Assembly (NCBI GenBank): GCA_902787715.1
Contig: CADAHQ010000004.1
Span: forward strand, 59,363 to 123,362
Source of the DNA: an uncultured Lachnospiraceae bacterium
GTDB taxonomy: Bacteria > Bacillota > Clostridia > Lachnospirales > Lachnospiraceae
Direction: 5' to 3'
Length of the DNA stretch: 64,000 bases
Shown here: piece by piece, positions 1-64,000 of the stretch
How the letters are laid out: each line of letters begins with the position of its first letter
Numbering within the stretch: position 1 is the stretch's first letter
Notes under the pieces: model-generated
What the model was told of the DNA's origin: nothing
The model's input: only the letters and a program-made list of their open reading frames with translations
The model's database searches: none
Program-made: the position numbers and the translations under genes

Positions 1-2
1 AT

Positions 3-524
3 TACAACATCGACCACACCAAGGGATATCCCGGGTGCCTGTATATACAAAACTGCAATTCCACGTCCCTTGAGGACAAATTCGTCATCGTCTACGGCCA
101 CAACATGCGGGACGGCACGATGTTCGGAAGTCTGCAGAGCTACAATGATCCGGCATTTATCGAGGAGCATCCGTATTTCTTCGTGTACCAGGCGCGCCGC
201 GTGATGGTGTACGAGATTGTGGTGGTTTCCCATGTCGGCACCGAGCACCTGCTTTCGGACGATTACGTCAAAGTGAACGGGGCATGGCAGTTCGACAAAT
301 TCGACGGATATGAGACGGCACGCCTTCTGGAGCGCGTGCGCAAGGACGACGGCAACCGGTGCTACATCGCAACGCCGGAGCCTACCGATGAGGACCACAT
401 GATGGTGCTTTCCACCTGCGGAGAGGGGAAGCGGTTCATCGTCGTCGGCAAGCGGGTTTTGGATATTCCGACCGATCGCGGTCTGCCCATGCCCACCAAG
501 ACCGGCGGAAATGCAAGCGAATGA
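3..524 (+). CDS. srtB: Class B sortase, C-terminal part (5' end outside window)
   Basis: Membrane transpeptidase that links surface proteins to the wall or to pilin. The frame is open from the window edge, so the N-terminal membrane anchor is missing; 173 codons are visible. The catalytic triad is present in family order: His in VIVYGHNM (visible residue 33), Cys in MVLSTC (139) and Arg in KRFIVV (144). Spacing and the stretch DGTMFGSLQSYNDPAF are typical of class B rather than class A sortases. It lies 95 nt upstream of a surface protein ending in a sortase-like motif SPQTS plus membrane helix, its probable substrate. The family is seen directly; the substrate pairing is inferred from adjacency. 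Confidence 0.93.
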   Translation, partial: YNIDHTKGYPGCLYIQNCNSTSLEDKFVIVYGHNMRDGTMFGSLQSYNDPAFIEEHPYFFVYQARRVMVYEIVVVSHVGTEHLLSDDYVKVNGAWQFDKFDGYETARLLERVRKDDGNRCYIATPEPTDEDHMMVLSTCGEGKRFIVVGKRVLDIPTDRGLPMPTKTGGNASE

Positions 525-619
525 ATCCGGCACTGCCGGTTCAGATAGATGTTGCGGTATTGTTTAGAGGTATTGTTTTGGTCCGGGCTGCCCGGACGAG
601 AGAAGAGAGGGAAGGTAAA

Positions 620-2809
620 ATGCATATCGTAAAGAAAGGACGTATGGTAAGCGTATTGCTCACCATTGTTTTGGTGCTCGGCCTGTTTCAGGGAAACTGC
701 GCCGATGCTGCATCTGCGGATGACCGTTATACTTCTTATAACGCATCCAGCATTCTCAAAAGATATTCTGTCTTTGTTCAGCGGAACTATACCGCGAACA
801 ATCATATCATCGGAGCCATCGCCGTCGGCGGAACGTACAAAAACAGCAATTTCTTCGGCGATGTCATGACATTTCCTTCGTATATCAACAACTGGGAATC
901 CGGCGGCCTCGGCAACGGCGCCGTGAACAGCGGTGTGCTGAACTATCTGCGGTCCTACGGACAATCCTTCGGACGCGTGGTTTATTACGGCACGAAATCC
1001 GTGGGCGTTTCCGGTGAAAACATCATTCAAAATTCCGGCTACATCAATATGGATTCCGCTTTCTCAAGCCTTCGCTCGCAGTCGCAGGTGCTGAAGGAGC
1101 GCGGAACCGCTCTCTCCGGCAACACGCTGAACTTAAACGGCGTGGAGACGGACGTCTATGTCACAATCTCTTCGGACAAATTGAATTCGTTGAATATCCA
1201 GGTGCCGAGTTATACCTGGTTCCGTTCGCATACCCTTGTAATCTCCGTGACGGGAAGCAGCATCGATTACAACGGCTGGTCCATCAAGATCAACGGCCGG
1301 GACATCGGAAATAACTTCCGCTCGTCCTTCCCCGGCGCAACCACAGATTACAATGTGCAGTTGAACTGCACGGGAATGAATCTGTTCTGGAATTTTCCGG
1401 ACGCGACGCGCGTAAATGCCCAGGGCTTCGCGGGCCATATGATTGCTCCGAAGGCCGATGTGACCATCAACTCCGGAAACTTTGAGGGAGGCATCATCGC
1501 GCGCTCCTTCACCTCCAACAGCGAGGCGCACTTCTATCCGTGCTCCCGTTCCCTGCCGCGTAATAACAACGATTTGTCTCCGACACCGACGCCTACGAAC
1601 TCGCCTGCGCCGACCGCAACCAATTCACCGGCTCCCACCGCGACGAATTCGCCGGCTCCGACAGCGACCAATTCGCCCGCGCCCACCAATTCTCCCACGC
1701 CGACGACGGCGGTGAAGAAGAGCAACACGCCTACACCGACGGTAAAGGCAAATTCGCCCACACCTACGAAGGCAGTGAAGAAGTCCAATACACCGACGCC
1801 GACGACGGCGGTGAAGAAGAGCAACACGCCCACGCCGACGACGGCAGTGAAGAAGTCCAATACACCGACGCCGACGACGGCAGTGAAGAAGAGCAATACA
1901 CCTACGCCTACACCGACCACGGTAGTGCAGAAGACGAACACGCCTACACCTACGACCGTGGTAAAGAAGACGAATACACCTACACCCACAACGGTATTGC
2001 AGAAGACGAATACACCTACACCTACAACCGAGGTGCAGAGAACCAATACACCTACGCCTACGACGCAGGCTCCGACGCCTACGCAGGCGGAGGAAGGCCC
2101 GACGCCCACGACGAAGGTGACCACGCCTACGCCGACACCGTATCGCCGCCCCACGGCGACGCCGAAGCCGGTGCGCGAGATCGGCAGCGAGATTGACTGG
2201 AAGAGTGTGCCGGAAGGCTACGGGCACGGCGTCTTCTCCAAGCAGACCACAGCGGGAGAGGAGCTTGAGGGAGCGATTCTTACCCTCACGTGCTTCACGG
2301 AAAGCATCGATTTAAGCAAGATTACGAGAACCGAGGAGTCCGGCGGTAAGGACTACAAGGCGACCCGGAATAAGATTACCTGGACCAGCACGACAACAAG
2401 AACCGTGCTGCAGGATTTGCCGAACGGACTGTACCGGCTGCATGAGGATTGCTCGCCGGCGAACTACGATGTGGCATCTGACATTTTCTTTAGGATGAAT
2501 GGCGGCGTCATCTGCGATATCAACGGCAATCCGTTCCCGGACGGCGTTTTGGTCATGATTGACGCGAGCCTGACGGACCCCGGCCACAGCGGAGTGAGCG
2601 GCAGCGCTGTCGTTCCTCCTGTGAAAAATGCCCTCGGCAGCGAGATCCGCTCGCCCCAGACATCGGAGGGCGGAGCCGTGGAAAGCAGCGTGCTGTGGGC
2701 GATTCTTCTGGGAATCGTCGCAGTCGTAATGCTCGGAATCGGCCTGCAATTAACGGGCAAAAAGAGGGCCGAAAAAGTTAAAGTTGAAAAAGACAAAAAA
2801 AGGTGTTGA
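620..2809 (+). CDS. Sortase-anchored surface protein: choice-of-anchor A domain, Thr-Pro stalk, SpaA-like domain
   Basis: Exported wall protein of 729 aa. I start at ATG 620, not the earlier in-frame ATG at 521, because a purine-rich ribosome site (gagaggaag) precedes it and a signal peptide follows at once (residues 1-31). Residues about 45-310 resemble the choice-of-anchor A domain (ending IAPKADVTINSGNFEGGIIA). Residues about 319-515 are a Thr-Pro-rich stalk with a repeated unit of about 12 residues (TPTTAVKKSNTP). Residues about 525-640 look like a SpaA/prealbumin-type fold (GEELEGAILTLT, then GLYRLHEDCSP, whose Glu could catalyse an isopeptide bond). The C-terminus has SPQTS at residue 678, a membrane helix (about 690-713) and a Lys-rich tail. 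Adhesin or pilus-like role inferred. Confidence 0.85.
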   Translation: MHIVKKGRMVSVLLTIVLVLGLFQGNCADAASADDRYTSYNASSILKRYSVFVQRNYTANNHIIGAIAVGGTYKNSNFFGDVMTFPSYINNWESGGLGNGAVNSGVLNYLRSYGQSFGRVVYYGTKSVGVSGENIIQNSGYINMDSAFSSLRSQSQVLKERGTALSGNTLNLNGVETDVYVTISSDKLNSLNIQVPSYTWFRSHTLVISVTGSSIDYNGWSIKINGRDIGNNFRSSFPGATTDYNVQLNCTGMNLFWNFPDATRVNAQGFAGHMIAPKADVTINSGNFEGGIIARSFTSNSEAHFYPCSRSLPRNNNDLSPTPTPTNSPAPTATNSPAPTATNSPAPTATNSPAPTNSPTPTTAVKKSNTPTPTVKANSPTPTKAVKKSNTPTPTTAVKKSNTPTPTTAVKKSNTPTPTTAVKKSNTPTPTPTTVVQKTNTPTPTTVVKKTNTPTPTTVLQKTNTPTPTTEVQRTNTPTPTTQAPTPTQAEEGPTPTTKVTTPTPTPYRRPTATPKPVREIGSEIDWKSVPEGYGHGVFSKQTTAGEELEGAILTLTCFTESIDLSKITRTEESGGKDYKATRNKITWTSTTTRTVLQDLPNGLYRLHEDCSPANYDVASDIFFRMNGGVICDINGNPFPDGVLVMIDASLTDPGHSGVSGSAVVPPVKNALGSEIRSPQTSEGGAVESSVLWAILLGIVAVVMLGIGLQLTGKKRAEKVKVEKDKKRC
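1560..2160 (+). repeat. In-frame tandem repeats coding for the Thr-Pro stalk
   Basis: Degenerate tandem DNA repeats, about 36 nt per unit in the best-conserved part (1720-2060), encoding variations of TPTTAVKKSNTP, preceded by shorter TNSPAPTA units (1590-1690). Units differ by synonymous and conservative changes. Copy number is likely variable between strains by slippage or recombination; that is inference from the repeat structure. Confidence 0.85.
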
Positions 2810-2834
2810 CAAACGAAAGGTTATCGTGTAAAAT
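2806..2834 (+). promoter_or_regulatory. Promoter of tRNA-Gly
   Basis: TTGACA at 2806-2811, a 17-nt spacer and TAAAAT at 2829-2834. The -35 box overlaps the TGA stop of the surface-protein gene. Transcription would begin near 2841, about 25 nt before the mature tRNA. Confidence 0.85.
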
Positions 2835-2865
2835 CACCATTGTGCTTGCGGGGCAGGCACATTTT

Positions 2866-2937
2866 GCACGAGTGGCTCAGTGGTGGAGTATCGCCTTGCC
2901 AAGGCGAGGGTCGCGGGTTCGAATCCCGTCTCGTGCT
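2866..2937 (+). tRNA. tRNA-Gly (anticodon GCC)
   Basis: Full cloverleaf of 72 nt. Acceptor stem GCACGAG (2866-2872) pairs with CTCGTGC (2930-2936), discriminator T at 2937. Anticodon stem TCGCC/GGCGA encloses TTGCCAA, so the anticodon is GCC (Gly). T-arm GCGGG TTCGAAT CCCGT is present. CCA is not encoded. Confidence 0.97.
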
Positions 2938-2949
2938 TTTTCTTATGCA

Positions 2950-2984
2950 AAAAAACAGGTGGCCGAAGGGTCGCCTGTTTTTTC
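2950..2984. terminator. Bidirectional intrinsic terminator
   Basis: Stem ACAGGTGGCC (2955-2964) with GGTCGCCTGT (2969-2978), tetraloop gaag, flanked by A-run upstream and T-run downstream. Ends the tRNA-Gly transcript on the plus strand and can end the hemolysin III gene transcript on the minus strand. Confidence 0.85.
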
Positions 2985-3042
2985 GTGTATCCGTATTCTT
3001 TTCAAGGAGGAAAAGAGAAGCTGCGGTTTTCTGTCGGGCAGG

Positions 3043-3717
3043 TTACAGCACGTAGAAGAGAATTCCGAAGAACTGCAGCACGCAACCCGCGATGACAAAA
3101 ACGTGGAAGATGCTGTGGATGTAATGCTTCTTCGCGCCGATTAGGTAGAGCACGGCGCCGATGGTGAACGCTACACCGCCTAAGAGAATCCACAAAAAGC
3201 CCATGAAGGTCATGGCGGAGATGGTAATCTTTGCGCAGACGATGATGGCCCAGCCCATGATCAGGTAGCAGAGGAAGGAGAAGATGCGGTAGGCCTGCAG
3301 GTCGATGGCGTTGATGGCGGCAGCGGCCAATGCGCATCCCCATTCAATCCCGAAAATCGTCCACGCCAGTCCCGGGTGGTCTGAGCGGATGGCCGTCAGA
3401 AGAATCGGAGTGTAGGTTCCGGCAATCAGGAAGTAGATGTCGCAGTGATCGATGATGCGCATCACCTGCTTGCCGGTATTTTTGTGAAGTCCGTGGTACA
3501 CGGAGGAGACGGTGAACATGACAATCATCGTTCCGCCGTAGATTGAGGAGGAGACGACGCCCCAGACGTTCCCGTGGGACGCAGCCATGATGATGCACAG
3601 AACCGTGATGGCAATGGCCACGGCGCCGCCCACGATGTGGGTCACCATGTTGGCAATCTCTTCGCCTCGCGTATAATTCGGAAAGGATCGCTCCTTGAGC
3701 GGAGTTCTTTTTTTCAT
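3043..3717 (-). CDS. Hemolysin III family (PAQR-like) membrane protein
   Basis: 224-aa polytopic membrane protein with about seven helices. Family signatures are visible: SSVYHG, then IDHCDIYFLIAGTYTP, and near the C-terminus HSIFHVFV; these Ser, His and Asp residues form the presumed zinc site of the HlyIII/PAQR superfamily. Length is typical. Despite the name, most bacterial members are not shown to be haemolysins; a membrane-lipid homeostasis role is suggested for the superfamily. It has its own promoter (TTGCAT 3809-3814, TATACT 3786-3791, minus strand, 17-nt spacer), and an inverted repeat GTAGT-N7-ACTAC near 3763-3779 just downstream of the start point could be an operator. Confidence 0.92.
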   Translation of the reverse strand: MKKRTPLKERSFPNYTRGEEIANMVTHIVGGAVAIAITVLCIIMAASHGNVWGVVSSSIYGGTMIVMFTVSSVYHGLHKNTGKQVMRIIDHCDIYFLIAGTYTPILLTAIRSDHPGLAWTIFGIEWGCALAAAAINAIDLQAYRIFSFLCYLIMGWAIIVCAKITISAMTFMGFLWILLGGVAFTIGAVLYLIGAKKHYIHSIFHVFVIAGCVLQFFGILFYVL

Positions 3718-3785
3718 TCTTGAATCATCCCCTTATCATTACGAAATCAAAAACCACACAACGTAGTATTAAAAACTACATGCAT

Positions 3786-3814
3786 AGTATATCATGAAAC
3801 CGCGGAAAATGCAA
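3786..3814 (-). promoter_or_regulatory. Promoter of the hemolysin III family gene
   Basis: On the minus strand TTGCAT (3814-3809), 17-nt spacer, TATACT (3791-3786). The start point would be near 3779, about 62 nt before the ATG at 3717. Confidence 0.65.
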
Positions 3815-3862
3815 CCCTTAAGGGGAGGATTTGCCGAACCGGTATGCCTCGGCAGGAGTTTC

Positions 3863-4756
3863 TCAGGATTCCTTCAAAAAGCGGATGAACTCGGAGGCGG
3901 CGATGCCGGGGGCGCGGGAGGTGTTACAGATGAGAATAACCGCACGCTCGGGAACGGATTCCGCCAGGGGCACCTCGAAGATGCGCCCGGCGCTTAAGGC
4001 TGCTTCCGCCCAGGGGCGGGGGACAAATCCGAGGCCTAAGTTGTGTTCCACCATGGGAAGCACGTGGTCGGCGGTGGCGGCCTCGGTGTCAATCTCCAGA
4101 CGTGCGCCGTGCTCTAAGTACCATTCGTTGTAGAAGCCGTAGGTCATGGTCTCGCGGCCCAGCATGATCAGCGGATAGCTGCTTAAGTCCCGCAGGCGGA
4201 AGGGCTTCTTGGTATGGGAGAGTTCCTCGTAGTCCGAGCCGCACACGAGAAGCTCCTGAAAGGTCATGAGAGTGGTTACGGAGAGTTCCGCGTCCGGTCG
4301 GACCGGCGTGGTTACCACGGAGAAGTCAATCTGGCCCTGCTTCAGGGCGGCGACGGCCTGGGGCGTTACGTGGTTTAAGATGCGAAGGCGAATGCCGGGG
4401 TAGCGGTTGCGGAAGATTTTGAGGCGCTGCAGAAGGAAGAGGTTGAGAGCTGTCTCGCTGGTGCCGATGGTGACGGTGCCGGTGCGCAGAGCCGTAGTGT
4501 CCGTGAGTTCCTGCTCCGCGAGCTGCAACTGCTCGTGGGCGACACTCACGTGAGAGTAGAGGAGACGCCCTTCGGGAGTGAGTGTGACTCCGTGATGGGT
4601 GCGTAGAAACAGGCGGCATCCGAGCATGTCCTCCAGCTTACCGATGGTTCTTGTGACATTGGGCTGGTTCGCAAAGAGCGCATCGGCGGCTTTTGTGAAG
4701 CTTCCGTAGCGCGCAACATAGTAAAAAGTGCGGTAGTACTCGTAGTTGATTGTCAT
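3863..4756 (-). CDS. LysR-family transcriptional regulator
   Basis: 297-aa regulator. The start at 4756 is chosen because a strong ribosome site (AAAGGGGGAA) precedes it; the frame stays open upstream to 4933 but without family sequence. Residues 1-60 are the winged helix-turn-helix (FYYVARYGSFTKAADALF, then PNVTRTIGKLEDMLGCRLF), residues about 90-290 the substrate-binding effector domain. Own promoter TTGTAT/TATACT on the minus strand at 4789-4817. LysR proteins often control a divergent neighbour; here the divergent gene is the HAD hydrolase at 5125, so that gene is the first candidate target. The effector is unknown. Confidence 0.93.
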   Translation of the reverse strand: MTINYEYYRTFYYVARYGSFTKAADALFANQPNVTRTIGKLEDMLGCRLFLRTHHGVTLTPEGRLLYSHVSVAHEQLQLAEQELTDTTALRTGTVTIGTSETALNLFLLQRLKIFRNRYPGIRLRILNHVTPQAVAALKQGQIDFSVVTTPVRPDAELSVTTLMTFQELLVCGSDYEELSHTKKPFRLRDLSSYPLIMLGRETMTYGFYNEWYLEHGARLEIDTEAATADHVLPMVEHNLGLGFVPRPWAEAALSAGRIFEVPLAESVPERAVILICNTSRAPGIAASEFIRFLKES

Positions 4757-4788
4757 GCCGGATTCCCCCTTTAATCCTTGTTTGCTCC

Positions 4789-4817
4789 AGTATAACATAT
4801 ATAAAATTGATATACAA
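4789..4817 (-). promoter_or_regulatory. Promoter of the LysR gene
   Basis: Minus strand TTGTAT (4817-4812), 17-nt spacer, TATACT (4794-4789). The surrounding 4795-4845 is strongly AT-rich compared with the rest of the window, as expected for a promoter and possible LysR self-binding site. Confidence 0.6.
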
Positions 4818-5004
4818 GTATTCAAAATATACATTTTACACAGAGATGATTTCGTCGTAAAATGCAGTTGAAAAGAGAGAGAAACGCTGCTTTCACACAG
4901 CAAAGGCAAGAGTTTTGACTTAGCCGTATACATACCAGAAAAGATGCCCGCACGGCGCGGTAACGCGCCTGCGGTCCCATCTCCGAGTTATTTTACCCAT
5001 ACCG

Positions 5005-5068
5005 AAGCGCCGACACATTGTGCCGGCGCTTCGCTGTTGTTGCAAAGATCCGGGAAACATGGTACAAT
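5005..5068 (+). promoter_or_regulatory. Promoter of the HAD gene with an upstream palindrome
   Basis: TTGCAA (5040-5045), 17-nt spacer, extended -10 TGGTACAAT (5060-5068). Directly upstream is an inverted repeat with 12-nt arms AAGCGCCGACAC (5005-5016) and GTGCCGGCGCTT (5020-5031), one mismatch, which may be an operator. The rest of the 368-nt gap 4757-5124 holds the LysR promoter and a small GGCGCG/CGCGCC hairpin at 4954-4969, with no further gene seen. Confidence 0.6.
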
Positions 5069-5124
5069 CGAATTCGGCTGTGCGGACACGGGATGTCCCG
5101 CAGGCAACAGGGAGGAAGAGAGAA

Positions 5125-5595
5125 ATGATACGTTTGGCCTTTTTTGACATGGACGGCACGCTCTGCGCGCCGCGCTTCTACGTAAACGGTGTTATGGTTC
5201 CGGGAATGTCCGACGATGACTGGCTTTCCTATTGTAAGAAAAACGGAGCCGACACCTACCGCTTCTGCAAGGTGGTGACGCCCGTGGCGGATTACGCGTC
5301 CGAGCTTCGGGCACACGGCGCGGAGCTTTACGTGCTCACCGCGGTACAGACCGAGGAGGAGACGGCAGCGAAGCGGAAATATACGCAGCAGCATTTTCCG
5401 GGGGTGTTCAAGGACGTTCTGACCGTTTCCGGGGATGCGGAGAAACTGGAGATAATCAAGCGCATGTCGGAGGAGCGGAAGCTGCACCCCGATGAGTGCG
5501 AGCTGGTGGAGGACACCTACGGCCTGGTGCTTTCGGCGACGGTTGCGGGGATTCACGCCACCCACGTCTCGCACCTGATTTGTAAACGGGATTGA
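5125..5595 (+). CDS. HAD-superfamily hydrolase
   Basis: 156-aa phosphatase-like protein. The start at 5125 follows a ribosome site GGGAGGAAG; it opens with the HAD motif I FFDMDGTL (nucleophile and acid-base Asp at residues 7 and 9). Motif II-like LYVLTAVQ sits near residue 75, a Lys at EKLEIIK near 110, and motif IV-like ELVEDTYG near 130. The cap region is very small, so this is a minimal HAD protein; the substrate cannot be read from sequence. Divergent from the LysR gene. Confidence 0.85.
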   Translation: MIRLAFFDMDGTLCAPRFYVNGVMVPGMSDDDWLSYCKKNGADTYRFCKVVTPVADYASELRAHGAELYVLTAVQTEEETAAKRKYTQQHFPGVFKDVLTVSGDAEKLEIIKRMSEERKLHPDECELVEDTYGLVLSATVAGIHATHVSHLICKRD

Positions 5596-5710
5596 CACTG
5601 CATGGGCATCGCCTTCGGACTACAATTGTCTTTTTGTATTTTTGTATAATTTGGTCGTCTGAATTGTGAAGAATTTCGTAAGATTGTCAATAGTATCCAA
5701 AACCGCACTG

Positions 5711-5719
5711 TGGTACAAT
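5711..5719 (+). promoter_or_regulatory. Probable extended -10 promoter of the malate/lactate dehydrogenase gene
   Basis: TGGTACAAT, an extended -10 element (TG-N-TACAAT) identical to the one in front of the HAD gene at 5060-5068. No convincing -35 box lies at the right distance; a TTGTCA at 5684 is 24 nt away. The 219-nt gap before the gene otherwise shows nothing recognisable. Confidence 0.45.
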
Positions 5720-5814
5720 CATTATCGGCGTGGTACCGTGAGTACCGCGACATCATCTTTCGGGTAAAATAACAAAGGCAAGAAAACAGCGCGAAAGCGC
5801 AGAAAGAGGTATGT

Positions 5815-6759
5815 ATGAAGGTTACTATCATTGGCGCGGGAAGCGTCGGATCGACGATTGCATTCACTCTCGCAACCAACGGTACCGCATCGGACATCGT
5901 TCTGATTGATGTGAACGAGGAGAAGGCTAAGGGCGAGGCCATGGATATTCTTCAGGGCGCTCCGTTCTTCGGTTCCATGAGCATTATCGCAGGTGATTAC
6001 AGCGACGCCGTGGGCTCCGATATCGTCATCATTACTTCCGGCATTCCGAGAAAGCCCGGTCAGTCGAGACTTGAGCTTGCGCAGACCAATGTCAACATTA
6101 TGAGGGACATCGCGTCCAAGATTACGGTGTATGCTCCAAAGGCAATCTACATCATCGTCAGCAACCCGGTCGATGTTATGACCTATGCATTCCACAAGTT
6201 CTCCGGCATTCCGGAGAATCAGATTATCGGTTCCGGTACGATTCTCGACACCTCGAGACTTCGTTCCCGCCTGTCCGAGCTCTATGATATCAGCCAGAGC
6301 AACGTACATGCGTACGTGTTCGGTGAGCATGGCGACTCCTCGTTCATCACCTGGTCTCTTGCCAATATTTCGAACGTTCCGCTTGCACAGTATAAGGAAC
6401 GTGTTCACAACTCCATCAAGGAATTCCCCGAGCTTAACAAGCAGGAGGTTGAGGAGTATGTAAAGAAGTCCGGCGGTATCGTTATCAGCCGCAAGGGCGC
6501 AACCTACTATGCAATTGCAGTTTCCGTAGCGTTCATTGTAAAGACGATTGCCACGGGAATGGATACGACCATGACGGTTTCCACGATGATGCACGGCGAG
6601 TACGGCATCAGCGATGTCTGCCTCAGCACGCTTGCCATCGTAGGTAAGAGCGGTATCATCGGCAATGTTGAGACACCTCTTACAGATGAGGAAATCGCGC
6701 TGCTTCGCAAGAGCGCTGACAACCTCAAAGAGGTTATCCACAGCATCAATATCGACTGA
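5815..6759 (+). CDS. LDH/MDH-family 2-hydroxyacid dehydrogenase, probably malate dehydrogenase
   Basis: 314-aa NAD-dependent enzyme. Residues 5-12 carry the nucleotide-binding GAGSVGS loop. Catalytic residues follow the LDH/MDH family: Arg85 (classical 109), Asp145 (168), Arg148 (171, in GTILDTSRLR) and His172 (195, in GEHGDS). Overall sequence is LDH-like, but the specificity position (classical 102) is Arg79 in GIPRKPGQSR. Gln there gives lactate dehydrogenase and Arg gives malate dehydrogenase; the Q102R change is known to convert Bacillus LDH to an MDH. Fumarase and malic enzyme follow directly, supporting oxaloacetate/malate as substrates. Sequence-similarity annotation alone would probably call it L-lactate dehydrogenase. 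Confidence 0.85.
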   Translation: MKVTIIGAGSVGSTIAFTLATNGTASDIVLIDVNEEKAKGEAMDILQGAPFFGSMSIIAGDYSDAVGSDIVIITSGIPRKPGQSRLELAQTNVNIMRDIASKITVYAPKAIYIIVSNPVDVMTYAFHKFSGIPENQIIGSGTILDTSRLRSRLSELYDISQSNVHAYVFGEHGDSSFITWSLANISNVPLAQYKERVHNSIKEFPELNKQEVEEYVKKSGGIVISRKGATYYAIAVSVAFIVKTIATGMDTTMTVSTMMHGEYGISDVCLSTLAIVGKSGIIGNVETPLTDEEIALLRKSADNLKEVIHSINID

Positions 6760-6846
6760 GTAAACGGTTCGGGGCAGCATTCTTCCCAAGGGGGAATGCT
6801 GCCTTGTCACGCTTTTTACAAGTATTTTTCAGGGGAGGAGAAGGCT

Positions 6847-8223
6847 ATGGAGTATCGCATTGAGCATGATTCCATGGGCGACGTCAAGGTGCCTGCAGAC
6901 CGCTACTGGGGCGCACAGACCGAGCGGAGCCGGGGGAATTTTCCAATCGGTGTCGGTCTTGAGACGATGCCCCGCGAGATTGTCGAAGCCTTCGGTATCC
7001 TGAAGAAGGCCGCGGCGCTTGCCAACCGCGAACTGGTTCCGGCCCGCATGACGCAGGAGAAGCTTGAAGCTCTCACAAAAGCCTGCGACGAGGTCGTGAG
7101 TGGCGCGCTGGCGGAGCATTTTCCGCTGGTCGTATGGCAGACCGGAAGCGGCACACAGTCCAACATGAACGCCAACGAAGTGATCGCGAACCGCGGCAAC
7201 GAGATTGCGGGCGCGAAGCTTCTTCATCCCAATGACGATGTCAATATGTCCCAGTCCTCGAACGACACGTTCCCCACGGCGATGCATATCGCTGCGGTGC
7301 TCGGTATCGAGCGGAAGCTCCTGCCGGCCCTCGAGGCGCTGATCGACGCCTTCCGTATGCTTGCAAAGGAGCACGAAGGAATCGTCAAATGCGGCCGCAC
7401 CCACCTTCAGGATGCCACGCCGATCCGCTTTTCCCAGGAGATTTCCGGCTGGAGCGAGAGCCTTGCCACGGACGCTGAGATGATCCGCGCGACTCTGCCC
7501 ATGCTTCGGAGACTGGCTCTCGGCGGAACCGCAGTGGGAACGGGGCTGAATGCTCCGGAAGGCTTTGATGCGCTGGTGGCGGAGAAGATTACGAAGATTA
7601 CGGGCAGCGAATTTGTCACGGCACCGAACAAATTCCACGCGCTTTCGTCGAAGGACGAGATTGCATTTGCCCACGGTGCGTTAAAGGCCCTGGCGGCGGA
7701 TCTGATGAAGATTGCAAACGACGTCCGGTGGCTTGCCAGCGGTCCGAGAAACGGACTCGCGGAGATTACGATTCCCTCCAACGAACCGGGCTCGTCCATC
7801 ATGCCCGGCAAGGTCAATCCGACCCAGTGCGAGGCTGTCACCATGGTGGCGGTACAGGTCATCGGAAACGATACGGCGGTCGGCATGGCGGCAAGCCAGG
7901 GGAATTTTGAGCTAAACGTCTTCATGCCGGTTTTGGCATACAACTTCCTGCAGTCCGTGCGACTTCTTGCGGAGGCCATGAATTCCTTCCGGGAGCGCTG
8001 CGTCACGGGCATCCGCGCAGACGAAGCGAAGATGCGGCAGAATTTAACACAGTCCCTGATGCTGGTTACAGCATTGAATCCATACATCGGCTACGAAAAG
8101 GCAGCGGAGACCGCCAAGAAGGCGTTCCGCGAGAACATCTCCCTAAAGGAGGCCTGCGTTGCTCTCGGGTATCTTACGCCGGAGCGGTTCGATGAGGTCT
8201 TCCAGCCGGAAGAGATGTGCTGA
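6847..8223 (+). CDS. fumC: Class II fumarate hydratase
   Basis: 458-aa oxygen-stable fumarase interconverting malate and fumarate. The start at 6847 is preceded by AGGGGAGGAG; the open frame extends back to 6796 without family sequence. Signatures: TGSGTQSNMNANEVIANR (about residue 99), HPNDDVNMSQSSNDTFPTAM, CGRTHLQDATP with the catalytic His, and the superfamily signature GSSIMPGKVNPTQ near residue 318. Length matches FumC. Second gene of the malate cluster, 87 nt after the dehydrogenase; a hairpin lies in the gap (6773-6803) without a clear T-run, so read-through is plausible. Confidence 0.97.
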   Translation: MEYRIEHDSMGDVKVPADRYWGAQTERSRGNFPIGVGLETMPREIVEAFGILKKAAALANRELVPARMTQEKLEALTKACDEVVSGALAEHFPLVVWQTGSGTQSNMNANEVIANRGNEIAGAKLLHPNDDVNMSQSSNDTFPTAMHIAAVLGIERKLLPALEALIDAFRMLAKEHEGIVKCGRTHLQDATPIRFSQEISGWSESLATDAEMIRATLPMLRRLALGGTAVGTGLNAPEGFDALVAEKITKITGSEFVTAPNKFHALSSKDEIAFAHGALKALAADLMKIANDVRWLASGPRNGLAEITIPSNEPGSSIMPGKVNPTQCEAVTMVAVQVIGNDTAVGMAASQGNFELNVFMPVLAYNFLQSVRLLAEAMNSFRERCVTGIRADEAKMRQNLTQSLMLVTALNPYIGYEKAAETAKKAFRENISLKEACVALGYLTPERFDEVFQPEEMC

Positions 8224-8277
8224 GTGTGGAAAAAATAAAAGCGCAAGCGCTTGTACAAGGAAAGGAATGGCAAGGAT

Positions 8278-9450
8278 ATGAACTATGCAGAAGAATCCCT
8301 GAAGAAGCACTATGAATGGAAAGGAAAGGTCGAGATGATCGTTCGCGCTCCCCTGGAGACGAAGGAAGATCTCTCGCTTGCATACACCCCCGGTGTAGCG
8401 CAGCCCTGCCTGGAGATCCAGAAGAACGTGGACCTGAGCTATGACCTTACGCGTCGCTCCAACCTGGTAGCTGTTGTTACCGACGGTACCGCGGTACTCG
8501 GACTCGGCGATATCGGTCCGGAAGCCGGCATGCCTGTTATGGAAGGCAAATGCGCCCTCTTTAAGGCGTTCGGCGATGTAGACGCGATTCCGCTTTGCAT
8601 CCGTTCCAAGGAAGTTGATGATATTGTAAATACGGTACGCCTTCTTGCCGGCTCCTTCGGCGGCGTAAACCTTGAGGACATCTCCGCACCCCGCTGCTTT
8701 GAGATTGAGAGAAAGCTGAAGGAGTGCTGCGATATCCCGATTTTCCACGATGACCAGCACGGTACCGCAGTTGTCTGCCTTGCCGCTATGCTCAATGCAT
8801 TGAAGGTTGTAAACAAGAAAATTGATGAGATCCGCGTTGTAACCAGCGGTGCCGGTGCTGCCGGAATCGCCATCATCAAGCTCCTTATTTCCATGGGGCT
8901 TAAGGACGTTGTTATGTGCGACCGCAAGGGCGCAATCTACAAGGGACGTGACGGTCTGAACCCGGAGAAGGAGATTATCGCCGAGATGACCAACCAGAAG
9001 CTCCGCAAGGGCAGCCTCGAGGAGGTTATCAAGGGCGCGGATGTATTCATCGGCGTGTCCGCTCCCGGCTGTGTAACTCCGGAGATGGTTAAGAGCATGG
9101 CTCCGAACCCGATCCTGTTCCCGATGGCTAACCCGACTCCGGAGATTATGCCCGATGAGGCTAAGGCTGCAGGCGCTGCTGTTGTGGGAACCGGCAGAAG
9201 CGATTTCCCGAACCAGATCAACAACGTGCTCGCATTCCCGGGCATCTTCCGCGGCGCACTCGATGTTCGCGCACGCGATATCAACGATGAGATGAAGATT
9301 GCAGCTGCCAAGGCAATCGCTGCATTCGTAACCGACGACAAGCTCTCGGCTGACTATATCATCCCGAGCGCACTGGACAAGACTGTTGCTCAGGCGGTTG
9401 CCAAGGCTGTAGCCGAGGCTGCACGCAAGACCGGTGTTGCCCGTCTGTAA
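8278..9450 (+). CDS. NAD(P)-dependent malic enzyme
   Basis: 390-aa enzyme converting malate to pyruvate and CO2. Start chosen at ATG 8278 rather than an upstream TTG at 8251, because family members begin a few residues before LKKHYEWKGK. Short bacterial form without the phosphotransacetylase tail. Visible: SLAYTPGVA with catalytic Tyr, TDGTAVLGLGDIG, metal ligands in FHDDQHGTA, Rossmann loop TSGAGAAGIA and FPMANPTPE. With the dehydrogenase and fumarase it lets malate be routed to pyruvate or fumarate. Codon choice (GTT, GCA, AAG) suggests high expression. A strong terminator follows. Confidence 0.95.
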   Translation: MNYAEESLKKHYEWKGKVEMIVRAPLETKEDLSLAYTPGVAQPCLEIQKNVDLSYDLTRRSNLVAVVTDGTAVLGLGDIGPEAGMPVMEGKCALFKAFGDVDAIPLCIRSKEVDDIVNTVRLLAGSFGGVNLEDISAPRCFEIERKLKECCDIPIFHDDQHGTAVVCLAAMLNALKVVNKKIDEIRVVTSGAGAAGIAIIKLLISMGLKDVVMCDRKGAIYKGRDGLNPEKEIIAEMTNQKLRKGSLEEVIKGADVFIGVSAPGCVTPEMVKSMAPNPILFPMANPTPEIMPDEAKAAGAAVVGTGRSDFPNQINNVLAFPGIFRGALDVRARDINDEMKIAAAKAIAAFVTDDKLSADYIIPSALDKTVAQAVAKAVAEAARKTGVARL

Positions 9451-9468
9451 TTTCTGCAAATGCACGCA

Positions 9469-9506
9469 AAGCGGCTCTTTCCCAACCCGGAAGAGCCGCT
9501 TTTTTG
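9469..9506 (+). terminator. Intrinsic terminator of the malate cluster
   Basis: Stem GCGGCTCTT (9471-9479) with AAGAGCCGC (9491-9499), followed by six T. Confidence 0.93.
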
Positions 9507-9538
9507 CATAAAATGCAGGCTTTTCTTTGAATGTCCTA

Positions 9539-9567
9539 TTTACTTTATGCGGATTATCCGATAAAAT
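9539..9567 (+). promoter_or_regulatory. Promoter of the poly-Asp lipoprotein gene
   Basis: TTTACT (9539-9544), 17-nt spacer, TAAAAT (9562-9567); the gene starts 52 nt after the -10 box. Confidence 0.55.
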
Positions 9568-9618
9568 GAATGTGAACTGCTGTTGAGTTTTGTAACGGCG
9601 AAATAAGGAGGAAAAAGT

Positions 9619-11424
9619 ATGAATAAGAAATGGCATCGTTATCTCCTCATGGTGCTCGTTTTGTTGTTGTCGATTTGCATGCTTGCGGCGTGCGGAGACG
9701 ATGACGATGATGACGACGATGATGATGACGACGATAAAGAAGTAGATTATGTGATTAACGATGATGACCTCGCGGTTTCCGAGGACACCGTTCCGGTGGG
9801 AACCTGGGATTGGAAAGATCCGGATCTGGATATTTCCGGATGGTATCCCGGTGAGGCAACCCTCGGCGGTACCCCCGGCAAATTCGTCCGCTTCGAGGCG
9901 TACGGCGACTACAAGATTTACATTCGCCCGAAGTCCGCGAAGAAGATTTCCGAGCTGGAGAAAGCCATCGACGCTGCCATCAGCTTCGTGGGCGACATTG
10001 ATGACAATATCGATGAGAAGCCGGACTTTGAGGATGTCAAGACCGAAGGCGATCCCGAGAAGGTAAAGCTCGGCGAGAAGACTTTGTACGCCCAGATTGT
10101 CACCGCTTCGGTGGACGGCGAGAAGGTGCACCTGCCGATCTTCCTTGAGATGTACAAGGACCGCTACATCATTTATTTCATGTATGAGATCACGGAGGAT
10201 TCCGGCGAGCTCGCCATCGAGACCATCATCGCAACGACGCGTCTCGGCGCCGACGCTTATAAGGGAATCAACGGCAATCCTCTCGGACAGCCCACACCTA
10301 CGGGCGCTGAGCCTACCGGCACGGAGCCCACACCTACGGAAGCTCCGGATCCGACACCCACCGACGAGCCTACGCCGACGCCTACCCCTACCGAGGCAGC
10401 AACGCCGACTCCGACTGCAACGCCTACACCGGCGGCAGCAACGACGCAGACCTTTACCCACAGCAAGATGAAGTTCACAATCGATCTTCCCGGGGATGCC
10501 GAGATCGAAGAGTTTGAGACGGGCGTTTACGCAGAGACCGATTACGGTATGTTGTATCTTTCCTACAAGAATAACTACAACGACGGAATCGTTTTGAACG
10601 CGGCGGACTTCTATGCCCTTGCCGGTTCGGACGCAAAGAAGCTCGCTGATCTTTTGTACCTTGACGGTGTGGAATTCCTCTCGGGTGCCGAGAGCACGGA
10701 CTTCACCATCAACGGAGTAAAGGCATCCACGGTTCCTCTTGCCCACATGATTTGGGATGCGGATGACGAGAACTTCGGAAGAGGCTGCGGCCGCTTCTAC
10801 ATCTACGAGTGCAAGGATGCCATCGGCGTTTACTACGGCTGGTACATCATTGACGGCGCGAAGTACGACGGGACGATGTCTGAGGAGCAGAAGAACACGC
10901 AGCTTAGCTTCGACGCAGCGCTGCAGTCCCTGAAGCAGACCGGTTCGCCGCTTGTTGTTGACTACCATGTATACGAAGACCGCATGCCGGACGGCACGGG
11001 CATCGTGATGGTATACGAGGAAGGCGCAATTAAGGGCCACACCTATGACGGCAACTCCAAGGAGAACAGCCTCGGTTACAAGTATTACTACAACGACGAG
11101 AAGAACGGTTACCTCGATATCCAGCACTTCAAGCCGAAGCAGAGCACGGTAGAAGCTTATTTCGAAAACATGAAGAATTCGCTGAGCGATCCGAAGTATC
11201 ACTTCTCTGCAACTTCTGAGTTCCAGGGGCGTTTTAAGTGGACGCACTGGACCCTTTCCTACGAGGTAAACGGCAACGATTACCTGGAGGAGACCTACGT
11301 TTCCATGGATGAAAACGGTGAGCTCTGGTTTGTTCTTCTCTTCGGTTTGAAGGACAAGGTGGAAGAGCAGGATACCCTGATTGAGGATGTTCTGTGGTCG
11401 CTGAACACGCACTACAACTATTAA
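9619..11424 (+). CDS. Lipoprotein with 13-Asp tract and two globular domains joined by a Thr-Pro linker
   Basis: 601-aa secreted lipoprotein of unknown function. Signal peptide 1-24, lipobox LAAC with lipidated Cys25, then Gly and an uninterrupted run of 13 Asp. Residues about 50-220 form one domain, 224-276 a Pro/Thr/Glu linker, and 280-601 a second, larger domain. The second domain shares layout and its last motif (VLWSL) with the lipoprotein at 27643-28737 (LLWSL), so the two may be distant paralogues. The Asp tract could bind Ca2+ or be a spacer with strong charge; neither is demonstrated. Single-gene transcript with its own promoter and terminator. Confidence 0.85.
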   Translation: MNKKWHRYLLMVLVLLLSICMLAACGDDDDDDDDDDDDDKEVDYVINDDDLAVSEDTVPVGTWDWKDPDLDISGWYPGEATLGGTPGKFVRFEAYGDYKIYIRPKSAKKISELEKAIDAAISFVGDIDDNIDEKPDFEDVKTEGDPEKVKLGEKTLYAQIVTASVDGEKVHLPIFLEMYKDRYIIYFMYEITEDSGELAIETIIATTRLGADAYKGINGNPLGQPTPTGAEPTGTEPTPTEAPDPTPTDEPTPTPTPTEAATPTPTATPTPAAATTQTFTHSKMKFTIDLPGDAEIEEFETGVYAETDYGMLYLSYKNNYNDGIVLNAADFYALAGSDAKKLADLLYLDGVEFLSGAESTDFTINGVKASTVPLAHMIWDADDENFGRGCGRFYIYECKDAIGVYYGWYIIDGAKYDGTMSEEQKNTQLSFDAALQSLKQTGSPLVVDYHVYEDRMPDGTGIVMVYEEGAIKGHTYDGNSKENSLGYKYYYNDEKNGYLDIQHFKPKQSTVEAYFENMKNSLSDPKYHFSATSEFQGRFKWTHWTLSYEVNGNDYLEETYVSMDENGELWFVLLFGLKDKVEEQDTLIEDVLWSLNTHYNY

Positions 11425-11445
11425 TCCGAATTTACAAAAAGCAAT

Positions 11446-11485
11446 AAAAGAACGGCTCCGCTGATGTATGCGGAGCCGTTTTTAT
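11446..11485. terminator. Bidirectional terminator between convergent genes
   Basis: Perfect 11-bp stem AACGGCTCCGC (11451-11461) / GCGGAGCCGTT (11470-11480), loop tgatgtat, T-run on the plus strand and TTCTTTT on the minus strand. Serves the lipoprotein gene (plus) and the paaK-ACT operon (minus). Confidence 0.9.
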
Positions 11486-11521
11486 GTGTCTTTGTTTTAG
11501 CCTTCAGCCAATCCCGGAGCA

Positions 11522-11965
11522 TCAGTCGCCGAGATGATCGATGTCATCCTGGGTTGCGATGGAGAAGCCGTTTTCCAGCAGAAGCTTTGCACCGGCCTCG
11601 CGGTCGGCGAGACGGAAGATAATCAAAGCGTTGTTGTCGTTCGAGTAGTTAAAGGAGTAGAGGTACTCGATGCTGTTGCCTGCATTTTCCAAAAGCTGAA
11701 GCGCGCGATGCAGTCCGCCCGGCTCGTTGGGGATCTTGACACAGACGACGTGGTTTTTGCGTGCCGAATAGCCGGCCTCCTTCAAAAGATCGAGACAAGG
11801 CTGAATGTCCTCGTCCTTTACGATAAATCGAACAATGCCGAACTCCGCCATGTCGGCAATCATCAGTGCAAGGATGTCGACGTTGTGGTCCTTGAGCAGA
11901 CCGGTCAGCTTGCAGAGCGTGCCGTGGGCGTTAACAAGATATACAGAAACCTGATGTACGAACAT
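11522..11965 (-). CDS. Tandem ACT-domain protein associated with paaK
   Basis: 147-aa protein made of two ACT domains: residues 1-68 (VSVYLVNAHGTLCKLTGLL) and 70-140 (VCVKIPNEPGGLHRALQLL). ACT domains bind amino acids allosterically; pairs of this size next to phenylacetate-CoA ligase are common in Clostridia and archaea, where they probably sense an aromatic amino acid. It is the second gene of the operon, 66 nt after paaK, both under the Phe T-box. A ligand of the Phe type is inferred from that control, not seen in the protein. Confidence 0.9.
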   Translation of the reverse strand: MFVHQVSVYLVNAHGTLCKLTGLLKDHNVDILALMIADMAEFGIVRFIVKDEDIQPCLDLLKEAGYSARKNHVVCVKIPNEPGGLHRALQLLENAGNSIEYLYSFNYSNDNNALIIFRLADREAGAKLLLENGFSIATQDDIDHLGD

Positions 11966-12031
11966 TTGGTGTAAACCTCCTTCTTTGCCTTTTTGCTATT
12001 ATATCATAAACAAAGGTCGCGTGTCAGCAGT

Positions 12032-13357
12032 TTATTTGTTAGTCAGGCCGCGGTTGTCGATGATGCGCTTTGCCTTGCCCTCGGAACGAGGCAGGGACTT
12101 CGGCGGAACGAGGGTAACCTTGGCGGCGATGCCGACGATGGATTTGATGCGCTCGGTGATGGTGCTGCGGAGCGACTCAATCTCGCTGACCTTATCGGTG
12201 AACATCTCCTCGGACATCTCAATCTGAACCTCAAGCTTGTCGGTGGAGTTGACACGGTCGACAATGAGCATGTAGAACGGAGCTACACCCTCGAGACCTA
12301 CGAGGCAAGCCTCAATCTGGCTCGGGAATACGTTGACGCCGCGAATGACGAGCATGTCATCGGTGCGACCTGTAAGACGGCTCATGCGGATGAGCGTACG
12401 TCCGCAAGGGCAGGGCTCAGCGATGAGACGTGTAATGTCGTGGGTACGGTAGCGAAGCATCGGCATACCGGTCTTTGTGATGGTCGTGAACACGAGCTCA
12501 CCGGATTCGCCGTAGGGCAGCGGTTCGCCGGTTTCGGGGTTGATAATCTCAACGATGACATGGTCCTCGTTGACATGCATTCCGTGCTTTTCCAGACATT
12601 CGAAAGCTACGCCCGGGCCGCCGATCTCTGTGAGACCGTAGATGTCGCAGGCATCGAAATCGAGAATGCTCTCGAGGTGCTCGCGCATTTCCTCAGTCCA
12701 GGGCTCTGCACCGAAGATGCCGGCCTTCAATTTAACCTTGTCGAGGAGGCCGCGGTCACGAAGGGTCTCCGCAAGATACGTTGCGTAGGACGGAGTGCAG
12801 CAGAGCATGGTAGCACCGAGCTCCGTCATCATCATCATTTGCCGCTCCGTGTTGCCGGCCGACATCGGGATAACCGTGGCACCGATGCGCTGTGCGCCCT
12901 GATGTGCGCCCAGACCGCCGGTGAAGAGACCGTAGCCGTAGCAAATCTGGATGACGTCATCCGCGTTACCGCCGGCAGCGGTGAGAGCGCGGGCAACCAT
13001 CTCGGTCCAGACTTCAATGTCATTTTCCGTGTATCCGGTGACAATCGGCTTGCCCGTCGTTCCCGACGAGCCCTGGATGCGGACAATGTCCGTCAGCTTC
13101 TGCGCCAAAAGTCCGTACGGGAACTGGTCGCGCAGGTCCGTCTTCTCCATGAAAGGCAGTTTCTTCAGGTCGTCCACCGAGTTGATGTCCTCGGGCTTGA
13201 CGCCCATGGCGTCCATGCGCTCGCGGTAGAGCGGTACATTTGCATACTCGAGCTCTACGGTCTCACGCAGGCGTTTTCCCTGGAGCTCGCGCAGCTTCGT
13301 GCGCTCCATGCACTCCATGATGGGGTTGTAAATTCTGTGGATCTTCGGTTGTTTCAT
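12032..13357 (-). CDS. paaK: Phenylacetate-CoA ligase (aryl-acid CoA ligase)
   Basis: 441-aa AMP-forming ligase joining phenylacetate (or a related aryl acid) to CoA. Start at 13357 after AGGTT; the frame is open upstream but that part is leader RNA. P-loop-like SSGTTGKPIVTGYT near residue 95, YGLTEIGGPG near 240, and YRTHDI followed by the Cys-rich PCPCGRT and TGRTDDMLVIRG typical of PaaK. Expression is governed by a T-box read as Phe-specific, which switches genes on when tRNA-Phe is uncharged. With an indolepyruvate/phenylpyruvate ferredoxin oxidoreductase elsewhere, the enzyme could feed phenylacetyl-CoA to phenylpyruvate and Phe. Exact acid specificity is not readable. Confidence 0.93.
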   Translation of the reverse strand: MKQPKIHRIYNPIMECMERTKLRELQGKRLRETVELEYANVPLYRERMDAMGVKPEDINSVDDLKKLPFMEKTDLRDQFPYGLLAQKLTDIVRIQGSSGTTGKPIVTGYTENDIEVWTEMVARALTAAGGNADDVIQICYGYGLFTGGLGAHQGAQRIGATVIPMSAGNTERQMMMMTELGATMLCCTPSYATYLAETLRDRGLLDKVKLKAGIFGAEPWTEEMREHLESILDFDACDIYGLTEIGGPGVAFECLEKHGMHVNEDHVIVEIINPETGEPLPYGESGELVFTTITKTGMPMLRYRTHDITRLIAEPCPCGRTLIRMSRLTGRTDDMLVIRGVNVFPSQIEACLVGLEGVAPFYMLIVDRVNSTDKLEVQIEMSEEMFTDKVSEIESLRSTITERIKSIVGIAAKVTLVPPKSLPRSEGKAKRIIDNRGLTNK

Positions 13358-13417
13358 AGGAACCTCCCGGGTGAATGATTGTTTGTTCGGCTGAACAAGT
13401 TTTCCCTGAGGACGAGC

Positions 13418-13688
13418 AAAAAAATAACTCATCCCCGGTTGCTACACCAGAGGACGAGCGATTAACCCGTGGTACCACCTCTATTCAGTATACGAAAACG
13501 TATACCCTCATTCAGGCACATTTATGCCTTATCGCGATAACGGACGCATCCGGCGATGCCTACTTAGCTGACGCTGTTCAACATGCTGCTCTCGGGAGGA
13601 ATTCGGAGGTTCTTCGATGCCGGCTTTCACCATGCCCGGCTCGCTGCGAGGGAAGAATGATTCGTACTGGTTCCCGGTCGTTGCATTT
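13418..13688 (-). promoter_or_regulatory. T-box riboswitch, specifier UUC (Phe), with intrinsic terminator
   Basis: Minus-strand leader of paaK. The T-box core AGGTGGTACCACGGG lies at 13480-13466. Downstream is a terminator: CTCGTCCTCTGGT (13458-13446) pairs, with wobbles, with AACCGGGGATGAG (13440-13428), then a T-run (13424-13418). Upstream, Stem I shows the loop-E pair: AGUA at 13668-13665 and GAA at 13604-13602, closed below by CGGGA/UCCCG; the three bases after GAA are UUC (13601-13599), the specifier codon for Phe. Uncharged tRNA-Phe would stabilise the antiterminator. The T-box call is secure; the specifier was folded by hand. Confidence 0.92.
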
Positions 13689-13694
13689 AACCAA

Positions 13695-13723
13695 TATATA
13701 CACTACAAGGTTTGGCTTGTCAA
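13695..13723 (-). promoter_or_regulatory. Promoter of the T-box/paaK transcript
   Basis: Minus strand TTGACA (13723-13718), 17-nt spacer, TATATA (13700-13695). Predicted start near 13688. Confidence 0.85.
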
Positions 13724-13822
13724 GAATTATTTTTCGCGAGAGTTGTAAGATAGGGTTGGAGGACGTATATCTCCTCTGTTTTAGGGATCCCAAACAACAG
13801 TCCCGGCTGCGTTTCGGCAAGA

Positions 13823-13861
13823 TTACGGCCTGAAAGCAGGTTTCGCGTCCCGCGGCCGTAA
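13823..13861. repeat. Palindromic element 1
   Basis: Arms TTACGGCC (13823-13830) and GGCCGTAA (13854-13861), perfect 8-bp pairing, 23-nt centre. Followed by a 55-nt segment containing TACCTCA at its positions 25-31. Confidence 0.85.
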
Positions 13862-13916
13862 CTGTATCTGTCTACCCACAGCAGTTACCTCATTGTTGTC
13901 TTGCTTTTGCGGGTGA

Positions 13917-13955
13917 CTACGGCCGGAGAAGCCGATTTGTGTCTCTGGGCCGTAA
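13917..13955. repeat. Palindromic element 2
   Basis: Arms TACGGCC (13918-13924) and GGCCGTA (13948-13954). Inner AGA/TCT can extend pairing past a small internal loop. Followed by a 56-nt segment about 60% like the first segment. Confidence 0.85.
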
Positions 13956-14011
13956 ATGTACCTGCCTGCAAACTCCGGTCACTTGTTATGTTGCCTGACT
14001 ATGTGAGTTGC

Positions 14012-14050
14012 CTACGGCCCGAAGCCCGAGTTTTCTGCATCAGGCCGTAA
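14012..14050. repeat. Palindromic element 3 (central)
   Basis: Arms TACGGCC (14013-14019) and GGCCGTA (14043-14049); inner GA/TC extends pairing past one mismatch. It is the middle of the array. The following 55-nt segment has TGAGGTA at positions 25-31. Confidence 0.85.
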
Positions 14051-14105
14051 TTGCCTTGTCTTGTGCTTTCAAAATGAGGTATGTTTCTTACGAGACAGAT
14101 AAGGA

Positions 14106-14144
14106 CTACGGCCTGGGGATTGGTTTCATGTCGCCAGGCCGTAG
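14106..14144. repeat. Palindromic element 4
   Basis: The most regular element: GGACTACGGCCTG (14103-14115) and CAGGCCGTAGTCC (14135-14147) form a perfect 13-bp inverted repeat around a 19-nt loop. The outer pair is C-G where elements 1 and 5 have T-A. The following 55-nt segment has TGAGGTA at positions 25-31. Confidence 0.88.
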
Positions 14145-14199
14145 TCCCATGAATCATAAGCCTTGAAATGAGGTAAGACACTATATCCCTCTGATTATA

Positions 14200-14238
14200 T
14201 TACGGCCTGAGGGTCGGATTCTAACCATCGGGCCGTAA
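14200..14238. repeat. Palindromic element 5
   Basis: Arms TTACGGCC (14200-14207) and GGCCGTAA (14231-14238); inner TGA/TCG extends pairing to 11 bp with one wobble. Last element of the array. Confidence 0.86.
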
Positions 14239-14295
14239 ATGAACCGTCCGGCCGAGGTCGACCGCCCCAAAAACTTCAAACACAAGTAATAAAAC

Positions 14296-14309
14296 ATGAC
14301 CACGGTCAT
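14296..14309. promoter_or_regulatory. Short palindrome, possible operator
   Basis: ATGACC-AC-GGTCAT, perfect 6-bp arms, 99 nt before the small lipoprotein ATG and where a sixth array element would be expected to start (14294) although its sequence differs. A partial copy, TGTGACCGG, follows at 14317. May be a regulator site. Confidence 0.4.
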
Positions 14310-14407
14310 AATCGGTTGTGACCGGGGTAACTGTTAGGCAGAAGCGGAGTGTGCTATTGTGTGTACAGTGCAGGAAAAATGTTACCGTGTTAAGGAGGCT
14401 TTCCTAT

Positions 14408-14815
14408 ATGAAGAAATTGTTTGATTTGGCGGCAGCGGTCGCTTTGCTTGTTCTGGTGGCGGTGGGCCTTACCGCGTGCGGGGCACCGTACACTTCGCAT
14501 TATACGGCCAGCGCCATGGTGCAGTCCCATGATTCAGATTCGGCGAAGGTGAGTTTCTGGACCGTGAAGGGCACGATGGTGTATACGCTGAAGATTAAGG
14601 AAGACAAGGGAGAAATCAGCTACGAGGCGCAGCTTGAATCGGGGAAGATGACGGTATATTACGATTGCGACGGGACGAAGACCGAGTGGTTTACGCTCAA
14701 AGGCGGAGAGTCGGTGAGCGCGTCGCTTACGGACCTTTCCGAGGGCAAGGTGTATATCATCATCGAAACCGACGGCAAATGCGAAAACGGCAAGCTTTCC
14801 TTTGAAGTCAAATAA
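14408..14815 (+). CDS. Small lipoprotein, unknown function
   Basis: 135-aa lipoprotein. Start at ATG 14408 with AAGGAGG nine nt upstream; a longer frame from a GTG at 14318 has no signal sequence at its start. Signal peptide 1-23, lipobox LTAC with Cys24. The mature part (about 110 aa) is predicted beta-rich (alternating VSFWTVKGTMVYTLKI, MTVYYDC) and has no motif I recognise. Next to the palindromic array and a VanZ-like gene; no operon evidence beyond same strand. Confidence 0.8.
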   Translation: MKKLFDLAAAVALLVLVAVGLTACGAPYTSHYTASAMVQSHDSDSAKVSFWTVKGTMVYTLKIKEDKGEISYEAQLESGKMTVYYDCDGTKTEWFTLKGGESVSASLTDLSEGKVYIIIETDGKCENGKLSFEVK

Positions 14816-14941
14816 AAGCTGGCGATGCGAACTCGGCAGGTTTCCCTGCATGCGTCGGCTCTGTGTGCATTTTTGTTGCGATACCCGCGATTGTGTGGTA
14901 GAGTGGGCAGAGAGCAACGCTTCAAATAAAGGGGAATCGGA

Positions 14942-15430
14942 ATGAAGAAGTGGATTGTTAGAGGTGTTTTGACTGCTGCGGTAATTGCGTGGATGGCTGT
15001 CATTTACGGCTTCTCCGCGGAGGACGGCGAGGAGTCGTCCCACACGTCGGAGATTGTGGTGGATGCCGTGATCACGGTGGCGGAGGATGTTCATCTGGTG
15101 GGCGAAGGCGGTGTGAGTGAGCGCGCCAGGGAGCGGATGACATTTGCCGTGCGAAAGAGCGCACATGCGACGGAATATGCGATTCTTGCCGTGCTGGTTG
15201 CTGCGTGCCTTTTCGCCTGGGGCGTGCGAAAAGCGTGGGTCATCGCTGTGCTTGCGTGGGCGGGCGCGACACTTTACGCCGTGACCGATGAGTATCATCA
15301 GAGGTCGGTGGCCGGCCGGGCGGGGCAGTGGAGTGACGTCGGAGTGGATGGATTGGGCGCGGCAATGGGCGTAGGAATTGTTCTTCTCGTGCTTTGGAGA
15401 CGTCGCCGGAAGACTGTGCGGAACGCATGA
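14942..15430 (+). CDS. VanZ-like family membrane protein
   Basis: 162-aa membrane protein with four predicted helices. VanZ-family motifs are visible: RKSAHATEYAIL near residue 63 and TDEYHQRSVAGRAGQWSDV near residue 117, with conserved His, Glu, Asp and Arg. VanZ of vancomycin clusters gives low-level teicoplanin resistance, but most family members are of unknown function. No other glycopeptide-resistance gene is nearby, so resistance should not be assumed. Ribosome site AAAGGGGAA precedes ATG 14942. Confidence 0.88.
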   Translation: MKKWIVRGVLTAAVIAWMAVIYGFSAEDGEESSHTSEIVVDAVITVAEDVHLVGEGGVSERARERMTFAVRKSAHATEYAILAVLVAACLFAWGVRKAWVIAVLAWAGATLYAVTDEYHQRSVAGRAGQWSDVGVDGLGAAMGVGIVLLVLWRRRRKTVRNA

Positions 15431-15493
15431 TTTTACAGAAAAACCATTGTTATTTTCAACAAAACAGAACGCGGAAAGCCCGCTATTGTCACT

Positions 15494-15548
15494 AAAACGT
15501 AGAAAATGCATCCAAAGTATTGCATATTCTACGTTTTCTATGTATGAT
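15494..15548 (+). promoter_or_regulatory. Promoter overlapped by a 17-nt-arm palindrome
   Basis: TTGCAT (15520-15525), 17-nt spacer, TATGAT (15543-15548) drives the DUF6465 gene. Inverted repeat arms 15494-15510 (AAAACGTAGAAAATGCA) and 15521-15537 (TGCATATTCTACGTTTT) match at 16 of 17 positions around a 10-nt centre; the right arm covers the -35 box and half the spacer. That placement fits a repressor site; it could alternatively end the vanZ-like transcript. Confidence 0.6.
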
Positions 15549-15639
15549 GGCACCGTGACAGTATATTGGACTCACGGAAGGTGCGCGAACCGTTGAGAGA
15601 GGAAACGACCGACCGTGTCATTTAAGGAGGAATAAATCC

Positions 15640-16077
15640 ATGGCAATCAAGAAGATGAAGGATGTTGTTGAGATCAAGGCTGATGCCGCTGCAGTAGAGA
15701 AGGCTGTTAAGGAGACTGCAAAGAAGGCTGAGAAGGCTGAGAAGGCAGTTGTGAAGGCAGCTGAGAAGAAGGCTGAGAAGCCCGCTGAGAAGAAGGCTGT
15801 TAAGGCTGCAAAGAAGGTTGTTAAGAAGGCTGAGGATGCAGTAGCTACCGTAGCTAAGAAGGCTACGAAGGCTGTTGCAAAGGAAGCAAAGGCTGAGGTT
15901 GTTCTTCAGTTCGCCGGCAACGAGATTAAGATGGTTGACGTTCTCGACGCTGCTAAGAAGGACTTCGCTGCTAACAACAAGGTAGCTCTCAAGACCATCA
16001 CGCTCTATGTTAAGCCCGAGGACGGCGCTGCTTACTATGTTGCAAACGGCGACATCACCGGCAAGGTAAATCTGTAA
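15640..16077 (+). CDS. Lys/Ala-rich protein with C-terminal DUF6465-like domain
   Basis: 145-aa protein. Residues 1-88 are almost only Lys, Ala, Glu and Val in helix-forming repeats (KKAEKAEKAV, KKAVKAAKKV), like histone H1-type basic tails. Residues 88-145 are a compact domain (VVLQFAGNEI, then KTITLYVKPEDGAAYYVANG) that I recognise as DUF6465, widespread in Lachnospiraceae. Codon use is narrow (AAG, GCT, GTT), as in highly expressed genes, with a strong promoter and terminator. DNA or RNA binding by the basic half is plausible but unproven. Ribosome site AAGGAGG. Confidence 0.8.
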   Translation: MAIKKMKDVVEIKADAAAVEKAVKETAKKAEKAEKAVVKAAEKKAEKPAEKKAVKAAKKVVKKAEDAVATVAKKATKAVAKEAKAEVVLQFAGNEIKMVDVLDAAKKDFAANNKVALKTITLYVKPEDGAAYYVANGDITGKVNL

Positions 16078-16111
16078 TTTTCTCTCTTTAGGAAGAATAC
16101 AACAATAATCG

Positions 16112-16147
16112 AGACCGTCCCGCACCGACGTGTGGGGCGGTTTTTTG
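16112..16147 (+). terminator. Intrinsic terminator of the DUF6465 gene
   Basis: Stem ACCGTCCCGCAC (16114-16125) with GTGTGGGGCGGT (16130-16141) including two G-T pairs, then six T. Confidence 0.9.
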
Positions 16148-16190
16148 TTGCTCCGGCCGCGTATTCTTTCGAAAAATCCATCCCTTCCGA

Positions 16191-16219
16191 TTGACAGCGC
16201 CTGCGTCTCGCTGTACAAT
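16191..16219 (+). promoter_or_regulatory. Promoter of ilvN-mscL region
   Basis: TTGACA (16191-16196), 17-nt spacer, TACAAT (16214-16219), 49 nt before the ilvN start. Confidence 0.8.
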
Positions 16220-16267
16220 ATTCGTATGCATGAAGCGGTTTTAGAAACTACGTGAGGAGAGACGGTT

Positions 16268-16747
16268 ATGCAGAAGATTGTGCTTTCGATTCTTGTGAAT
16301 AACACGGCCGGTGTTCTGGCCCGCATTTCGGGTTTGTTCGGCCGGAGAGGATACAATATCGCCAGTCTTACGGTGGGTGAGACCGAGAGACCCGACATCA
16401 GCCGCATGACGGTGGTAGCGCTCGGGGACGAGCAGACGCTTGTGCAGATCGGGAAGCAGCTTGAGAAACTGCAAGAAGTGATTTCCGTAAAGGAATTAAA
16501 ACCGGAGCAGTCCGTGTGCAGCGAGCTTATCCTGCTCAAGGTGCGCACGAAGACGGACGCGAAGCGCCAGAGCGCAATCAGCATCGCGGATGTGTTCCGC
16601 GCGAAGGTGGTGGATGTCGCCGTGGATTCCCTGATGATGCAGCTTACGGGGGAAACGGCGAAGATTGATGCCTTCATCAAAATGTTTTACGAATTCGAGA
16701 TTCTCGAACTTGTGCGGACCGGTTTGACCGGCCTTGAGCGGGCGTGA
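16268..16747 (+). CDS. ilvN: Acetolactate synthase small (regulatory) subunit
   Basis: 159-aa regulatory subunit of acetohydroxyacid synthase, first step of Val/Ile/Leu synthesis; it binds valine for feedback control. The N-terminal ACT domain (residues 2-75) has LVNNTAGVLARISGLFGRRG and YNIASLTVGETE; the C-terminal domain covers 80-159. Length is normal (also named ilvH). The catalytic large subunit is not adjacent, which is unusual because ilvB and ilvN are normally paired; here mscL follows after 33 nt. Confidence 0.95.
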   Translation: MQKIVLSILVNNTAGVLARISGLFGRRGYNIASLTVGETERPDISRMTVVALGDEQTLVQIGKQLEKLQEVISVKELKPEQSVCSELILLKVRTKTDAKRQSAISIADVFRAKVVDVAVDSLMMQLTGETAKIDAFIKMFYEFEILELVRTGLTGLERA

Positions 16748-16780
16748 GGATTTTGAAAATAAAAACAAAGGAGAAGTACT

Positions 16781-17266
16781 ATGTTTAAGGAATTCAAGAA
16801 GTTCATCATGCGTGGGAACATGATCGACATGGCAGTAGCTGTCATCATCGGCGGTGCGTTCAGCGCTATCATCAACTCCCTCGTAAACAACATTTTGATG
16901 CCGTTGATTGGCCTTGCACTGGGCGGCAACGCTGATTTTTCAAATGCGTTCATCGTCCTGAAAGAGCCTGCGGAAATTCCGGCAACCGGTTTGCCGGAGA
17001 CGCTTGCGGAAGCACAGGAAGCCGGTTACACCTGCTTGGGCTACGGTGCTTTCCTCTCCGCAATCATCACCTTCCTGATCATCGCTATCTGCCTGTTCCT
17101 GGTAGTTAAGTTGTTCAACAAGGCGAAGGATCTCACCAAGAAGGAAGAGGAGGAGAAGGCTCCTACCACAAAGAAGTGCCCGTTCTGTAAGTCTGAGATC
17201 GATATTGAGGCTACCCGTTGCCCGCATTGTACTTCGGAGATTCCGGAGGAAGAGGCTGCCGAGTAA
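16781..17266 (+). CDS. mscL: MscL mechanosensitive channel with C-terminal zinc ribbon
   Basis: 161-aa large-conductance channel that releases solutes on hypo-osmotic shock. N-terminal MscL signature [20 protein letters not shown], first helix to about residue 45, second helix about 88-113. After the usual cytoplasmic helix there is an added zinc ribbon: Cys133-x2-Cys136 and Cys147-x2-Cys150 ([16 protein letters not shown]). Standard MscL ends near residue 135, so this is an extension of about 30 aa. It might gate or localise the channel; that is inference. Shares a transcript with ilvN. Confidence 0.94.
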
Positions 17267-17298
17267 AGCCCGGAATAGTATTTGGGAGGTAGAGAACT

Positions 17299-17517
17299 AT
17301 GGATGTTACTGCTTTGGTAAAGGATGCCGTTGAGAAGATTACCGGTGATGCGGATCTTACGAAGGCATTTAAGGCAGATCCTACCGCTACGGTTAAGAAA
17401 GTGGCAGGGGACAAGGTTCCGGCGGAAGCTATCGACAAGATTGTTGCCGGCGTGAAGGCAAAGGTCAGCCTGGACAGCGCATCGGATGCGCTGGGCGCCA
17501 TCAAGAAGCTGTTCTGA
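17299..17517 (+). CDS. 72-aa conserved-type small protein
   Basis: 72-aa, probably all-helical protein with a GGGAGG ribosome site. It contains the pattern DADLTKAFKADPTATVKK, then VPAEAIDKIVAGVKAKVSLD and a C-terminal amphipathic GAIKKLF. The 'helix, DP, helix, degenerate G/VP, helix' layout recalls Nif11/nitrile-hydratase-type leader peptides and a family of small Lachnospiraceae proteins, but no core peptide or modifying enzyme is nearby. No Cys and no export signal. Function unknown. Ended by a strong terminator, so it closes the ilvN-mscL transcript. Confidence 0.75.
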   Translation: MDVTALVKDAVEKITGDADLTKAFKADPTATVKKVAGDKVPAEAIDKIVAGVKAKVSLDSASDALGAIKKLF

Positions 17518-17543
17518 TCGGAAACCGAAAAGAAGAAATACCG

Positions 17544-17578
17544 AGAGTCCGGGACGCCGCGTCCCGGATTCTTTTTTC
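17544..17578 (+). terminator. Intrinsic terminator after the 72-aa gene
   Basis: Stem TCCGGGAC (17548-17555) with GTCCCGGA (17561-17568), short loop, then CTTTTTT. Confidence 0.88.
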
Positions 17579-17607
17579 TTGACACTTGCAGGGGTTTGTT
17601 TTAGAAT
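17579..17607 (+). promoter_or_regulatory. Promoter of pta-ackA
   Basis: TTGACA (17579-17584), 17-nt spacer, TAGAAT (17602-17607), immediately after the preceding terminator; pta starts 62 nt downstream. Confidence 0.82.
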
Positions 17608-17668
17608 ACTACTTTGGAAAAACAGTTGCGTGAGATGCGCGACAGAGAATAGAAAGGAGTCAGTAATC

Positions 17669-18664
17669 ATGGGATTTATTGACAGAATCAAAGAAAGAGC
17701 TAAGCAGGACAAAAAGACCATCGTTCTGCCGGAGTCCATGGACAGAAGAACATGGGAAGCCGTTGAAATCATCCTGAAGGAAGGCATTGCGAACATTATC
17801 GTTCTCGGTACTCCCGAGGAATGCGCGCAGAACAGCAAAGGTCTTGATGTAGCCGGCGCAAAGGTAATCGATCCGCATACCGCTCCTGAGCTTCAGGCTT
17901 ATATCGACAAGTTGGTTGAGCTTCGTCAGGCAAAGGGCATGACCCCTGAGGAGGCCAAGAAGCTTCTTACCACCGACTATATGTATTATGCTTGCATGAT
18001 GGTGAAGATGGGCGCAGCAGACGGCGTTGTATCCGGCGCTTGCCATTCTACCGCCAACACCCTTCGTCCGTCCCTTCAGATCATCAAGACGAAGCCCGGC
18101 ACGAAGCTTGTGTCCGCATTTTTCATGATGATTGTTCCGAACTGCGAGTACGGTGCAGACGGCACGTTCCTCTTCGCCGATTCCGGTCTTGAGCAGAACC
18201 CCGATCCGGAGAAGCTTGCCGCTATCGCCATCAGTTCCGCAGAGTCCTTCGAGCTTCTTGTTGAGAAGCAGGCAAAGGTTGCAATGCTTTCCCACTCCAC
18301 GAAGGGCAGTGCAAAGCATGCCGACGTTGACAAGGTTTTGGCAGCTACTGCTATTGCGAAAGAGCTTCGTCCCGACATCCTTTTGGACGGTGAGCTTCAG
18401 GCTGACGCCGCCATGGTTCCTTCTGTAGGCGCTTCCAAGGCTCCGGGCAGCAACGTAGCAGGTCAGGCTAACGTTTTGGTATTCCCCGACCTCGATGCCG
18501 GTAACATCGGTTACAAGCTTGTTCAGAGACTGGCTAAGGCCGAAGCTTACGGCCCTATCACCCAGGGTATCGCAGCGCCGATCAACGACCTTTCCCGCGG
18601 CTGCATCGCCGAGGATATCGTCGGCGTTGTTGCAATCACCGCAGTACAGGCCATCGGCAAGTAA
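17669..18664 (+). CDS. pta: Phosphate acetyltransferase
   Basis: 331-aa enzyme converting acetyl-CoA and phosphate to acetyl phosphate; short form with only the catalytic PTA/PTB domain. The start at 17669 is preceded by GAAAGGAG; the frame is open back to 17486 through the promoter. Motifs: IVLPESMDRRTWEA, GAADGVVSGACHSTANTLRP and SVGASKAPGSNVAGQANVLVFPDLDAGNIGYK split across residues 250-290. With ackA 65 nt downstream it forms the acetate-producing, ATP-yielding branch of fermentation. Codon bias suggests high expression. Confidence 0.97.
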   Translation: MGFIDRIKERAKQDKKTIVLPESMDRRTWEAVEIILKEGIANIIVLGTPEECAQNSKGLDVAGAKVIDPHTAPELQAYIDKLVELRQAKGMTPEEAKKLLTTDYMYYACMMVKMGAADGVVSGACHSTANTLRPSLQIIKTKPGTKLVSAFFMMIVPNCEYGADGTFLFADSGLEQNPDPEKLAAIAISSAESFELLVEKQAKVAMLSHSTKGSAKHADVDKVLAATAIAKELRPDILLDGELQADAAMVPSVGASKAPGSNVAGQANVLVFPDLDAGNIGYKLVQRLAKAEAYGPITQGIAAPINDLSRGCIAEDIVGVVAITAVQAIGK

Positions 18665-18729
18665 TTCATCAACAGATTATTTCGGCGGGCGACATTTTGC
18701 CGCCTGCCGTTTGAATATCAGGAGGAAAC

Positions 18730-19917
18730 ATGAAAGTATTGGTAGTTAACTGCGGCAGCAGTTCTTTGAAGTATCAGCTGATCGATTCCGAGACCGAGCA
18801 GGCTCTCGCGGTCGGCCTTTGCGAGCGTATCGGTATCGACGGACGTCTGAAGCACACGCCGGCAGGCGGTGAGAAGGTTGTTCTCGAGGATGCGCTTCCG
18901 AACCATGAGGTAGCCATCAAGAACGTACTTGCGGCCCTCACGAACCCCACCTACGGCGTAATCAAGGATCTCTCCGAAATCGGTGCGGTAGGACACCGTG
19001 TCGTCCACGGCGGCGAGAAATTCACCAAGTCCGTGCTGATTGATGACGCTGTCATCGCGGGCATCAAGGAGTGCTGCGACCTCGCACCTCTCCACAACCC
19101 GGCAAACCTGATCGGTATCGACGCATGCATGAAGCTTATGCCCGGCGTACCGGAGGTGGCTGTATTTGACACCGCGTTCCATCAGACGATGCCCAAGGAG
19201 GCATATCTGTACGCAGTTCCGTATGAGTACTACGAAAAATACGGCGTTCGCCGTTACGGCTTCCACGGCACCAGCCACAGCTACGTTTCCAAGCGTACGA
19301 TTGATGTTGCAGGGCTCGATAAGAACAACTCGAAGGTGATTGTTTGCCACCTGGGCAACGGCGCTTCCTGCTCGGCAGTTCTCAATGGCTGCTCCGTTGA
19401 CACCTCCATGGGTCTTACCCCTCTTGAAGGTCTCATCATGGGAACCCGCTCCGGCGACATCGATCCCGCGGTTATCGAGTTTGTAGCAAAGAAGGAGAAC
19501 AAGTCCCTCGCTGAGATGATGACGGTTCTCAACAAGAAGTCCGGTGTGGACGGCCTCTCGGGTGTCGGCTCCGACTTCCGCGATCTCGATGCGGCAGCCA
19601 AGGACGGCAATGAGAGAGCACAGGTAGCGGTGAAGGCATTTGCCTACCGCGTAGCGAAGTATGTCGGCGCGTACGCAGCGGCGATGAACGGCGTGGATGC
19701 CATTGCATTTACCGCAGGTATCGGCGAGAACGACGGCAAGGTTCGCAAGATGATCTGCGAGCGTCTCGGTTTCCTCGGCATCACCATCGATGATGCGAAA
19801 AATGCAATCCGCGGCGAGGAGATTGTTATCTCCACCCCCGACTCGAAGGTCAAGGTTTTGGTTATCCCGACCAACGAGGAGCTTGCAATCTGCCGCGAGA
19901 CGGTAGCGTTGATTTAA
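18730..19917 (+). CDS. ackA: Acetate kinase
   Basis: 395-aa kinase making ATP and acetate from acetyl phosphate. Both family signatures are present: [17 protein letters not shown] at the N-terminus and [20 protein letters not shown] near 225. Phosphate and nucleotide sites: [19 protein letters not shown] with catalytic His, [11 protein letters not shown], and FTAGIGEND near the C-terminus. Normal length. Ribosome site AGGAGG at 18720. Same transcript as pta, ended by a terminator. Confidence 0.98.
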
Positions 19918-19935
19918 GCGATATTTCTGGAATTT

Positions 19936-19978
19936 CAGGCGGGCTTTCGGACATCCGAAGGCCCGCTTTTTCGTTGCC
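19936..19978 (+). terminator. Intrinsic terminator of pta-ackA
   Basis: Stem GCGGGCTTTCGG (19939-19950) with CCGAAGGCCCGC (19955-19966), then TTTTT. Confidence 0.9.
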
Positions 19979-20025
19979 GAAACGGTCTCCGGGGTGGAGG
20001 AAAAAAACGCGGCGATGAAAAGGGA

Positions 20026-20055
20026 TTGCAAGAGGAGTTACCGCGGTGGTATAAT
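20026..20055 (+). promoter_or_regulatory. Promoter of the LiaF-like/NlpC pair
   Basis: TTGCAA (20026-20031), 18-nt spacer, TATAAT (20050-20055) with an extended TGG in front. The first gene starts 48 nt later. Confidence 0.72.
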
Positions 20056-20103
20056 AAAATATCACCCCGCGGGAAATGCGGGCTATTTACGGAGGATGGA
20101 ATT

Positions 20104-20613
20104 ATGAACAGTGAAGTATTGGAGACAGTAAAGAGCAAGGCAACAAAGAAGCGGATTGTTACGGTATTGAAGGTGGTGGGTGCATTTTTCACGGCGATAG
20201 CCGGCGGAACGGCACTTCTCGTTCGCCGCGGCACGAAGTTTATCAAGGAGCGCGGAAGCGATCAGAACACCATGAGCTGCACGATGGCATCCTGCGGTTC
20301 GTGCGTTGTTGCGAAGGAAAGGAAAGTGGCGGCGCTTTATACGCTGTGCGGCTGCATCAACGTTTCCTGGGACGAGGCTCCGGATCATGCAGTTGATCTC
20401 GACGTGTGCAGCGTGGTGGGCGTAGCCAGCGTTACGGTTCCCGCGAACATGCGCGTCATTTGCGACGTCAAGGCTGTGGGCGGTATGGTTAACAACAGAA
20501 CAGAGGATCCTGCGGATGAGAATGCGCCGGTTCTGACAATCACCGGCAAGGCAATCCTGGGCATGATTACCATCCGCAGCGCGGAGGCTACGGTTGCCGA
20601 TGAAGAAGAATAA
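20104..20613 (+). CDS. Membrane-anchored protein with LiaF-like C-terminal domain
   Basis: 169 aa. Start ATG 20104 with GGAGG upstream. A single helix lies at about 20-42, followed by a Lys/Arg stretch. The C-terminal half (about 85-160) has repeating beta patterns: VDLDVCSVVGVASVTVP, VICDVKAVGGM and VLTITGKAILGMITI, like the solenoid domain of LiaF/DUF2154 envelope-stress proteins ('G-A-x-x-G-x-x-x-I' ends). Cys residues cluster at 59-66 (CTMASCGSC) and 77-82, which is unusual for this family and could bind metal. The next gene overlaps it by 14 nt, so they are translationally coupled. Confidence 0.68.
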   Translation: MNSEVLETVKSKATKKRIVTVLKVVGAFFTAIAGGTALLVRRGTKFIKERGSDQNTMSCTMASCGSCVVAKERKVAALYTLCGCINVSWDEAPDHAVDLDVCSVVGVASVTVPANMRVICDVKAVGGMVNNRTEDPADENAPVLTITGKAILGMITIRSAEATVADEEE

Positions 20614-22843
20614 AAGCGAAGCGGGCAATCAGAGCGTCATTGCAATCATTCTGAAAGCGGTGATTTGCGCTGCAGCGGTTGTCGTGATTTTTTATTTTGT
20701 CGGAGTCCTTATTCTGCTATGGGGGTTTTCCAGATCCCGGTCCCGGCATAACATGAAGGAACAATACCAAAAACAATGCAAGACCGAGCTGGAGACTTTT
20801 TTTGCAGAACGGGAGCCGGATGCGGTATGGGACGGCACGTTTTCCGTGGTTCAGTACCAGCATGGATATGCATTGGCGGCGGAGGGAACCTATAAACGCG
20901 GGGGAAAAACCGTAGACTTTTTGTGCGTACCGACCGGCAATTTCAGGACCGATTCCGCAACCCGCATCTATGTGAGCGAGCTTCGGGAGGAACAGGAGAA
21001 GGAAATCTGCGAGCGGTTGTTTTCCGGCTTTCCGTTTGCATATCAGGCGGAACGGCTGTATGCCGCGCATGCCATCCTGATTCCGGCAGAGTATGAGCGC
21101 GCGAACAACTATAGCTTTATCACGGAATTCAGCGTGTCGGAGGAGGATCCGCAAAGCGCGGAATCCCATTTTGAGCGAAAGCTTCTTTGGGATCAGTTGG
21201 ATGGGGAATCGCTGGACACCCCGGTTCCGCGAGCGACTGTCCGGGGTCTGGAAGCGCAGACAGGGGACCCGGAACTGGAGTTCCGGCGGTTTGAACGGAA
21301 AGCCTACATGACTTCTACATGGCAGGAAAACCTCGGGCTGGAAATCACGATGCCTGAGGACAATCCGGCGGAACATGTGGAGAGGCTGGTAGGCTGGATG
21401 GCAGCTGCGAAAATCTGCGAGGCGGTAATTCACGGGAAGGACGCAGAGACCCTGACGATTACAAAGTCGTACATCCTGAAGGCCGACGGCGCAACGGATG
21501 TAAGCGGGCAGGCCTGGGTTGAGCATTGGACGGTTACCTTCGGAAATCCCGAGGCGGAATCAAAAGAAGCGGCAAATCCTCTCCATTTCGACACGTTGAT
21601 TCGACCGATTGAGGCGCGCATCGATGACGACGGAATATGCCGAGTTTATTATACGGACGGTGGGAACGAACTGGAATACTACGGATTCCCGGAGCCCGGT
21701 GGACGCCCGGGCAGGGCGGGGCAGCAGGTTGTCATGGGCGTTTTCCTCGGCGTGGAGGACTACGGCCTCGCGTGGACAACGAAGGAAAATGCGTTGAATT
21801 TCCGGTATCGCTTTCTGGTGAACGGCCAGGAGGAAAGCTACGCCGTTCCGAGAAAGCCGGGGTCCGGAAATGTTCTGGAGTTCGCGCTGCAAAACAAGCT
21901 GAAGGTCGGGTATGTTTATCGGATTGTGAAAAACGGATACGTGGTGTCCGATGTGCAGGAATCTGCCGCGGAAAACGCCGGATATGAGTATCAGCCACCG
22001 GTGACAGGGATGCCCGGAGAGAAGACGGTTTTGAATTTTGTGAAGACGGCGCTGATGCCTGTCGGGACGACGCTGTATGTGTACGGCGGCGGATGGGACT
22101 GGTATGACGAAGGCGCCGGGCCGGAGACGCGCCGCATCGGTGTGGCGCCGGAGTGGGTTCGTTTCTTCCGGGAACAGACGGTGGACTACACCTTCCGGGA
22201 CGTGGACGACGATGTGAACAAGCGGGATCCGAAGACGAGCTACTATCCCTTCGGAGGATTTAATCAATACTATTATGCAGGACTTGACTGCTCCGGCTTT
22301 GTCGGATGGACGTTGTACAATACATTTGAGACGAAGGACGGCCGCGACGGCTACGTCTGCAGCTCCACGAAGATGGCACGCTCGCTTGCGGATGCCGGAT
22401 ACGGGGAAATTACGCAGAATCTGTCCGCGCCGACGTCCGACAACGGAGTCCGCATAAAGCCCGGAGACGTGGTGAGCATGAAGGGGCATGTGTGGATTTC
22501 CCTCGGAACCTGCGAGGACGGAAGCGTAGTGATTGTGCATTCCACCAACGGCTTTGTGAGTCGCACCGGACAGCCGGGCGGCGGTGTCGCCATCGGCGCC
22601 ATCGGAATGTCGACGGACTGCGAGGCGTATCGGCTGGCCGAGCGCTACATGAGGAAGTATTTTCCGCAGTGGGATGAGCGCTACACGGTGGCTTTGAGCA
22701 ACCCGGAGACTTACTTCAATCTCGAGGGTGATGTGGCCGGATGGTTCTCCTGGAACCCGGAGAGCGCAGAGGGCCTTACGGACGAGGAGCACGTGCAGGA
22801 TATGACGCCCGCTGAGGTGCTGCGGTTGTGCTTCGGAGAGTGA
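20600..22843 (+). CDS. Membrane-anchored protein with C-terminal NlpC/P60-type peptidase domain
   Basis: 747 aa, ATG 20600 overlapping the previous gene's stop. One helix at about 14-36 anchors a large extracellular part. Residues about 50-480 carry no motif I recognise (probable beta-sandwich modules). Residues about 540-700 are an NlpC/P60-like domain: nucleophile Cys564 in GLDCSGFVGW, His630 in MKGHVWISLG and polar IVHST near 647. It should cleave or bind peptidoglycan stem peptides outside the cell. Pairing with a LiaF-like protein suggests a cell-envelope role. Function of the long N-terminal region is open. Confidence 0.82.
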   Translation: MKKNKSEAGNQSVIAIILKAVICAAAVVVIFYFVGVLILLWGFSRSRSRHNMKEQYQKQCKTELETFFAEREPDAVWDGTFSVVQYQHGYALAAEGTYKRGGKTVDFLCVPTGNFRTDSATRIYVSELREEQEKEICERLFSGFPFAYQAERLYAAHAILIPAEYERANNYSFITEFSVSEEDPQSAESHFERKLLWDQLDGESLDTPVPRATVRGLEAQTGDPELEFRRFERKAYMTSTWQENLGLEITMPEDNPAEHVERLVGWMAAAKICEAVIHGKDAETLTITKSYILKADGATDVSGQAWVEHWTVTFGNPEAESKEAANPLHFDTLIRPIEARIDDDGICRVYYTDGGNELEYYGFPEPGGRPGRAGQQVVMGVFLGVEDYGLAWTTKENALNFRYRFLVNGQEESYAVPRKPGSGNVLEFALQNKLKVGYVYRIVKNGYVVSDVQESAAENAGYEYQPPVTGMPGEKTVLNFVKTALMPVGTTLYVYGGGWDWYDEGAGPETRRIGVAPEWVRFFREQTVDYTFRDVDDDVNKRDPKTSYYPFGGFNQYYYAGLDCSGFVGWTLYNTFETKDGRDGYVCSSTKMARSLADAGYGEITQNLSAPTSDNGVRIKPGDVVSMKGHVWISLGTCEDGSVVIVHSTNGFVSRTGQPGGGVAIGAIGMSTDCEAYRLAERYMRKYFPQWDERYTVALSNPETYFNLEGDVAGWFSWNPESAEGLTDEEHVQDMTPAEVLRLCFGE

Positions 22844-22898
22844 GAAGTGCGGGCTTTTGCCCTCGCGTGAAAAACGACGGAATTTTCAAAAATAGTCG

Positions 22899-22927
22899 TT
22901 GACAAACGCCCGTCGGTTCGATATAAT
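22899..22927 (+). promoter_or_regulatory. Consensus promoter of rpmF
   Basis: Perfect TTGACA (22899-22904), 17-nt spacer, perfect TATAAT (22922-22927). Start point near 22934, 56 nt before the gene. Confidence 0.93.
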
Positions 22928-22989
22928 ACTGTCATGCGTGTGCCGAACACAGTCAGTTCGGCCGAATAGTGGTCAAGGAGGTGGAGACG

Positions 22990-23175
22990 ATGGGTGCTAT
23001 TTGTCCTAAGAATAAACATTCCAAGGCAAGAAGAGACAGTCGCAGAGCAAACTGGAAGATGACTGCTCCGAATCTTGTAAAGTGCAGCAAGTGCGGCGCG
23101 CTTATGATGCCTCACAGAGTTTGCAAGGCTTGCGGATCTTACAACAAGAAAGAGATCATTCCGCAGGAAGCATAA
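22990..23175 (+). CDS. rpmF: Ribosomal protein bL32
   Basis: 61-aa large-subunit ribosomal protein. N-terminus MGAICPKNKHSKARRDSRR matches bL32 (usual MAVPKRKTSKSRRDKRR-like start) and the zinc-binding CSKCG/CKACG pairs are intact. Ribosome site AAGGAGG. The usual upstream partner, a DUF177/YceD gene between ackA and rpmF in many Clostridia, is absent; two envelope genes stand there instead. Confidence 0.97.
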   Translation: MGAICPKNKHSKARRDSRRANWKMTAPNLVKCSKCGALMMPHRVCKACGSYNKKEIIPQEA

Positions 23176-23187
23176 TCGAGTCAAATC

Positions 23188-23217
23188 AACCCCCGGCTTT
23201 TCAGCCGGGGGTTTTTG
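23188..23217 (+). terminator. Intrinsic terminator of rpmF
   Basis: Perfect stem CCCCCGGCT (23190-23198) / AGCCGGGGG (23203-23211), loop tttc, then TTTTT. Confidence 0.95.
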
Positions 23218-23412
23218 CGTCTTACCAAACAATCACGAGCAGGCCAAGCGGCGCCATCATCGAAAATACGACCGATGCCGGACATATAAGGGGAAATCCG
23301 CAGGTTCAGGGAATCTAAGCGTGCGCTGCGATTCGCAAAGAACAAGGGCGCTTCTGCGGGGCTACATGTCGTCTTTATAAACACCCATTGAATCGAACGT
23401 TTTATCTTCGAG

Positions 23413-26400
23413 GTGAAAGAGACGACGGAAGCGGATGGGTATATCATTCAATATTGCTCTGTCTGCGGTCAGACGCAGAAGAAGATTCTGCCGAAAGTCG
23501 GGGGACTGAAGGTGAGTTCGTCCTACCTCAGCTTTTCGGAAAATGTTGACAATCGTGATATCAATCTGCTGAACATTTCGAATGCGGGCGCTGTTGTTGT
23601 GACCTTAGATTCGGGAGCAGCCGGCTGGGTAAGGGTAACGAGATCGGGAGCCACTTCCTATAAAGTTGAGGTAACCAAGAATACCGAAGGGGATGACCGT
23701 TTTGGTGTAATCACGTTCAGAGATCCCGAATATAACCGGTCTGTCTCCGTTGAAGTATCGCAGAGCAGCCGTGGCGGATGCAAGATCATGTTTGATCCAA
23801 ACGGCGGTATCGGTTGGCATGAGCCTGTCATCCGGACAGCGGTGCTGGGAGAAGTCATGGGCGGAGTATACCCGGAACCTCCGCGGGCTCCCGCTTATAA
23901 GACGTTTGCCGGATGGTATTCCCAGAAGGTTGGCGGTGTAAGATGGACGGAAAATACTCCTGTTCCCGGCGCCAAGGGAGTTACTCTGTATGCGCACTGG
24001 GCAGATACCAAGTACTACATCGCCTATGACGGCAACAATTACGAAACGGGCGAGATGGACCGGACACCTGCTGTCTGCAATCAGGATGTTACTCTGGCGA
24101 AAAACAAATTCGTTAAAACCGGTTATGTGCTTGCCGGCTGGAACACCAGACGTGACGGCCGGGGAATCGAGTATTCCGAGGGCGCAGTTGTCAGAAACTT
24201 GATTCCGGGTGATGCCGAAAACGGTACTGTGATAACTTTGTACGCTCACTGGGTCGAGCGGAAAGAGGTTACGGTAAGCTTTGATGTAAAATCAACCGGA
24301 GGATCCGACCCGGATAACAGCATTGCAAAAGAAACAAGAACCGTAGTCTATAAAGAGCCTTACGGTGATCTTCCGGGGCTTCCTGGTGGAGTAAAAGCTC
24401 CTGATGGCAAGGCGTTCGCCGGTTGGGAGACGAAAGACCATGTTCGTGTGACCGCTCAATCGGATGTGGAAGATGCAGCGGACCATGTTTTGTATGCTGT
24501 CTGGAGAGACAACACCTATATCATCCATTTTGAAGGAAACGGGAATCTGTACGGTGTCATGGAGGATATGACCTGTACGTACGGAGCGGACGTTCACTTT
24601 CCTGTCTGTGGATTTGACGACGGAACGGGTTTTGATTGCTGGAGTACTTCACGTACCGGAACCGGAGCGAATGCGGCCAATTATAAAGCCGGGGCTTATT
24701 CGGAGGCGCTGGTAAAGGATACTTCCATTGAGGAGATTACTTTATACGCAATCTGGAAAGAGCAAAATTATTCGGTGGAATACTTTGATCAGTTCAATGG
24801 AATCAGTATCCATAAGGACGCACCTCAGGATGTAGGGCATATCTACTATATAAGCAACTGCGCCCCGACCATTGAAGGACTTCGGTTCCTCGGTTATACG
24901 ACCGACCCCAGCTTCCGTGGAATGATTCCGGAGGGAGCGGACCGCTCCAAACTCTATTATCCCGGAGAAGCCGTTGTTTTCGATGGCGGTAGTGTATGGC
25001 TCTACTGTGTTTATGAATCAACACAGAACGATTGGATTCCCGTGATTTATCTTAACAACGGGGGAGACCTTCCGTCGAGGGCAGAGTATATCCATTGGAA
25101 TACCGAGGTCTATCAGGTCCCGACGCTTGCTTACTATGACCAGGAGGAACATGAGGCGGAGCGTCCGCATAAAACGGGATACATCTTCGAGGGATGGGGG
25201 CAGTATTCGAACTCGAACCGTAATAATGCGCTGTCTCGCCTGAAGATTGAGCGGGGAACGAAAGTGGTAAAGCTTTACGCAATCTGGAGCCCTAACGGCG
25301 CTAAAGTTACGTTGGATTACGGTTATGAAGGGAAGCAACGGGAAGAGCTGAACCAGCTCGGCACAGGAACCTTCTTCCTTCCGAAACCGAAGAGAAACGA
25401 TTATATCTTCCTCGGATGGGAGAGTGATTATGACGGTACCATCTATCAGGCGGAGGATGAGATTAAGGACCTTCCGAAGGATCTGGTGCTGACAGCTCTG
25501 TGGGAGCAGCGCACCTATCAGATAGAATTTATCGATTCTTATACCAACAAGGTGCTGAAGTCCGGCAGATACCTTTCTTCCGACAGACTTGATTGCGTAC
25601 AGAAATCGCCTGTCATCGGAAAGACCTTTAAGGGATGGAGATACAATTCGAAGACTTATTCGGCAGATGCTCTGGTGTCGGAATTCGTTGATATGAAGAC
25701 TCCTAACGTCCTGGATACCATTCTGAACACGGAAGATAAGGTGTACAAATTGTACACAAGTTTCCAGGGTGTCAATGAAGATGGAAAAATCACGGTTTAT
25801 TACCATCTGAATTCTCCGACAGCAGTCGGCGGACCGACAAAACCGACCACGGCAGAACGGAAGGTCGGCAATGTTTCCATCAAAACAAGCGGTGAGGCAC
25901 CGACGGATCCGCACCGGGTGTTCCTGGGATGGACTACGAGCATAAACGGAAGAACATACACACCTGCAGGGGAGACCTATGTCTACAAGGGAGATCCTAC
26001 CGGTAGAACGGCGCCGCCTACGGAAATCACTCTTTACGCGTGCTGGGCTTCCAAATATACGTTGGTTCTTGACAAGAACGGCAGTTCGGATTCCAAGGTT
26101 GACACCATTCCTATTGAGGACGTAGTACCGGGTCAGGTCGTCCAGATGAAGAAATACAAAAAATCCTTCGGAGAACCGAAGGGATATGTCCTTCTCGGCT
26201 GGGGAACTACTCCGGATACCGTATCCATCGGCGTGGACGGAGAATTTACCGTCCCGGAAAGTGATATGACGCTCTACGCAATCTGGAGTTCCAAGGATGT
26301 TGTGTTCCGATTCTACGACGCCTGCGGACGGGAGATTGCCAGAAGAAATGTGAAGTACAATTCAACGGTTACCATAGCGGAAATGGACGTTCCGGCCGCA

Positions 26401-27603
26401 TCGGTGGAACTGTCGGCATATCGTTTTGCCGGATGGGACGGAGAGGCTGAAGCAACATATAAGCGTTACAGCCTTGACGAGGCAATTTCGGTGAAAAAAG
26501 ATATGAATTTCTATGCCGCCTATGAAGAAATACCGGGTGTCGCAGGGAAAGTGATTATTCACTACCTTGCCAATGGAGGAGAAGGCGTTCCGGCGATGGA
26601 AACCATGGATCCCGGTGATTGCTATCTATCCCGAATCGTGCCTACCCGCGACGGTTACATTTTCCGCGGCTGGTCCCGTCATGATATTCGTTCCATCGGA
26701 TGGAATCTGGATTATTATTCGAACGTGGACTATCCGGTGGGCGAAGAGAACAAAATTGTAGGCAAGAGCGGCGACCGGATTGTTATGTATGCGGTTTGGG
26801 ATCGGAATGAGAATGTTTCCAACAACGACCTTAAGGAGACGCTGGAGTCTATTTACGGCGCCGGAACATTCGGCAATGATAAGCTGCTTAAAGTGTATCA
26901 ATCCTACGATTGGGAAAAACTGAATGATACGACATACTATGTCATGCGAACGAGCCGGAAAAGCAAAATGAAGGATTTTGAGAGTACTGTCATGGTTATG
27001 CAGTACCTGAACGGCAAGTGGAATTTGGATGCTTACGGAGCAATCGAGGGCATCTGGTCGTCAATCCGATTTGACGTGCTCACTTCCCTTCCCAATACTT
27101 CTGCACAAGCGCTGGATGTCACCTTTGATGTGGTTAACACGGCTGCGGAACTCGGAATCACCTTCTTCTGTCCGGAGGCAGGGTACTTTATCAGCGGATT
27201 GCACTTCCTGGATACTGCTTATGAAGTGCTTCGGAAAGAAGAGTACAAGGTGTTCTATGAGGCTTTGCTTGCGGAAGGATGGCAGGATCTGGGACGAATT
27301 ACAGGCGAAATCGACAAGATCGGTCTCGGACATACAATGAATCAACTGTTGAAAAAAACCGACATATCCCTTGATAAACAGATGCTTTACAAGGATATTG
27401 CCATAGCTGTTTTCCAGGAAGTGCAGACATTGCTTAAACAGGAGACGGAAGAACTGGATCCTTACGGCAGCTTCGACTATGCGTTCGGAATCTTTAAGGA
27501 ACGTGTGGCAGGGCAGAACTTCAGCCAGACGATCGTGGATCGTACCTATATTCCGATAAAACAGATATATGACTATGTGTTCAGTCATGTTACCGGATTT
27601 TGA
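23413..27603 (+). CDS. Large BACON and InlB-B-repeat protein, apparently lacking its N-terminus
   Basis: 1396 aa from a GTG without ribosome site or signal peptide; the frame closes at a stop at 23389-23391. The first residues (KETTEADGYIIQYCSVCGQ) look like the second half of a CxxC module, so the 5' part seems lost. Residues about 30-125 resemble a BACON domain (ending SVSVEVSQSS). Residues about 128-1127 hold 12 InlB-B/Listeria-Bacteroides repeats, each about 75-90 aa with a GW...LYAxW core. Residues 1128-1396 are a helical region I do not recognise. No sortase motif or membrane helix. Such proteins are adhesins when exported; export here is doubtful. Followed by a lipoprotein after 39 nt. 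Confidence 0.8.
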   Translation: MKETTEADGYIIQYCSVCGQTQKKILPKVGGLKVSSSYLSFSENVDNRDINLLNISNAGAVVVTLDSGAAGWVRVTRSGATSYKVEVTKNTEGDDRFGVITFRDPEYNRSVSVEVSQSSRGGCKIMFDPNGGIGWHEPVIRTAVLGEVMGGVYPEPPRAPAYKTFAGWYSQKVGGVRWTENTPVPGAKGVTLYAHWADTKYYIAYDGNNYETGEMDRTPAVCNQDVTLAKNKFVKTGYVLAGWNTRRDGRGIEYSEGAVVRNLIPGDAENGTVITLYAHWVERKEVTVSFDVKSTGGSDPDNSIAKETRTVVYKEPYGDLPGLPGGVKAPDGKAFAGWETKDHVRVTAQSDVEDAADHVLYAVWRDNTYIIHFEGNGNLYGVMEDMTCTYGADVHFPVCGFDDGTGFDCWSTSRTGTGANAANYKAGAYSEALVKDTSIEEITLYAIWKEQNYSVEYFDQFNGISIHKDAPQDVGHIYYISNCAPTIEGLRFLGYTTDPSFRGMIPEGADRSKLYYPGEAVVFDGGSVWLYCVYESTQNDWIPVIYLNNGGDLPSRAEYIHWNTEVYQVPTLAYYDQEEHEAERPHKTGYIFEGWGQYSNSNRNNALSRLKIERGTKVVKLYAIWSPNGAKVTLDYGYEGKQREELNQLGTGTFFLPKPKRNDYIFLGWESDYDGTIYQAEDEIKDLPKDLVLTALWEQRTYQIEFIDSYTNKVLKSGRYLSSDRLDCVQKSPVIGKTFKGWRYNSKTYSADALVSEFVDMKTPNVLDTILNTEDKVYKLYTSFQGVNEDGKITVYYHLNSPTAVGGPTKPTTAERKVGNVSIKTSGEAPTDPHRVFLGWTTSINGRTYTPAGETYVYKGDPTGRTAPPTEITLYACWASKYTLVLDKNGSSDSKVDTIPIEDVVPGQVVQMKKYKKSFGEPKGYVLLGWGTTPDTVSIGVDGEFTVPESDMTLYAIWSSKDVVFRFYDACGREIARRNVKYNSTVTIAEMDVPAASVELSAYRFAGWDGEAEATYKRYSLDEAISVKKDMNFYAAYEEIPGVAGKVIIHYLANGGEGVPAMETMDPGDCYLSRIVPTRDGYIFRGWSRHDIRSIGWNLDYYSNVDYPVGEENKIVGKSGDRIVMYAVWDRNENVSNNDLKETLESIYGAGTFGNDKLLKVYQSYDWEKLNDTTYYVMRTSRKSKMKDFESTVMVMQYLNGKWNLDAYGAIEGIWSSIRFDVLTSLPNTSAQALDVTFDVVNTAAELGITFFCPEAGYFISGLHFLDTAYEVLRKEEYKVFYEALLAEGWQDLGRITGEIDKIGLGHTMNQLLKKTDISLDKQMLYKDIAIAVFQEVQTLLKQETEELDPYGSFDYAFGIFKERVAGQNFSQTIVDRTYIPIKQIYDYVFSHVTGF

Positions 27604-27642
27604 AAGGCATAACAGAGAAGAGATTTCGGAAGGAGACAGCCA

Positions 27643-28737
27643 GTGAAACGGACAGGCAAAAAGCTATTGTTGCTTTTCTTGATAAGCGTGATGCTCTTCG
27701 CCCTTCCCGCATGCGGAAAGAAGAAAGAGAGCGACGCCGAACCGACGGAGAGTCCGGACAATCCCGGACAGAAGGGAACGCCGGGAGTAACCGAACCGTC
27801 CATTACCCTTCCGGTAGAGATTGATCTACCGGGGGGCACATCCGTACGAGAGGAGAAAGGTGTTCTTTTCGTCGCGGAGACACCGGACTATAACCTGTAT
27901 GTGTTCGATGAGGATACGGTAGAGAACAGTGCAATCTTTGATGCGAATGATGTGATTGCTCTGGTCAACTCCAAGGAACAGGAGTCTTTGGCAAAAGACG
28001 TTCTTCGGCTGAAGGAGTTTTCCATTTCCGCGGACAGCAAGATGAAGGCGTACGACAACATCAACGGAATGCAGGGATATCTGATTCCGATGTCGAGCAT
28101 GGTGTATGAAGGCTCGAGCGGTGACAAGACCGAGGGTGCGGGATTTGTCGTGATTTACAGTAAGCCGGACGATGTGGGAGTGTATATCATTCTGGGAATT
28201 CAGAAGGCGAACGGTGACGGAGCTCCGGATTCCGAGAGCGGGAAGCTTGCGATGGATACCGCCCTCAGCATGATTCCGAAGGAAACAGAACCGAAGTACG
28301 TCGCCTGGGAAGGCGCTATGCCGGATGAAACCGAAGTTCGGTTTGCTTATAAAAACGGCGGCGTTCTGCAGGTTGTGACGGACGGAGACGATTTGTTGCT
28401 GCCCTTCAATGAGAGCGGGGAGGCGGGAATTCTGATTCGTCATCTTCAGAATCGTGCGGATATGGCAGCGAAGGATCAGCTTCAGGATCTGATGGAGTCG
28501 TTGAAGGATTCCGATGATATGGCATTTTCCGAAATCACGACGGCGCAGGGAAGAGTGGAATATCAGAAGGTTATCCTGTCGTATACGCAGGGTGAAACGA
28601 AGATGAAAGAAGTGCTCTGCCTTTGCTCCGATTCGAAGGGAAGCTGCTGGATTTTGGATCTTTACGGAACCGAAGCGGAGGTAAATTCCAAAGAGGAAGA
28701 TCTTCAGGCGCTGCTTTGGTCGCTTGAGGAAGAATAA
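27643..28737 (+). CDS. Lipoprotein downstream of the InlB-repeat protein
   Basis: 364 aa from a GTG start at 27643 with GGAAGGAG seven nt upstream. Signal peptide 1-23, lipobox LPAC, Cys24. After a Pro/Glu/Thr linker come two similar halves (about 60-215 and 220-364), the second ending LQALLWSLEEE. This resembles the end of the 9619-11424 lipoprotein (LIEDVLWSL), suggesting a shared domain family. Short gap to the InlB-repeat gene indicates one transcript; it might help display or sense that protein. Function unknown. Confidence 0.8.
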   Translation: MKRTGKKLLLLFLISVMLFALPACGKKKESDAEPTESPDNPGQKGTPGVTEPSITLPVEIDLPGGTSVREEKGVLFVAETPDYNLYVFDEDTVENSAIFDANDVIALVNSKEQESLAKDVLRLKEFSISADSKMKAYDNINGMQGYLIPMSSMVYEGSSGDKTEGAGFVVIYSKPDDVGVYIILGIQKANGDGAPDSESGKLAMDTALSMIPKETEPKYVAWEGAMPDETEVRFAYKNGGVLQVVTDGDDLLLPFNESGEAGILIRHLQNRADMAAKDQLQDLMESLKDSDDMAFSEITTAQGRVEYQKVILSYTQGETKMKEVLCLCSDSKGSCWILDLYGTEAEVNSKEEDLQALLWSLEEE

Positions 28738-28745
28738 AAACGTAA

Positions 28746-28780
28746 AATGCCGGGGGCAAATGGTTGCCTCCGGCTTTTTG
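28746..28780 (+). terminator. Intrinsic terminator between convergent genes
   Basis: Stem GCCGGGGGCAA (28749-28759) with TTGCCTCCGGC (28764-28774), loop atgg, then TTTTT on the plus strand. On the minus strand it reads into CATTTTACG, weaker. Confidence 0.88.
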
Positions 28781-28795
28781 TATGTTTGCGGCTTT

Positions 28796-29968
28796 TCAGT
28801 TGCCCTTCCCGAAGAGCTGCAGCAGGTCGGCCGCGTAAGCGGGCAGCAGGTCGGGGCGCTTGGGCAGTTCGCGGGCGGGGAAGAGGCGGCAGAGGTCCTT
28901 CTTCTGAAGCACGAAGGAGGGCGAGAAGAGGTCGCCCGTCTGCGGCAGCAGTTCTCCGCGGGACCACTCGAAGGCTTCGTCGCGTTTTGCGGCTCGGCGG
29001 TAGGAACGGTCAACGAGGGAGGCGACGCTTCGGTGAACGGCGCGGTTTTCGTGGGTGAGCCAGATATAGTCTTTGTAATTGTCGAAGTAATGTTTTGCGG
29101 GCTCCGTAAGAAGCGGAATCCGCAGAAGAATGCGGCCGGAACCGTCGGCGGAAAGGGTGATGTCCGGGCGGGACGGCTCGCTTGTGAGCGTAAGGAACCG
29201 CGAAACCGGGCGATGCAGGGTAAGGCTTTCGGGCCATGCAACCGGCATCTGCAGAAGAAGCGTCACGGCGTCGGATTCATAGCTGTAAATCTCCGCGTGC
29301 TCCACAGGGGTCTGCGCGATATCCAGACACGGCAGAAGGCGGCAGAGGGAGACAAGCCCCAAGAGGTCTTCGCGGTTGTGCCGCGCCAGGTCATGGAAGC
29401 GGGCTTCCGCGGCGGCAAGGTTGCATTTGGAGAGGCCGACGAACTCGGAGTAGAAGCGAATGAGAGTGCCGCCGTCGTAAGGGTCCTCGCGGTCGTACCC
29501 GGCAAGGGGCTCTAAGTCGCGCTGCCTGCAGGAGGGGAGTCCCGCGAGCGTCTTTAAGCGGCGGAACGGCGGATAGAGATCTAAGGAGAGGGGCGTCGGA
29601 AACGGGGGCAGCCCGAGGAAGTTACTTCGGTCCCGGAGAAATGGGAGATCGAAGGTGGTGCCGTTAAAGTGGAGAAGGCGGCACCGCGAGGGAAGAGATT
29701 CGGCAAATGCCGTGATCAATGCGGGCTCCTCCGACGGCCGCTCGGCGCACCACTGCCGGAAGAGATAGGTTCCGCGGTCGTCCGGCTGCACGGCGCCGAT
29801 CATGTAGACCGGGGCGGATTTGGCGCTCAGGCCGCAGGTTTCGATGTCAAAAAAGCAGGGAACCGCGCCGTCGTCGGGACAGTAGCGGGGGTCCGCCAAG
29901 AATGCCGAAAGGCTTTCCAAAGTCTTCACGGGGAGCAGTTCGGTTAACGGTAATTCGGTGTAGCGCAT
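28796..29968 (-). CDS. Ribonuclease H-like (YprB-type) exonuclease
   Basis: 390 aa. Residues about 36-200 are a DEDD-type 3'-5' exonuclease fold: motif I FFDIETCGL (Asp, Glu), motif II HFNGTTFDLPFL (Asp) and motif III HNREDLLGLV (His, Asp), as in B. subtilis YprB and the RNase_H_2 family. The C-terminal 180 aa are poorly conserved in the family (TPR-like in relatives). Nucleic-acid processing is inferred. Start at 29968 follows GAGGAGG; promoter TTGAAT/TACTAT lies at 29991-30019. Divergent from ruvA. Confidence 0.88.
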   Translation of the reverse strand: MRYTELPLTELLPVKTLESLSAFLADPRYCPDDGAVPCFFDIETCGLSAKSAPVYMIGAVQPDDRGTYLFRQWCAERPSEEPALITAFAESLPSRCRLLHFNGTTFDLPFLRDRSNFLGLPPFPTPLSLDLYPPFRRLKTLAGLPSCRQRDLEPLAGYDREDPYDGGTLIRFYSEFVGLSKCNLAAAEARFHDLARHNREDLLGLVSLCRLLPCLDIAQTPVEHAEIYSYESDAVTLLLQMPVAWPESLTLHRPVSRFLTLTSEPSRPDITLSADGSGRILLRIPLLTEPAKHYFDNYKDYIWLTHENRAVHRSVASLVDRSYRRAAKRDEAFEWSRGELLPQTGDLFSPSFVLQKKDLCRLFPARELPKRPDLLPAYAADLLQLFGKGN

Positions 29969-29990
29969 AGAAGCCTCCTCATCGACCTAT

Positions 29991-30019
29991 ATAGTAGCAG
30001 AGAATTTGCCGAAATTCAA
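29991..30019 (-). promoter_or_regulatory. Promoter of the YprB-type gene
   Basis: Minus strand TTGAAT (30019-30014), 17-nt spacer, TACTAT (29996-29991), 23 nt before the ATG. Confidence 0.62.
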
Positions 30020-30110
30020 ATATTTTCGGGTAGAAAACAGGTGCTTTTCGGCGCGTAATATGGTATACTTTTGTCAGGGTACGAATACTTGACGGATGAG
30101 GTGATACCGG

Positions 30111-30722
30111 ATGATTGGAATGCTTGTGGGCACGCTGGAATATAAGGACCTTTCGACAGCCGTGATTCTTGCGGGAGGCATCGGCTTTGAGGTGCAGATG
30201 CCTGCGTCGGAGCTGGCGACGATGCCGCCGGTGGGCTCGGAGGTGCGGGTCTATACGCATATGAGCGTGAATGAGAATACCGGAATCAACCTGGTCGGGT
30301 TTCTCACAAGGGAAGCCCTTAAGATGTTCCGCATGCTGATTACGGTGAGCGGAATCGGCCCGAAGGCAGCGCTTGGGATTCTCTCGGTGATGGATCCCGC
30401 GGACCTGTCGGTTGCCATTATGACCGGCGATGAGGCGACGATTGCAAAGGCGCCGGGCATCGGCAAGAAGTCCGCTGCGAAGGTGGTGCTGGAGCTTCGG
30501 GACAAGATGGATTGGCAGGCGTACTCCGGAGCGGAGCCGGTGGCGGCTTCCGTGGGCACGGTCGCATCGGGTGGCGCTGGCACGGCAGCGGCGGAGGCAA
30601 TCGAGGCTTTGATGGCTCTCGGGTACTCCAAATCGGATGCTTCCAAGGCCGTATCCAAAGTGGAAAATGCAAGTCAGCTGGATGCGGATGACATTTTGAC
30701 GAGAAGCTTGAGATATCTGTAA
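30111..30722 (+). CDS. ruvA: Holliday junction branch migration protein RuvA
   Basis: 203-aa junction-binding subunit. Domain I (OB fold) residues 1-62 (MIGMLVGTLEYKD), domain II with two helix-hairpin-helix motifs (ITVSGIGPKAALGILS near 80, IAKAPGIGKKSAAKVVLEL near 110), flexible linker 140-155, domain III (EAIEALMALGYSKSDASKAV) that contacts RuvB. Complete. ruvB follows after 18 nt in the usual ruvAB order. Confidence 0.98.
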   Translation: MIGMLVGTLEYKDLSTAVILAGGIGFEVQMPASELATMPPVGSEVRVYTHMSVNENTGINLVGFLTREALKMFRMLITVSGIGPKAALGILSVMDPADLSVAIMTGDEATIAKAPGIGKKSAAKVVLELRDKMDWQAYSGAEPVAASVGTVASGGAGTAAAEAIEALMALGYSKSDASKAVSKVENASQLDADDILTRSLRYL

Positions 30723-30740
30723 AAACAGGGGTTTAGCGGC

Positions 30741-31745
30741 ATGGCTAGAAGAATTACGACAACGGAAGAGACCGCGGAAGACGTCCGCCTGGAAGGCTCG
30801 CTGCGGCCGCAGTATCTCTCGGAATATATCGGACAGTCGAAGGTGAAGAACACCATGAAGGTCTACATCGACGCGGCGAAGAAGCGCGGTGAGGCCTTAG
30901 ACCATGTTCTTTTGTTCGGACCGCCCGGACTTGGCAAGACAACGCTTGCCAACATTATCGCCAACGAGATGGGCGTGAATCTCCGCCAGACCTCGGGCCC
31001 TGCCATCGACAAGCCCGGCGACATGGCTGCGATTCTTTCTAAACTCCAGCCCAATGACATTCTTTTTATCGATGAGATCCACCGCCTGAACCGTCAGGTG
31101 GAGGAGTTGTTATATTCCGCGATGGAGGACTTCGGCGTCGATATCATCATCGGCTCGGGCCCTGCGGCGAAGCCGGTCCGGCTGAAGCTTCCGAAGTTTA
31201 CGCTGGTGGGTGCGACGACCCGTGCAGGTATGCTGACGGCGCCGTTACGGGACCGTTTCGGCGTTGTGGATCGTCTGGAATTTTACTCGGTTGCGGACCT
31301 TGCGCTGATTGTGCGGCATTCGGCGCGGGTATTGAACGTTGAGATTGATGAGGAAGGCGCCACGGAGATTGCGAGGCGCGCAAGAGGGACGCCCCGTCTT
31401 GCCAACCGCCTTCTAAAGCGCGTGCGCGACTACGCGCAGGTGCTCGGGGACGGCTCGATTCATTCGGAGATTGCCAAGAAGGCTCTCGATACACTGGAGG
31501 TGGACCGCCTGGGTCTCGATACCATCGACCGGGCGATTCTCACAACCATGATTACGAAGTTCCGCGGCGGTCCGGTGGGAACCGCAGCGGTTGCCACCAC
31601 CATCGGTGAGGACCAGGAGACGGTGGAGGAAGTGTACGAGCCTTACCTTGTACAGACCGGACTCATTGTGCGGACGCCCCGCGGCCGCATGGTGACAGCG
31701 GAAGCGTATGAACATCTGGGAATACCGAAGCCCGAGGGGAAGTAG
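30741..31745 (+). CDS. ruvB: Holliday junction helicase motor RuvB
   Basis: 334-aa AAA+ ATPase driving branch migration. Walker [13 protein letters not shown] near residue 58, Walker [11 protein letters not shown] near 105, sensor 1 GATTRAG near 155, arginine finger region PLRDRFG, and winged helix at the C-terminus ([16 protein letters not shown]). Normal length, no changes at key residues. Cotranscribed with ruvA; no ruvC, as expected in Firmicutes. Confidence 0.98.
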
Positions 31746-31832
31746 GCATCGAAGGATACCGAAGCCCCGGGGAGAAGCGGGCATTTGCCTGCGGGATTTT
31801 CATAAGACAGAGGAGAAAGAGAGGCAGAAACC

Positions 31833-32246
31833 ATGCAGAAGCGGACGGAAGCGGAAGTCATTATCAACGGAAAGCGGTACAAAATCGCCGGCATCGAGGA
31901 GGAAGAGTATCTCCAGAAGATTGCCACGTATTTGAACAGCAAATACGCTGCGATGAAGGAAGTGAAGGGGTACCGCACCATGGACCTCGATATGAAGCAG
32001 GCATTGGTGCTCATCAACGTTGCGGATGACTACCTCAAGTGCCGCCAGCAGCTTGCTGACAAGCAGACCGAGGTTGAGCAGCGGGAGACGGACATCTTCA
32101 ACATGAAGCATGACATGCTTGCGGACCGCTCGCAGATTAAAGAACTGGAGGGACGCATCGAGCAGCTCAAGGATGCCCGGATGGAGGATCAGAAGAAGAT
32201 TGTCCGTTTGGAGACCGAGTTGTCCAACCTTCGCAAGCATCGGTAA
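31833..32246 (+). CDS. zapA: Cell division protein ZapA
   Basis: 137-aa FtsZ-ring stabiliser. N-terminal ZapA fold (AEVIINGKRYKIAGIEEEEY, YLNSKYAAM), then LVLINVADDYLK, and a long C-terminal coiled coil (residues about 70-137) longer than in E. coli. Lies in the ruvAB-zapA-U32 order conserved in many Clostridia. Ribosome site AGGAG upstream of ATG 31833. Confidence 0.92.
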   Translation: MQKRTEAEVIINGKRYKIAGIEEEEYLQKIATYLNSKYAAMKEVKGYRTMDLDMKQALVLINVADDYLKCRQQLADKQTEVEQRETDIFNMKHDMLADRSQIKELEGRIEQLKDARMEDQKKIVRLETELSNLRKHR

Positions 32247-32293
32247 TGCGGAAATGACGGGAGAACTGCGAATCGGAAGGAACGCCTTGCGAC

Positions 32294-34840
32294 ATGAGGG
32301 ATAAGAGACAGAAAACCGAACTTCTTGCGCCGGCCGGCTCCTATGAAACGCTCCGCGCCGTGATTGAGGCAGGGTGCGATGCTGTCTATATCGGCGGCAT
32401 GCGCTTCGGCGCCCGCGCCTATGCGGACAATCCGGACGAGGAGATGTTGCTTCGCGGCATTGACGAGGCGCACCTTCGCGGGGTCAAGGTGTATCTCACC
32501 GTCAACACGATCTTGAAAAATACAGAATTGGCAGAACTCCGCGAGTATCTGCTGCCTTACTATGAGGCGGGGCTGGACGCGGTGATTGTGCAGGACTTCG
32601 GTGTGATGAAGAAGATTGCGGAATGGTTTCCGTCGCTTCCGATTCACGCCAGCACCCAGATGACAATCACCGAAGAAAGCGCCGCTTTGTTGTTGCCGCC
32701 CCAGGTGACGCGCATCGTTCCGGCCCGTGAATTGTCGATTTCGGAGATTGCGCGGATGGCGGAGGCCACCGACAAGGAATTGGAAATCTTCGTGCACGGC
32801 GCGCTGTGCTATTGTTATTCCGGCCAATGCCTTCTGTCCTCCCTTGCGGGCGGCAGAAGCGGAAACCGCGGCCGCTGCGCGCAGCCCTGCCGCAAGCGCT
32901 ATACTTACGAAGAGAAGAAGCACGGGAGAGAGACAAAGGACGGAGGGGCCCATGCTGGCAGGGAGGAGGCCTTCGGCTTTCTCTTAAGTCCCAAGGATCA
33001 GTGCCTTCTTCCGCGTCTTCATGAGCTGCTTGCCACCGGAATTGATTCTCTGAAGCTTGAGGGCCGCATGAAAAAGCCTGAGTACGCTGCGGGTGTGACC
33101 GCCATATACCGGCGGTGGCTCGACCGCTACGAGGAGCTCGGGCCGGAAGGGTATGAGCAGTACCTGCACAAACATAAGAAAGATATGGCGGATGACGTCG
33201 CGACGCTGGCGGAACTCTATAACCGGGGCGGATTTTGCGAAGGGTACGCCTTTGATACCAAGGGGCGCGGAATGATGTGCGTCAACCGCCCGAATCACAC
33301 CGGCGTGCTGGTGGGAACAGGGCAGGTCGTCAACGGCGTAAAGCCCGTGGCGATTTTGAAACTGCGGGAGGAGCTTGGACCCGAGGAGGTTTTGGAGGTC
33401 CGCACGCCTGACGGTTTTGTCTGCACGGAGATTACGACGCCGAAGGACATGTCGAAGTTTGATCCGGCCAAGCCGGTGGCGCTCCATCGGGAGGCCATGA
33501 ACGGCGCGGTGCCGGAGACAGTTTACATCTTCCGCACAAAGAATCAGACGCTTCTTACGGAGATTCGGGAGCAGTTCCTCATCGGACGGCGCGACCTGCC
33601 GGTGATCGGAACGCTGCGGGCGCAGGTCGGGGAGCCTCTGCGACTTACGGTGACCGACGCATCCGAGCGGGCCTGCGTGACCGTGACCGGGGAGCCGGTG
33701 GCGGAAGCGAAGCAGACCCCCACGACCGCAGAGCAGGTTTTGGACAAACTCCGCCGCACCGGCGGTTCGGGATATACATGGGAAGAGCTCACCGTGGACA
33801 TCGGGGACGGCGTGTTCCTCCCCGTTTCGCAGATTAACGAGCTCCGGCGCGAGGCACTTGCGGCGTATGAAACGGCGGCAGCACGGACATTCCATCGGAC
33901 GAGGCCTGCATTTGCCGCGGGAGAGAGCGGAAGCGGTGCGGATGGGATCGACGCAGACGGAGATGCTGCGGCAAATGCACCCCTTCCGGAAGACCGCGGC
34001 CCCGCCTGCATGGTTGTGGTGAGCACCGCGGAGCAGACGGAGGCGGCACTCCGGCATAAGGTTGTGACCGACCTCTGCGTCGATATGGAAGGGGCCTATG
34101 AGGCGTGCCTTCCCATCATCCGGGCGGAGCGCGGACACGGGTCCGTCAGCGATGTCCGCATCGGAATTGCGCTTCCCCGCGTGAGCAAGGGGGCGGTGCA
34201 TGACCGGGTGTGCGCGGAAACGGAGCGCATCATAAAGGAATATTCGGTTGATTTCCTTCTGGTCCGCACGCCGGACCAGCTTGCGGAGGTTCCGGGGTGG
34301 CGTGCCCTGCGGCCTTCCCTTCACATCTGCACGGACAACACGCTGTATGTGGCTAACGATGCGGCAGCGGCATGGCTTTCCGAAGCCGGCGCGGACGCGA
34401 TGACGATTTCCGCTGAGCTTCGGCGAAGTGAGGTGTCCTACGAGATGGCGGGCCGGAGTTTTCTTCCGGTGTACGAGCGCCAGATTGTCATGATTTCCGA
34501 ACAATGCCCGCACCGGACGGCGTTTTCCTGCAAAAATCCGGGCAGTAACCCGGTTGGGACGCTGACGGACATGGAAGGTAACACGATGCCGGTCAAGAGC
34601 ATCTGCCGGTATTGCCATTCCCTCATCGGCAATGCCGCGGTGACCTCCCTTTTGTCAGTGATGCCGGAGGTTTTGGAGAAGAAGCCCTGCGGGGTGAGGG
34701 TTGCATTTTTCGATGAGACGAGGCGCGAGGCGGACCGGGTTCTTAGGACACTCGCAACGGCACTTGCGGGGCAGCCCGCGGAGGAGCCTTCCGCCGACGG
34801 GAGGTACACGAAGGGCCATTGGAAGCGCGGCGTGATGTAA
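32294..34840 (+). CDS. U32-family peptidase-like protein (RlhA/TrhP type) with long C-terminal region
   Basis: 848 aa. Residues 1-300 are the U32 core: ELLAPAGSYETLRAVIEAG, AVYIGGMRFGARA, then IFVHGALCYCYSGQCLLSS and RGRCAQPCRKRY, whose Cys residues are characteristic. Family members RlhA and TrhP act in hydroxylation of rRNA or tRNA rather than as proteases. The rest (300-848) matches the long clostridial type, with a DUF3656-like middle and Cys-rich end (SCKNPG, ICRYCHSLIGN). A small insertion of about 15 charged residues sits at 215-230. Follows zapA by 47 nt. Confidence 0.93.
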   Translation: MRDKRQKTELLAPAGSYETLRAVIEAGCDAVYIGGMRFGARAYADNPDEEMLLRGIDEAHLRGVKVYLTVNTILKNTELAELREYLLPYYEAGLDAVIVQDFGVMKKIAEWFPSLPIHASTQMTITEESAALLLPPQVTRIVPARELSISEIARMAEATDKELEIFVHGALCYCYSGQCLLSSLAGGRSGNRGRCAQPCRKRYTYEEKKHGRETKDGGAHAGREEAFGFLLSPKDQCLLPRLHELLATGIDSLKLEGRMKKPEYAAGVTAIYRRWLDRYEELGPEGYEQYLHKHKKDMADDVATLAELYNRGGFCEGYAFDTKGRGMMCVNRPNHTGVLVGTGQVVNGVKPVAILKLREELGPEEVLEVRTPDGFVCTEITTPKDMSKFDPAKPVALHREAMNGAVPETVYIFRTKNQTLLTEIREQFLIGRRDLPVIGTLRAQVGEPLRLTVTDASERACVTVTGEPVAEAKQTPTTAEQVLDKLRRTGGSGYTWEELTVDIGDGVFLPVSQINELRREALAAYETAAARTFHRTRPAFAAGESGSGADGIDADGDAAANAPLPEDRGPACMVVVSTAEQTEAALRHKVVTDLCVDMEGAYEACLPIIRAERGHGSVSDVRIGIALPRVSKGAVHDRVCAETERIIKEYSVDFLLVRTPDQLAEVPGWRALRPSLHICTDNTLYVANDAAAAWLSEAGADAMTISAELRRSEVSYEMAGRSFLPVYERQIVMISEQCPHRTAFSCKNPGSNPVGTLTDMEGNTMPVKSICRYCHSLIGNAAVTSLLSVMPEVLEKKPCGVRVAFFDETRREADRVLRTLATALAGQPAEEPSADGRYTKGHWKRGVM

Positions 34841-34872
34841 TTTAACGTGAAAACAGCGGAAAGGAGCAGAAG

Positions 34873-35406
34873 ATGAGCGAGCTTTTGGAACTGGCGATTG
34901 CCATTGCGAAGGAAGCCCACGAAGGGCAGACGGACAAAGCAAACCGGCCTTATTTTCTGCATCCCCAGGCGGTGGCTTCCTTTGTGGATACAGAGCAGGA
35001 GAAAATTGTGGCGTACCTGCACGACGTGATGGAGGACCATCCGGATTACCTTCCGGAATCGGGCTTCCGCGAACGCTTCGGCGACGCTGTCACGGATGCG
35101 CTTCTGTTGCTTCGGCACGACCGCGACGACTCCTATGCGGAGTACATTGATAAGATTAAGAAGTCCGACAATCGGCTTGCCATCCGCGTCAAGATTGCGG
35201 ATTTGCGCCACAACATGGACGTGTCCCGCGGCATCACCATCGTCGACCCGGTGGAGCGCGAGAGCTTCTATCGAAAGCGCAACGAGAAGGTAACGCGGTG
35301 CTATATGCCGGCGATCCGGCTTTTAAGCGAGCATTTGCGGGAGATGGACGAGGCGACGGCGGGCCCCGCGGCGGAAACTTCGGCAAATGCCGCCCCGGAA
35401 TCATAA
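34873..35406 (+). CDS. HD-domain hydrolase, SpoT/MESH1-like
   Basis: 177 aa. The metal-binding HD pattern of the ppGpp-hydrolase type is seen: IAKEAHEGQTDKANRPYFLHPQ split over residues 12-33 (His, and HP), YLHDVMEDH (His-Asp plus Glu-Asp) near 55, and KIADLRHNMD near 110. This fits small alarmone hydrolase (MESH1-like) or related nucleotide phosphohydrolases; no synthetase domain is present. The C-terminal 20 residues are Ala/Glu-rich and unlikely to be structured. Substrate not testable here. Last gene of the ruvAB-U32 strip. Confidence 0.83.
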   Translation: MSELLELAIAIAKEAHEGQTDKANRPYFLHPQAVASFVDTEQEKIVAYLHDVMEDHPDYLPESGFRERFGDAVTDALLLLRHDRDDSYAEYIDKIKKSDNRLAIRVKIADLRHNMDVSRGITIVDPVERESFYRKRNEKVTRCYMPAIRLLSEHLREMDEATAGPAAETSANAAPES

Positions 35407-35411
35407 AACAG

Positions 35412-35440
35412 TTGCAAATCTACGGCAAGAGGGGTATACT
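35412..35440 (+). promoter_or_regulatory. Promoter of the Nudix gene
   Basis: TTGCAA (35412-35417), 17-nt spacer, TATACT (35435-35440), 43 nt before the gene. Confidence 0.7.
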
Positions 35441-35482
35441 TAAATCAATCTTTCATACACCAATAGACAGGGGGTCCTTACA

Positions 35483-35935
35483 ATGGTTGAGGCAACTAGC
35501 TGTGGTGGTGTTGTGATATTCAGAGGGAAGATCCTTTTGCTGTATAAGAATTATAAGCGCAAATATGAAGGATGGGTGCTTCCCAAGGGAACGGTAGAGG
35601 AAGGCGAGGAGTTTCCCGAGACCGCCATTCGTGAGGTCAAGGAGGAAAGCGGCTCCGACGCCAGGATAGTCAAGTATGTCGGCAAGAGTCGGTACACGTT
35701 TAACACTTCGCAGAACACGGTTCAAAAGGAAGTGCACTGGTATCTGATGATGGCGGACAGCTATTACAGCAAACCACAGACCGAGGAGTATTTTGCGGAT
35801 TCCGGATTCTACAAGTATCATGAGGCGTATCACCTGTTGAAATTCTCAAACGAGAAGCAGATTTTGGAGAAGGCCTACAGCGAGTATCTGGAACTGAAGA
35901 AGAAAAATCTTTGGGGCAATCGAAAGTATTCCTGA
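35483..35935 (+). CDS. Nudix hydrolase
   Basis: 150-aa pyrophosphohydrolase. Nudix box GTVEEGEEFPETAIREVKEE, followed by SGS, has all acidic metal ligands (Arg-Glu-x2-Glu-Glu); only the last hydrophobic position is Ser. Preceding GWVLPKG is typical of Ap4A/ADP-ribose type members. Likely acts on nucleoside diphosphate derivatives; exact substrate unknown. Single gene with its own promoter and terminator. Confidence 0.92.
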   Translation: MVEATSCGGVVIFRGKILLLYKNYKRKYEGWVLPKGTVEEGEEFPETAIREVKEESGSDARIVKYVGKSRYTFNTSQNTVQKEVHWYLMMADSYYSKPQTEEYFADSGFYKYHEAYHLLKFSNEKQILEKAYSEYLELKKKNLWGNRKYS

Positions 35936-35938
35936 AAG

Positions 35939-35973
35939 GAAAACGGGCCGTTTTAGTGACGGCTCGTTTTATT
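35939..35973 (+). terminator. Intrinsic terminator of the Nudix gene
   Basis: Stem ACGGGCCGT (35943-35951) with ACGGCTCGT (35959-35967), one wobble, then TTTATT. Confidence 0.82.
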
Positions 35974-36022
35974 CCGTAGAAGGCCCGGTACCTGTCGCCG
36001 GGAAGGACGAAAGGATAGTTTT

Positions 36023-36535
36023 ATGGACAAGATTATGAAACTGTTGAAGCGGTATCGCGAGGTCATCATGTACCTGATTTTCGGCGTTGCCACGACGCTT
36101 GTGAACTGGATTACCACCTACCTTCTGCAGCGCGTATGCGGCCTGTCGGGAGAGGGCTGGCAGTTCACGCTCACCAACGCCGTCGCCTGGGTAGTCGCGG
36201 TGCTCTTTGCATTTTTCACGAACAAGAAGTTCGTATTCGAGAGCAAGACGGTGGGAGCGAAAGCTTACTTTACGGAGATGGGCAAATTCTTCGGCGCCCG
36301 CATCGCAACCGGCGTCATCGAGATTGTGCTTCCTACCGCATTGGTGAAGATGGGACTCACGCAGTCGCTCTTTGACTTCAAGAGCTTCTGGGCGAAGGCT
36401 GTCACCAGCGTGATTGTTATTATTTTAAACTACGTGTTCAGCAAGCTTTTCGTCTTCCGCAAGAAGAAGGACGCGGAGGCGGAGGAGACGAAGGAGACAG
36501 AGGAATCTCAGGAGATTGGAGCATCCGATGAGTGA
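36023..36535 (+). CDS. GtrA-family membrane protein
   Basis: 170 aa with four predicted helices (about 14-35, 45-65, 85-108, 118-140), matching the GtrA/DPMS-TM family: YLIFGVATTLVNWITTYLL, NAVAWVVAVLFAFFTNKKFVF, and the final NYVFSKLFVFRKK. The family is involved in moving lipid-linked sugars across the membrane or in wall glycosylation. The tail is Glu/Lys-rich. Its stop overlaps the start of the next gene (ATGAGTGA), so translation is coupled to an rRNA methyltransferase with no obvious functional link. Confidence 0.92.
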   Translation: MDKIMKLLKRYREVIMYLIFGVATTLVNWITTYLLQRVCGLSGEGWQFTLTNAVAWVVAVLFAFFTNKKFVFESKTVGAKAYFTEMGKFFGARIATGVIEIVLPTALVKMGLTQSLFDFKSFWAKAVTSVIVIILNYVFSKLFVFRKKKDAEAEETKETEESQEIGASDE

Positions 36536-37748
36536 AGACAGATTTGCAGTGACCCGCACGGTGACCCTCAAAAAGGGCGGCGGCCGCAGCTTAAAGGCCG
36601 GCGGACTGTGGGTTTACGACAATGAGATCGATACCGTTGTAGGCGGCGGTGAGAACGGCGCCCTCGCGGCGGTTAAGGACTTCGACGGCTATCCGATGGG
36701 AATCGGCGTCTACAACGAGAATTCCACCATCCGGGTGCGCATGCTTTGCCGGCGGCCGGAGACCGTTATCACGGAGGAGTTCTTACGGGAGCGCGTCCGC
36801 GCGGCGTGGGAGTATCGGAAGAAAACCGTGGACACCTCGTCCTGCCGGGTGATTTTCGGCGAGGCCGACTGGCTTCCCGGAATCGTGGTGGACAAATTCG
36901 AGGACGTCTGCGTGATTCAGTCCCTTTCCCTGGGAACGGACCGCTTCAAGGATGTGATTCTCGCGGCGCTTCGCGATGTCTTCGCGGAGGACGGCATCGT
37001 TCTTCGCGGCGTGTACGAGCGAAGCGATGCGAAGGTCAGAGAGCTCGAGGGCATGGAACGCACGAAAGGTTTCCTCACGGAACCTTTTGATACGAATGTT
37101 ATGATAACCGAAAACGGCGTCCGCTATGAGGTGGATGTGAAGGACGGGCAGAAGACGGGCTTTTTCCTGGACCAGAAGTACAACCGTCTGGCGATTCAGA
37201 AGCTCTGTGCCGGGGCGACGGTTTTGGACTGCTTCACCCACACGGGCTCCTTTGCGTTAAATGCAGGCTTCGCCGGGGCGGCGGATGTTTTGGGCGTCGA
37301 CGCGTCGGAGCTTGCCATCCGGCAGGCGGAGAGAAACGCGGAGCTCAACGGACTCTCGGAGCGGGTGCATTTTACGGTTGCGGATGTGTTTGATCTGCTT
37401 CCGAAGCTCGAGGAGGAGGGGAAGCGGTTCGACGTGGTCATCCTCGACCCGCCCGCGTTCACCAAATCCCGCACGGCCACCAAGCAGGCCATCAAGGGCT
37501 ACCGCGAGATCAATATGCGGGGGCTTAAGCTGGTGAAGGACGGCGGCTATCTCGCCACGTGCTCGTGCTCGCATTTTATGACGCCGGAGCTTTTTACGGA
37601 GACCATCGGCCAGGCGGCGCGCTCCGTGCACCGGAGACTGCGGCAGGTGGAGTACCGCACCCAGGCGCCGGATCATCCGATCCTCTGGTCGGCCGATGAG
37701 TCTTATTATCTGAAGTTTTTTATCTTCCAGGTTTGCGAAGAGCGATAG
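36528..37748 (+). CDS. RlmI-like class I SAM-dependent rRNA methyltransferase
   Basis: 406 aa. Start ATG 36528 overlapping the GtrA stop, with AGGAG upstream. N-terminal PUA domain (residues 1-80, LWVYDNEI, VYNENSTIRVRML), middle domain with TGFFLDQKYNR, then Rossmann methyltransferase: DCFTHTGSFALNAG (motif I), GVDASELAI, ILDPPAFTKSR (motif IV) and CSCSHF with the family Cys. This architecture matches 23S rRNA cytosine-5 methyltransferases such as RlmI; the precise target is not assigned. Confidence 0.93.
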   Translation: MSEDRFAVTRTVTLKKGGGRSLKAGGLWVYDNEIDTVVGGGENGALAAVKDFDGYPMGIGVYNENSTIRVRMLCRRPETVITEEFLRERVRAAWEYRKKTVDTSSCRVIFGEADWLPGIVVDKFEDVCVIQSLSLGTDRFKDVILAALRDVFAEDGIVLRGVYERSDAKVRELEGMERTKGFLTEPFDTNVMITENGVRYEVDVKDGQKTGFFLDQKYNRLAIQKLCAGATVLDCFTHTGSFALNAGFAGAADVLGVDASELAIRQAERNAELNGLSERVHFTVADVFDLLPKLEEEGKRFDVVILDPPAFTKSRTATKQAIKGYREINMRGLKLVKDGGYLATCSCSHFMTPELFTETIGQAARSVHRRLRQVEYRTQAPDHPILWSADESYYLKFFIFQVCEER

Positions 37749-37761
37749 AAATGTTACAAAC

Positions 37762-37893
37762 TTTGCCCGGAGAATCCGCTTCGGGCAAAAATGTTACAGA
37801 AGTGTTCTACAACTGTAGAAAAGAAAATTAACATTTTCGGCCGAAAAATCCACCCGAAAAACAAAGGATTTTGCGCGAAAATCCTTTAATTTT
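37762..37893 (+). terminator. Two hairpins after the rRNA methyltransferase gene
   Basis: First, TTTGCCCG (37762-37769) / CGGGCAAA (37782-37789) without T-run, bracketed by two ATGTTACA words. Second, perfect AAAGGATTTT (37863-37872) / AAAATCCTTT (37878-37887) with 5-nt loop GCGCG followed by AATTTTCC, the better terminator candidate. Part of the 322-nt gap 37749-38070. Confidence 0.55.
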
Positions 37894-37914
37894 CCGTGTT
37901 TTTGCGTTTTTGGG

Positions 37915-37943
37915 TTGATTTTTTGTTTTCGGTGTGATATGAT
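37915..37943 (+). promoter_or_regulatory. Promoter of the SH3/NlpC-P60 hydrolase gene
   Basis: TTGATT (37915-37920), 17-nt spacer, TATGAT (37938-37943). Start near 37950, giving a leader of about 120 nt. A weaker TTGACG (37969-37974) lies just past the WalR-type box and could be the -35 of a second promoter. Confidence 0.6.
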
Positions 37944-37949
37944 TGCTCA

Positions 37950-37966
37950 TGTAACATTTATGTAAC
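37950..37966 (+). promoter_or_regulatory. WalR(YycF)-type operator
   Basis: TGTAAC-ATTTA-TGTAAC, an exact match to the WalR consensus TGTWAH-N5-TGTWAH. A degenerate second copy TGTTAC-AGAAG-TGTTCT is at 37792-37808, and single half-sites occur at 37752 and 37992. The downstream gene is a peptidoglycan hydrolase, the typical WalRK target. Position at the start point of the first promoter would repress; position just upstream of TTGACG would activate. Confidence 0.7.
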
Positions 37967-38070
37967 ATTTGACGTTTCGTGGGGAAACGCATGTAACAAT
38001 TTGATTACCGGAGCGGGTTCGCTCTTGAATATTCGGGGAGTTTGACTCCCGTACACACAGAGGGTAAGGA

Positions 38071-40182
38071 ATGAAGTTATCGAAAGTAATAACCAGAATG
38101 ACGTCGCTTCTGATGGCGTTCTCGTTAGCAATCACAGCCACGATGCTTCCGCATCTGCAGCATTCGGTTTCGGCGGATATCGACGAATCGAAGATCGTTG
38201 CGGAGTATCCGGCGGTCGCTACGGAGGTCTCCCGGACAACACCGGATGAATCCATAGCGAATCCGATTGTCGACGTGAAGGAGCCGGCGGTCGAGAAGAC
38301 CGTGCCGGCGGAGCCTGTATCGGACGCGCGCCTGACGATCGAGCAGGAGGACGCGATGGTGCGTACGCCTGCTGATTTTGGTGTTGTGACTTCCGGAAAA
38401 CAGAATCTTCCGAATGTTACGAAAGATTCCGGAAGCGGAGTTGTTCGTCCGTCTGTCGGGAAGCAGAACCTTCCTTCTCTCGGCGGCAACACGGTTAATC
38501 CGGCTACGGAATTGAAAGAAGTGATTTATCCCAAGCTTATCGGCGGTACCGAAGGCGTTAAGGAAATGCCTTCCAAAGTGGAGATTCAGGATGATACTAC
38601 AGCTGTAGTATCCGGTAAAAAGGACCTTCCGCCTCTTGATCCGAACGAGCGCGACAGCCAAAACGAGGTTGTTGCAGACGATGAGACGGGCGAGGGTTCC
38701 GACGATCCGTCCGGCGATGAGCCTGCGCTCACACCGACGCCGACGCCTACTGCGGAGCCTACGGCAGAGCCCACAGCCACCGCAACGCCTACGCCGTCTC
38801 CCGAACCGACGGCAACGCCTCTTCCGACGGCGACCCCGACCCCGACACCTACCATCGCGTACACGTACAAGGAAATGAAGCAGGATTACCGCGTGTACAA
38901 CACGAAGAAGGTTAACGTTCGTTCGCTTCCGAGCACGGACGGCCAGATTCTCGGCACCCTTTCCGAGAACACCGTTGTTCGTGTTACCGGTCAGTGCAAC
39001 GAGACCAAGTGGTATCGCATCGAGTTTAAGACCAACGGCAACAAGGTTACGGCTTATGTTCACTATGATTATCTGACCGACAAGCCGGAGCCGACGCCGA
39101 CTCCTACACCTACGAATACGCCTACACCGACACCTACGGTTGCATATACCTTCAAGGATATGAACGCAGATTACGTCGTGTTTAATACTACGGACACCGT
39201 GAATGTCCGTCTTCGCCCGTCCATTGACGGAGCAGCAATCGGCAAGCTGGCTCTCGGAACCGCGGTTCATGTAACCGGACAGTGCAACGAGACCAAGTGG
39301 TACCGCATCGATTACAAGACCGAGAAGGGTACCGAGACCGCATATGTCAGCAACGAATATCTGACCGAGAAGACAGACGAGCCGGCGAATCCTTCCGGCA
39401 ACGAGCCTTCCGGCAATGATAACCCGCAGCCGACGGCAACGCCGACACCTACCCCGATTCCGTACACGGTTGAGGCGAAGGACCTTGACATGTACATGAC
39501 GGCGGACGATGTAAGAATCCGTTCCACGCCGGAGATTATCGATTCCAATATTCTCGGCAAGGGCAAGAAGGGTTCGAAGTACCACGTTACCGGCAAGACC
39601 ACGTACAAGAATGAGACCTGGTATCAGGTTTCGTACGAAGACGGCAAGGCATATATTTACGCGAACTACCTTTCGGAGAATGAGCCGAAGGTTTCCGGTG
39701 AAGATTTGATCTTCAAGTTGTTCACCGTTTCGGTACAGCACAAGGATCTTCCGTACACTCACGGTGCATCCTGGGCAGGAACGGACTGCTGCGGTTACGT
39801 GTACATCCTGTACAAAGAAGTTCTCGGTATCGACCTCGGACGTACCACCGCTTCGCAGATGAGCCGCGGAAAGAAGATTTCCTGGGATGAAGCAAGACCC
39901 GGCGATATCGTCTGCACGCTGCGTGATCCGTACGCCGGCGGCGACCACTCCGGACTCTATATCGGCAAGGTAAAGGATCCCTGCACGGGCCAGATGCGTT
40001 ACTACTACCTCTCCCAGGCAGGAAACCACATCCACCTGAATTACATGGAAGGTCACTGGAACGGAGCGTACTATCAGGACAGATATGCACCTTACCGTGT
40101 GACGAATCTCACGTCGTCGAAGTCGGCTCAGCAGATTTTCGATTACCTGCTGGAGCATGGTGTTACACACTACCATTATTGA
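38071..40182 (+). CDS. Secreted cell wall hydrolase: three SH3-type domains and NlpC/P60
   Basis: 703 aa. Signal peptide 1-35 (cut near VSA). Residues 36-215 are low-complexity, then a Thr-Pro linker (about 225-265). Three bacterial SH3 domains follow (about 270-340, 362-435, 470-535; each with VNVR or VRIR, then a WYRI or WYQV core) joined by Thr-Pro linkers. The C-terminal NlpC/P60 domain (about 550-690) has Cys573 in GTDCCGYVY and His626 in GGDHSGLYIG. It should cut stem peptides in peptidoglycan. The promoter carries a WalR-type box, as for wall hydrolases of B. subtilis and S. aureus. Confidence 0.92.
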   Translation: MKLSKVITRMTSLLMAFSLAITATMLPHLQHSVSADIDESKIVAEYPAVATEVSRTTPDESIANPIVDVKEPAVEKTVPAEPVSDARLTIEQEDAMVRTPADFGVVTSGKQNLPNVTKDSGSGVVRPSVGKQNLPSLGGNTVNPATELKEVIYPKLIGGTEGVKEMPSKVEIQDDTTAVVSGKKDLPPLDPNERDSQNEVVADDETGEGSDDPSGDEPALTPTPTPTAEPTAEPTATATPTPSPEPTATPLPTATPTPTPTIAYTYKEMKQDYRVYNTKKVNVRSLPSTDGQILGTLSENTVVRVTGQCNETKWYRIEFKTNGNKVTAYVHYDYLTDKPEPTPTPTPTNTPTPTPTVAYTFKDMNADYVVFNTTDTVNVRLRPSIDGAAIGKLALGTAVHVTGQCNETKWYRIDYKTEKGTETAYVSNEYLTEKTDEPANPSGNEPSGNDNPQPTATPTPTPIPYTVEAKDLDMYMTADDVRIRSTPEIIDSNILGKGKKGSKYHVTGKTTYKNETWYQVSYEDGKAYIYANYLSENEPKVSGEDLIFKLFTVSVQHKDLPYTHGASWAGTDCCGYVYILYKEVLGIDLGRTTASQMSRGKKISWDEARPGDIVCTLRDPYAGGDHSGLYIGKVKDPCTGQMRYYYLSQAGNHIHLNYMEGHWNGAYYQDRYAPYRVTNLTSSKSAQQIFDYLLEHGVTHYHY

Positions 40183-40217
40183 TGCGACATCCTCGGAAGA
40201 GAGAATGATACAAAAAA

Positions 40218-40254
40218 GCAAGCGCCTGCGGCTATGAACCGCGGGCGCTTTGTG
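40218..40254 (+). terminator. Intrinsic terminator of the wall hydrolase gene
   Basis: Stem AAGCGCCTGCGG (40220-40231) with CCGCGGGCGCTT (40239-40250), one wobble, short TTTG tail. Confidence 0.75.
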
Positions 40255-40261
40255 GTATACT
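40253..40261 (+). promoter_or_regulatory. Extended -10 promoter of the GH5 gene
   Basis: TGGTATACT (40253-40261) directly after the terminator stem; no clear -35 box. ATG 40295 is 34 nt downstream. Confidence 0.5.
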
Positions 40262-40294
40262 GGGAAAAGGAAAAATGTGCCCCGGAGGCGAACT

Positions 40295-42310
40295 ATGGAA
40301 CAGAACAGAAACCGGAAGATTTTGATTATCGCGATTGTGCTGATGGCGATTACCATCATCGGCCTTGCAATCGCTTTGATGCAGGCAAAGAATAAAAACA
40401 GCGGTGACGGAAAGAACTCTGCGGAGCAGACCGTCACGCCGGAACCGACCGCGGAGCAGACCCCTACGAAGGCACCGGAGGTAACGCCTACGGCGGGCCC
40501 CGGCACACCCACGGCAGAGCCTACGGGAACCAAGAAACCCACGGGGACCGCTGCACCCACTCCGACAATCGGCGCGGCAACGCCCACGGTGAGCGGCACA
40601 GGGACCCCCACAGTCACGGCGACACCTACGCCGAAGCCGGAGGAGATTGAAGGATATCTCGTGGAGTATTCCTCGGGCAACGTTTGGAGCGACGGCGGAG
40701 TGACGATGCGGAACATCGAGTTCGGCATCCGTAACAACGGAAAGGCAGCAATCGCCGGCGGCTGGAAGCTGGAGCTCACCATCGAGGGACTTTCGAAAGC
40801 CGGCGGCTGGAACGGCACCTTTGATATCAAGGGCAACGTCCTTACCATCACGAATGCAAATTACAACGGTGATATTGCCATCGGTGCAACGGTGGTGACC
40901 GGCTGCAACCTGGGCACAAAGCAGGAGAAGCTTGTAATCACCAAGGCGACGCTGAACGGTGTGGAATGCACGGTCCGCGCCGGCGTCGTGGACCAGAACC
41001 GCCAGAACGGCAACGGGAATGGCAATGGAAACGGCAACGGCGAGCCCGATGCCAAGGTAGAGGAATTGTTAAAGCGTCCGAAGGATTCGGTGCAGGGCGA
41101 TGACTGGCTTCACACGGACGGCCGCCGCATCCTCGACAAGGACGGAAGGGAAGTGTGGCTCACGGGTGTGAACTGGTTCGGTTACAACACCGGAACCAAC
41201 ACCTTCGACGGACTTTGGAACTCGAAATTCGAACCGACGGTGAAGGCGATTGCGGAGCACGGCTTCAACCTAATCCGCGTGCCGATTTCCGCGGAGCTTA
41301 TCAATCAATGGGCGAAGGGAGAGTACCCCACCGCCAACTTTAACCATGCGTACAATCCGACCCTCGAGAAGATGAACAGCCTCGAGATCTTCGATTACTT
41401 TCTGGTGCTTGCCGAGCAGAACGGCCTTAAGGTTATGCCCGACATCCACAGCGCCGAGACCAACGCATCGGGGCACAACATCAACCTCTGGTACACCTCG
41501 AAGGTCAGCGAGGACCAGTGGATTGACGCCCTTGCCTGGATGGCGGAGAGATACAAAAACAACGATACCATCATTGCATTTGACTTAAAGAACGAGCCTC
41601 ACGGAAAGCCCTACGAGGGCAACGCCGCGGCAATCTGGAACGATTCCTCAAAGCCCAACAACTGGAAGCGCGCCGCGGAGAAAGCGGCCGCGAAGATTCT
41701 TTCCATCAATCCGAACGTGCTGATTCTCGTGGAGGGAACCGAAATCTTCCCGAAGGATCTTGCGACAAATGCAGACTTCCATTCGACGAACGAGAAGGAC
41801 TACTGGTTCAACTGGTGGGGCGGCAACCTTCGCGCGGTTGCGAAGTATCCGATTGATCTCGGAAAATATCAGAACAAGCTGGTGTATTCCCCGCACGACT
41901 ACGGCCCGACGGTATATAAGCAGCCGTGGTTTGAAGGTTCCTACGACTATGACAGCCTGATGAAGGACTGCTGGCACGACAACTGGTTCTTCATTTACGA
42001 GAACAACACGGCACCGCTGTTAATCGGAGAGTGGGGCGGCTTTATGACGGAGCCGAACCTCACCTGGATGACGTACATGCGGAAGTTGATTAAGACCTAC
42101 CGCCTGAATCACACCTTCTGGTGCCTAAACGCCAACTCCGGAGACACCGGCGGATTGCTTTTGGACGACTTCACCACCTGGGATACGGCGAAGTATGAAT
42201 TTGTCAAGGAAGTGCTGTGGCAGGAGAACGGCCGCTTCGTCGGTCTGGACCATGCCATCGCCCTCGGGTCGAAGGGCCTGAAGCTGTCGGAGGTAAAGAG
42301 CGCAAAATAA
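40295..42310 (+). CDS. Membrane-anchored GH5 endoglucanase with CBM2-like module
   Basis: 671 aa, start ATG 40295 after CGGAGG. One N-terminal helix (8-28) anchors it, with no cleavage site seen. Thr-Pro linker 40-115; residues about 118-231 resemble a family 2 cellulose-binding module (GGWKLELTIEG, WNGTFDIKGN, NYNGDIAIGATV); Gly/Asn repeat linker about 232-250; GH5 barrel 270-650. Catalytic residues: acid/base Glu434 in FDLKNEPHG and nucleophile Glu579 in LIGEWGG; start motif LTGVNWFGYNTG. Likely a beta-1,4-glucanase (GH5_1-like). Tethering rather than secretion would keep products near the cell. Confidence 0.92.
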   Translation: MEQNRNRKILIIAIVLMAITIIGLAIALMQAKNKNSGDGKNSAEQTVTPEPTAEQTPTKAPEVTPTAGPGTPTAEPTGTKKPTGTAAPTPTIGAATPTVSGTGTPTVTATPTPKPEEIEGYLVEYSSGNVWSDGGVTMRNIEFGIRNNGKAAIAGGWKLELTIEGLSKAGGWNGTFDIKGNVLTITNANYNGDIAIGATVVTGCNLGTKQEKLVITKATLNGVECTVRAGVVDQNRQNGNGNGNGNGNGEPDAKVEELLKRPKDSVQGDDWLHTDGRRILDKDGREVWLTGVNWFGYNTGTNTFDGLWNSKFEPTVKAIAEHGFNLIRVPISAELINQWAKGEYPTANFNHAYNPTLEKMNSLEIFDYFLVLAEQNGLKVMPDIHSAETNASGHNINLWYTSKVSEDQWIDALAWMAERYKNNDTIIAFDLKNEPHGKPYEGNAAAIWNDSSKPNNWKRAAEKAAAKILSINPNVLILVEGTEIFPKDLATNADFHSTNEKDYWFNWWGGNLRAVAKYPIDLGKYQNKLVYSPHDYGPTVYKQPWFEGSYDYDSLMKDCWHDNWFFIYENNTAPLLIGEWGGFMTEPNLTWMTYMRKLIKTYRLNHTFWCLNANSGDTGGLLLDDFTTWDTAKYEFVKEVLWQENGRFVGLDHAIALGSKGLKLSEVKSAK

Positions 42311-42431
42311 GCGGCAAATTCATAAAAAACTCTTTCCGAGAACACATTTTTTACAAAAAGATTCGATACACTGAAAACAGTGAAGAGGAGATTCCTTTTT
42401 GGTATGTGTCTTGGAAAAGAGGTAGTTTAGT

Positions 42432-43817
42432 ATGGATGAGAACAGTGCTCCGCAAACCGTTGTGACGACGCCTTCGGAAGCGCAGAACACAGTAGCTCCG
42501 GTTTATTATACCGATGCTTATATTCAGCGTATCGATGCCATGGCGATGGAGAGAGAGGCGCTCCGCACCAAGAAGCCTCCGGTATGGCCGAAGATTCTCG
42601 GTCTTGTGATGCTTGCGATTCTTACGGGAGTCATCGCGGGAGGAACGTATTTTGCGATTGAGCGTTACGTGCTGCCGGAGCGGACAACGCAGCGGGAGAC
42701 GGTTGACACCAAATCGGAGAAGAAGACCAATCCGACGCCCACCGGCACGGTTACGCTGGTACAGTCCGGGAAACTGAACGAAAATCAGCCCGTGGAAGTG
42801 ACGGCGGTGGATGTCTCTCCGGTGGTTGACAGCGTGATGCCTGCGGTTGTCGCTATCAACAACTATGCGACGCAGACCTCCTACGATTTCTGGTCCGGGA
42901 AGAGTGTGACTTCGGAGCAGCTGCAGGGCAGCGGTTCCGGCATCATCATCGGGCAGAATCAGGACGAGGTTCTGATTGTCACCAACAACCATGTGGTGTC
43001 CGGCTCGTCGCGATTGAACATTGTATTTTGCGACCATACGGTGGCGGAAGCAAGAATCAAAGGTACGGCGGCTTCCTCGGACCTGGCGGTTGTCGCAGTT
43101 CCGTTCTCCGAGCTTTCGGCAGATACGGCGGCCATGATTCGCGTGGCCAGAATCGGCAACTCCGATGAGGTGAAGGTCGGCGAGATGGCGATTGCCATCG
43201 GTAACGCTCTCGGCTACGGACAGTCGGTGACGGTTGGTTACATCAGTGCGCTGGACCGTGAGATTACCATTGACGGCAAGGAACTGCATCTGATTCAGAC
43301 CGATGCCGCCATCAATCCCGGAAACAGCGGCGGTGCGCTTTTGAATAAGTTCGGCGAAGTGATTGCCATCAATTCCGCCAAATACTCCGACTACTCGGTG
43401 GAGGGCATGGGCTTTGCCATCCCCATCAGCAACGTTCGTGAGATTATCGACGAGCTGAGCAACCGTGAGCAGTTGACCGACGAGGAAAAGGGATTCCTCG
43501 GAATCGCCGACGCAAGAGATATCACGGAGAATTATGCCTCGGCGCTCGGTATGCCCCGCGGTGTCTGCGTGCAGGCGCTGATTGAGGATTCGCCGGCGGT
43601 GGAAGCGGGGATTCTCGTTGGAGATATCATCGTGAAGATCGGCAAGGAAACCGTGACCTGCATGGAGGATGTCCGCAGCATCATGGGATACACCAGAGCC
43701 GGCACGGAGGTTACCGTGATCGTCGCAAGAAGAACCCGCGGCGGAGAGTATGAGGAGATTGAACTTTCCGTAACCCTCGGCAGTTACGTGGACGCGAAAA
43801 AACAATCAGAAGAATAG
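42432..43817 (+). CDS. HtrA/DegP-type serine protease with PDZ domain
   Basis: 461 aa. Cytoplasmic Pro/Thr tail 1-53, one helix (54-76), extracellular linker, trypsin-like domain about 130-345 and PDZ 350-455. Catalytic triad: His187 (VTNNHVV), Asp217 (SSDLAVV), Ser299 (NPGNSGGALLN). Surface quality-control protease of the DegP/HtrA family; in Gram-positives it is often induced by envelope stress. No two-component gene lies beside it. The gap before it (42311-42431) holds no clear promoter. Confidence 0.95.
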   Translation: MDENSAPQTVVTTPSEAQNTVAPVYYTDAYIQRIDAMAMEREALRTKKPPVWPKILGLVMLAILTGVIAGGTYFAIERYVLPERTTQRETVDTKSEKKTNPTPTGTVTLVQSGKLNENQPVEVTAVDVSPVVDSVMPAVVAINNYATQTSYDFWSGKSVTSEQLQGSGSGIIIGQNQDEVLIVTNNHVVSGSSRLNIVFCDHTVAEARIKGTAASSDLAVVAVPFSELSADTAAMIRVARIGNSDEVKVGEMAIAIGNALGYGQSVTVGYISALDREITIDGKELHLIQTDAAINPGNSGGALLNKFGEVIAINSAKYSDYSVEGMGFAIPISNVREIIDELSNREQLTDEEKGFLGIADARDITENYASALGMPRGVCVQALIEDSPAVEAGILVGDIIVKIGKETVTCMEDVRSIMGYTRAGTEVTVIVARRTRGGEYEEIELSVTLGSYVDAKKQSEE

Positions 43818-43848
43818 GACGACGAATCCTTAGAACAGAGCATAACAA

Positions 43849-43882
43849 AAAAGAGGACGTTCCCTTGGGAGCGTCCTCTTGC
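43849..43882 (-). terminator. Terminator of the small membrane protein gene, usable from both sides
   Basis: 14-bp stem AAGAGGACGTTCCC (43851-43864) / GGGAGCGTCCTCTT (43867-43880) with one wobble. On the minus strand it is followed by TTTTTTG, the better terminator; on the plus strand by GCTGTTTG. Confidence 0.85.
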
Positions 43883-43898
43883 TGTTTGCAGTTTCGGA

Positions 43899-44117
43899 TT
43901 ATTTCTCTTCGAAGATATCCTCGTCCTCGTCCTTCTCTTCGTCAGCGGCTTCCTCTTCCGGATCGAGATCCAAATCGTCGAAGTCCTCAATGTATTCCGG
44001 CGAGCAGAAGCGATATACCGCGTATGCGATGCCGGCGATCACTGCGATAATCCCGATGATGCCGAGAATAACGCCGATGACGTTGCAGCTTTTGCACTCT
44101 TTGCAATTACAGTCCAT
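43899..44117 (-). CDS. Small Cys-rich, acidic-tailed membrane protein
   Basis: 72 aa. Start at 44117 with GGAGG eight nt upstream; the open frame back to 44297 overlaps pcrA and lacks a ribosome site. N-terminus MDCNCKECKSC has four Cys in ten residues, followed by one hydrophobic helix (14-38) and a very acidic tail (about 45-72; runs of Asp and Glu). Own promoter TTTTCA/TATAAT on the minus strand at 44172-44200. Similar short proteins with a Cys cluster and acidic tail occur in Lachnospiraceae without assigned function; metal binding is possible. Confidence 0.78.
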   Translation of the reverse strand: MDCNCKECKSCNVIGVILGIIGIIAVIAGIAYAVYRFCSPEYIEDFDDLDLDPEEEAADEEKDEDEDIFEEK

Positions 44118-44171
44118 AGTATATACCTCCAAATGTTTTTCACAATGTTCGCCGTATACTGCGGCAGTACA

Positions 44172-44200
44172 ATTATAGCATGAATCGGGCGCTTTGAAAA
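44172..44200 (-). promoter_or_regulatory. Promoter of the small Cys-rich membrane protein
   Basis: Minus strand TTTTCA (44200-44195), 17-nt spacer, TATAAT (44177-44172). Confidence 0.6.
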
Positions 44201-44244
44201 GGTGTTTTTTCGGAGCGCCTTTTTGATTTGCCCGGAAATGACAG

Positions 44245-46659
44245 TTATGACTCAACTTTTTGCAATTTTGCAAAGGAAGCGAGCATTTGCTTGACACCCG
44301 AGGGGAACTCCACCGTCACATGGTAATCGGTGCTGCCTGCTGTGATGTCCGTGACAGTGCCGACGCCGAATTTGACGTGGCGGACCTTGTCGCCCACCTG
44401 ATAGTCCGGGGCACCGGAAGATGCCTGCATGCCGCCGAGGCTTTTGGCTGCGGAGGTGGAACGCGAGGTGCCGTAGGGGCTTTCATAGAGCCCGCTCTTT
44501 GCCCCGGAGACGGAACTGCTCTGCGTGCGCTCCGTGCGCGGCGGGACATAAGGGGAGCTGTAACCGCCGTAGCTGCCGTAACCGTTACCGCCGGACCGGC
44601 CGCCTTTGCCGGCAACGGCGCGGGAGAGGAAACCGTCGAGGGAGCCGCGGCGCATGGAATTGCGGTCGCCCCAGGTGGAGTCTGCAGAATCGGTCTCCGT
44701 GCGCTTCCGGATCAGTTCCCTGGGAAGTTCCGCAAGGAAGCGGGACGGGTGGTTAAACTGCAGCTCGCCGCGGACCATGCGCTGCCGGCAATAGCTTAAG
44801 GCAAGAGTCTTGCGAGCTCTGGTGATGCCGACGTAGCACAGGCGACGCTCCTCCTCCAGATTGTCGGTAGTCCGGGCATCGGCGTCTGCCTCCAGGGCCA
44901 TGTAGCTCGGGAACAGGTTTTCCTCCATGCCGCCGATGTAGACGTGGTCAAACTCCAGACCCTTGGCGCTGTGAAGCGTCATCAAAACCACGTAGTCCTC
45001 GTTTTCGTCCACGGCGTCGATGTCTGCGACAAGAGCGACTTCCGCCAGGAAACCGGAGAGGTCCGGCGCTTCTGCGGAATCGCAGTATTGTGCGATTTTA
45101 CTCTTTAATTCCCGGATGTTCTCCATGCGGTCATCGGCCTTCTCCGGGTCCTGCTCCTTGAGATCCGCCTCGTATGCGGTGGCTTCGAGAATGTCGTCCA
45201 CCAGGGAGGTGAGCTTGTATCCCGGCGTGAGGAGCTTGTTCCGAAGGTCGGTAATCAGCTGCACGAAGCCGCGAATCAAGCCGGCTGCACGGGAGGAAAG
45301 CCCGGGAACAGTGTCGGCCGCCTGAAGAGCAGCGAAGAGGGAGATGTCCTTGATGAAGGCAAATTCATCCACCTTGTCAAGGGTCGTCTCGCCGATACCG
45401 CGTTTCGGAACATTGATGATTCGCTTGACAGACATGGCGTCCCCGCTGTCCACGGCCCGGAGATATGCGAGGATGTCGCGAACCTCCATGCGCTCGTAGA
45501 AGTTGGTTCCGCCCACCAGTTTATAAGGAATACCGCGGACGACCAGCTGCTCCTCAAAGGCGCGGGATTGAGCGTTGGTGCGGTAGAGAATGGCGTAATC
45601 GCGATAGGTGCCATTGCCGTGAGCAACCTCGGAGGCAATCTCGGAGACCACGGAGGAGGCTTCCGCAAGGTCGCGAGGGTATTCCGTAACGCGAATCAGT
45701 TCGCCCTCCTCGTTGTCCGACCACAGGCGTTTCGCCTTGCGACCGCGGTTGTGTGCAATCACGGCGTTGGCACATTCGAGAATGCGGCGGGTGGAGCGGT
45801 AGTTCTGCTCCAGCTTGATGACCTTGGCGTCCGGGTAGGATTTTTCGAAATCGAGAATGTTGCGGATGTCGGCACCGCGGAAATGGTAGATCGACTGGTC
45901 GTCGTCACCCACGACACAGAGGTTGTGCTCCGGCTCGCCCCGGTCGTTGATGTGGGTCGCCAAGAGCTGCACCAGGCGGAACTGCGCCGCGTTGGTGTCC
46001 TGGTACTCGTCCACAAGAATATGTTCAAAACGGTCCTGGTAGTAGGCCAGAGCCATGTTGTCGGTCTCAAGCAGTTCCACCGTCTTCATCAACAAATCAT
46101 CGAAGTCGAAGGCGTTGTTCTTCTTAAGATCCTCCTGGTACGCCTCATAGGCACGGGCCACATCGCGGTCGGCGGAGCGGTACACATCCCGGAAATCCTC
46201 CGGGCCCACCAACTCATTTTTCGCCTGGGAGATAATCGAAAGAACCGTCTTCGGCGGAAGGCGCTTCACGTCAATGTTGAGGCGCTTAAGGACGTCCCGC
46301 ATGGCGCGCTTCTGGTCGTCGGTGTCGTAGATGACGAAGTTGGTCGCATAGCCGATGGAAGTGCAGAAACGTCGTAAAATGCGGACACAGGCGCTGTGGA
46401 AGGTGCTGATCCAGACGGTGTTGTAAGGGTCCTCCAAAAGGGCGGCAACACGCTCCTGCATCTCCTTGGCAGCCTTGTTGGTAAAGGTGATGGCGAGGAT
46501 GCGCGCAGGGTGCACCCCGCACTCCTGAATCAGGTAAGCGATGCGGTGCGTGATCACGCGCGTCTTGCCCGAACCGGCGCCTGCAAGTATCAAAAGAGGA
46601 CCGCTTTCATGCTTCGCGGCCAGCTGTTGAATCTCATTTAGGGAGTGGCAAATATCCAT
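44245..46659 (-). CDS. pcrA: ATP-dependent DNA helicase PcrA/UvrD type
   Basis: 804-aa SF1A helicase for repair and rolling-circle replication. Motifs in order: Q motif SLNEIQQLAA, Walker A LAGAGSGKTRV (about residue 26), Ia ITFTNKAAKEM, Walker B LVDEYQDTN, III VVGDDDQSIYHFRGAD, IV LEQNYRST, V LMTLHSAKGLEFDHVYI and VI RRLCYVGITRAR. The C-terminal part is Gly/Ser-rich (about 670-740), then a Tudor-like end (GDKVRHVKFGVGTVTDI) as in PcrA. The N-terminus is slightly shorter and less regular than the usual NPEQREAV start. Confidence 0.97.
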   Translation of the reverse strand: MDICHSLNEIQQLAAKHESGPLLILAGAGSGKTRVITHRIAYLIQECGVHPARILAITFTNKAAKEMQERVAALLEDPYNTVWISTFHSACVRILRRFCTSIGYATNFVIYDTDDQKRAMRDVLKRLNIDVKRLPPKTVLSIISQAKNELVGPEDFRDVYRSADRDVARAYEAYQEDLKKNNAFDFDDLLMKTVELLETDNMALAYYQDRFEHILVDEYQDTNAAQFRLVQLLATHINDRGEPEHNLCVVGDDDQSIYHFRGADIRNILDFEKSYPDAKVIKLEQNYRSTRRILECANAVIAHNRGRKAKRLWSDNEEGELIRVTEYPRDLAEASSVVSEIASEVAHGNGTYRDYAILYRTNAQSRAFEEQLVVRGIPYKLVGGTNFYERMEVRDILAYLRAVDSGDAMSVKRIINVPKRGIGETTLDKVDEFAFIKDISLFAALQAADTVPGLSSRAAGLIRGFVQLITDLRNKLLTPGYKLTSLVDDILEATAYEADLKEQDPEKADDRMENIRELKSKIAQYCDSAEAPDLSGFLAEVALVADIDAVDENEDYVVLMTLHSAKGLEFDHVYIGGMEENLFPSYMALEADADARTTDNLEEERRLCYVGITRARKTLALSYCRQRMVRGELQFNHPSRFLAELPRELIRKRTETDSADSTWGDRNSMRRGSLDGFLSRAVAGKGGRSGGNGYGSYGGYSSPYVPPRTERTQSSSVSGAKSGLYESPYGTSRSTSAAKSLGGMQASSGAPDYQVGDKVRHVKFGVGTVTDITAGSTDYHVTVEFPSGVKQMLASFAKLQKVES

Positions 46660-46780
46660 GGAAAACCGTCCTTCTCATTCCGGCGGCTCGGGGTCCGCCG
46701 ATACCCTCAAAGTATACCATACCGGGGCGGGGAAGACAACGGATTTCGGAAAAAGAACCCTCGGAAAATGCGGGTTTTAC

Positions 46781-46809
46781 TTGCCAAGCGCGCTTATCGG
46801 GCGTATAAT
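46781..46809 (+). promoter_or_regulatory. Promoter of the DUF1836 gene
   Basis: TTGCCA (46781-46786), 17-nt spacer, TATAAT (46804-46809); ATG 46856 is 47 nt downstream. Lies in the divergent gap with pcrA. Confidence 0.78.
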
Positions 46810-46855
46810 AAGGATTACAGTTTCACGAGCACAAAACGTGCGGAAAGAGGCGTCC

Positions 46856-47548
46856 ATGGAGAAGGAATGGAGAAAGTATCTCAGAGAACTGTTGGACAGT
46901 GTACAGAATCCCGACTACATTCGTCCGCATGACATCCCGAACATCGATCTTTATATGGATCAGGTGACCACCTTCATGGACGAGCATCTGGAGACGACGA
47001 AGCGGTTCGAGGATGACAAGCTGTTGACCAAGACCATGATCAACAACTACACGAAGAACAACCTGCTCCCGAATCCAAACAAGAAGAAGTACAGCAAGGA
47101 ACATATGTACCTGCTGGTGTTCATCTACTACCTGAAGAACTTCTTAAGCATCAGCGATGTCAAGCGCATCGTGGAGCCCATGCAGGCGATGTTTTACAAG
47201 GACAATCCCGACATCACCTTAGAGGATATCTACAGCCGCATCGTAGATACCGAGAAACAGGTGGCAGCGGGGCTCGGCAAGGACGTGATGAACAAGTTCC
47301 TGATTTCCAAGGGCGTATTTGACGAGGTGAAGAACCAGGATGAGAAGGAGTACCTGAGTATCTTCAGTTTCATCGCAATGCTCAGCTTCGACGTGTATCT
47401 GAAGAAGGCGATGATTGAGAAGATTATCGACGAGCTTTTGGTTCCGGCCCAGGAGGAACGCAAGTCGGGCAGGAAGGAAACGACGAAGAAGGCCGCGAAA
47501 GCCGAGAAAGAGCAGGAGCGCGGTGCAAAGGAAGCAAACGAGAATTAA
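46856..47548 (+). CDS. DUF1836 domain protein, probable transcription regulator
   Basis: 230 aa. Start at ATG 46856 behind AAAGAGG. The N-terminal 170 residues match DUF1836: IPNIDLYMDQVTTFMDE, LTKTMINNYTKNNLLP and YSKEHMYLLVFIYYLKNFLS. The TMINNYTKNNLLP segment looks like a MerR-type recognition helix, so DNA binding is likely. The tail is Lys/Glu-rich. Own promoter and terminator. Targets unknown. Confidence 0.85.
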   Translation: MEKEWRKYLRELLDSVQNPDYIRPHDIPNIDLYMDQVTTFMDEHLETTKRFEDDKLLTKTMINNYTKNNLLPNPNKKKYSKEHMYLLVFIYYLKNFLSISDVKRIVEPMQAMFYKDNPDITLEDIYSRIVDTEKQVAAGLGKDVMNKFLISKGVFDEVKNQDEKEYLSIFSFIAMLSFDVYLKKAMIEKIIDELLVPAQEERKSGRKETTKKAAKAEKEQERGAKEANEN

Positions 47549-47562
47549 TACGGCTGAACAAA

Positions 47563-47598
47563 GAAAAGGGACATCCGTTACGATGTCCCTTGTTTTGA
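47563..47598 (+). terminator. Intrinsic terminator of the DUF1836 gene
   Basis: Perfect stem AAGGGACATC (47566-47575) / GATGTCCCTT (47582-47591), loop cgttac, then GTTTTG; A-rich upstream, so it may also serve the yerC-like gene from the other side. Confidence 0.82.
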
Positions 47599-47623
47599 AT
47601 CCGGTTTTGGTGAGTGCAGTTCT

Positions 47624-47947
47624 TTATGACTGCTTCTCGCTGTCGGAAGAGGATTCGGCTGCCTTCGCAAGACGCTTTAAGACGAGCGCGTAACCGTCGT
47701 TGCCGTACGTAAGTGACCGGTTTACGCGGCTGATGGTAGCCGTGGATGCGCCGGTTTTTTCGGCGATGTCCAGGTACGTCTTCTTCTGCGTGAGCATGCA
47801 GGCAACTTCGAAGCGCTGGGAGATTGCCACGAGCTCCTGAATGGTGCAGACATCCTCAAAAAACTGATAGCATTCCTCCACGTTCTGCAGCGTGAGGATT
47901 GCTTCGAAAAGTCGGTTGACAGCGGGAGTATGAATATCTTTTCCCAT
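47624..47947 (-). CDS. YerC/YecD-type TrpR-related regulator
   Basis: 107 aa. Helical TrpR-like fold: VNRLFEAILTLQNVEECYQF, FEDVCTIQELVAISQRFEVA, then the helix-turn-helix TYLDIAEKTGASTATISRVN and SLTYGNDGYALVL. This is the YerC/YecD family common in Firmicutes. It is distinct from true TrpR in length and end. Start at 47947 with GGAGG upstream. Converges on the DUF1836 gene. Targets unknown. Confidence 0.92.
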   Translation of the reverse strand: MGKDIHTPAVNRLFEAILTLQNVEECYQFFEDVCTIQELVAISQRFEVACMLTQKKTYLDIAEKTGASTATISRVNRSLTYGNDGYALVLKRLAKAAESSSDSEKQS

Positions 47948-48122
47948 TTCTTACCTCCGTATACGCGTCCTTTCCCGGGGAAAGGAAAAACAAAAATCCT
48001 TCGTCGCCCTACCGGCGACAATTACATTTTAACACTGTACAGAAGTAAAGTAAAGATAATTTTTCGCGCTTCACAGAGATAAAGCGCGAAATTCATTTCG
48101 ACAAATGCAAGGAGATCTTTTC

Positions 48123-49508
48123 ATGAAGAGGGGAGACATTATTCAGGGAACGGTCGGTGATACGACCTTCCCCAATCACGGCTCCGTTTTGTACGATAAT
48201 TGCAAAATCAAAGTGAAGGGCGTCCTTCCGGGACAGACGGTGGAGCTCCGTATCAAGCGATCCTCACAGGAGAAGGCGGAGGGGACGCTTTTGCAGGTTT
48301 TGACGCCGTCGCCCATTGAGACCGCAGCACCGCGCTGCCCGCAGTTTGGCATCTGCGGAAGCTGTACGCTGCAGACGGTGCCTTACGATGCACAGCTCGC
48401 GTTAAAGGAAGCCCACATCAAAAAGCTGCTGCAGCCTGTAATCCGGGATACGGAAGAATGCGAATGGCGTCCGATTGCGGCAAGCCCTTCGGCGTACGAG
48501 TACCGCAACAAGATGGAATTTACCTTCGGCGATGAATACCGCGACGGCCCGCTCACCCTCGGACAGCACAAAAAGGGCAGCATGTACGACCTTGTCAGCG
48601 CAAATGAGTGTTGTCTGATCGACCGGGACGTGCGCGCAATCGTAGCGGAGACCTTGGCCTATGCAAAGGAGCAGGGGCTTCCGTTCTTCCACAAGATGCG
48701 GCATGAAGGGTACTTGCGGCATCTCCTCATCCGAAAGGCGAGACTGACCGGCGAGATTTTAGCGGACATCGTGACAACGACGTCGCAGGAGCACGACTGG
48801 AGCGGTTGGGTTTCGCGAATCACGGCGCTGCCGCTCTCCGGAAAACTGTGCGGACTTCTGCACACAAGCAACGACTCCTCTGCGGACACCATCGTAAACG
48901 AAGGGACCGAGACGCTTTTCGGGCAGGATTTCATCACGGAAGAGCTTTTGGGGCTCCGCTTTAAGATCAGTGCATTTTCCTTCTTCCAGACAAACTCGGA
49001 GGGAGCGGAAGTGTTGTACACGAAGGTGCGGGACATGGTGCGAAGCGTCGCCGCGGACCTTCCGGACAACGGCGTCATCTTCGATCTCTACAGCGGCACC
49101 GGCACAATCGGCCAGCTTCTTGCACCCATCGCGAGAAAAGTCGTGGGCATCGAGATTGTGGAGGAGGCGGTGGAAGCTGCCACGGCCAATGCATCCGCCA
49201 ACGGACTGACGAACTGTGAATTTGTCGCGGGGGATGTCCTGCGAAAGATTGACGAAGTCGCGGAGCGGCCGGACTTTATCGTTTTGGACCCGCCGAGGGA
49301 GGGCATCAACCCGAAGGCGCTTACGAAGATTCTTGCTTACGGCGTCGACCATATGGTCTACATTTCCTGCAAGCCCACGTCCTTAGCCCATGATCTTGCG
49401 GCAATTCAGGACGCAGGGTACCGGGTGCGGGCGGTACAGCCGGTGGACATGTTCCCGCAGACGCCTCACGTGGAGACGGTGGTGCTTTTAACGCGCACCG
49501 GCGACTGA
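48123..49508 (+). CDS. rlmD: 23S rRNA (uracil-5-)-methyltransferase RlmD/RlmCD type
   Basis: 461 aa. Start at ATG 48123 after AAGGAG; an in-frame ATG at 48105 lies before that ribosome site. N-terminal TRAM domain (1-60), a Cys cluster CPQFGICGSC near 75 for the [4Fe-4S] centre with a further Cys pair in NECC, then the SAM domain: FDLYSGTGTIGQ, VLDPPREGIN and the catalytic Cys in YISCKPTSLAHDL. Makes m5U in 23S rRNA (in Firmicutes one enzyme can modify two sites). Confidence 0.95.
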   Translation: MKRGDIIQGTVGDTTFPNHGSVLYDNCKIKVKGVLPGQTVELRIKRSSQEKAEGTLLQVLTPSPIETAAPRCPQFGICGSCTLQTVPYDAQLALKEAHIKKLLQPVIRDTEECEWRPIAASPSAYEYRNKMEFTFGDEYRDGPLTLGQHKKGSMYDLVSANECCLIDRDVRAIVAETLAYAKEQGLPFFHKMRHEGYLRHLLIRKARLTGEILADIVTTTSQEHDWSGWVSRITALPLSGKLCGLLHTSNDSSADTIVNEGTETLFGQDFITEELLGLRFKISAFSFFQTNSEGAEVLYTKVRDMVRSVAADLPDNGVIFDLYSGTGTIGQLLAPIARKVVGIEIVEEAVEAATANASANGLTNCEFVAGDVLRKIDEVAERPDFIVLDPPREGINPKALTKILAYGVDHMVYISCKPTSLAHDLAAIQDAGYRVRAVQPVDMFPQTPHVETVVLLTRTGD

Positions 49509-49611
49509 AAACGAACCTTAGGCGCATCCTGCGCAGAGCGGGGATACAAAGAAATCGAATACGGAAGATAAAAGGGGAACCGCCGACGGGGCGGTTTCCA
49601 TGGGGGAAATT

Positions 49612-50661
49612 ATGAGAATGTATCTGTGCATTTATCTTGTCTTGATCAACGTTGCGGCGGTGGTCGTGTACGGGGTCGACAAACACAGGGAGAAGGTCGA
49701 TGCGAAAAGGCTTCCCAAGGCTTTACTGTGGGCTCCGGCAGTCGCCGGTGGGACTATCGGTACGCTGCTTGCCGTGACGGTGTTCCGGTACAAATCGAAA
49801 AAACCGGTCTTTCCTATCGGAATCGCCGCGATTCTGGCAGCGCAGATTCTGTTCGTGCTCGGGTGGGAGCTTTTGTATAACCCTGCGGCCAATTCACCCC
49901 TGATCCGCAAGGACGGGAAAACCCTTGAGGAGCGGTTTGCAACGCCGGAAGGGTACGTTCGGACGCCGGCGGAGGCCGACAGCATGACCGCGTTTCTTCG
50001 CGGGTATGCGCTGGAGCCCCACGGGAGCAAGGTGAAGTACCACACCGGGAAGACGAAGCATGCCAAGACGGCGGTGGCTGTATTTGCCATGCATCTGGGG
50101 GAGAAGAACCTTCAGCAGTGCGCCGATTCGGTGATGCGGATGTACGCTGAGTACATGCGGTCCTGCGGGCGCGAGGACGAGATTGCGTACCATTTTGTGA
50201 GCGGCTTTCTGTGCGACTGGCCCACGTTTCGAAGCGGCAAGAGGGTGACCGTCGACGGGGACGAAGTGAAATGGAGAGACGGTGCGTCGGCCTCCGATTC
50301 CGACGAGACATTTGAGGAGTATCTCGAGCTTGTGTTCAACTATGCGAGCACACTTTCGCTTTGGAAGGAATCCGAGGAGGTTGCGCTGTCGGACGTTACG
50401 GTAGGCGACATTTTCCTAAAGGCGGGCTCCCCGGGCCATGTGGTCATGGTTGTGGATGTCTGCGAGAAGGACGGGAAGAAGGCCTTTTTGTTAGCGCAGG
50501 GCTTCATGCCGGCACAGCAGTTCCACGTGCTGTGCAACAACGCGCATCTCTCGGACCCGTGGTACTACGTCGACGAGATCAAATACCCGTTCAAGACGCC
50601 GGAGTACACCTTCAGCGAGGGAAGCTTCCGAAGGCCGGTCTATCTGAAGAAAAAGCAGTAA
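49612..50661 (+). CDS. DUF1294 membrane domain fused to DUF4846
   Basis: 349 aa. I use ATG 49612, after TGGGGGAAA; ATGs at 49600 and 49618 are alternatives. Residues 1-85 are a DUF1294 membrane domain (YGVDKHREKVDAKRLPK, FRYKSKKPVF). Residues about 95-349 match DUF4846: YVRTPAEADSMTAFLRGYAL, LQQCADSVMRMYAEY, HFVSGFLCDWPTF, then GSPGHVVMVVDV and FMPAQQFHVL. The His in SPGHVV and an upstream acidic region could be catalytic, but no activity is established. I know these two domains as separate proteins, so the fusion is notable. A GGAACCGCC/GGCGGTTTCC hairpin sits just upstream (49576-49599). Confidence 0.85.
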   Translation: MRMYLCIYLVLINVAAVVVYGVDKHREKVDAKRLPKALLWAPAVAGGTIGTLLAVTVFRYKSKKPVFPIGIAAILAAQILFVLGWELLYNPAANSPLIRKDGKTLEERFATPEGYVRTPAEADSMTAFLRGYALEPHGSKVKYHTGKTKHAKTAVAVFAMHLGEKNLQQCADSVMRMYAEYMRSCGREDEIAYHFVSGFLCDWPTFRSGKRVTVDGDEVKWRDGASASDSDETFEEYLELVFNYASTLSLWKESEEVALSDVTVGDIFLKAGSPGHVVMVVDVCEKDGKKAFLLAQGFMPAQQFHVLCNNAHLSDPWYYVDEIKYPFKTPEYTFSEGSFRRPVYLKKKQ

Positions 50662-50727
50662 CGCATGTGACAGGCATGAATTACAATAAGTGGCTGAATA
50701 TTTTTCAGCATGGAAAGGGGAAAAGGC

Positions 50728-51576
50728 ATGAAAAAGATGTCTTTGGCAGCGATAATCGTGCTTATGCTGCTTCTTGCCGCGGGGTGCGGCGGGAAGAACG
50801 GCACGGAGCAGAGCAATACACCGACGGAAAAAGCGGAGGGGCAGACGCCGACAGCGGAGGCGACTCCCACAACCGCGGAAGCAACGCCCACAGCGGCGGA
50901 TACAACACCTACGGCGGGGCCGACGGAACCGACACCCACCGTAACCGAGAAGGAGGAAGAGAACATGCATGCAACACTGTTGTATCAGGGGCACGGAAGT
51001 GCGCGGATCGTGACGGGAGACGGCAAGGTCATCTACATCGATCCCTTCAAAGGATCGGGGTATGATCTGCCGGCGGACCTTATTTTGATGACCCACGCGC
51101 ATTACGATCACACGCAGGAAAACCTGATTGCGAAGAAGAATCCGGACTGCCGGAAGATTACCTGGGTGGAGGCCCTTGAGGGCGGCGTCCATCAGACCTT
51201 TGACCTTGGGTATGTCAAGGTGGAAACCGTGGAGGCCGGCTACAACAGAAACCACAATGTCAAGGAGTGTGTCGGGTTTATCCTCACGTTCCCGGATGGG
51301 GTGAGCGTGTATTTTACGGGGGACACCTCGACCACGCCGACGATGGAAAAGCTTGCCGACCGAAAGCTTGACTACGCTTTCCTGTGCTGCGACGGCATCT
51401 ACAACATGGGTGTTGCGGAGGCTTCGGAATGCGCGAAGGCAATCAAGGCGAAGCACTCGATTCCTTACCACATGGCGCCGAACAGTGACGTCGGTTTCGA
51501 GCGGAGTATCGCGGAAAAATTCGACGGCCCCGGAAGAATCATCCTTCCGGCGATGGAGGAGCTGGTGCTCGAGTAA
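50728..51576 (+). CDS. Lipoprotein metallo-beta-lactamase-fold hydrolase
   Basis: 282 aa, ATG 50728 after GAAAGGGG. Signal peptide with lipobox LAAGC (Cys20), Thr-Pro linker to about residue 75, then an UlaG-like MBL fold: GHGSARIVTGDGKVIYIDP, metal motif THAHYDHT (residues about 123-130), His/Asn in NRNHNV, FTGDTSTTP, and YHMAPN in place of a final His motif. Most relatives (UPF0173/RomA-like) are cytoplasmic; here it is anchored outside the membrane. Substrate unknown. Next gene follows by 36 nt. Confidence 0.87.
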   Translation: MKKMSLAAIIVLMLLLAAGCGGKNGTEQSNTPTEKAEGQTPTAEATPTTAEATPTAADTTPTAGPTEPTPTVTEKEEENMHATLLYQGHGSARIVTGDGKVIYIDPFKGSGYDLPADLILMTHAHYDHTQENLIAKKNPDCRKITWVEALEGGVHQTFDLGYVKVETVEAGYNRNHNVKECVGFILTFPDGVSVYFTGDTSTTPTMEKLADRKLDYAFLCCDGIYNMGVAEASECAKAIKAKHSIPYHMAPNSDVGFERSIAEKFDGPGRIILPAMEELVLE

Positions 51577-51612
51577 AGGCACGAAACATTGCAATTTCGG
51601 AGGAGGGAGAGT

Positions 51613-52683
51613 ATGGCTCTTGAGAAGAGTGTGTTGACGGACGACCGGCTTCGCGGGATTTTGCGTAGGTACGGGCTTACGATGCGATTAAGCCGTAAGC
51701 TTCCTCTTGGGTCTGCCAATTGTTACGAGGTCCGCTGCGAGGAGGGAAATTACTTCCTCAAAGAGTACCAGAGCGAAATCTCCCGCGGGGAAGTGGAGCG
51801 GGAGGCGGCAGTGACGGCGCATCTGGCGGGTAAGAATCTGCCGGTCGCGAAGTTTCTGAAGACAACCGCAGGCGAGGTGTGCACTGAGGTTGAGGGACAC
51901 GTCATCAGCGTGCAGGAATACGTCGAAGGGCAGACGTACTTAAATGACCTGCCGAAGGAGCTGTTTGCGGAGAGCGCCGCGCTTCTCGGAAAGCTTCACG
52001 CTGCACTTCGGGACTTCCCGATGGAAAAGGGCATGGACGAGGCTTGGATTGAAAGCTTTTCTCCGGCAAATGCAGTGGCAAAATTCGATGCGCTGCTGCA
52101 GGTCGTTTCGGATGCAGACGATTCAGAAGACCCGAATCTTTCGAAGATCCGTGAGGATCTTTTGTATAAAAAGGACCTTGTCCGCAAGCTTTCGCAGTGG
52201 AAGCCCTGGTTTGCGGGAATTACCTACACGCCGAGCCACGGCGACTACACCGCGTGCCAGCTTGTGTGGGAAGGAAACCACATTAAGGCGGTCATCGATT
52301 TCTCCGCCGCCAAGTCTCTTCCGGCGGTTTGGGAGATTATGCGCTCGTACATCCAGTCCGGCGGCGCCTGCAAAGGCGGGGCACCCTTTGATACTGCGGA
52401 CTTCGTCTCCTATGTGAGGGAGTATATGAAGTTTGCACCGTTAACAAAGCGGGACCTCGCGGCGATGCCGTATATTTATCTTTTTCAGCTGTCGCGAAGT
52501 TCCTACGGCTACAAGGAATATCTGGTCATCCGGACGGAAAACCGTGACGCGCTTCTTTCCTTTGCCCACTGGCGCACGGAAATCTGCCGCGAGATTGAGC
52601 GGAAGGCGGAGGAAATCAGCCGCGTGTGTCAAGAACGCTTGGGAAGCATTTGCGGCATAGAATCCGCCGAAGAAGTGTTGTAA
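51613..52683 (+). CDS. Aminoglycoside-phosphotransferase-family kinase-like protein
   Basis: 356 aa with the APH fold: ATP-site NCYEVRCEEGNYFLKEY (Lys near residue 50), hinge ISVQEYVEGQT, catalytic loop TPSHGDYTACQLVW (Asp in HGDY) and VIDFSAAK (metal Asp), giving a complete kinase core. The family also includes choline, homoserine and spore-coat CotS-like kinases, so antibiotic resistance should not be assumed. Start ATG 51613 after GGAGGGAG. Same strand and short gaps with the metallo-hydrolase and the next gene. Confidence 0.87.
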   Translation: MALEKSVLTDDRLRGILRRYGLTMRLSRKLPLGSANCYEVRCEEGNYFLKEYQSEISRGEVEREAAVTAHLAGKNLPVAKFLKTTAGEVCTEVEGHVISVQEYVEGQTYLNDLPKELFAESAALLGKLHAALRDFPMEKGMDEAWIESFSPANAVAKFDALLQVVSDADDSEDPNLSKIREDLLYKKDLVRKLSQWKPWFAGITYTPSHGDYTACQLVWEGNHIKAVIDFSAAKSLPAVWEIMRSYIQSGGACKGGAPFDTADFVSYVREYMKFAPLTKRDLAAMPYIYLFQLSRSSYGYKEYLVIRTENRDALLSFAHWRTEICREIERKAEEISRVCQERLGSICGIESAEEVL

Positions 52684-52710
52684 AGTGTAGCCTGTAAGGA
52701 GGCGATGGAT

Positions 52711-53457
52711 ATGGGATACCGAAATGCGAAAGACATTTTTCCGGAAAATCTCCTGAAGCAGATTCAGAAGTATGTTTCGGGGGAGACCATCTACGTACCT
52801 GCAGGCGTGGAGAAAAAAGACTGGGGCGAGACCTCGGGGTACCAGAGTTACATCCGCGAGCGAAATGCCGGAATTAAAGAGGCATTCCAAGGGGGCAAAT
52901 CGATTGACGAGCTGGCGGAGCAGTATGCGCTTTCTTACGATACCATCAAACGAATTGTTTACAGTAAGAAGGAGGCAGCTATGTTAAAGTACAGCGCTAC
53001 GCTCACGTCCGCATTGGAATACAGCAAGGCCGAGAAGACGGACGCATGGGTTCATTTGTATCTGAACGAGGAGGGACGGAACATTCCGTTCTCCGACGGG
53101 TTGAAACTGTTTGACCGTTATTTCATCAGTCCGGCACAGTTTCCGCTCTCGTTCTTTCAACGGTGCGCCGGACCCGAGGAGACCATGAAATACCGGATTG
53201 ATGAGGGCTGGTGGAGCCATAAGATTGAGGCACTCACGAAGGTGATTGAGGCCGGCACCGAGATGCCGCCGATCATCGTCCATTATGTGGACGGGGAGTT
53301 CGAGCTCAACGACGGAAACCACCGCCACAAAGTTTATGAGAATCTGGGCGTCGACAAGGTTTGGGCGATTGTGTGGATCACCGAGGAGACCGAGTATAAC
53401 GACTTCATGAGCAAGTACGGTGAGTACGTGAAGGACTGCACGGTGGTTCGCCGTTAG
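52711..53457 (+). CDS. CD3324-type helix-turn-helix fused to a ParB-like domain
   Basis: 248 aa. Start ATG 52711, eight nt after AAGGAGG (the in-frame ATG 52705 is too close). Residues 1-88 match the short CD3324 family (YRNAKDIFPENLLKQIQKYV, then ERNAGIKEAFQGGKSIDELA and SYDTIKRIVYSKK, a helix-turn-helix). Residues 89-248 look like a ParB/Srx-type fold: PIIVHYVDGEFELNDGNHRH with the GNHRH nucleotide-site motif, and VWAIVWITEE. CD3324 proteins are normally about 90 aa and free-standing, so this is a fusion. An in-frame ATG at 52981 inside it, with AAGGAGG before it (52969-52975), could produce the ParB-like part alone. Confidence 0.78.
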   Translation: MGYRNAKDIFPENLLKQIQKYVSGETIYVPAGVEKKDWGETSGYQSYIRERNAGIKEAFQGGKSIDELAEQYALSYDTIKRIVYSKKEAAMLKYSATLTSALEYSKAEKTDAWVHLYLNEEGRNIPFSDGLKLFDRYFISPAQFPLSFFQRCAGPEETMKYRIDEGWWSHKIEALTKVIEAGTEMPPIIVHYVDGEFELNDGNHRHKVYENLGVDKVWAIVWITEETEYNDFMSKYGEYVKDCTVVRR

Positions 53458-53512
53458 GTGGCCACCGGTCAGAATACAAACCGACATGAATTAAAAAACA
53501 AGAACACGGAAA

Positions 53513-53542
53513 TGCGCTCGTCCCCGGGACGGGCGCACTTTC
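53513..53542 (+). terminator. Hairpin after the CD3324-ParB gene
   Basis: Stem TGCGCTCGTCC (53513-53523) / GGACGGGCGCA (53527-53537) with a 3-nt loop; only CTTT follows, so a weak terminator. Confidence 0.55.
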
Positions 53543-53561
53543 GGGCACGGAGGAAAATGCG

Positions 53562-54077
53562 ATGAGACTTTTTATGATAAGCGGGTGCTGCGGCTCCGGC
53601 AAATCAACGATGAAGGATGCCCTTTCGGAGATTATGGATTCTGAGAGATACGCTTGCGTCGACTGCGATGAAACAGGGTTTAACTGGTGGGATTACGCCG
53701 GGACGGACCACGAGTCGAAGTACCATGACGACTGCATTGCGGAGGCGGTAAGAAGAGCCGCGGGGCGGGATTTGATTTTTGTTTCCTGCACAAATCCCCT
53801 GGATTTTATTGAGAAGCATGTGCTCCCTGAAGAGGTGGATTCCACGATGTATATCATTTTAAATCCCAATGACGAGGCGATTTGGGAGAGGCTTCGCAGT
53901 AGACCCGCGGAACGCGGCTTTACGTCGGATGAGAAGATTCTGCCGCACATCGGATACAACCAGTGGTTCCGGAGAAACCGCGGCAAATTCCCCCTGGTCA
54001 TCGACAACACGAACCAGTCCGTCGAGGAAACTGCGAATATCATTGCCTCATTTATAAAGAGATTCCCCGAAAAATAA
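53562..54077 (+). CDS. P-loop kinase-like protein
   Basis: 171 aa. Walker A GCCGSGKST at residues 8-16, followed by VDCDETGFNWWDY, a Walker B-like LIFVSCTNP and a LID-like RLRSRPAERGF. This is the layout of small nucleoside/shikimate/gluconate-kinase-like proteins (AAA_18/AAA_33 type). Substrate not identifiable. Ribosome site GGAGG precedes ATG 53562. No clear operon partner; the next gene has its own promoter. Confidence 0.82.
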   Translation: MRLFMISGCCGSGKSTMKDALSEIMDSERYACVDCDETGFNWWDYAGTDHESKYHDDCIAEAVRRAAGRDLIFVSCTNPLDFIEKHVLPEEVDSTMYIILNPNDEAIWERLRSRPAERGFTSDEKILPHIGYNQWFRRNRGKFPLVIDNTNQSVEETANIIASFIKRFPEK

Positions 54078-54078
54078 A

Positions 54079-54108
54079 TTGACATACATGCCGTTTTACG
54101 TGTAAAAT
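54079..54108 (+). promoter_or_regulatory. Promoter of the tyrosine phosphatase gene
   Basis: TTGACA (54079-54084), 18-nt spacer, TAAAAT (54103-54108); ATG 54155 is 46 nt downstream. Confidence 0.78.
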
Positions 54109-54154
54109 TGTACAAATGCGGCGTGCTCAATTTGCATGCACGGGGGAGGGTAAT

Positions 54155-54862
54155 ATGATTGCGAATCTGCGGGATCTCGGCGGTATCAAAACCGCTTCGG
54201 GGAAGACCATAAAATACGGATGTTTCGTCCGCTCGGCGAACCTTTCACAGGCGGAGGATAAGGACCTTGCCGGAATCTCGGAGATCATCGATCTCCGGAC
54301 CACCCGGGAGCGAAACGAGATCCCCGATTTAGTTCACGGCAGAAGCAGTCTCGCCATTCCGATCTTCGATGAGGTCAAACGAGGCGTAAGCCACGAGCGC
54401 GAAACCGAGGCGAAGCCCGAGCGCAAGGGACCGCCGGATATGGGGACGCTTTATAAGTGGATGATTCAGGACCACGCGGAGTCCTTCGGGAAAGCGCTGT
54501 CCGCAATCATGAATCACGATTATTCTACGGGCGCCGTTCTTTGGCACTGCACGGAGGGAAAAGACCGCTGCGGCCTGACGACAGCCCTTCTTCTGGAGAT
54601 TCTGGGGGTAGACCGGTCGGTCATCATGGAGGATTATCTCAAGACAAACATCGTGAATATTCCGAAGGCAGAGAATCTTCGGGAGAAGATCCGGGCGGAG
54701 CGCGGGGATGAATTTGCCGAGAGCATCTACCGGGCGTTTATTGCCGACCCGGCGTATCTGGAAGGCGCGTGGAGTTCAATCGATTCCAATCCGCATTTTT
54801 TTGAGCAGTTGGGGATTTCCGAGGAGGAAATTGCGCGGTTCCGCGCACAGGTTTTGGAGTAG
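54155..54862 (+). CDS. Tyrosine-protein phosphatase (Y_phosphatase3 type)
   Basis: 235 aa, ATG 54155 after GGGGAGGG. Family start NLRDLGGIKTASGKTIKYG and FVRSANLS, then the signature loop HCTEGKDRCG: nucleophile Cys132 and Arg138 (C-x5-R). ISEIIDLRTTRER contains the family's Asp/Arg stretch. Members dephosphorylate phosphotyrosine or phosphoinositides; some are virulence factors, but nothing here shows secretion. Followed after 42 nt by a membrane-anchored hypothetical gene. Confidence 0.93.
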   Translation: MIANLRDLGGIKTASGKTIKYGCFVRSANLSQAEDKDLAGISEIIDLRTTRERNEIPDLVHGRSSLAIPIFDEVKRGVSHERETEAKPERKGPPDMGTLYKWMIQDHAESFGKALSAIMNHDYSTGAVLWHCTEGKDRCGLTTALLLEILGVDRSVIMEDYLKTNIVNIPKAENLREKIRAERGDEFAESIYRAFIADPAYLEGAWSSIDSNPHFFEQLGISEEEIARFRAQVLE

Positions 54863-54904
54863 TCGGGGTAACAGGGTATTTTTGAATGGGAGGTAACAAG
54901 GGGT

Positions 54905-55618
54905 ATGGAAGAAGAGTATCACATTTCTGAGGAAGAACGAATCCGCAGGGAGCTGGAAGCCGAAGAGAAGCAGAAAAAGCATGAGAAAGCACGCAAATGG
55001 ATTCGCATTGCAGCTGTTGTCATTCTGCTTGCGGTGGTTGCCTTTTTTGTTTATGACAGTCATCAGCCCCAGGCCCAGCGGAAGCCGGTTATCTATCTCT
55101 ATCCGGAGACCGCTACCGAGGTTACGGTGCAGCTTGATTATGACGGAGAATTGACCACAACTTACCCGGCATATAGCGGGGCGTGGAAGGTGACGGCGGA
55201 GCCCGACGGAACCCTCACGGATGCCGACGGAAAGGTATACAATTACCTTTTCTGGGAGGGCGTTTCGCGCAGGCGATTCGACCTGTCCGAAGGCTTTTGC
55301 GTGAAGGGAAGCGATACCGCGGCTTTCCTGGAGGATGCGCTTGCGAAGCTCGGGCTGACACGCCGGGAAGCCAACGAGTTCATCGTGTACTGGCTGCCGC
55401 TTATGGAGAACAATGCGTACAACGTGATTAGCTTCCAGGCGGAGGCGTACACGGACGGTGCCAAGCTGATGGTTGACCCGGAGCCCGACACGGTGATTCG
55501 CGTCTTCATGGCGTGGTACGGTTGCAAGCGGTTTAAAGAGATTCCCGCGCAGGAGCTCACCGCGCCGGAACGCAAGGGCTTCACGGTGGTTGAGTGGGGC
55601 GGAAGCGAGGTTCGGTAA
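54905..55618 (+). CDS. Membrane-anchored conserved hypothetical protein
   Basis: 237 aa. Charged N-terminus with a short coiled segment (EEERIRRELEAEEKQKKHEK, 9-28), one helix (33-50), then an extracellular part. The opening KPVIYLYPETATEVTVQLDY and YNYLFWEGVSRRRFD, with later FMAWYGCKRFKEI, recalls a widespread uncharacterised Firmicutes family beginning 'KPVIYLYP'. No catalytic motif is evident. The next gene begins 4 nt after its stop, so the two are coupled. Confidence 0.75.
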   Translation: MEEEYHISEEERIRRELEAEEKQKKHEKARKWIRIAAVVILLAVVAFFVYDSHQPQAQRKPVIYLYPETATEVTVQLDYDGELTTTYPAYSGAWKVTAEPDGTLTDADGKVYNYLFWEGVSRRRFDLSEGFCVKGSDTAAFLEDALAKLGLTRREANEFIVYWLPLMENNAYNVISFQAEAYTDGAKLMVDPEPDTVIRVFMAWYGCKRFKEIPAQELTAPERKGFTVVEWGGSEVR

Positions 55619-55622
55619 AAGC

Positions 55623-56219
55623 ATGATTAAGAACGTTGTCCTCGACATGGGGAATGTGCTTTTGGATTACAATCCCGAGATCAGCCTGAATCTCTATTGC
55701 TCTTCGGAGGAAGAGAAGGATGTGATTCGCAGGGAGCTGTTCGAAGGCCCCGAGTGGGCCCTCGGCGACCGGGGGGATATCCGGGATGCGGACCGCTTTG
55801 AACTTGTGAAGGTGCGGGTTCCCGCGGCGTATCACGAGGCGCTTCGCAACTGTACGGACCATTGGGATATCTGCATGAATCCGCTCCCGGGAGCGAGAGA
55901 ATTTTGCGAGCTTGTGAAGGAGCGCGGGTACGGAATCTATGTGCTCTCAAACGCCAGCGATGCGTTTTACCGGTATTTTCCGAAGTTCCTGCCGCTTGTT
56001 TTTTTCAACGGTGTGTTTGTGTCTTCGGATTACCGGATGTTAAAGCCGGATGCGGAGATTTATGAAGCGTTTCTTGCGCGCTACGGACTTTTGGCAGAAG
56101 AGTGTTTGTTTATTGACGACAGAGCGGAAAATGTTGCCGGCGCGGAAGAAGTCGGTATGCAGACCTTCCGTTTCTGCGGCGACTACAGAGAAGTTATGGG
56201 GAGACTGGAAAATGAATAA
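55623..56219 (+). CDS. HAD-superfamily hydrolase, subfamily IA
   Basis: 198 aa. Start at ATG 55623, 4 nt after the previous stop. Motif I VVLDMGNVLLDY (the second Asp is replaced by Asn, as in YihX/epoxide-hydrolase-like HAD IA proteins), motif II YVLSNAS, motif III Lys in MLKPDAEIYE, motif IV CLFIDDRAENV. Cap of type C1. Phosphatase of small sugar or nucleotide phosphates in relatives; substrate unknown. The stop overlaps the next start (ATGAATAA). Confidence 0.9.
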   Translation: MIKNVVLDMGNVLLDYNPEISLNLYCSSEEEKDVIRRELFEGPEWALGDRGDIRDADRFELVKVRVPAAYHEALRNCTDHWDICMNPLPGAREFCELVKERGYGIYVLSNASDAFYRYFPKFLPLVFFNGVFVSSDYRMLKPDAEIYEAFLARYGLLAEECLFIDDRAENVAGAEEVGMQTFRFCGDYREVMGRLENE

Positions 56220-56736
56220 CAAAGATGCCAGCAGACGGGTTTTATGGATGTTTATTGCTTTTGCAGTGACCTTTTTGAGAACAATCGCATGGAAGATTCT
56301 GCTGTTTCTCGCCACCCCTTATGAAGTCGACGGCGAGAGGGAAGTCAGGTCCGAGTGGGCCTATAAGTTGGTTGTGAATCACGGAAAGGTACTGGATTGT
56401 ATCACGTTGATTTGTGCCCTGCTGTTGACGCTTTGCTTGATTCTTTTCGGCAAATACTCCCAGGGAGTTTTCAAAACCGGCTTACTGTATGCAGTGTATG
56501 TGCTGGTTCTGGGTTGTAATATTCTGACTTCCGGGAATCGCAATCTTGCAACAGGGGTAAAGAATCTTCTGGATACTGCCGGCATTTTGGCTTTGCTTGT
56601 GTATCTGGCGAGCTTTCTTTTGTATACGCATTCGATGAAGAAGCATGTCGCAGCGGTGCGGGAGAAGCAGAAGGTTCTCTGGAAATGCGCTTTTGAGCAA
56701 CTATCGTGTACAGACGACCAGCCTGCTTGTATATGA
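56212..56736 (+). CDS. Four-helix membrane protein, unknown
   Basis: 174 aa, ATG 56212 overlapping the HAD gene's stop. Predicted helices at about 10-34, 56-77, 86-106 and 118-140. No motif recognised. Position between HAD and a membrane-anchored Nudix enzyme, with overlaps, indicates cotranscription. AT-richer and less GC3-biased than neighbours. Confidence 0.68.
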   Translation: MNNKDASRRVLWMFIAFAVTFLRTIAWKILLFLATPYEVDGEREVRSEWAYKLVVNHGKVLDCITLICALLLTLCLILFGKYSQGVFKTGLLYAVYVLVLGCNILTSGNRNLATGVKNLLDTAGILALLVYLASFLLYTHSMKKHVAAVREKQKVLWKCAFEQLSCTDDQPACI

Positions 56737-56767
56737 GGAGACCGTGAACACCGGAGGAAGAAAAGTA

Positions 56768-57433
56768 TTGACTACCGTCACCCGGGTCGCCGGTATTGCC
56801 GAAACCGTTGCGTTCTTGTGTCTGATGCTTTGGATTCTCATCTGTCTGTGGCTTCTTTACAGAGCTTGGAAGAAGCGTACATCAGAACCGAAGGCAGAGA
56901 AGAAGACCGAGCCCGCGGTGCTTTCTCTGGAGCTCACCGACACGGAGTGGCCGGCAGCGGAGATCACCCATGACCGGAACATCGCGAGAGGTATTGTTTA
57001 CGACGGGGAAGGATATTTCTATTTCGTTCATGTCGACCGGGATGACGCCTTCGGAAAAGCGACGGTCATCGAGACGCCGGGCGGCGGTGTTGAAGAAGGG
57101 GAAGATCTGGCCACGGCGATTCACCGTGAGCTTTCGGAGGAGCTCGGCGCAGATGTCGATGTGATCGGAAAGATTGCGCAAATCAGCGACTACTACAATG
57201 TCATCGGCCGTCACAACCTGAGCAATTACTTCCTCTGCAAGGTTCGTTCCTTCGGCGAAAAGCACCTGACGAAGGATGAAATCGAGGACTTCCACCTGCA
57301 GACATTGCGTCTTACTTACGAACAGGCGCTTGCGGAGTACGAAAAGAACCGCGAGTATCCTTTCGGAAGACTGGTTGCAAACCGCGAAGTTCCGGTGCTT
57401 CAGTGGGCAAAACAGTGGATTGAAAAAGATTGA
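56768..57433 (+). CDS. Membrane-anchored Nudix hydrolase
   Basis: 221 aa from a TTG start at 56768 preceded by GGAGGAAG; no ATG is suitable, and the frame extends upstream into the previous gene. One helix at about 9-31, then a Nudix domain (75-221): PGGGVEEGEDLATAIHRELS followed by EELG satisfies G-x5-E-x7-RE-x2-EE-x-G. Later HLQTLRLTYEQALAEYEKN forms a helix near the C-terminus. A membrane-tethered Nudix protein is uncommon. Substrate unknown. Confidence 0.82.
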   Translation: MTTVTRVAGIAETVAFLCLMLWILICLWLLYRAWKKRTSEPKAEKKTEPAVLSLELTDTEWPAAEITHDRNIARGIVYDGEGYFYFVHVDRDDAFGKATVIETPGGGVEEGEDLATAIHRELSEELGADVDVIGKIAQISDYYNVIGRHNLSNYFLCKVRSFGEKHLTKDEIEDFHLQTLRLTYEQALAEYEKNREYPFGRLVANREVPVLQWAKQWIEKD

Positions 57434-57442
57434 AAAAAGTTG

Positions 57443-57471
57443 TTGACAAATCCGGGATGTCGGAGTATCCT
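57443..57471 (+). promoter_or_regulatory. Promoter of a 36-aa gene
   Basis: TTGACA (57443-57448), 17-nt spacer, TATCCT (57466-57471); ATG 57503 is 31 nt after the -10 box. Confidence 0.7.
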
Positions 57472-57502
57472 AAGCGCAATATTTCGGAAAGGAATCACGA
57501 TT

Positions 57503-57613
57503 ATGATTCAGTTTGTGACCCGAATTGAATACGTCTCTACTAAGACCATGACCAATAAGTACGACCATGGTTTTGTTGTCGTTACCTTCAATTCGGACCA
57601 CAGAGCAGAATAG
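57503..57613 (+). CDS. 36-aa small protein with its own promoter and terminator
   Basis: Encodes MIQFVTRIEYVSTKTMTN and 18 more residues ending SDHRAE. GGAAAGG lies 10 nt before the ATG. A promoter ends 31 nt upstream and a strong terminator begins 30 nt downstream, so the unit is complete. The peptide is soluble-looking with alternating hydrophobic residues (beta-prone), without Cys or export signal and without a run of one amino acid, so an attenuator leader peptide is unlikely but not excluded: the methyltransferase gene follows the terminator. Confidence 0.62.
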   Translation: MIQFVTRIEYVSTKTMTNKYDHGFVVVTFNSDHRAE

Positions 57614-57642
57614 ATTACCGGAATATCATACTATGAAAATGA

Positions 57643-57678
57643 TGACCGCCTATCCTGTTTTGGGTAGGCGGTTTTTTA
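57643..57678 (+). terminator. Intrinsic terminator of the 36-aa gene
   Basis: Stem ACCGCCTATCC (57645-57655) / GGGTAGGCGGT (57662-57672), one wobble, then TTTTT. Confidence 0.9.
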
Positions 57679-57781
57679 GTTTATATACGGGAAAGTGAAA
57701 GGGCGAAGCCCTCGAAGCTGCACCGTACTGCTGAAAGCATCGCCGAACCCAGGCAGAGAGCGGCCGGAAAAGGAGAAAAAC

Positions 57782-58609
57782 ATGGATCTACACGATTACA
57801 AGGATGTGGCGGAAAATTACGACCGGTATCTCGACGTAATGTACGCCGACGATCACGACAACCACGAAGGCTTTCGCGAATTTTACTACGAGCTCGCGAA
57901 GAAGTATGGCGACGGCGGCGTCGTCGATGTCGCCTGCGGAACGGGCGCGGTTTTGCTGTATCTGGCGGAACGCGGGATTATGGCGGACGGTACGGACCTC
58001 TCGGAGGAGATGTGCAAAGTCGCAGACGCGAAGGCGCGGCAAATGGGCCTCTCGCTCAATATTTACCCTTCGGACATGACGAAATTCAACTCCGGCAGAA
58101 AATACTCCCTGGCAATCATCGCCAGAAGCGGCTTTATGCATCTTCCGACGCAGCAGCTGCAAAAGGATGCCTTAAGAAACCTCCGTGAGCAGTTACTTCC
58201 CGGCGGAATTCTTACGTTCAACACGTTTGATCCCTGGCCGGCGATGCAGGCGCAGCAGATGATGACGAAGCCAGACGATTATTCCTTCCGGCTTGAGTAC
58301 AGAAACGCCGACGGAAACCGCGAGAAGATTTACACGGCGATTTCGTACAACCCTTATACGCAGCAGTTGTACGGCAACTGGAAGTTCGAGGAGTACAACG
58401 AGGCCGGTGAGATTATCGCAACGCGCATCCGACCGCTTCTGATGCGTCAGACGTACCGACACGAAATCTTCCTGCTCGCCGAGCTCTGCGGCTTTGAGGT
58501 TTTGGACATTTACCGCGGCTACAAGGGTGACAAAGAGGATTTGAATGATCCTTCCACGGCCGCATTGTACCGCAGCAATCTGATTTGGATCCTGCGAAGA
58601 AAAGACTGA
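57782..58609 (+). CDS. Class I SAM-dependent methyltransferase
   Basis: 275 aa, ATG 57782 after AAAGGAG. Motif I VVDVACGTGAVLLYLAERG, motif II GTDLSEEM, post-I DMTKF, then LLPGGILTFNTF. UbiE/Methyltransf_25 type with a beta-rich insertion (residues 170-220) common to this small-molecule group. Substrate unknown. First of several unlinked small enzymes on this strand. Confidence 0.9.
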   Translation: MDLHDYKDVAENYDRYLDVMYADDHDNHEGFREFYYELAKKYGDGGVVDVACGTGAVLLYLAERGIMADGTDLSEEMCKVADAKARQMGLSLNIYPSDMTKFNSGRKYSLAIIARSGFMHLPTQQLQKDALRNLREQLLPGGILTFNTFDPWPAMQAQQMMTKPDDYSFRLEYRNADGNREKIYTAISYNPYTQQLYGNWKFEEYNEAGEIIATRIRPLLMRQTYRHEIFLLAELCGFEVLDIYRGYKGDKEDLNDPSTAALYRSNLIWILRRKD

Positions 58610-58674
58610 GCGCCCCGTGGGGGTGAAAATATCAAGCGTTCCATTGCGGGGCGCGGAAATGTGAGGAACATGCC

Positions 58675-60117
58675 ATGAAACTCCGATTGGTTAAAGCGGA
58701 TGACCGCTATAAAGACCTGATTTGCGACATGCTTGATGAGTGGTATGCAACCGGGGAAAAGATTGTCCCCTATGCCATCCGACGGCTTGATTATCACGAT
58801 TACGAGAACTATTGCAAAAACATCGATACGGACAACAATCACGGGCATGTAGCAACCACCACATGGTTTGCCCTCGATGAGGAGCGAAACGTTATTGTCG
58901 GCGCGGTCAACCTCCGCCACTACCTGAATGAGCAGTTGCTTCTTGACGGCGGACACATCGGCGACGGCATCCGCCCCTCCGAGCGCCGCAAAGGATATGC
59001 CACGGAGATGATTCGGCTGGCGCTTGAGAAATGCCGGCAGCTGGGCATCTTCAGAGTTTTAATGGTTTGCGACAAGGACAACACCGGCAGCGCACGAAGC
59101 ATTCAGCGAAACGGCGGCGTGCTGGAGAACGAGCCGGAGGTCGAGGGCGTGGTGCAGCAGCGGTACTGGATTACCCTGCCGGAGACGGACGAAGAGGCAG
59201 AAGATTCCGAAAACAAACCGGAATATATCCGCCGCATGTCTATCGACGAGGTTCCGGAGTGCGTAGAGGTCATCCGAAAGTCCTTCCGAACCGTGGCCGA
59301 TGAGCTCGGATTTACCGAGGAAAATGCACCCCGCTTCACGGCATTTGCCACGGACGAAAACCGCCTGTATTACCACCTCTGCGTGGAGCGGCGGCCGATG
59401 TTTGTATACCTTGTAGGGAGGAAGATTGTCGGTTACTACTCCCTGGCGATTTCGGAGGACGAATCCGCCGAACTCAATAACCTTTCGGTGCTCCCGGAGT
59501 ACCGTCACAAGGGCATCGGCGCGAAGCTTTTAATCGATGCGATGAGCCAGGCGAAAAGCCTCGGAAAGACGATATTGAAAATGGGCATTGTGGAGGAGAA
59601 CACGAGGCTTCGCAAATGGTACGAAAGCTTCGGTTTTATCCACACCGGGACGCAGAAGTTCGACTTCTTCCCGTTTACCTGTGGGTATCTCGAGCGAGAG
59701 CTTCCGAAGATGAAATACTACCGTGTGCACACCGCCGATATGGCGTGGATTACGAAGCAGCCCCGGGGCATCTTCACAACCGTCGGAAAGCTGGTTGATG
59801 CGGAGATTCCCACCAAGGAGGAAATCGCCGAGTATTGGAAGAACCGTGAGTATTTTGAGAAGGTGCTGCCGCTTCCTCCGTATTACGAGGCGGGCAACCC
59901 GGATGGTGCCGTGACATGGTTTAAGGATACCCCCGAAGGCAATGACATCTGGCGACAGATGACCTTTTACAGGGATATGGGCGACAAATACGGCGTGCAG
60001 TTTTATATCTCGGAATGCCTCGAGCTTCCCGGCGAGACGGTCTATGAGGACGATTTTCAGGTTGCCGTGAAAGGGCAGCGAGAGGGTGTTACGGTTATCA
60101 CAAGGCCGCTTTTGTAG
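58675..60117 (+). CDS. Double GNAT acetyltransferase with extra C-terminal domain
   Basis: 480 aa. GNAT domain 1 at residues 1-170 (VGAVNLRHYLN, then IRPSERRKGYATEMIRLAL, an acetyl-CoA loop of the R/Q-x2-G-x-G/A form), GNAT domain 2 at about 180-340 (KIVGYYSLAIS, LSVLPEYRHKGIGAKLLIDA, YESFGF), and a third region 341-480 of unknown fold with many aromatic residues (TADMAWITKQPRGIF). No frameshift separates them. The two acetyltransferase domains differ clearly, so this is a fusion of unlike members and not a recent duplication. Confidence 0.85.
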   Translation: MKLRLVKADDRYKDLICDMLDEWYATGEKIVPYAIRRLDYHDYENYCKNIDTDNNHGHVATTTWFALDEERNVIVGAVNLRHYLNEQLLLDGGHIGDGIRPSERRKGYATEMIRLALEKCRQLGIFRVLMVCDKDNTGSARSIQRNGGVLENEPEVEGVVQQRYWITLPETDEEAEDSENKPEYIRRMSIDEVPECVEVIRKSFRTVADELGFTEENAPRFTAFATDENRLYYHLCVERRPMFVYLVGRKIVGYYSLAISEDESAELNNLSVLPEYRHKGIGAKLLIDAMSQAKSLGKTILKMGIVEENTRLRKWYESFGFIHTGTQKFDFFPFTCGYLERELPKMKYYRVHTADMAWITKQPRGIFTTVGKLVDAEIPTKEEIAEYWKNREYFEKVLPLPPYYEAGNPDGAVTWFKDTPEGNDIWRQMTFYRDMGDKYGVQFYISECLELPGETVYEDDFQVAVKGQREGVTVITRPLL

Positions 60118-60163
60118 CATTTTTCGAAAATCAATGGAAACATGAAATCAAAGGAGAACCGCC

Positions 60164-60681
60164 ATGAAATTTGCTGAGAAAACCTTTACACTGAAGGACG
60201 GAAGGACCTGTGTATGATTGAATACATGAAGAAGACCGCAGGGGAAACCGAGTTTTTGCTTCGCTACCCGGATGAGGTCAGTTACACTTTGGAGAAGGAA
60301 ACGGAGATTCTCGGAAACATCCGGGAGGATCCTTACCATATCATGATGGTGGCCGTTGTGGACGGAAAGGTCGCCGGCAACGGCAGCGTGACCGGCGTGG
60401 GGCCGAAGCGGAAGGTGCAGCATCGCTGCTCTTTGGCAATTGCCCTGTATGAAGAGTTCTGGGGGCTGGGAATCGGTTCCGCCATGATCACGTATTTAAG
60501 CGAGCTGGCCCGCGGCATCGGATGGCAGCAGATGGATCTGGAGGTGGTTGCGGAAAATGCACGTGCGCAGGCGCTTTACAAAAAATGCGGTTTCATCGAG
60601 AGCGGCCGCAGGCACAACGGGCTCCGTTTTGACGATGGGACGTACCACGATGAGATATTGATGTACAAGGATCTGACGTGA
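60164..60681 (+). pseudogene. GNAT acetyltransferase interrupted near its N-terminus
   Basis: ATG 60164 with a perfect AAAGGAG site starts MKFAEKTFTLKDGRTCV and stops at TGA 60215-60217. An overlapping ATG at 60214 (other frame) continues MIEYMKKTAGETEFLLRYPD to the end at 60681, with the acetyl-CoA loop FWGLGIGSAM and YKKCGF. In relatives the first strand runs on through an LRxxxxxDAEAMIEY-like stretch, so about 11 codons plus a frame are missing at the junction. The 155-aa downstream part (60214-60681) may still be translated by stop-start coupling (ATGA) and GGAAGGA, but lacks strand 1. Called pseudogene with that reservation. Confidence 0.75.
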
Positions 60682-60724
60682 TTGGGACCAAGGAACCGGG
60701 AATCACGGAAAGGGGGGTATCGAT

Positions 60725-61513
60725 ATGAGCACAAGACAGGAGATTATCGGAAGCTTTTACGGCGATGTCTGTGAGGACCGGAGACTTGTTAAGTCGCGCC
60801 ACGGACAGCTGGAATACGCTGTGACCATGGAGTACATTCATAGGTTCGCTGAGGCCGGCTCGAAGGTTTTGGAGATCGGCGCAGGTACCGGACGGTATTC
60901 CGTCGCTCTTGCAAAAGAGGGCATGGACGTAACTGCAGTGGAGCTTGTGGAGAGCAACCTTGCAATCCTTCGGGAAAACGGCAGGGGCGTCGCGGGATTG
61001 CGGGCCGAGCAGGGGGATGCCACGGACCTCTCGCGGTTTGCGGACAACACCTTCGATGTGACGCTTTCCCTCGGACCGATGTACCATCTCTACGAGAAGG
61101 ACGAGATCGACAAGGCCATCGACGAGGCAATCCGCGTCACAAAACCGGGCGGAGCTGTTTTGTTCGCCTTCATCTCGGTTTACGGCATCATGTACGCAAA
61201 CTACCTGCAGGGGAACTGGGCTGCCGGTGAGGAGGAGAATTTTACGAAGGACTACCGCATCCGGCATTTTAAGGAGCAGCTTTTCACCGGCTACGAGGTG
61301 CCGGAGTTTGAGAATTTATTTTCTAAAAAGCCGGTCAGACACATCACAACCGCAGGCGTCGACGGAATGCTGGAGACCGTCGAGGAGCGGGAGGATTTTG
61401 CGATCGGCGACGAAGATTTCGAGGCCTTCAAGCGCTGGTATTTAGCAATTTGTGAGAAGCGCGAATTGCTCGGAATGACGAACCATCTTTTGTATATCTG
61501 CCGAAAACGGTAG
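60725..61513 (+). CDS. Class I SAM-dependent methyltransferase
   Basis: 262 aa. Motif I VLEIGAGTGRYSVALAKEG, motif II VTAVELVESNL, acidic post-II GDATDLSRFADN, then LSLGPMYHLYEKDE and VTKPGGAVLFAFIS. Methyltransf_11 type, complete. The C-terminal part (190-262) is helical. Not similar in detail to the 57782 enzyme beyond the fold. Substrate unknown. Confidence 0.9.
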   Translation: MSTRQEIIGSFYGDVCEDRRLVKSRHGQLEYAVTMEYIHRFAEAGSKVLEIGAGTGRYSVALAKEGMDVTAVELVESNLAILRENGRGVAGLRAEQGDATDLSRFADNTFDVTLSLGPMYHLYEKDEIDKAIDEAIRVTKPGGAVLFAFISVYGIMYANYLQGNWAAGEEENFTKDYRIRHFKEQLFTGYEVPEFENLFSKKPVRHITTAGVDGMLETVEEREDFAIGDEDFEAFKRWYLAICEKRELLGMTNHLLYICRKR

Positions 61514-61607
61514 CGTCGCGGCGGAGGTGTCGCCTGTCGGAACGCCGTCATTATTGCGGTACATTGCCGTTCATGGTATGATGAGGAAAAATGCGGAGGT
61601 ATCGGAG

Positions 61608-62762
61608 ATGGAATTTGACGCAAAAGCGATGGTGGAGAAGTACCGCAGATTGTGTGAGCAGTATGTGGATTCCTATGTGCCGGATGTACATATCCTGAGG
61701 GGCGAAACCCGGTATGCCAAGGAACCGGATGCCAGTGGGCTGGATGCTCTGTACAGCAGATTTCTGTATCCGCATATCCGGGAGAAGAAGTATTTATTCT
61801 CAAAGGAGCACAAATCGCTTCCGAAAAATGCGCAAAAAGGCGCGTACAGCGAACTCGCTTACGACACGGAAGGAAGACTTCACCACGCCGAATTTGATTT
61901 GGGGCAACCCGGGTCCATGGCGGACTACCTGCTGGATTCCGTCGGGTCGTTTATGGCATACTTTTATGTCTCCGGGAATCTTCGGATTGACTACAATGTA
62001 CAGCGCAGGGCAAACGGCGAGCTGTTCTTTTCAAGGTGCAATTTCGAGTGGAGTGAATATGACGGGGATGGCCGCCTTGTGAGCGTGGAATCGTTCCAGC
62101 GAAACGGGACGCTTCACGACGGCGTGATTATCGATGCGGAGTATTACTCCTATGAGAACGGACTGCTGCGGCATATTACCCGGTTTGAGGAGTTTGACAC
62201 AGATCCGATGCCGCGGACACTGACGCTCATACAGCGCATGGTGCCGGACCTCATCTTTAACCCAAAACACAGTGAATTTAAAATATGCCCCGGCGAATCC
62301 GGAGTCGTCTGCAAATGGACGAATTTCTACCGGAAATCGCAAAATATTACAGGAGAGTTTCTGATCCCCGCGGAAAATGCAAGGAAACTCACGGAGCAGA
62401 AAGGGAGATTGAAACATGAGTCGGATTATATACCCGGATTACAAAAACTGTATTGCAAACCTGCCGAACTCGATCTTAAAAAAGTTCGGCGCCGAGCCGG
62501 TGGGGGAGCCGCTTTCCATGGCGGAACCGTATTTCGCAAGGGATTGCCGGAACGTGGTGGTGTTCCTTTTGGATGGCATGGGAAAGGCGATTTTGGAACG
62601 GCACCTGAAGGCGGACGGCCCCTTTCGCTCAAACCTCAGGGGCATTTACACCTCGACATTCCTCTCGACGACGGTGGCGGCGACGACTTCCATGATGTCG
62701 GGATTGCAGCCCTGCGAACACAGCTGGCTCGGCTGGGATTGCTACTATCCGCAGATTGGTAA
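61608..62762 (+). CDS. Hypothetical protein whose frame runs into the next gene
   Basis: ATG 61608 after GGAGG. Residues 1-269 look like a genuine soluble protein (AYDTEGRLHHAEFDLGQPGS, later EYDGDGRLVSVESFQRNGTL) of no family I recognise. From about residue 270 the frame overlaps the next gene by 347 nt and becomes Gly/Arg/Leu-rich, a sign of reading out of frame. A stop in another frame coincides with the next start (TGA at 62417-62419, ATGA overlap), so a one- or two-base indel shortly before 62415 would restore a normal end. Real extent is probably 61608 to about 62419. Confidence 0.62.
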   Translation: MEFDAKAMVEKYRRLCEQYVDSYVPDVHILRGETRYAKEPDASGLDALYSRFLYPHIREKKYLFSKEHKSLPKNAQKGAYSELAYDTEGRLHHAEFDLGQPGSMADYLLDSVGSFMAYFYVSGNLRIDYNVQRRANGELFFSRCNFEWSEYDGDGRLVSVESFQRNGTLHDGVIIDAEYYSYENGLLRHITRFEEFDTDPMPRTLTLIQRMVPDLIFNPKHSEFKICPGESGVVCKWTNFYRKSQNITGEFLIPAENARKLTEQKGRLKHESDYIPGLQKLYCKPAELDLKKVRRRAGGGAAFHGGTVFRKGLPERGGVPFGWHGKGDFGTAPEGGRPLSLKPQGHLHLDIPLDDGGGDDFHDVGIAALRTQLARLGLLLSADW

Positions 62763-63465
62763 GAATGTGACCTGTTTTTACAACTTCCTGCAGGGAACCG
62801 AGGAGAAGGCTGCGGACTTCGATGTGCCGTGGACCTTCACCCCGTATGAGAGTGTGGTGGAAAAGATTCGGAAACTCGGCAAGAGCGCAGTCATGTACGC
62901 GCCTTTCTGGGAGCCGAAGACGGACAGCATCCGGGAGATGTGCGATCGCGTTAAGGCGACGGTGGCGGAACCAGGAGAGCACTACGTCTACGTGTACTGG
63001 AACCAGCCGGACGGGCTTTTGCACCGGAACGGGTGCGGCGCGGAGATTGTGCATGAGACGATGCAGGAGCTGGAGGCGGCGGTGAGTGATTTTGCGGCGC
63101 AGGCAGGCGAGGACACCCTCGTGATTGTCACCGCAGACCACGGTCACATGGACACGGAAAATGTTGACATCCGGGATTATCCGGAGATTGCGGACTGCGT
63201 GAAGGAAGACAAAAAAGACTTCTTTGAGCAGGAGTGGAACAAAACGTTCGGAGACCGCTTCCTGCTGATGCCAATGGAAGAGGTGATTGCGCGGAAGCTC
63301 ATGGGAACGGGCACGCCGCATCCGATGTTCCGACAGATGCTCGGCGACTATCTTGCGATTGCCACCGGGGACCTCTCCATTTTCTACACCGGAGAGCACA
63401 AATGGACATCCAACCACGGAAGTTTGGTTGAGGATGAGATGCTGATCCCGTTTATTGTTTTTTGA
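62416..63465 (+). CDS. Alkaline-phosphatase-superfamily phosphodiesterase/nucleotide pyrophosphatase
   Basis: 349 aa, ATG 62416 after AAAGGGAG. Metal and nucleophile motifs of the type I phosphodiesterase/NPP branch: VVVFLLDGMGKAIL (Asp), FLSTTVAATTSMMSG (nucleophile Thr), YWNQPDGLLHRNG (Asp, His), VTADHGHMD (Asp-His-x-His) and a final SNHGS. No signal peptide, so it is cytoplasmic, unlike many relatives. Hydrolyses phosphodiesters or nucleotide sugars in the family; substrate unknown. Overlapped at its start by the previous frame. Confidence 0.9.
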   Translation: MSRIIYPDYKNCIANLPNSILKKFGAEPVGEPLSMAEPYFARDCRNVVVFLLDGMGKAILERHLKADGPFRSNLRGIYTSTFLSTTVAATTSMMSGLQPCEHSWLGWDCYYPQIGKNVTCFYNFLQGTEEKAADFDVPWTFTPYESVVEKIRKLGKSAVMYAPFWEPKTDSIREMCDRVKATVAEPGEHYVYVYWNQPDGLLHRNGCGAEIVHETMQELEAAVSDFAAQAGEDTLVIVTADHGHMDTENVDIRDYPEIADCVKEDKKDFFEQEWNKTFGDRFLLMPMEEVIARKLMGTGTPHPMFRQMLGDYLAIATGDLSIFYTGEHKWTSNHGSLVEDEMLIPFIVF

Positions 63466-63526
63466 GATTGACAGGGCAGGAGTCCCACGGATGATTTCTG
63501 CCTCCTGATTGGGAAAGGATATTTGT

Positions 63527-64000
63527 ATGGATTTGATTGTAATAACCGGCAGCGGGGCTGTCGGAAAGATGACAGTCGGGCAGGAGCTTATGAAGATCAC
63601 CGATTTCCGGCTTTGACCATTCGCTGGTGAACAAGATACGGGAGGACTGTTTTGAGGCTTTCCTAAAGACCGATTACCAGGGAATGATCTTCACGTACAT
63701 GTGGGCATTTGACCTGCCGTCGGATTGGGAGTATATTAAGAATGTTGCAGCCCGCTTTGAGGCTACCGGCGGAACCGTGTACTATGTGGAGCTGGTTGCG
63801 GACCGGGATGTCCGGCTCGCCCGCAACAAGACGGAAAACCGCCTGCTGCACAAGGCTTCTAAGCGCGATACGGTAATCTCGGACGACCGGATTTTACGGG
63901 AGGAGACGAAGTACCGCGTGGTCAGCCGGGAGGGGGAGATTCCCTTCGAAAACTACCTTCGGATTGACAACACGACACTCGCGCCGCAGACGGTTGCGGA
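63527..64000 (+). pseudogene. P-loop (AAA/shikimate-kinase-like) protein with frameshift; 3' end outside window
   Basis: ATG 63527 starts MDLIVITGSGAVGKMTVGQE with Walker A (GSGAVGKMT) and stops at TGA 63614-63616 after 29 residues. The family sequence resumes in the +1 frame from 63615: DHSLVNKIREDCFEAFLK, then MIFTYMWAFDLPSD, LARNKTENRL and PFENYLRIDN, open to the window edge. In relatives a His-rich segment of about 8-10 residues (FHNH-like) joins the two parts, so a small deletion with a frameshift is inferred. Ribosome site GGGAAAGG is intact. Confidence 0.75.

Follow-up and report, generated by a model that had tools for sequence, protein, structure and literature searches.

Helically phased palindrome arrays tied to an undescribed nuclease-like gene family point to an unrecognised bacterial DNA system

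Why should five palindromes with the same arms stand at almost equal distances in the chromosome of an uncultured Lachnospiraceae bacterium? In the window, by which we mean the whole stretch of 64,000 nucleotides analysed here, the initial annotation had reported five palindromic elements at steps of 94–95 nt, and the positions, arms and steps are as it claimed. Each element has the form TACGGCC-N23-GGCCGTA with both arms invariant, giving a core of 37 bp, or 39 bp with the outer Y and R bases, and successive starts lie 94, 95, 94 and 94 bp apart. The features of the array are the following.

13824..13860, no strand: palindrome element 1, TACGGCC-N23-GGCCGTA, by pattern match
13863..13874, plus strand: spacer 1 motif TGTATCTGTCTA, cross-array consensus TTGTACCTGTCTA
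13884..13894, plus strand: spacer 1 motif GTTACCTCATT, the YRAGGTA motif as reverse complement
13918..13954, no strand: palindrome element 2, 94 bp from element 1
13957..13967, plus strand: spacer 2 motif TGTACCTGCCT, consensus TTGTACCTGTCT
13977..13987, plus strand: spacer 2 motif GGTCACTTGTT, consensus GGTCACTTGCTT
14013..14049, no strand: palindrome element 3, 95 bp from element 2
14071..14082, plus strand: spacer 3 motif AAAATGAGGTAT, by cross-array comparison
14092..14106, plus strand: spacer 3 motif GAGACAGATAAGGAC, the ACCTGTCT motif, inverted
14107..14143, no strand: palindrome element 4, 94 bp from element 3
14165..14176, plus strand: spacer 4 motif GAAATGAGGTAA, by cross-array comparison
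14201..14237, no strand: palindrome element 5, at which between-array homology stops

A strict detector, which looks for clusters of at least two palindromes of 35–39 bp with perfect, related 7-bp arms, returned these five elements only from the 64-kb window and none from 60 first-order Markov shuffles of it. The array lies between the T-box leader of a gene that we take, from its sequence, to be phenylacetate-CoA-ligase-like and a small lipoprotein-like gene with a start near 14408. The leader itself (13447–13690, minus strand, ahead of the ligase-like gene) would be serving an unusual T-box target, if it is real. Farther along, a lysine- and alanine-rich repeat protein at 15640–16077 resembles a histone H1-like tail, and in several congeners similar sequences adjoin these genes. 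In relatives, the 23 paaK-type loci examined (L035–L057), which belong to the 42 control loci described below, carry no array, and the window copy is therefore not a fixed feature of the paaK-type gene.

The array has relatives within the window's own genome (G000; 2.48 Mb in 54 contigs), where 38 exact TACGGCC arm pairs are found. Nine arrays account for 37 of these, the remaining one lying in an array of another type (L022), and hold four further elements that differ by one mismatch or measure 36 or 38 bp; five of the nine have five elements and four have four. When aligned, they have a common orientation and the step pattern 94-95-94-94, with slight departures in three, and position-specific spacer motifs in common: TTGTACCTGTCT after elements 1 and 2, GGTCACTTGCTT in spacer 2 and AGACAGATAA ahead of element 4. 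The word TGAGGTA, pointed out earlier in segments 3 and 4 of the window array with its reverse complement in segment 1, is real and recurs in the other arrays as YRAGGTA, again in spacers 3 and 4 and, in spacer 1, as reverse complement; the partly inverted layout of these motifs is conserved across arrays. The central TT, which had been called invariant, is not so across the G000 arrays. Between arrays, the arms are 99.3% identical (2099/2114), the interiors 47% and the spacers 54–65%, and the flanks are 25% identical in the 60 bp past element 5 and 30% in the 60 bp before element 1, from which it follows that the arms are kept, the spacers partly kept and that the unit stops at the outer palindromes. 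These identities, together with the phasing tests below, uphold the view that arms and spacing are under selection. The dispersed arrays adjoin very different genes, and several sit between convergent genes. A second type of array in the same genome, with TACCGCC arms (L017 6200–7000, L022 1400–2100, L082 7500–8350), has the extra motifs AGACAGGTA, AAGCTTC and GTTGTCAGTTAG, and its copies are 76–83% identical.

Copies in related strains had been anticipated. For the exact arms this failed: a search of 60 other genomes, 21 from the same genus among them, gave no TACGGCC pair, and a pattern built from the spacer motifs matched G000 only among the 22 genomes of the genus; the same architecture does occur there with other arms. 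A close relative (G002) has a five-element array with gaps of 94, 94, 95 and 94, arms TACCGCC...GGCGGTA and similar kinds of spacer motifs, G008 and G018 have elements of 36 bp, commonly 73 bp apart, and a member of another genus (G087) has four-element arrays spaced, as read from the sequence, 73, 83–84 and 73 bp. An arm-and-period pattern matched ten of 397 genomes of the bacterial family; the arrays are real in three (G000, G002 and G087) and probable in one (G108), the other six being judged from the match listing alone. Near-identical units occur within the arrays of G018 and G002, so tandem duplication does make arrays. Viral contigs searched with the G000 array pattern gave no match, and BLAST of the array against phages gave five weak matches with 4–7% covered. 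A GTDB contig that matches the pattern (L033) looks like coding repeats and was rejected. A MAG with the title Eubacterium sp. SUG77 has its own array where a contig ends (L032 1–450); the arms there are TACGGCC and the spacings 73 and 94 bp.

The distances between elements differ from array to array in a regular manner. Spacings in the first five genomes fall into ten classes (52, 62–63, 73–74, 83, 92–95, 114, 133, 145–146, 176–179 and 188–189 bp) that fit 10.41 bp per turn, with 3/20000 random sets fitting as well. A tally of 128 values from 64 array loci in at least ten genera (the window's own array and L142 left out; L137, L138 and L144 repeating L077, L019 and L070; L021 including the L165 array; and, where neighbouring arms pair too, only distances of 45–70 bp counted) has its best period at 10.46 bp. 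All 110 spacings below 100 bp are 52–54, 62–64, 71–75, 83–86 or 92–96 bp, corresponding to 5 to 9 turns with none between; three spacings (133, 151 and 176 bp) are off-phase. In a table compiled from earlier results with one common spacing for each palindrome family, all 27 families are within 2.5 bp of a multiple of 10.5, and none of 20000 random sets does as well. The suspicion that the nine-turn spacing of the window array reflects true helical phasing is supported by the spacing tallies and the 27 families. Since the spacings fall at 5 to 9 helical turns, we read the unit as double-stranded DNA approached from one face; proteins on one face of the double helix would explain the whole-turn quantisation, which RNA would not.

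The symmetry of the elements gives a mixed picture. Their outer pairs had been thought to covary; in 38 elements the pair is C-A in 13, C-G in 11, T-G in nine and T-A in five, giving Y as the left base and R as the right, and the 16 Watson–Crick pairs set against 19.3 expected from independent sides amount to no covariation. Mirror pairing in class A interiors is at chance (164/418 versus 155.7 in shuffles), and G-T and A-C mismatches are about equally common (32 and 47; 38 and 40), as in DNA half-sites. TACGGAC elements have 156 interior pairs where 120.9 are expected and class A elements outdo half-swapped chimeras in folding (z −3.4), which suggests that extra symmetry is favoured in some families, and cruciforms or hairpins may have some role. 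The 461-nt region as a whole folds better than shuffles (z −6.95). Rfam has no match to the array itself, and no sigma-70-like promoter was found in 13700–14420.

What do the arrays belong to? The initial annotation saw no link to any known system, which holds for the systems that can be named and misses a gene family to which the arrays are linked. One G000 array (L019 9996–10430) begins 203 bp after a gene of 278 aa, the C7 copy at L019 8957–9793, and gene and array occupy ~1.9 kb between a permease and a response regulator, where G002 also has both. Among 12 permease loci of congeners, a response-regulator motif lies 154–197 bp after the permease in five and 818 bp after it in G018, the remaining six having no motif within 1.5 kb. 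The gene copies of G000 and G002 are 53% identical, as against 93% over the C-terminal part of the permease and 85% over the rest, so that gene and arms have either diverged or been replaced together. No target-site duplication was noticed in the pairs compared by eye. At the same junction, G018 (L093 1–1500) has a different insert, ~600 bp longer.

The gene is multicopy, with 39 matches (E <= 1e-20) in 15 of the 22 genomes of the genus. The strict detector finds an array at 21 of the 39 copies, 18 of them with three or more elements; with a broad detector admitting palindromes of 24–60 bp, an array is found by either at 31, 24 of them with three or more, and by neither at eight (the 39 include L140 and L142, near-identical copies in two species). 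Both detectors found no array at 42 control loci from the paaK, permease and Y1_Tnp searches (Fisher p 5e-9 for the strict count). Of the 21 strict loci, 16 have an array on the 5' side of the gene and nine on the 3' side (four have both), and the nearest element lies 29–564 bp from the gene; one array runs into the ribosome-binding region. The arms differ by gene copy: TACGGCC, TACCGCC, CACCGCC, TACGGAC, TACCTAC, GGCCCAC, TGCATGC, TTCTGTTG, CTTTGAC, ACATCGG, TACCCAC, TATGACT, TTGGAAC, TACTACA and TTCAATG, with CCGCTGT and other gene-linked arms detected by the broad detector. All four G000 copies have an array, with arms TACGGCC (spacing 94 bp), CTTTGAC (53), TTCAATG (84, two strict elements) and CCGCTGT (62 bp, seen with the broad detector alone). 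Outside the genus, 29 loci out of about 70 matches listed were tested, and an array was found at seven by the strict and 12 by the broad detector, nine having three or more elements; some of the 22 loci with no strict array are cut by contig ends, and several contigs start inside an array. Family-wide, the gene was matched in 42 of 120 sampled genomes, one per genus, in at least two (G080 and G133) only at the end of frames of >1100 residues. The tie between the arrays and this undescribed nuclease-like gene family points to an unrecognised bacterial DNA system; a literature search, made largely outside subscription papers, turned up no account of such arrays or of the gene family. A second gene subfamily (L149, L150, L151, L158, L160 and L166) adjoins a conserved gene, presumably for a protein like N-acetylmuramoyl-L-alanine amidase, which suggests vertical inheritance there.

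The linked protein is ~270 residues long, its C-terminal half holding a PD-(D/E)XK-type domain. Across 27 aligned members, E162, V164–K167, E169, D200, F201, E215 and H216 are invariant, with the acidic-site pattern E..E..D-F..E-H in every member. Searches of Pfam with eight members and NCBIfam with five gave no match above cut-off; in PADLOC, the C7 copy matches the C-terminal nuclease part of PDC-S68 (E 3.6e-26), and there is a weak match to HEAT_CxxC_PD-DEXK (E 0.012 to 3.6e-5). A homologous domain from relatives on viral contigs (profile match 99.8%, E 6.3e-30) was modelled at a mean pLDDT of 77.8, and among solved folds Bax1 and restriction-endonuclease-like proteins come nearest to the model, with modest scores (best E 7e-4, TM 0.43). 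By its conserved acidic site, the PADLOC models and the fold modelled for the viral-contig domain, the protein belongs to the PD-(D/E)XK superfamily and is a predicted nuclease. A PDB sequence search gave no convincing relative (best E 0.058) and PHROGs gave weak matches, the best (E 4e-4) to an endonuclease family. In plasmids, three records have just the C-terminal domain, which in two lies within AAA ATPases, and a fecal phage record has a nearly full-length homologue with no array seen.

The arms of dispersed arrays are present beside the gene of the same genome, and they turn over between species. TACGGAC pairs number 30, 13, 12, 6 and 4 in the five genomes that have TACGGAC arms at their gene, and among the other 17 genomes there are none in 13, one in each of three and nine in G021; no gene was found in G021, one of whose two arrays ends 10 bp from a contig end. 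TACCGCC pairs number 16, 12, 8 and 6 where TACCGCC or CACCGCC stands beside the gene (four genomes, G000 with a single such element there), and 0–2 elsewhere. Both sets of counts take in gene-linked sites, and in G007 all six are of this kind. In G012, GGCCCAC elements occur both at the gene and dispersed. The 229,526 bases of G000 DNA examined for the three remaining arm types of that genome, a sample chosen for the first type, showed no dispersed array of them; the ten CCGCTGT matches in this DNA belong to the gene-linked array. Similarity of arms is correlated with similarity of proteins overall (r 0.47; 109/20000, 15 loci) and does not follow it within the main subfamily (Mantel r 0.15; 4986/20000, 11 loci), so either the arms turn over faster than the proteins or a partner reads the arms.

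The nearest known kind of system is the REP/BIME sequence with its RAYT (PMC3733652, PMC2817692, PMC8266576). REP, BIME and REPIN sequences likewise are extragenic palindromes of 20–40 bp, single and clustered, dispersed and species-specific, with mosaic spacers that hold conserved motifs, and there, too, the palindrome beside an enzyme gene recurs across the genome. The enzyme differs, being PD-(D/E)XK-type here and not HUH Y1. As PMC3733652 describes them, REPs carry a GTAG or CGTC tag that stays unpaired, at one of the palindrome's two ends; our arrays have no such tag, their TAC/GTA lying inside the paired arm at both ends, and they differ further in their whole-turn placement and in the absence of interior pairing from many elements. 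With neither the HUH enzyme nor the unpaired tag, the arrays are not members of REP/RAYT, though they may still work alike.

We think it fairly probable that the window array is a dispersed double-stranded DNA element, non-coding and present here as a solo copy, which belongs to a REP/RAYT-like system built on another enzyme, with the phased arrays as its binding scaffold; the binding, cutting and mobility in this account are what we infer. The linked protein or a partner would bind each palindrome as a dimer, and neighbouring dimers would meet on one face of the DNA in a single nucleoprotein complex. At the gene, an array could control the gene's own promoter, and arrays elsewhere would be solo copies. 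The protein may copy or move arrays and gene-plus-array units round the chromosome, much as RAYT does REP sequences, and selection on it may drive the fast change of the arms; the insertion, the multicopy state and the sharp homology ends suggest that array and gene are copied together. We offer more tentatively, as a possibility somewhat short of an even chance, the stronger version in which the system is an independent, non-HUH counterpart of REP/RAYT: a PD-(D/E)XK nuclease would mobilise or home phased arrays, each copy reading its own arms only, in private and fast-diverging pairs, of which G000 would have four. Either way, such a system would explain intergenic repeats in many related bacteria, and sequence alone is enough to see the DNA partner of the linked gene family. 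A protein that mobilises the arrays would represent a new class of DNA-copying enzyme; should it do no more than bind them, the family is a natural set of many protein–site pairs with helical phasing built in, which would lend itself to studies of cooperative DNA assembly and of how specificity evolves.

The arrays could instead serve as operators for a separate DNA-binding protein that is unlinked and organises the nucleoid or regulates genes, with the nuclease-like genes merely sharing their intergenic niches. The varied neighbours of the dispersed arrays, the convergent settings and the lack of correlation between protein and arms within the main subfamily speak for this, but the finding of arrays at 21 of 39 gene copies with the strict detector, or 31 with either, and at 0/42 controls, four paralogues with four different arms in one genome, and the presence of an arm type tracking that of a gene copy make it rather unlikely. 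A looping operator array had been among the first candidates and came closest, in that the arrays are probably protein-bound and possibly looping. The looping operators of lac and gal are palindromes at whole-turn spacing, as here; our arrays differ in having two to ten sites each, 27 palindrome families and dispersed copies. More doubtful is transcription of the array as a multi-hairpin RNA, for example a type III antitoxin RNA upstream of a nuclease gene, with the dispersed copies as orphan RNAs. Type III toxin–antitoxin systems of the ToxIN kind do have a tandem repeat array just upstream of a nuclease-like gene, and the 5' position at 16 of the 21 strict loci, the array that reaches a ribosome-binding region and both folding scores lean the same way. 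Against this, the period shifts in steps of whole DNA turns, A-C mismatches are about as common as G-T ones and class A interiors pair at chance, arrays are also 3' of the gene (nine of 21 strict loci) or dispersed and gene-free, the protein fold differs, and neither Rfam nor the promoter search gave a match; the multi-hairpin small RNA of the initial annotation is not supported, in view of the mismatches and the quantised spacing in particular.

Purely selfish palindromes of REP/BIME type, moved by a Y1 (HUH) transposase, would also be extragenic, dispersed, clustered, ~37 bp long and species-specific in sequence, and G000 does have a Y1_Tnp match (C12:46519). We nevertheless consider such an origin very improbable: Y1_Tnp (PF01797) was not found in G008, G018 or G012, all of which have arrays, no such palindromes lie near the six Y1_Tnp loci examined, and the paired TAC/GTA ends are unlike the REP GTAG tag. 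The last alternative, a decayed tandem duplication without function, has in its favour the near-identical units in G018 and G002, but decay would have the arms changing as fast as the spacers, and the contrast between arms and both interiors and spacers, along with whole-turn spacing in 27/27 palindrome families, leaves it next to no credibility.

The favoured reading, that of phased arrays as the scaffold of a REP/RAYT-like system with another enzyme, has looser parallels elsewhere. Integrons and solo attC clusters (CALINs) have arrays of palindromic sites beside an enzyme gene, plus gene-free arrays, and our arrays likewise occur with and without their gene; the spacers here, mostly 16–59 bp, are too short for cassettes, the arms are strictly conserved and the enzyme is of another type. 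As for CRISPR, the spacers of our paralogous arrays are homologous, which argues against acquisition. PDC-S68 candidate defence proteins, which join a helicase to a C-terminal nuclease, share the homologous nuclease domain with the linked protein, which has no helicase; at seven viral-contig loci of PDC-S68 type, no phased array was detected. The viral contigs L167–L173 encode helicase-like proteins of up to about 1200 aa in the stretch covered, with the same nuclease domain at the C-terminus.
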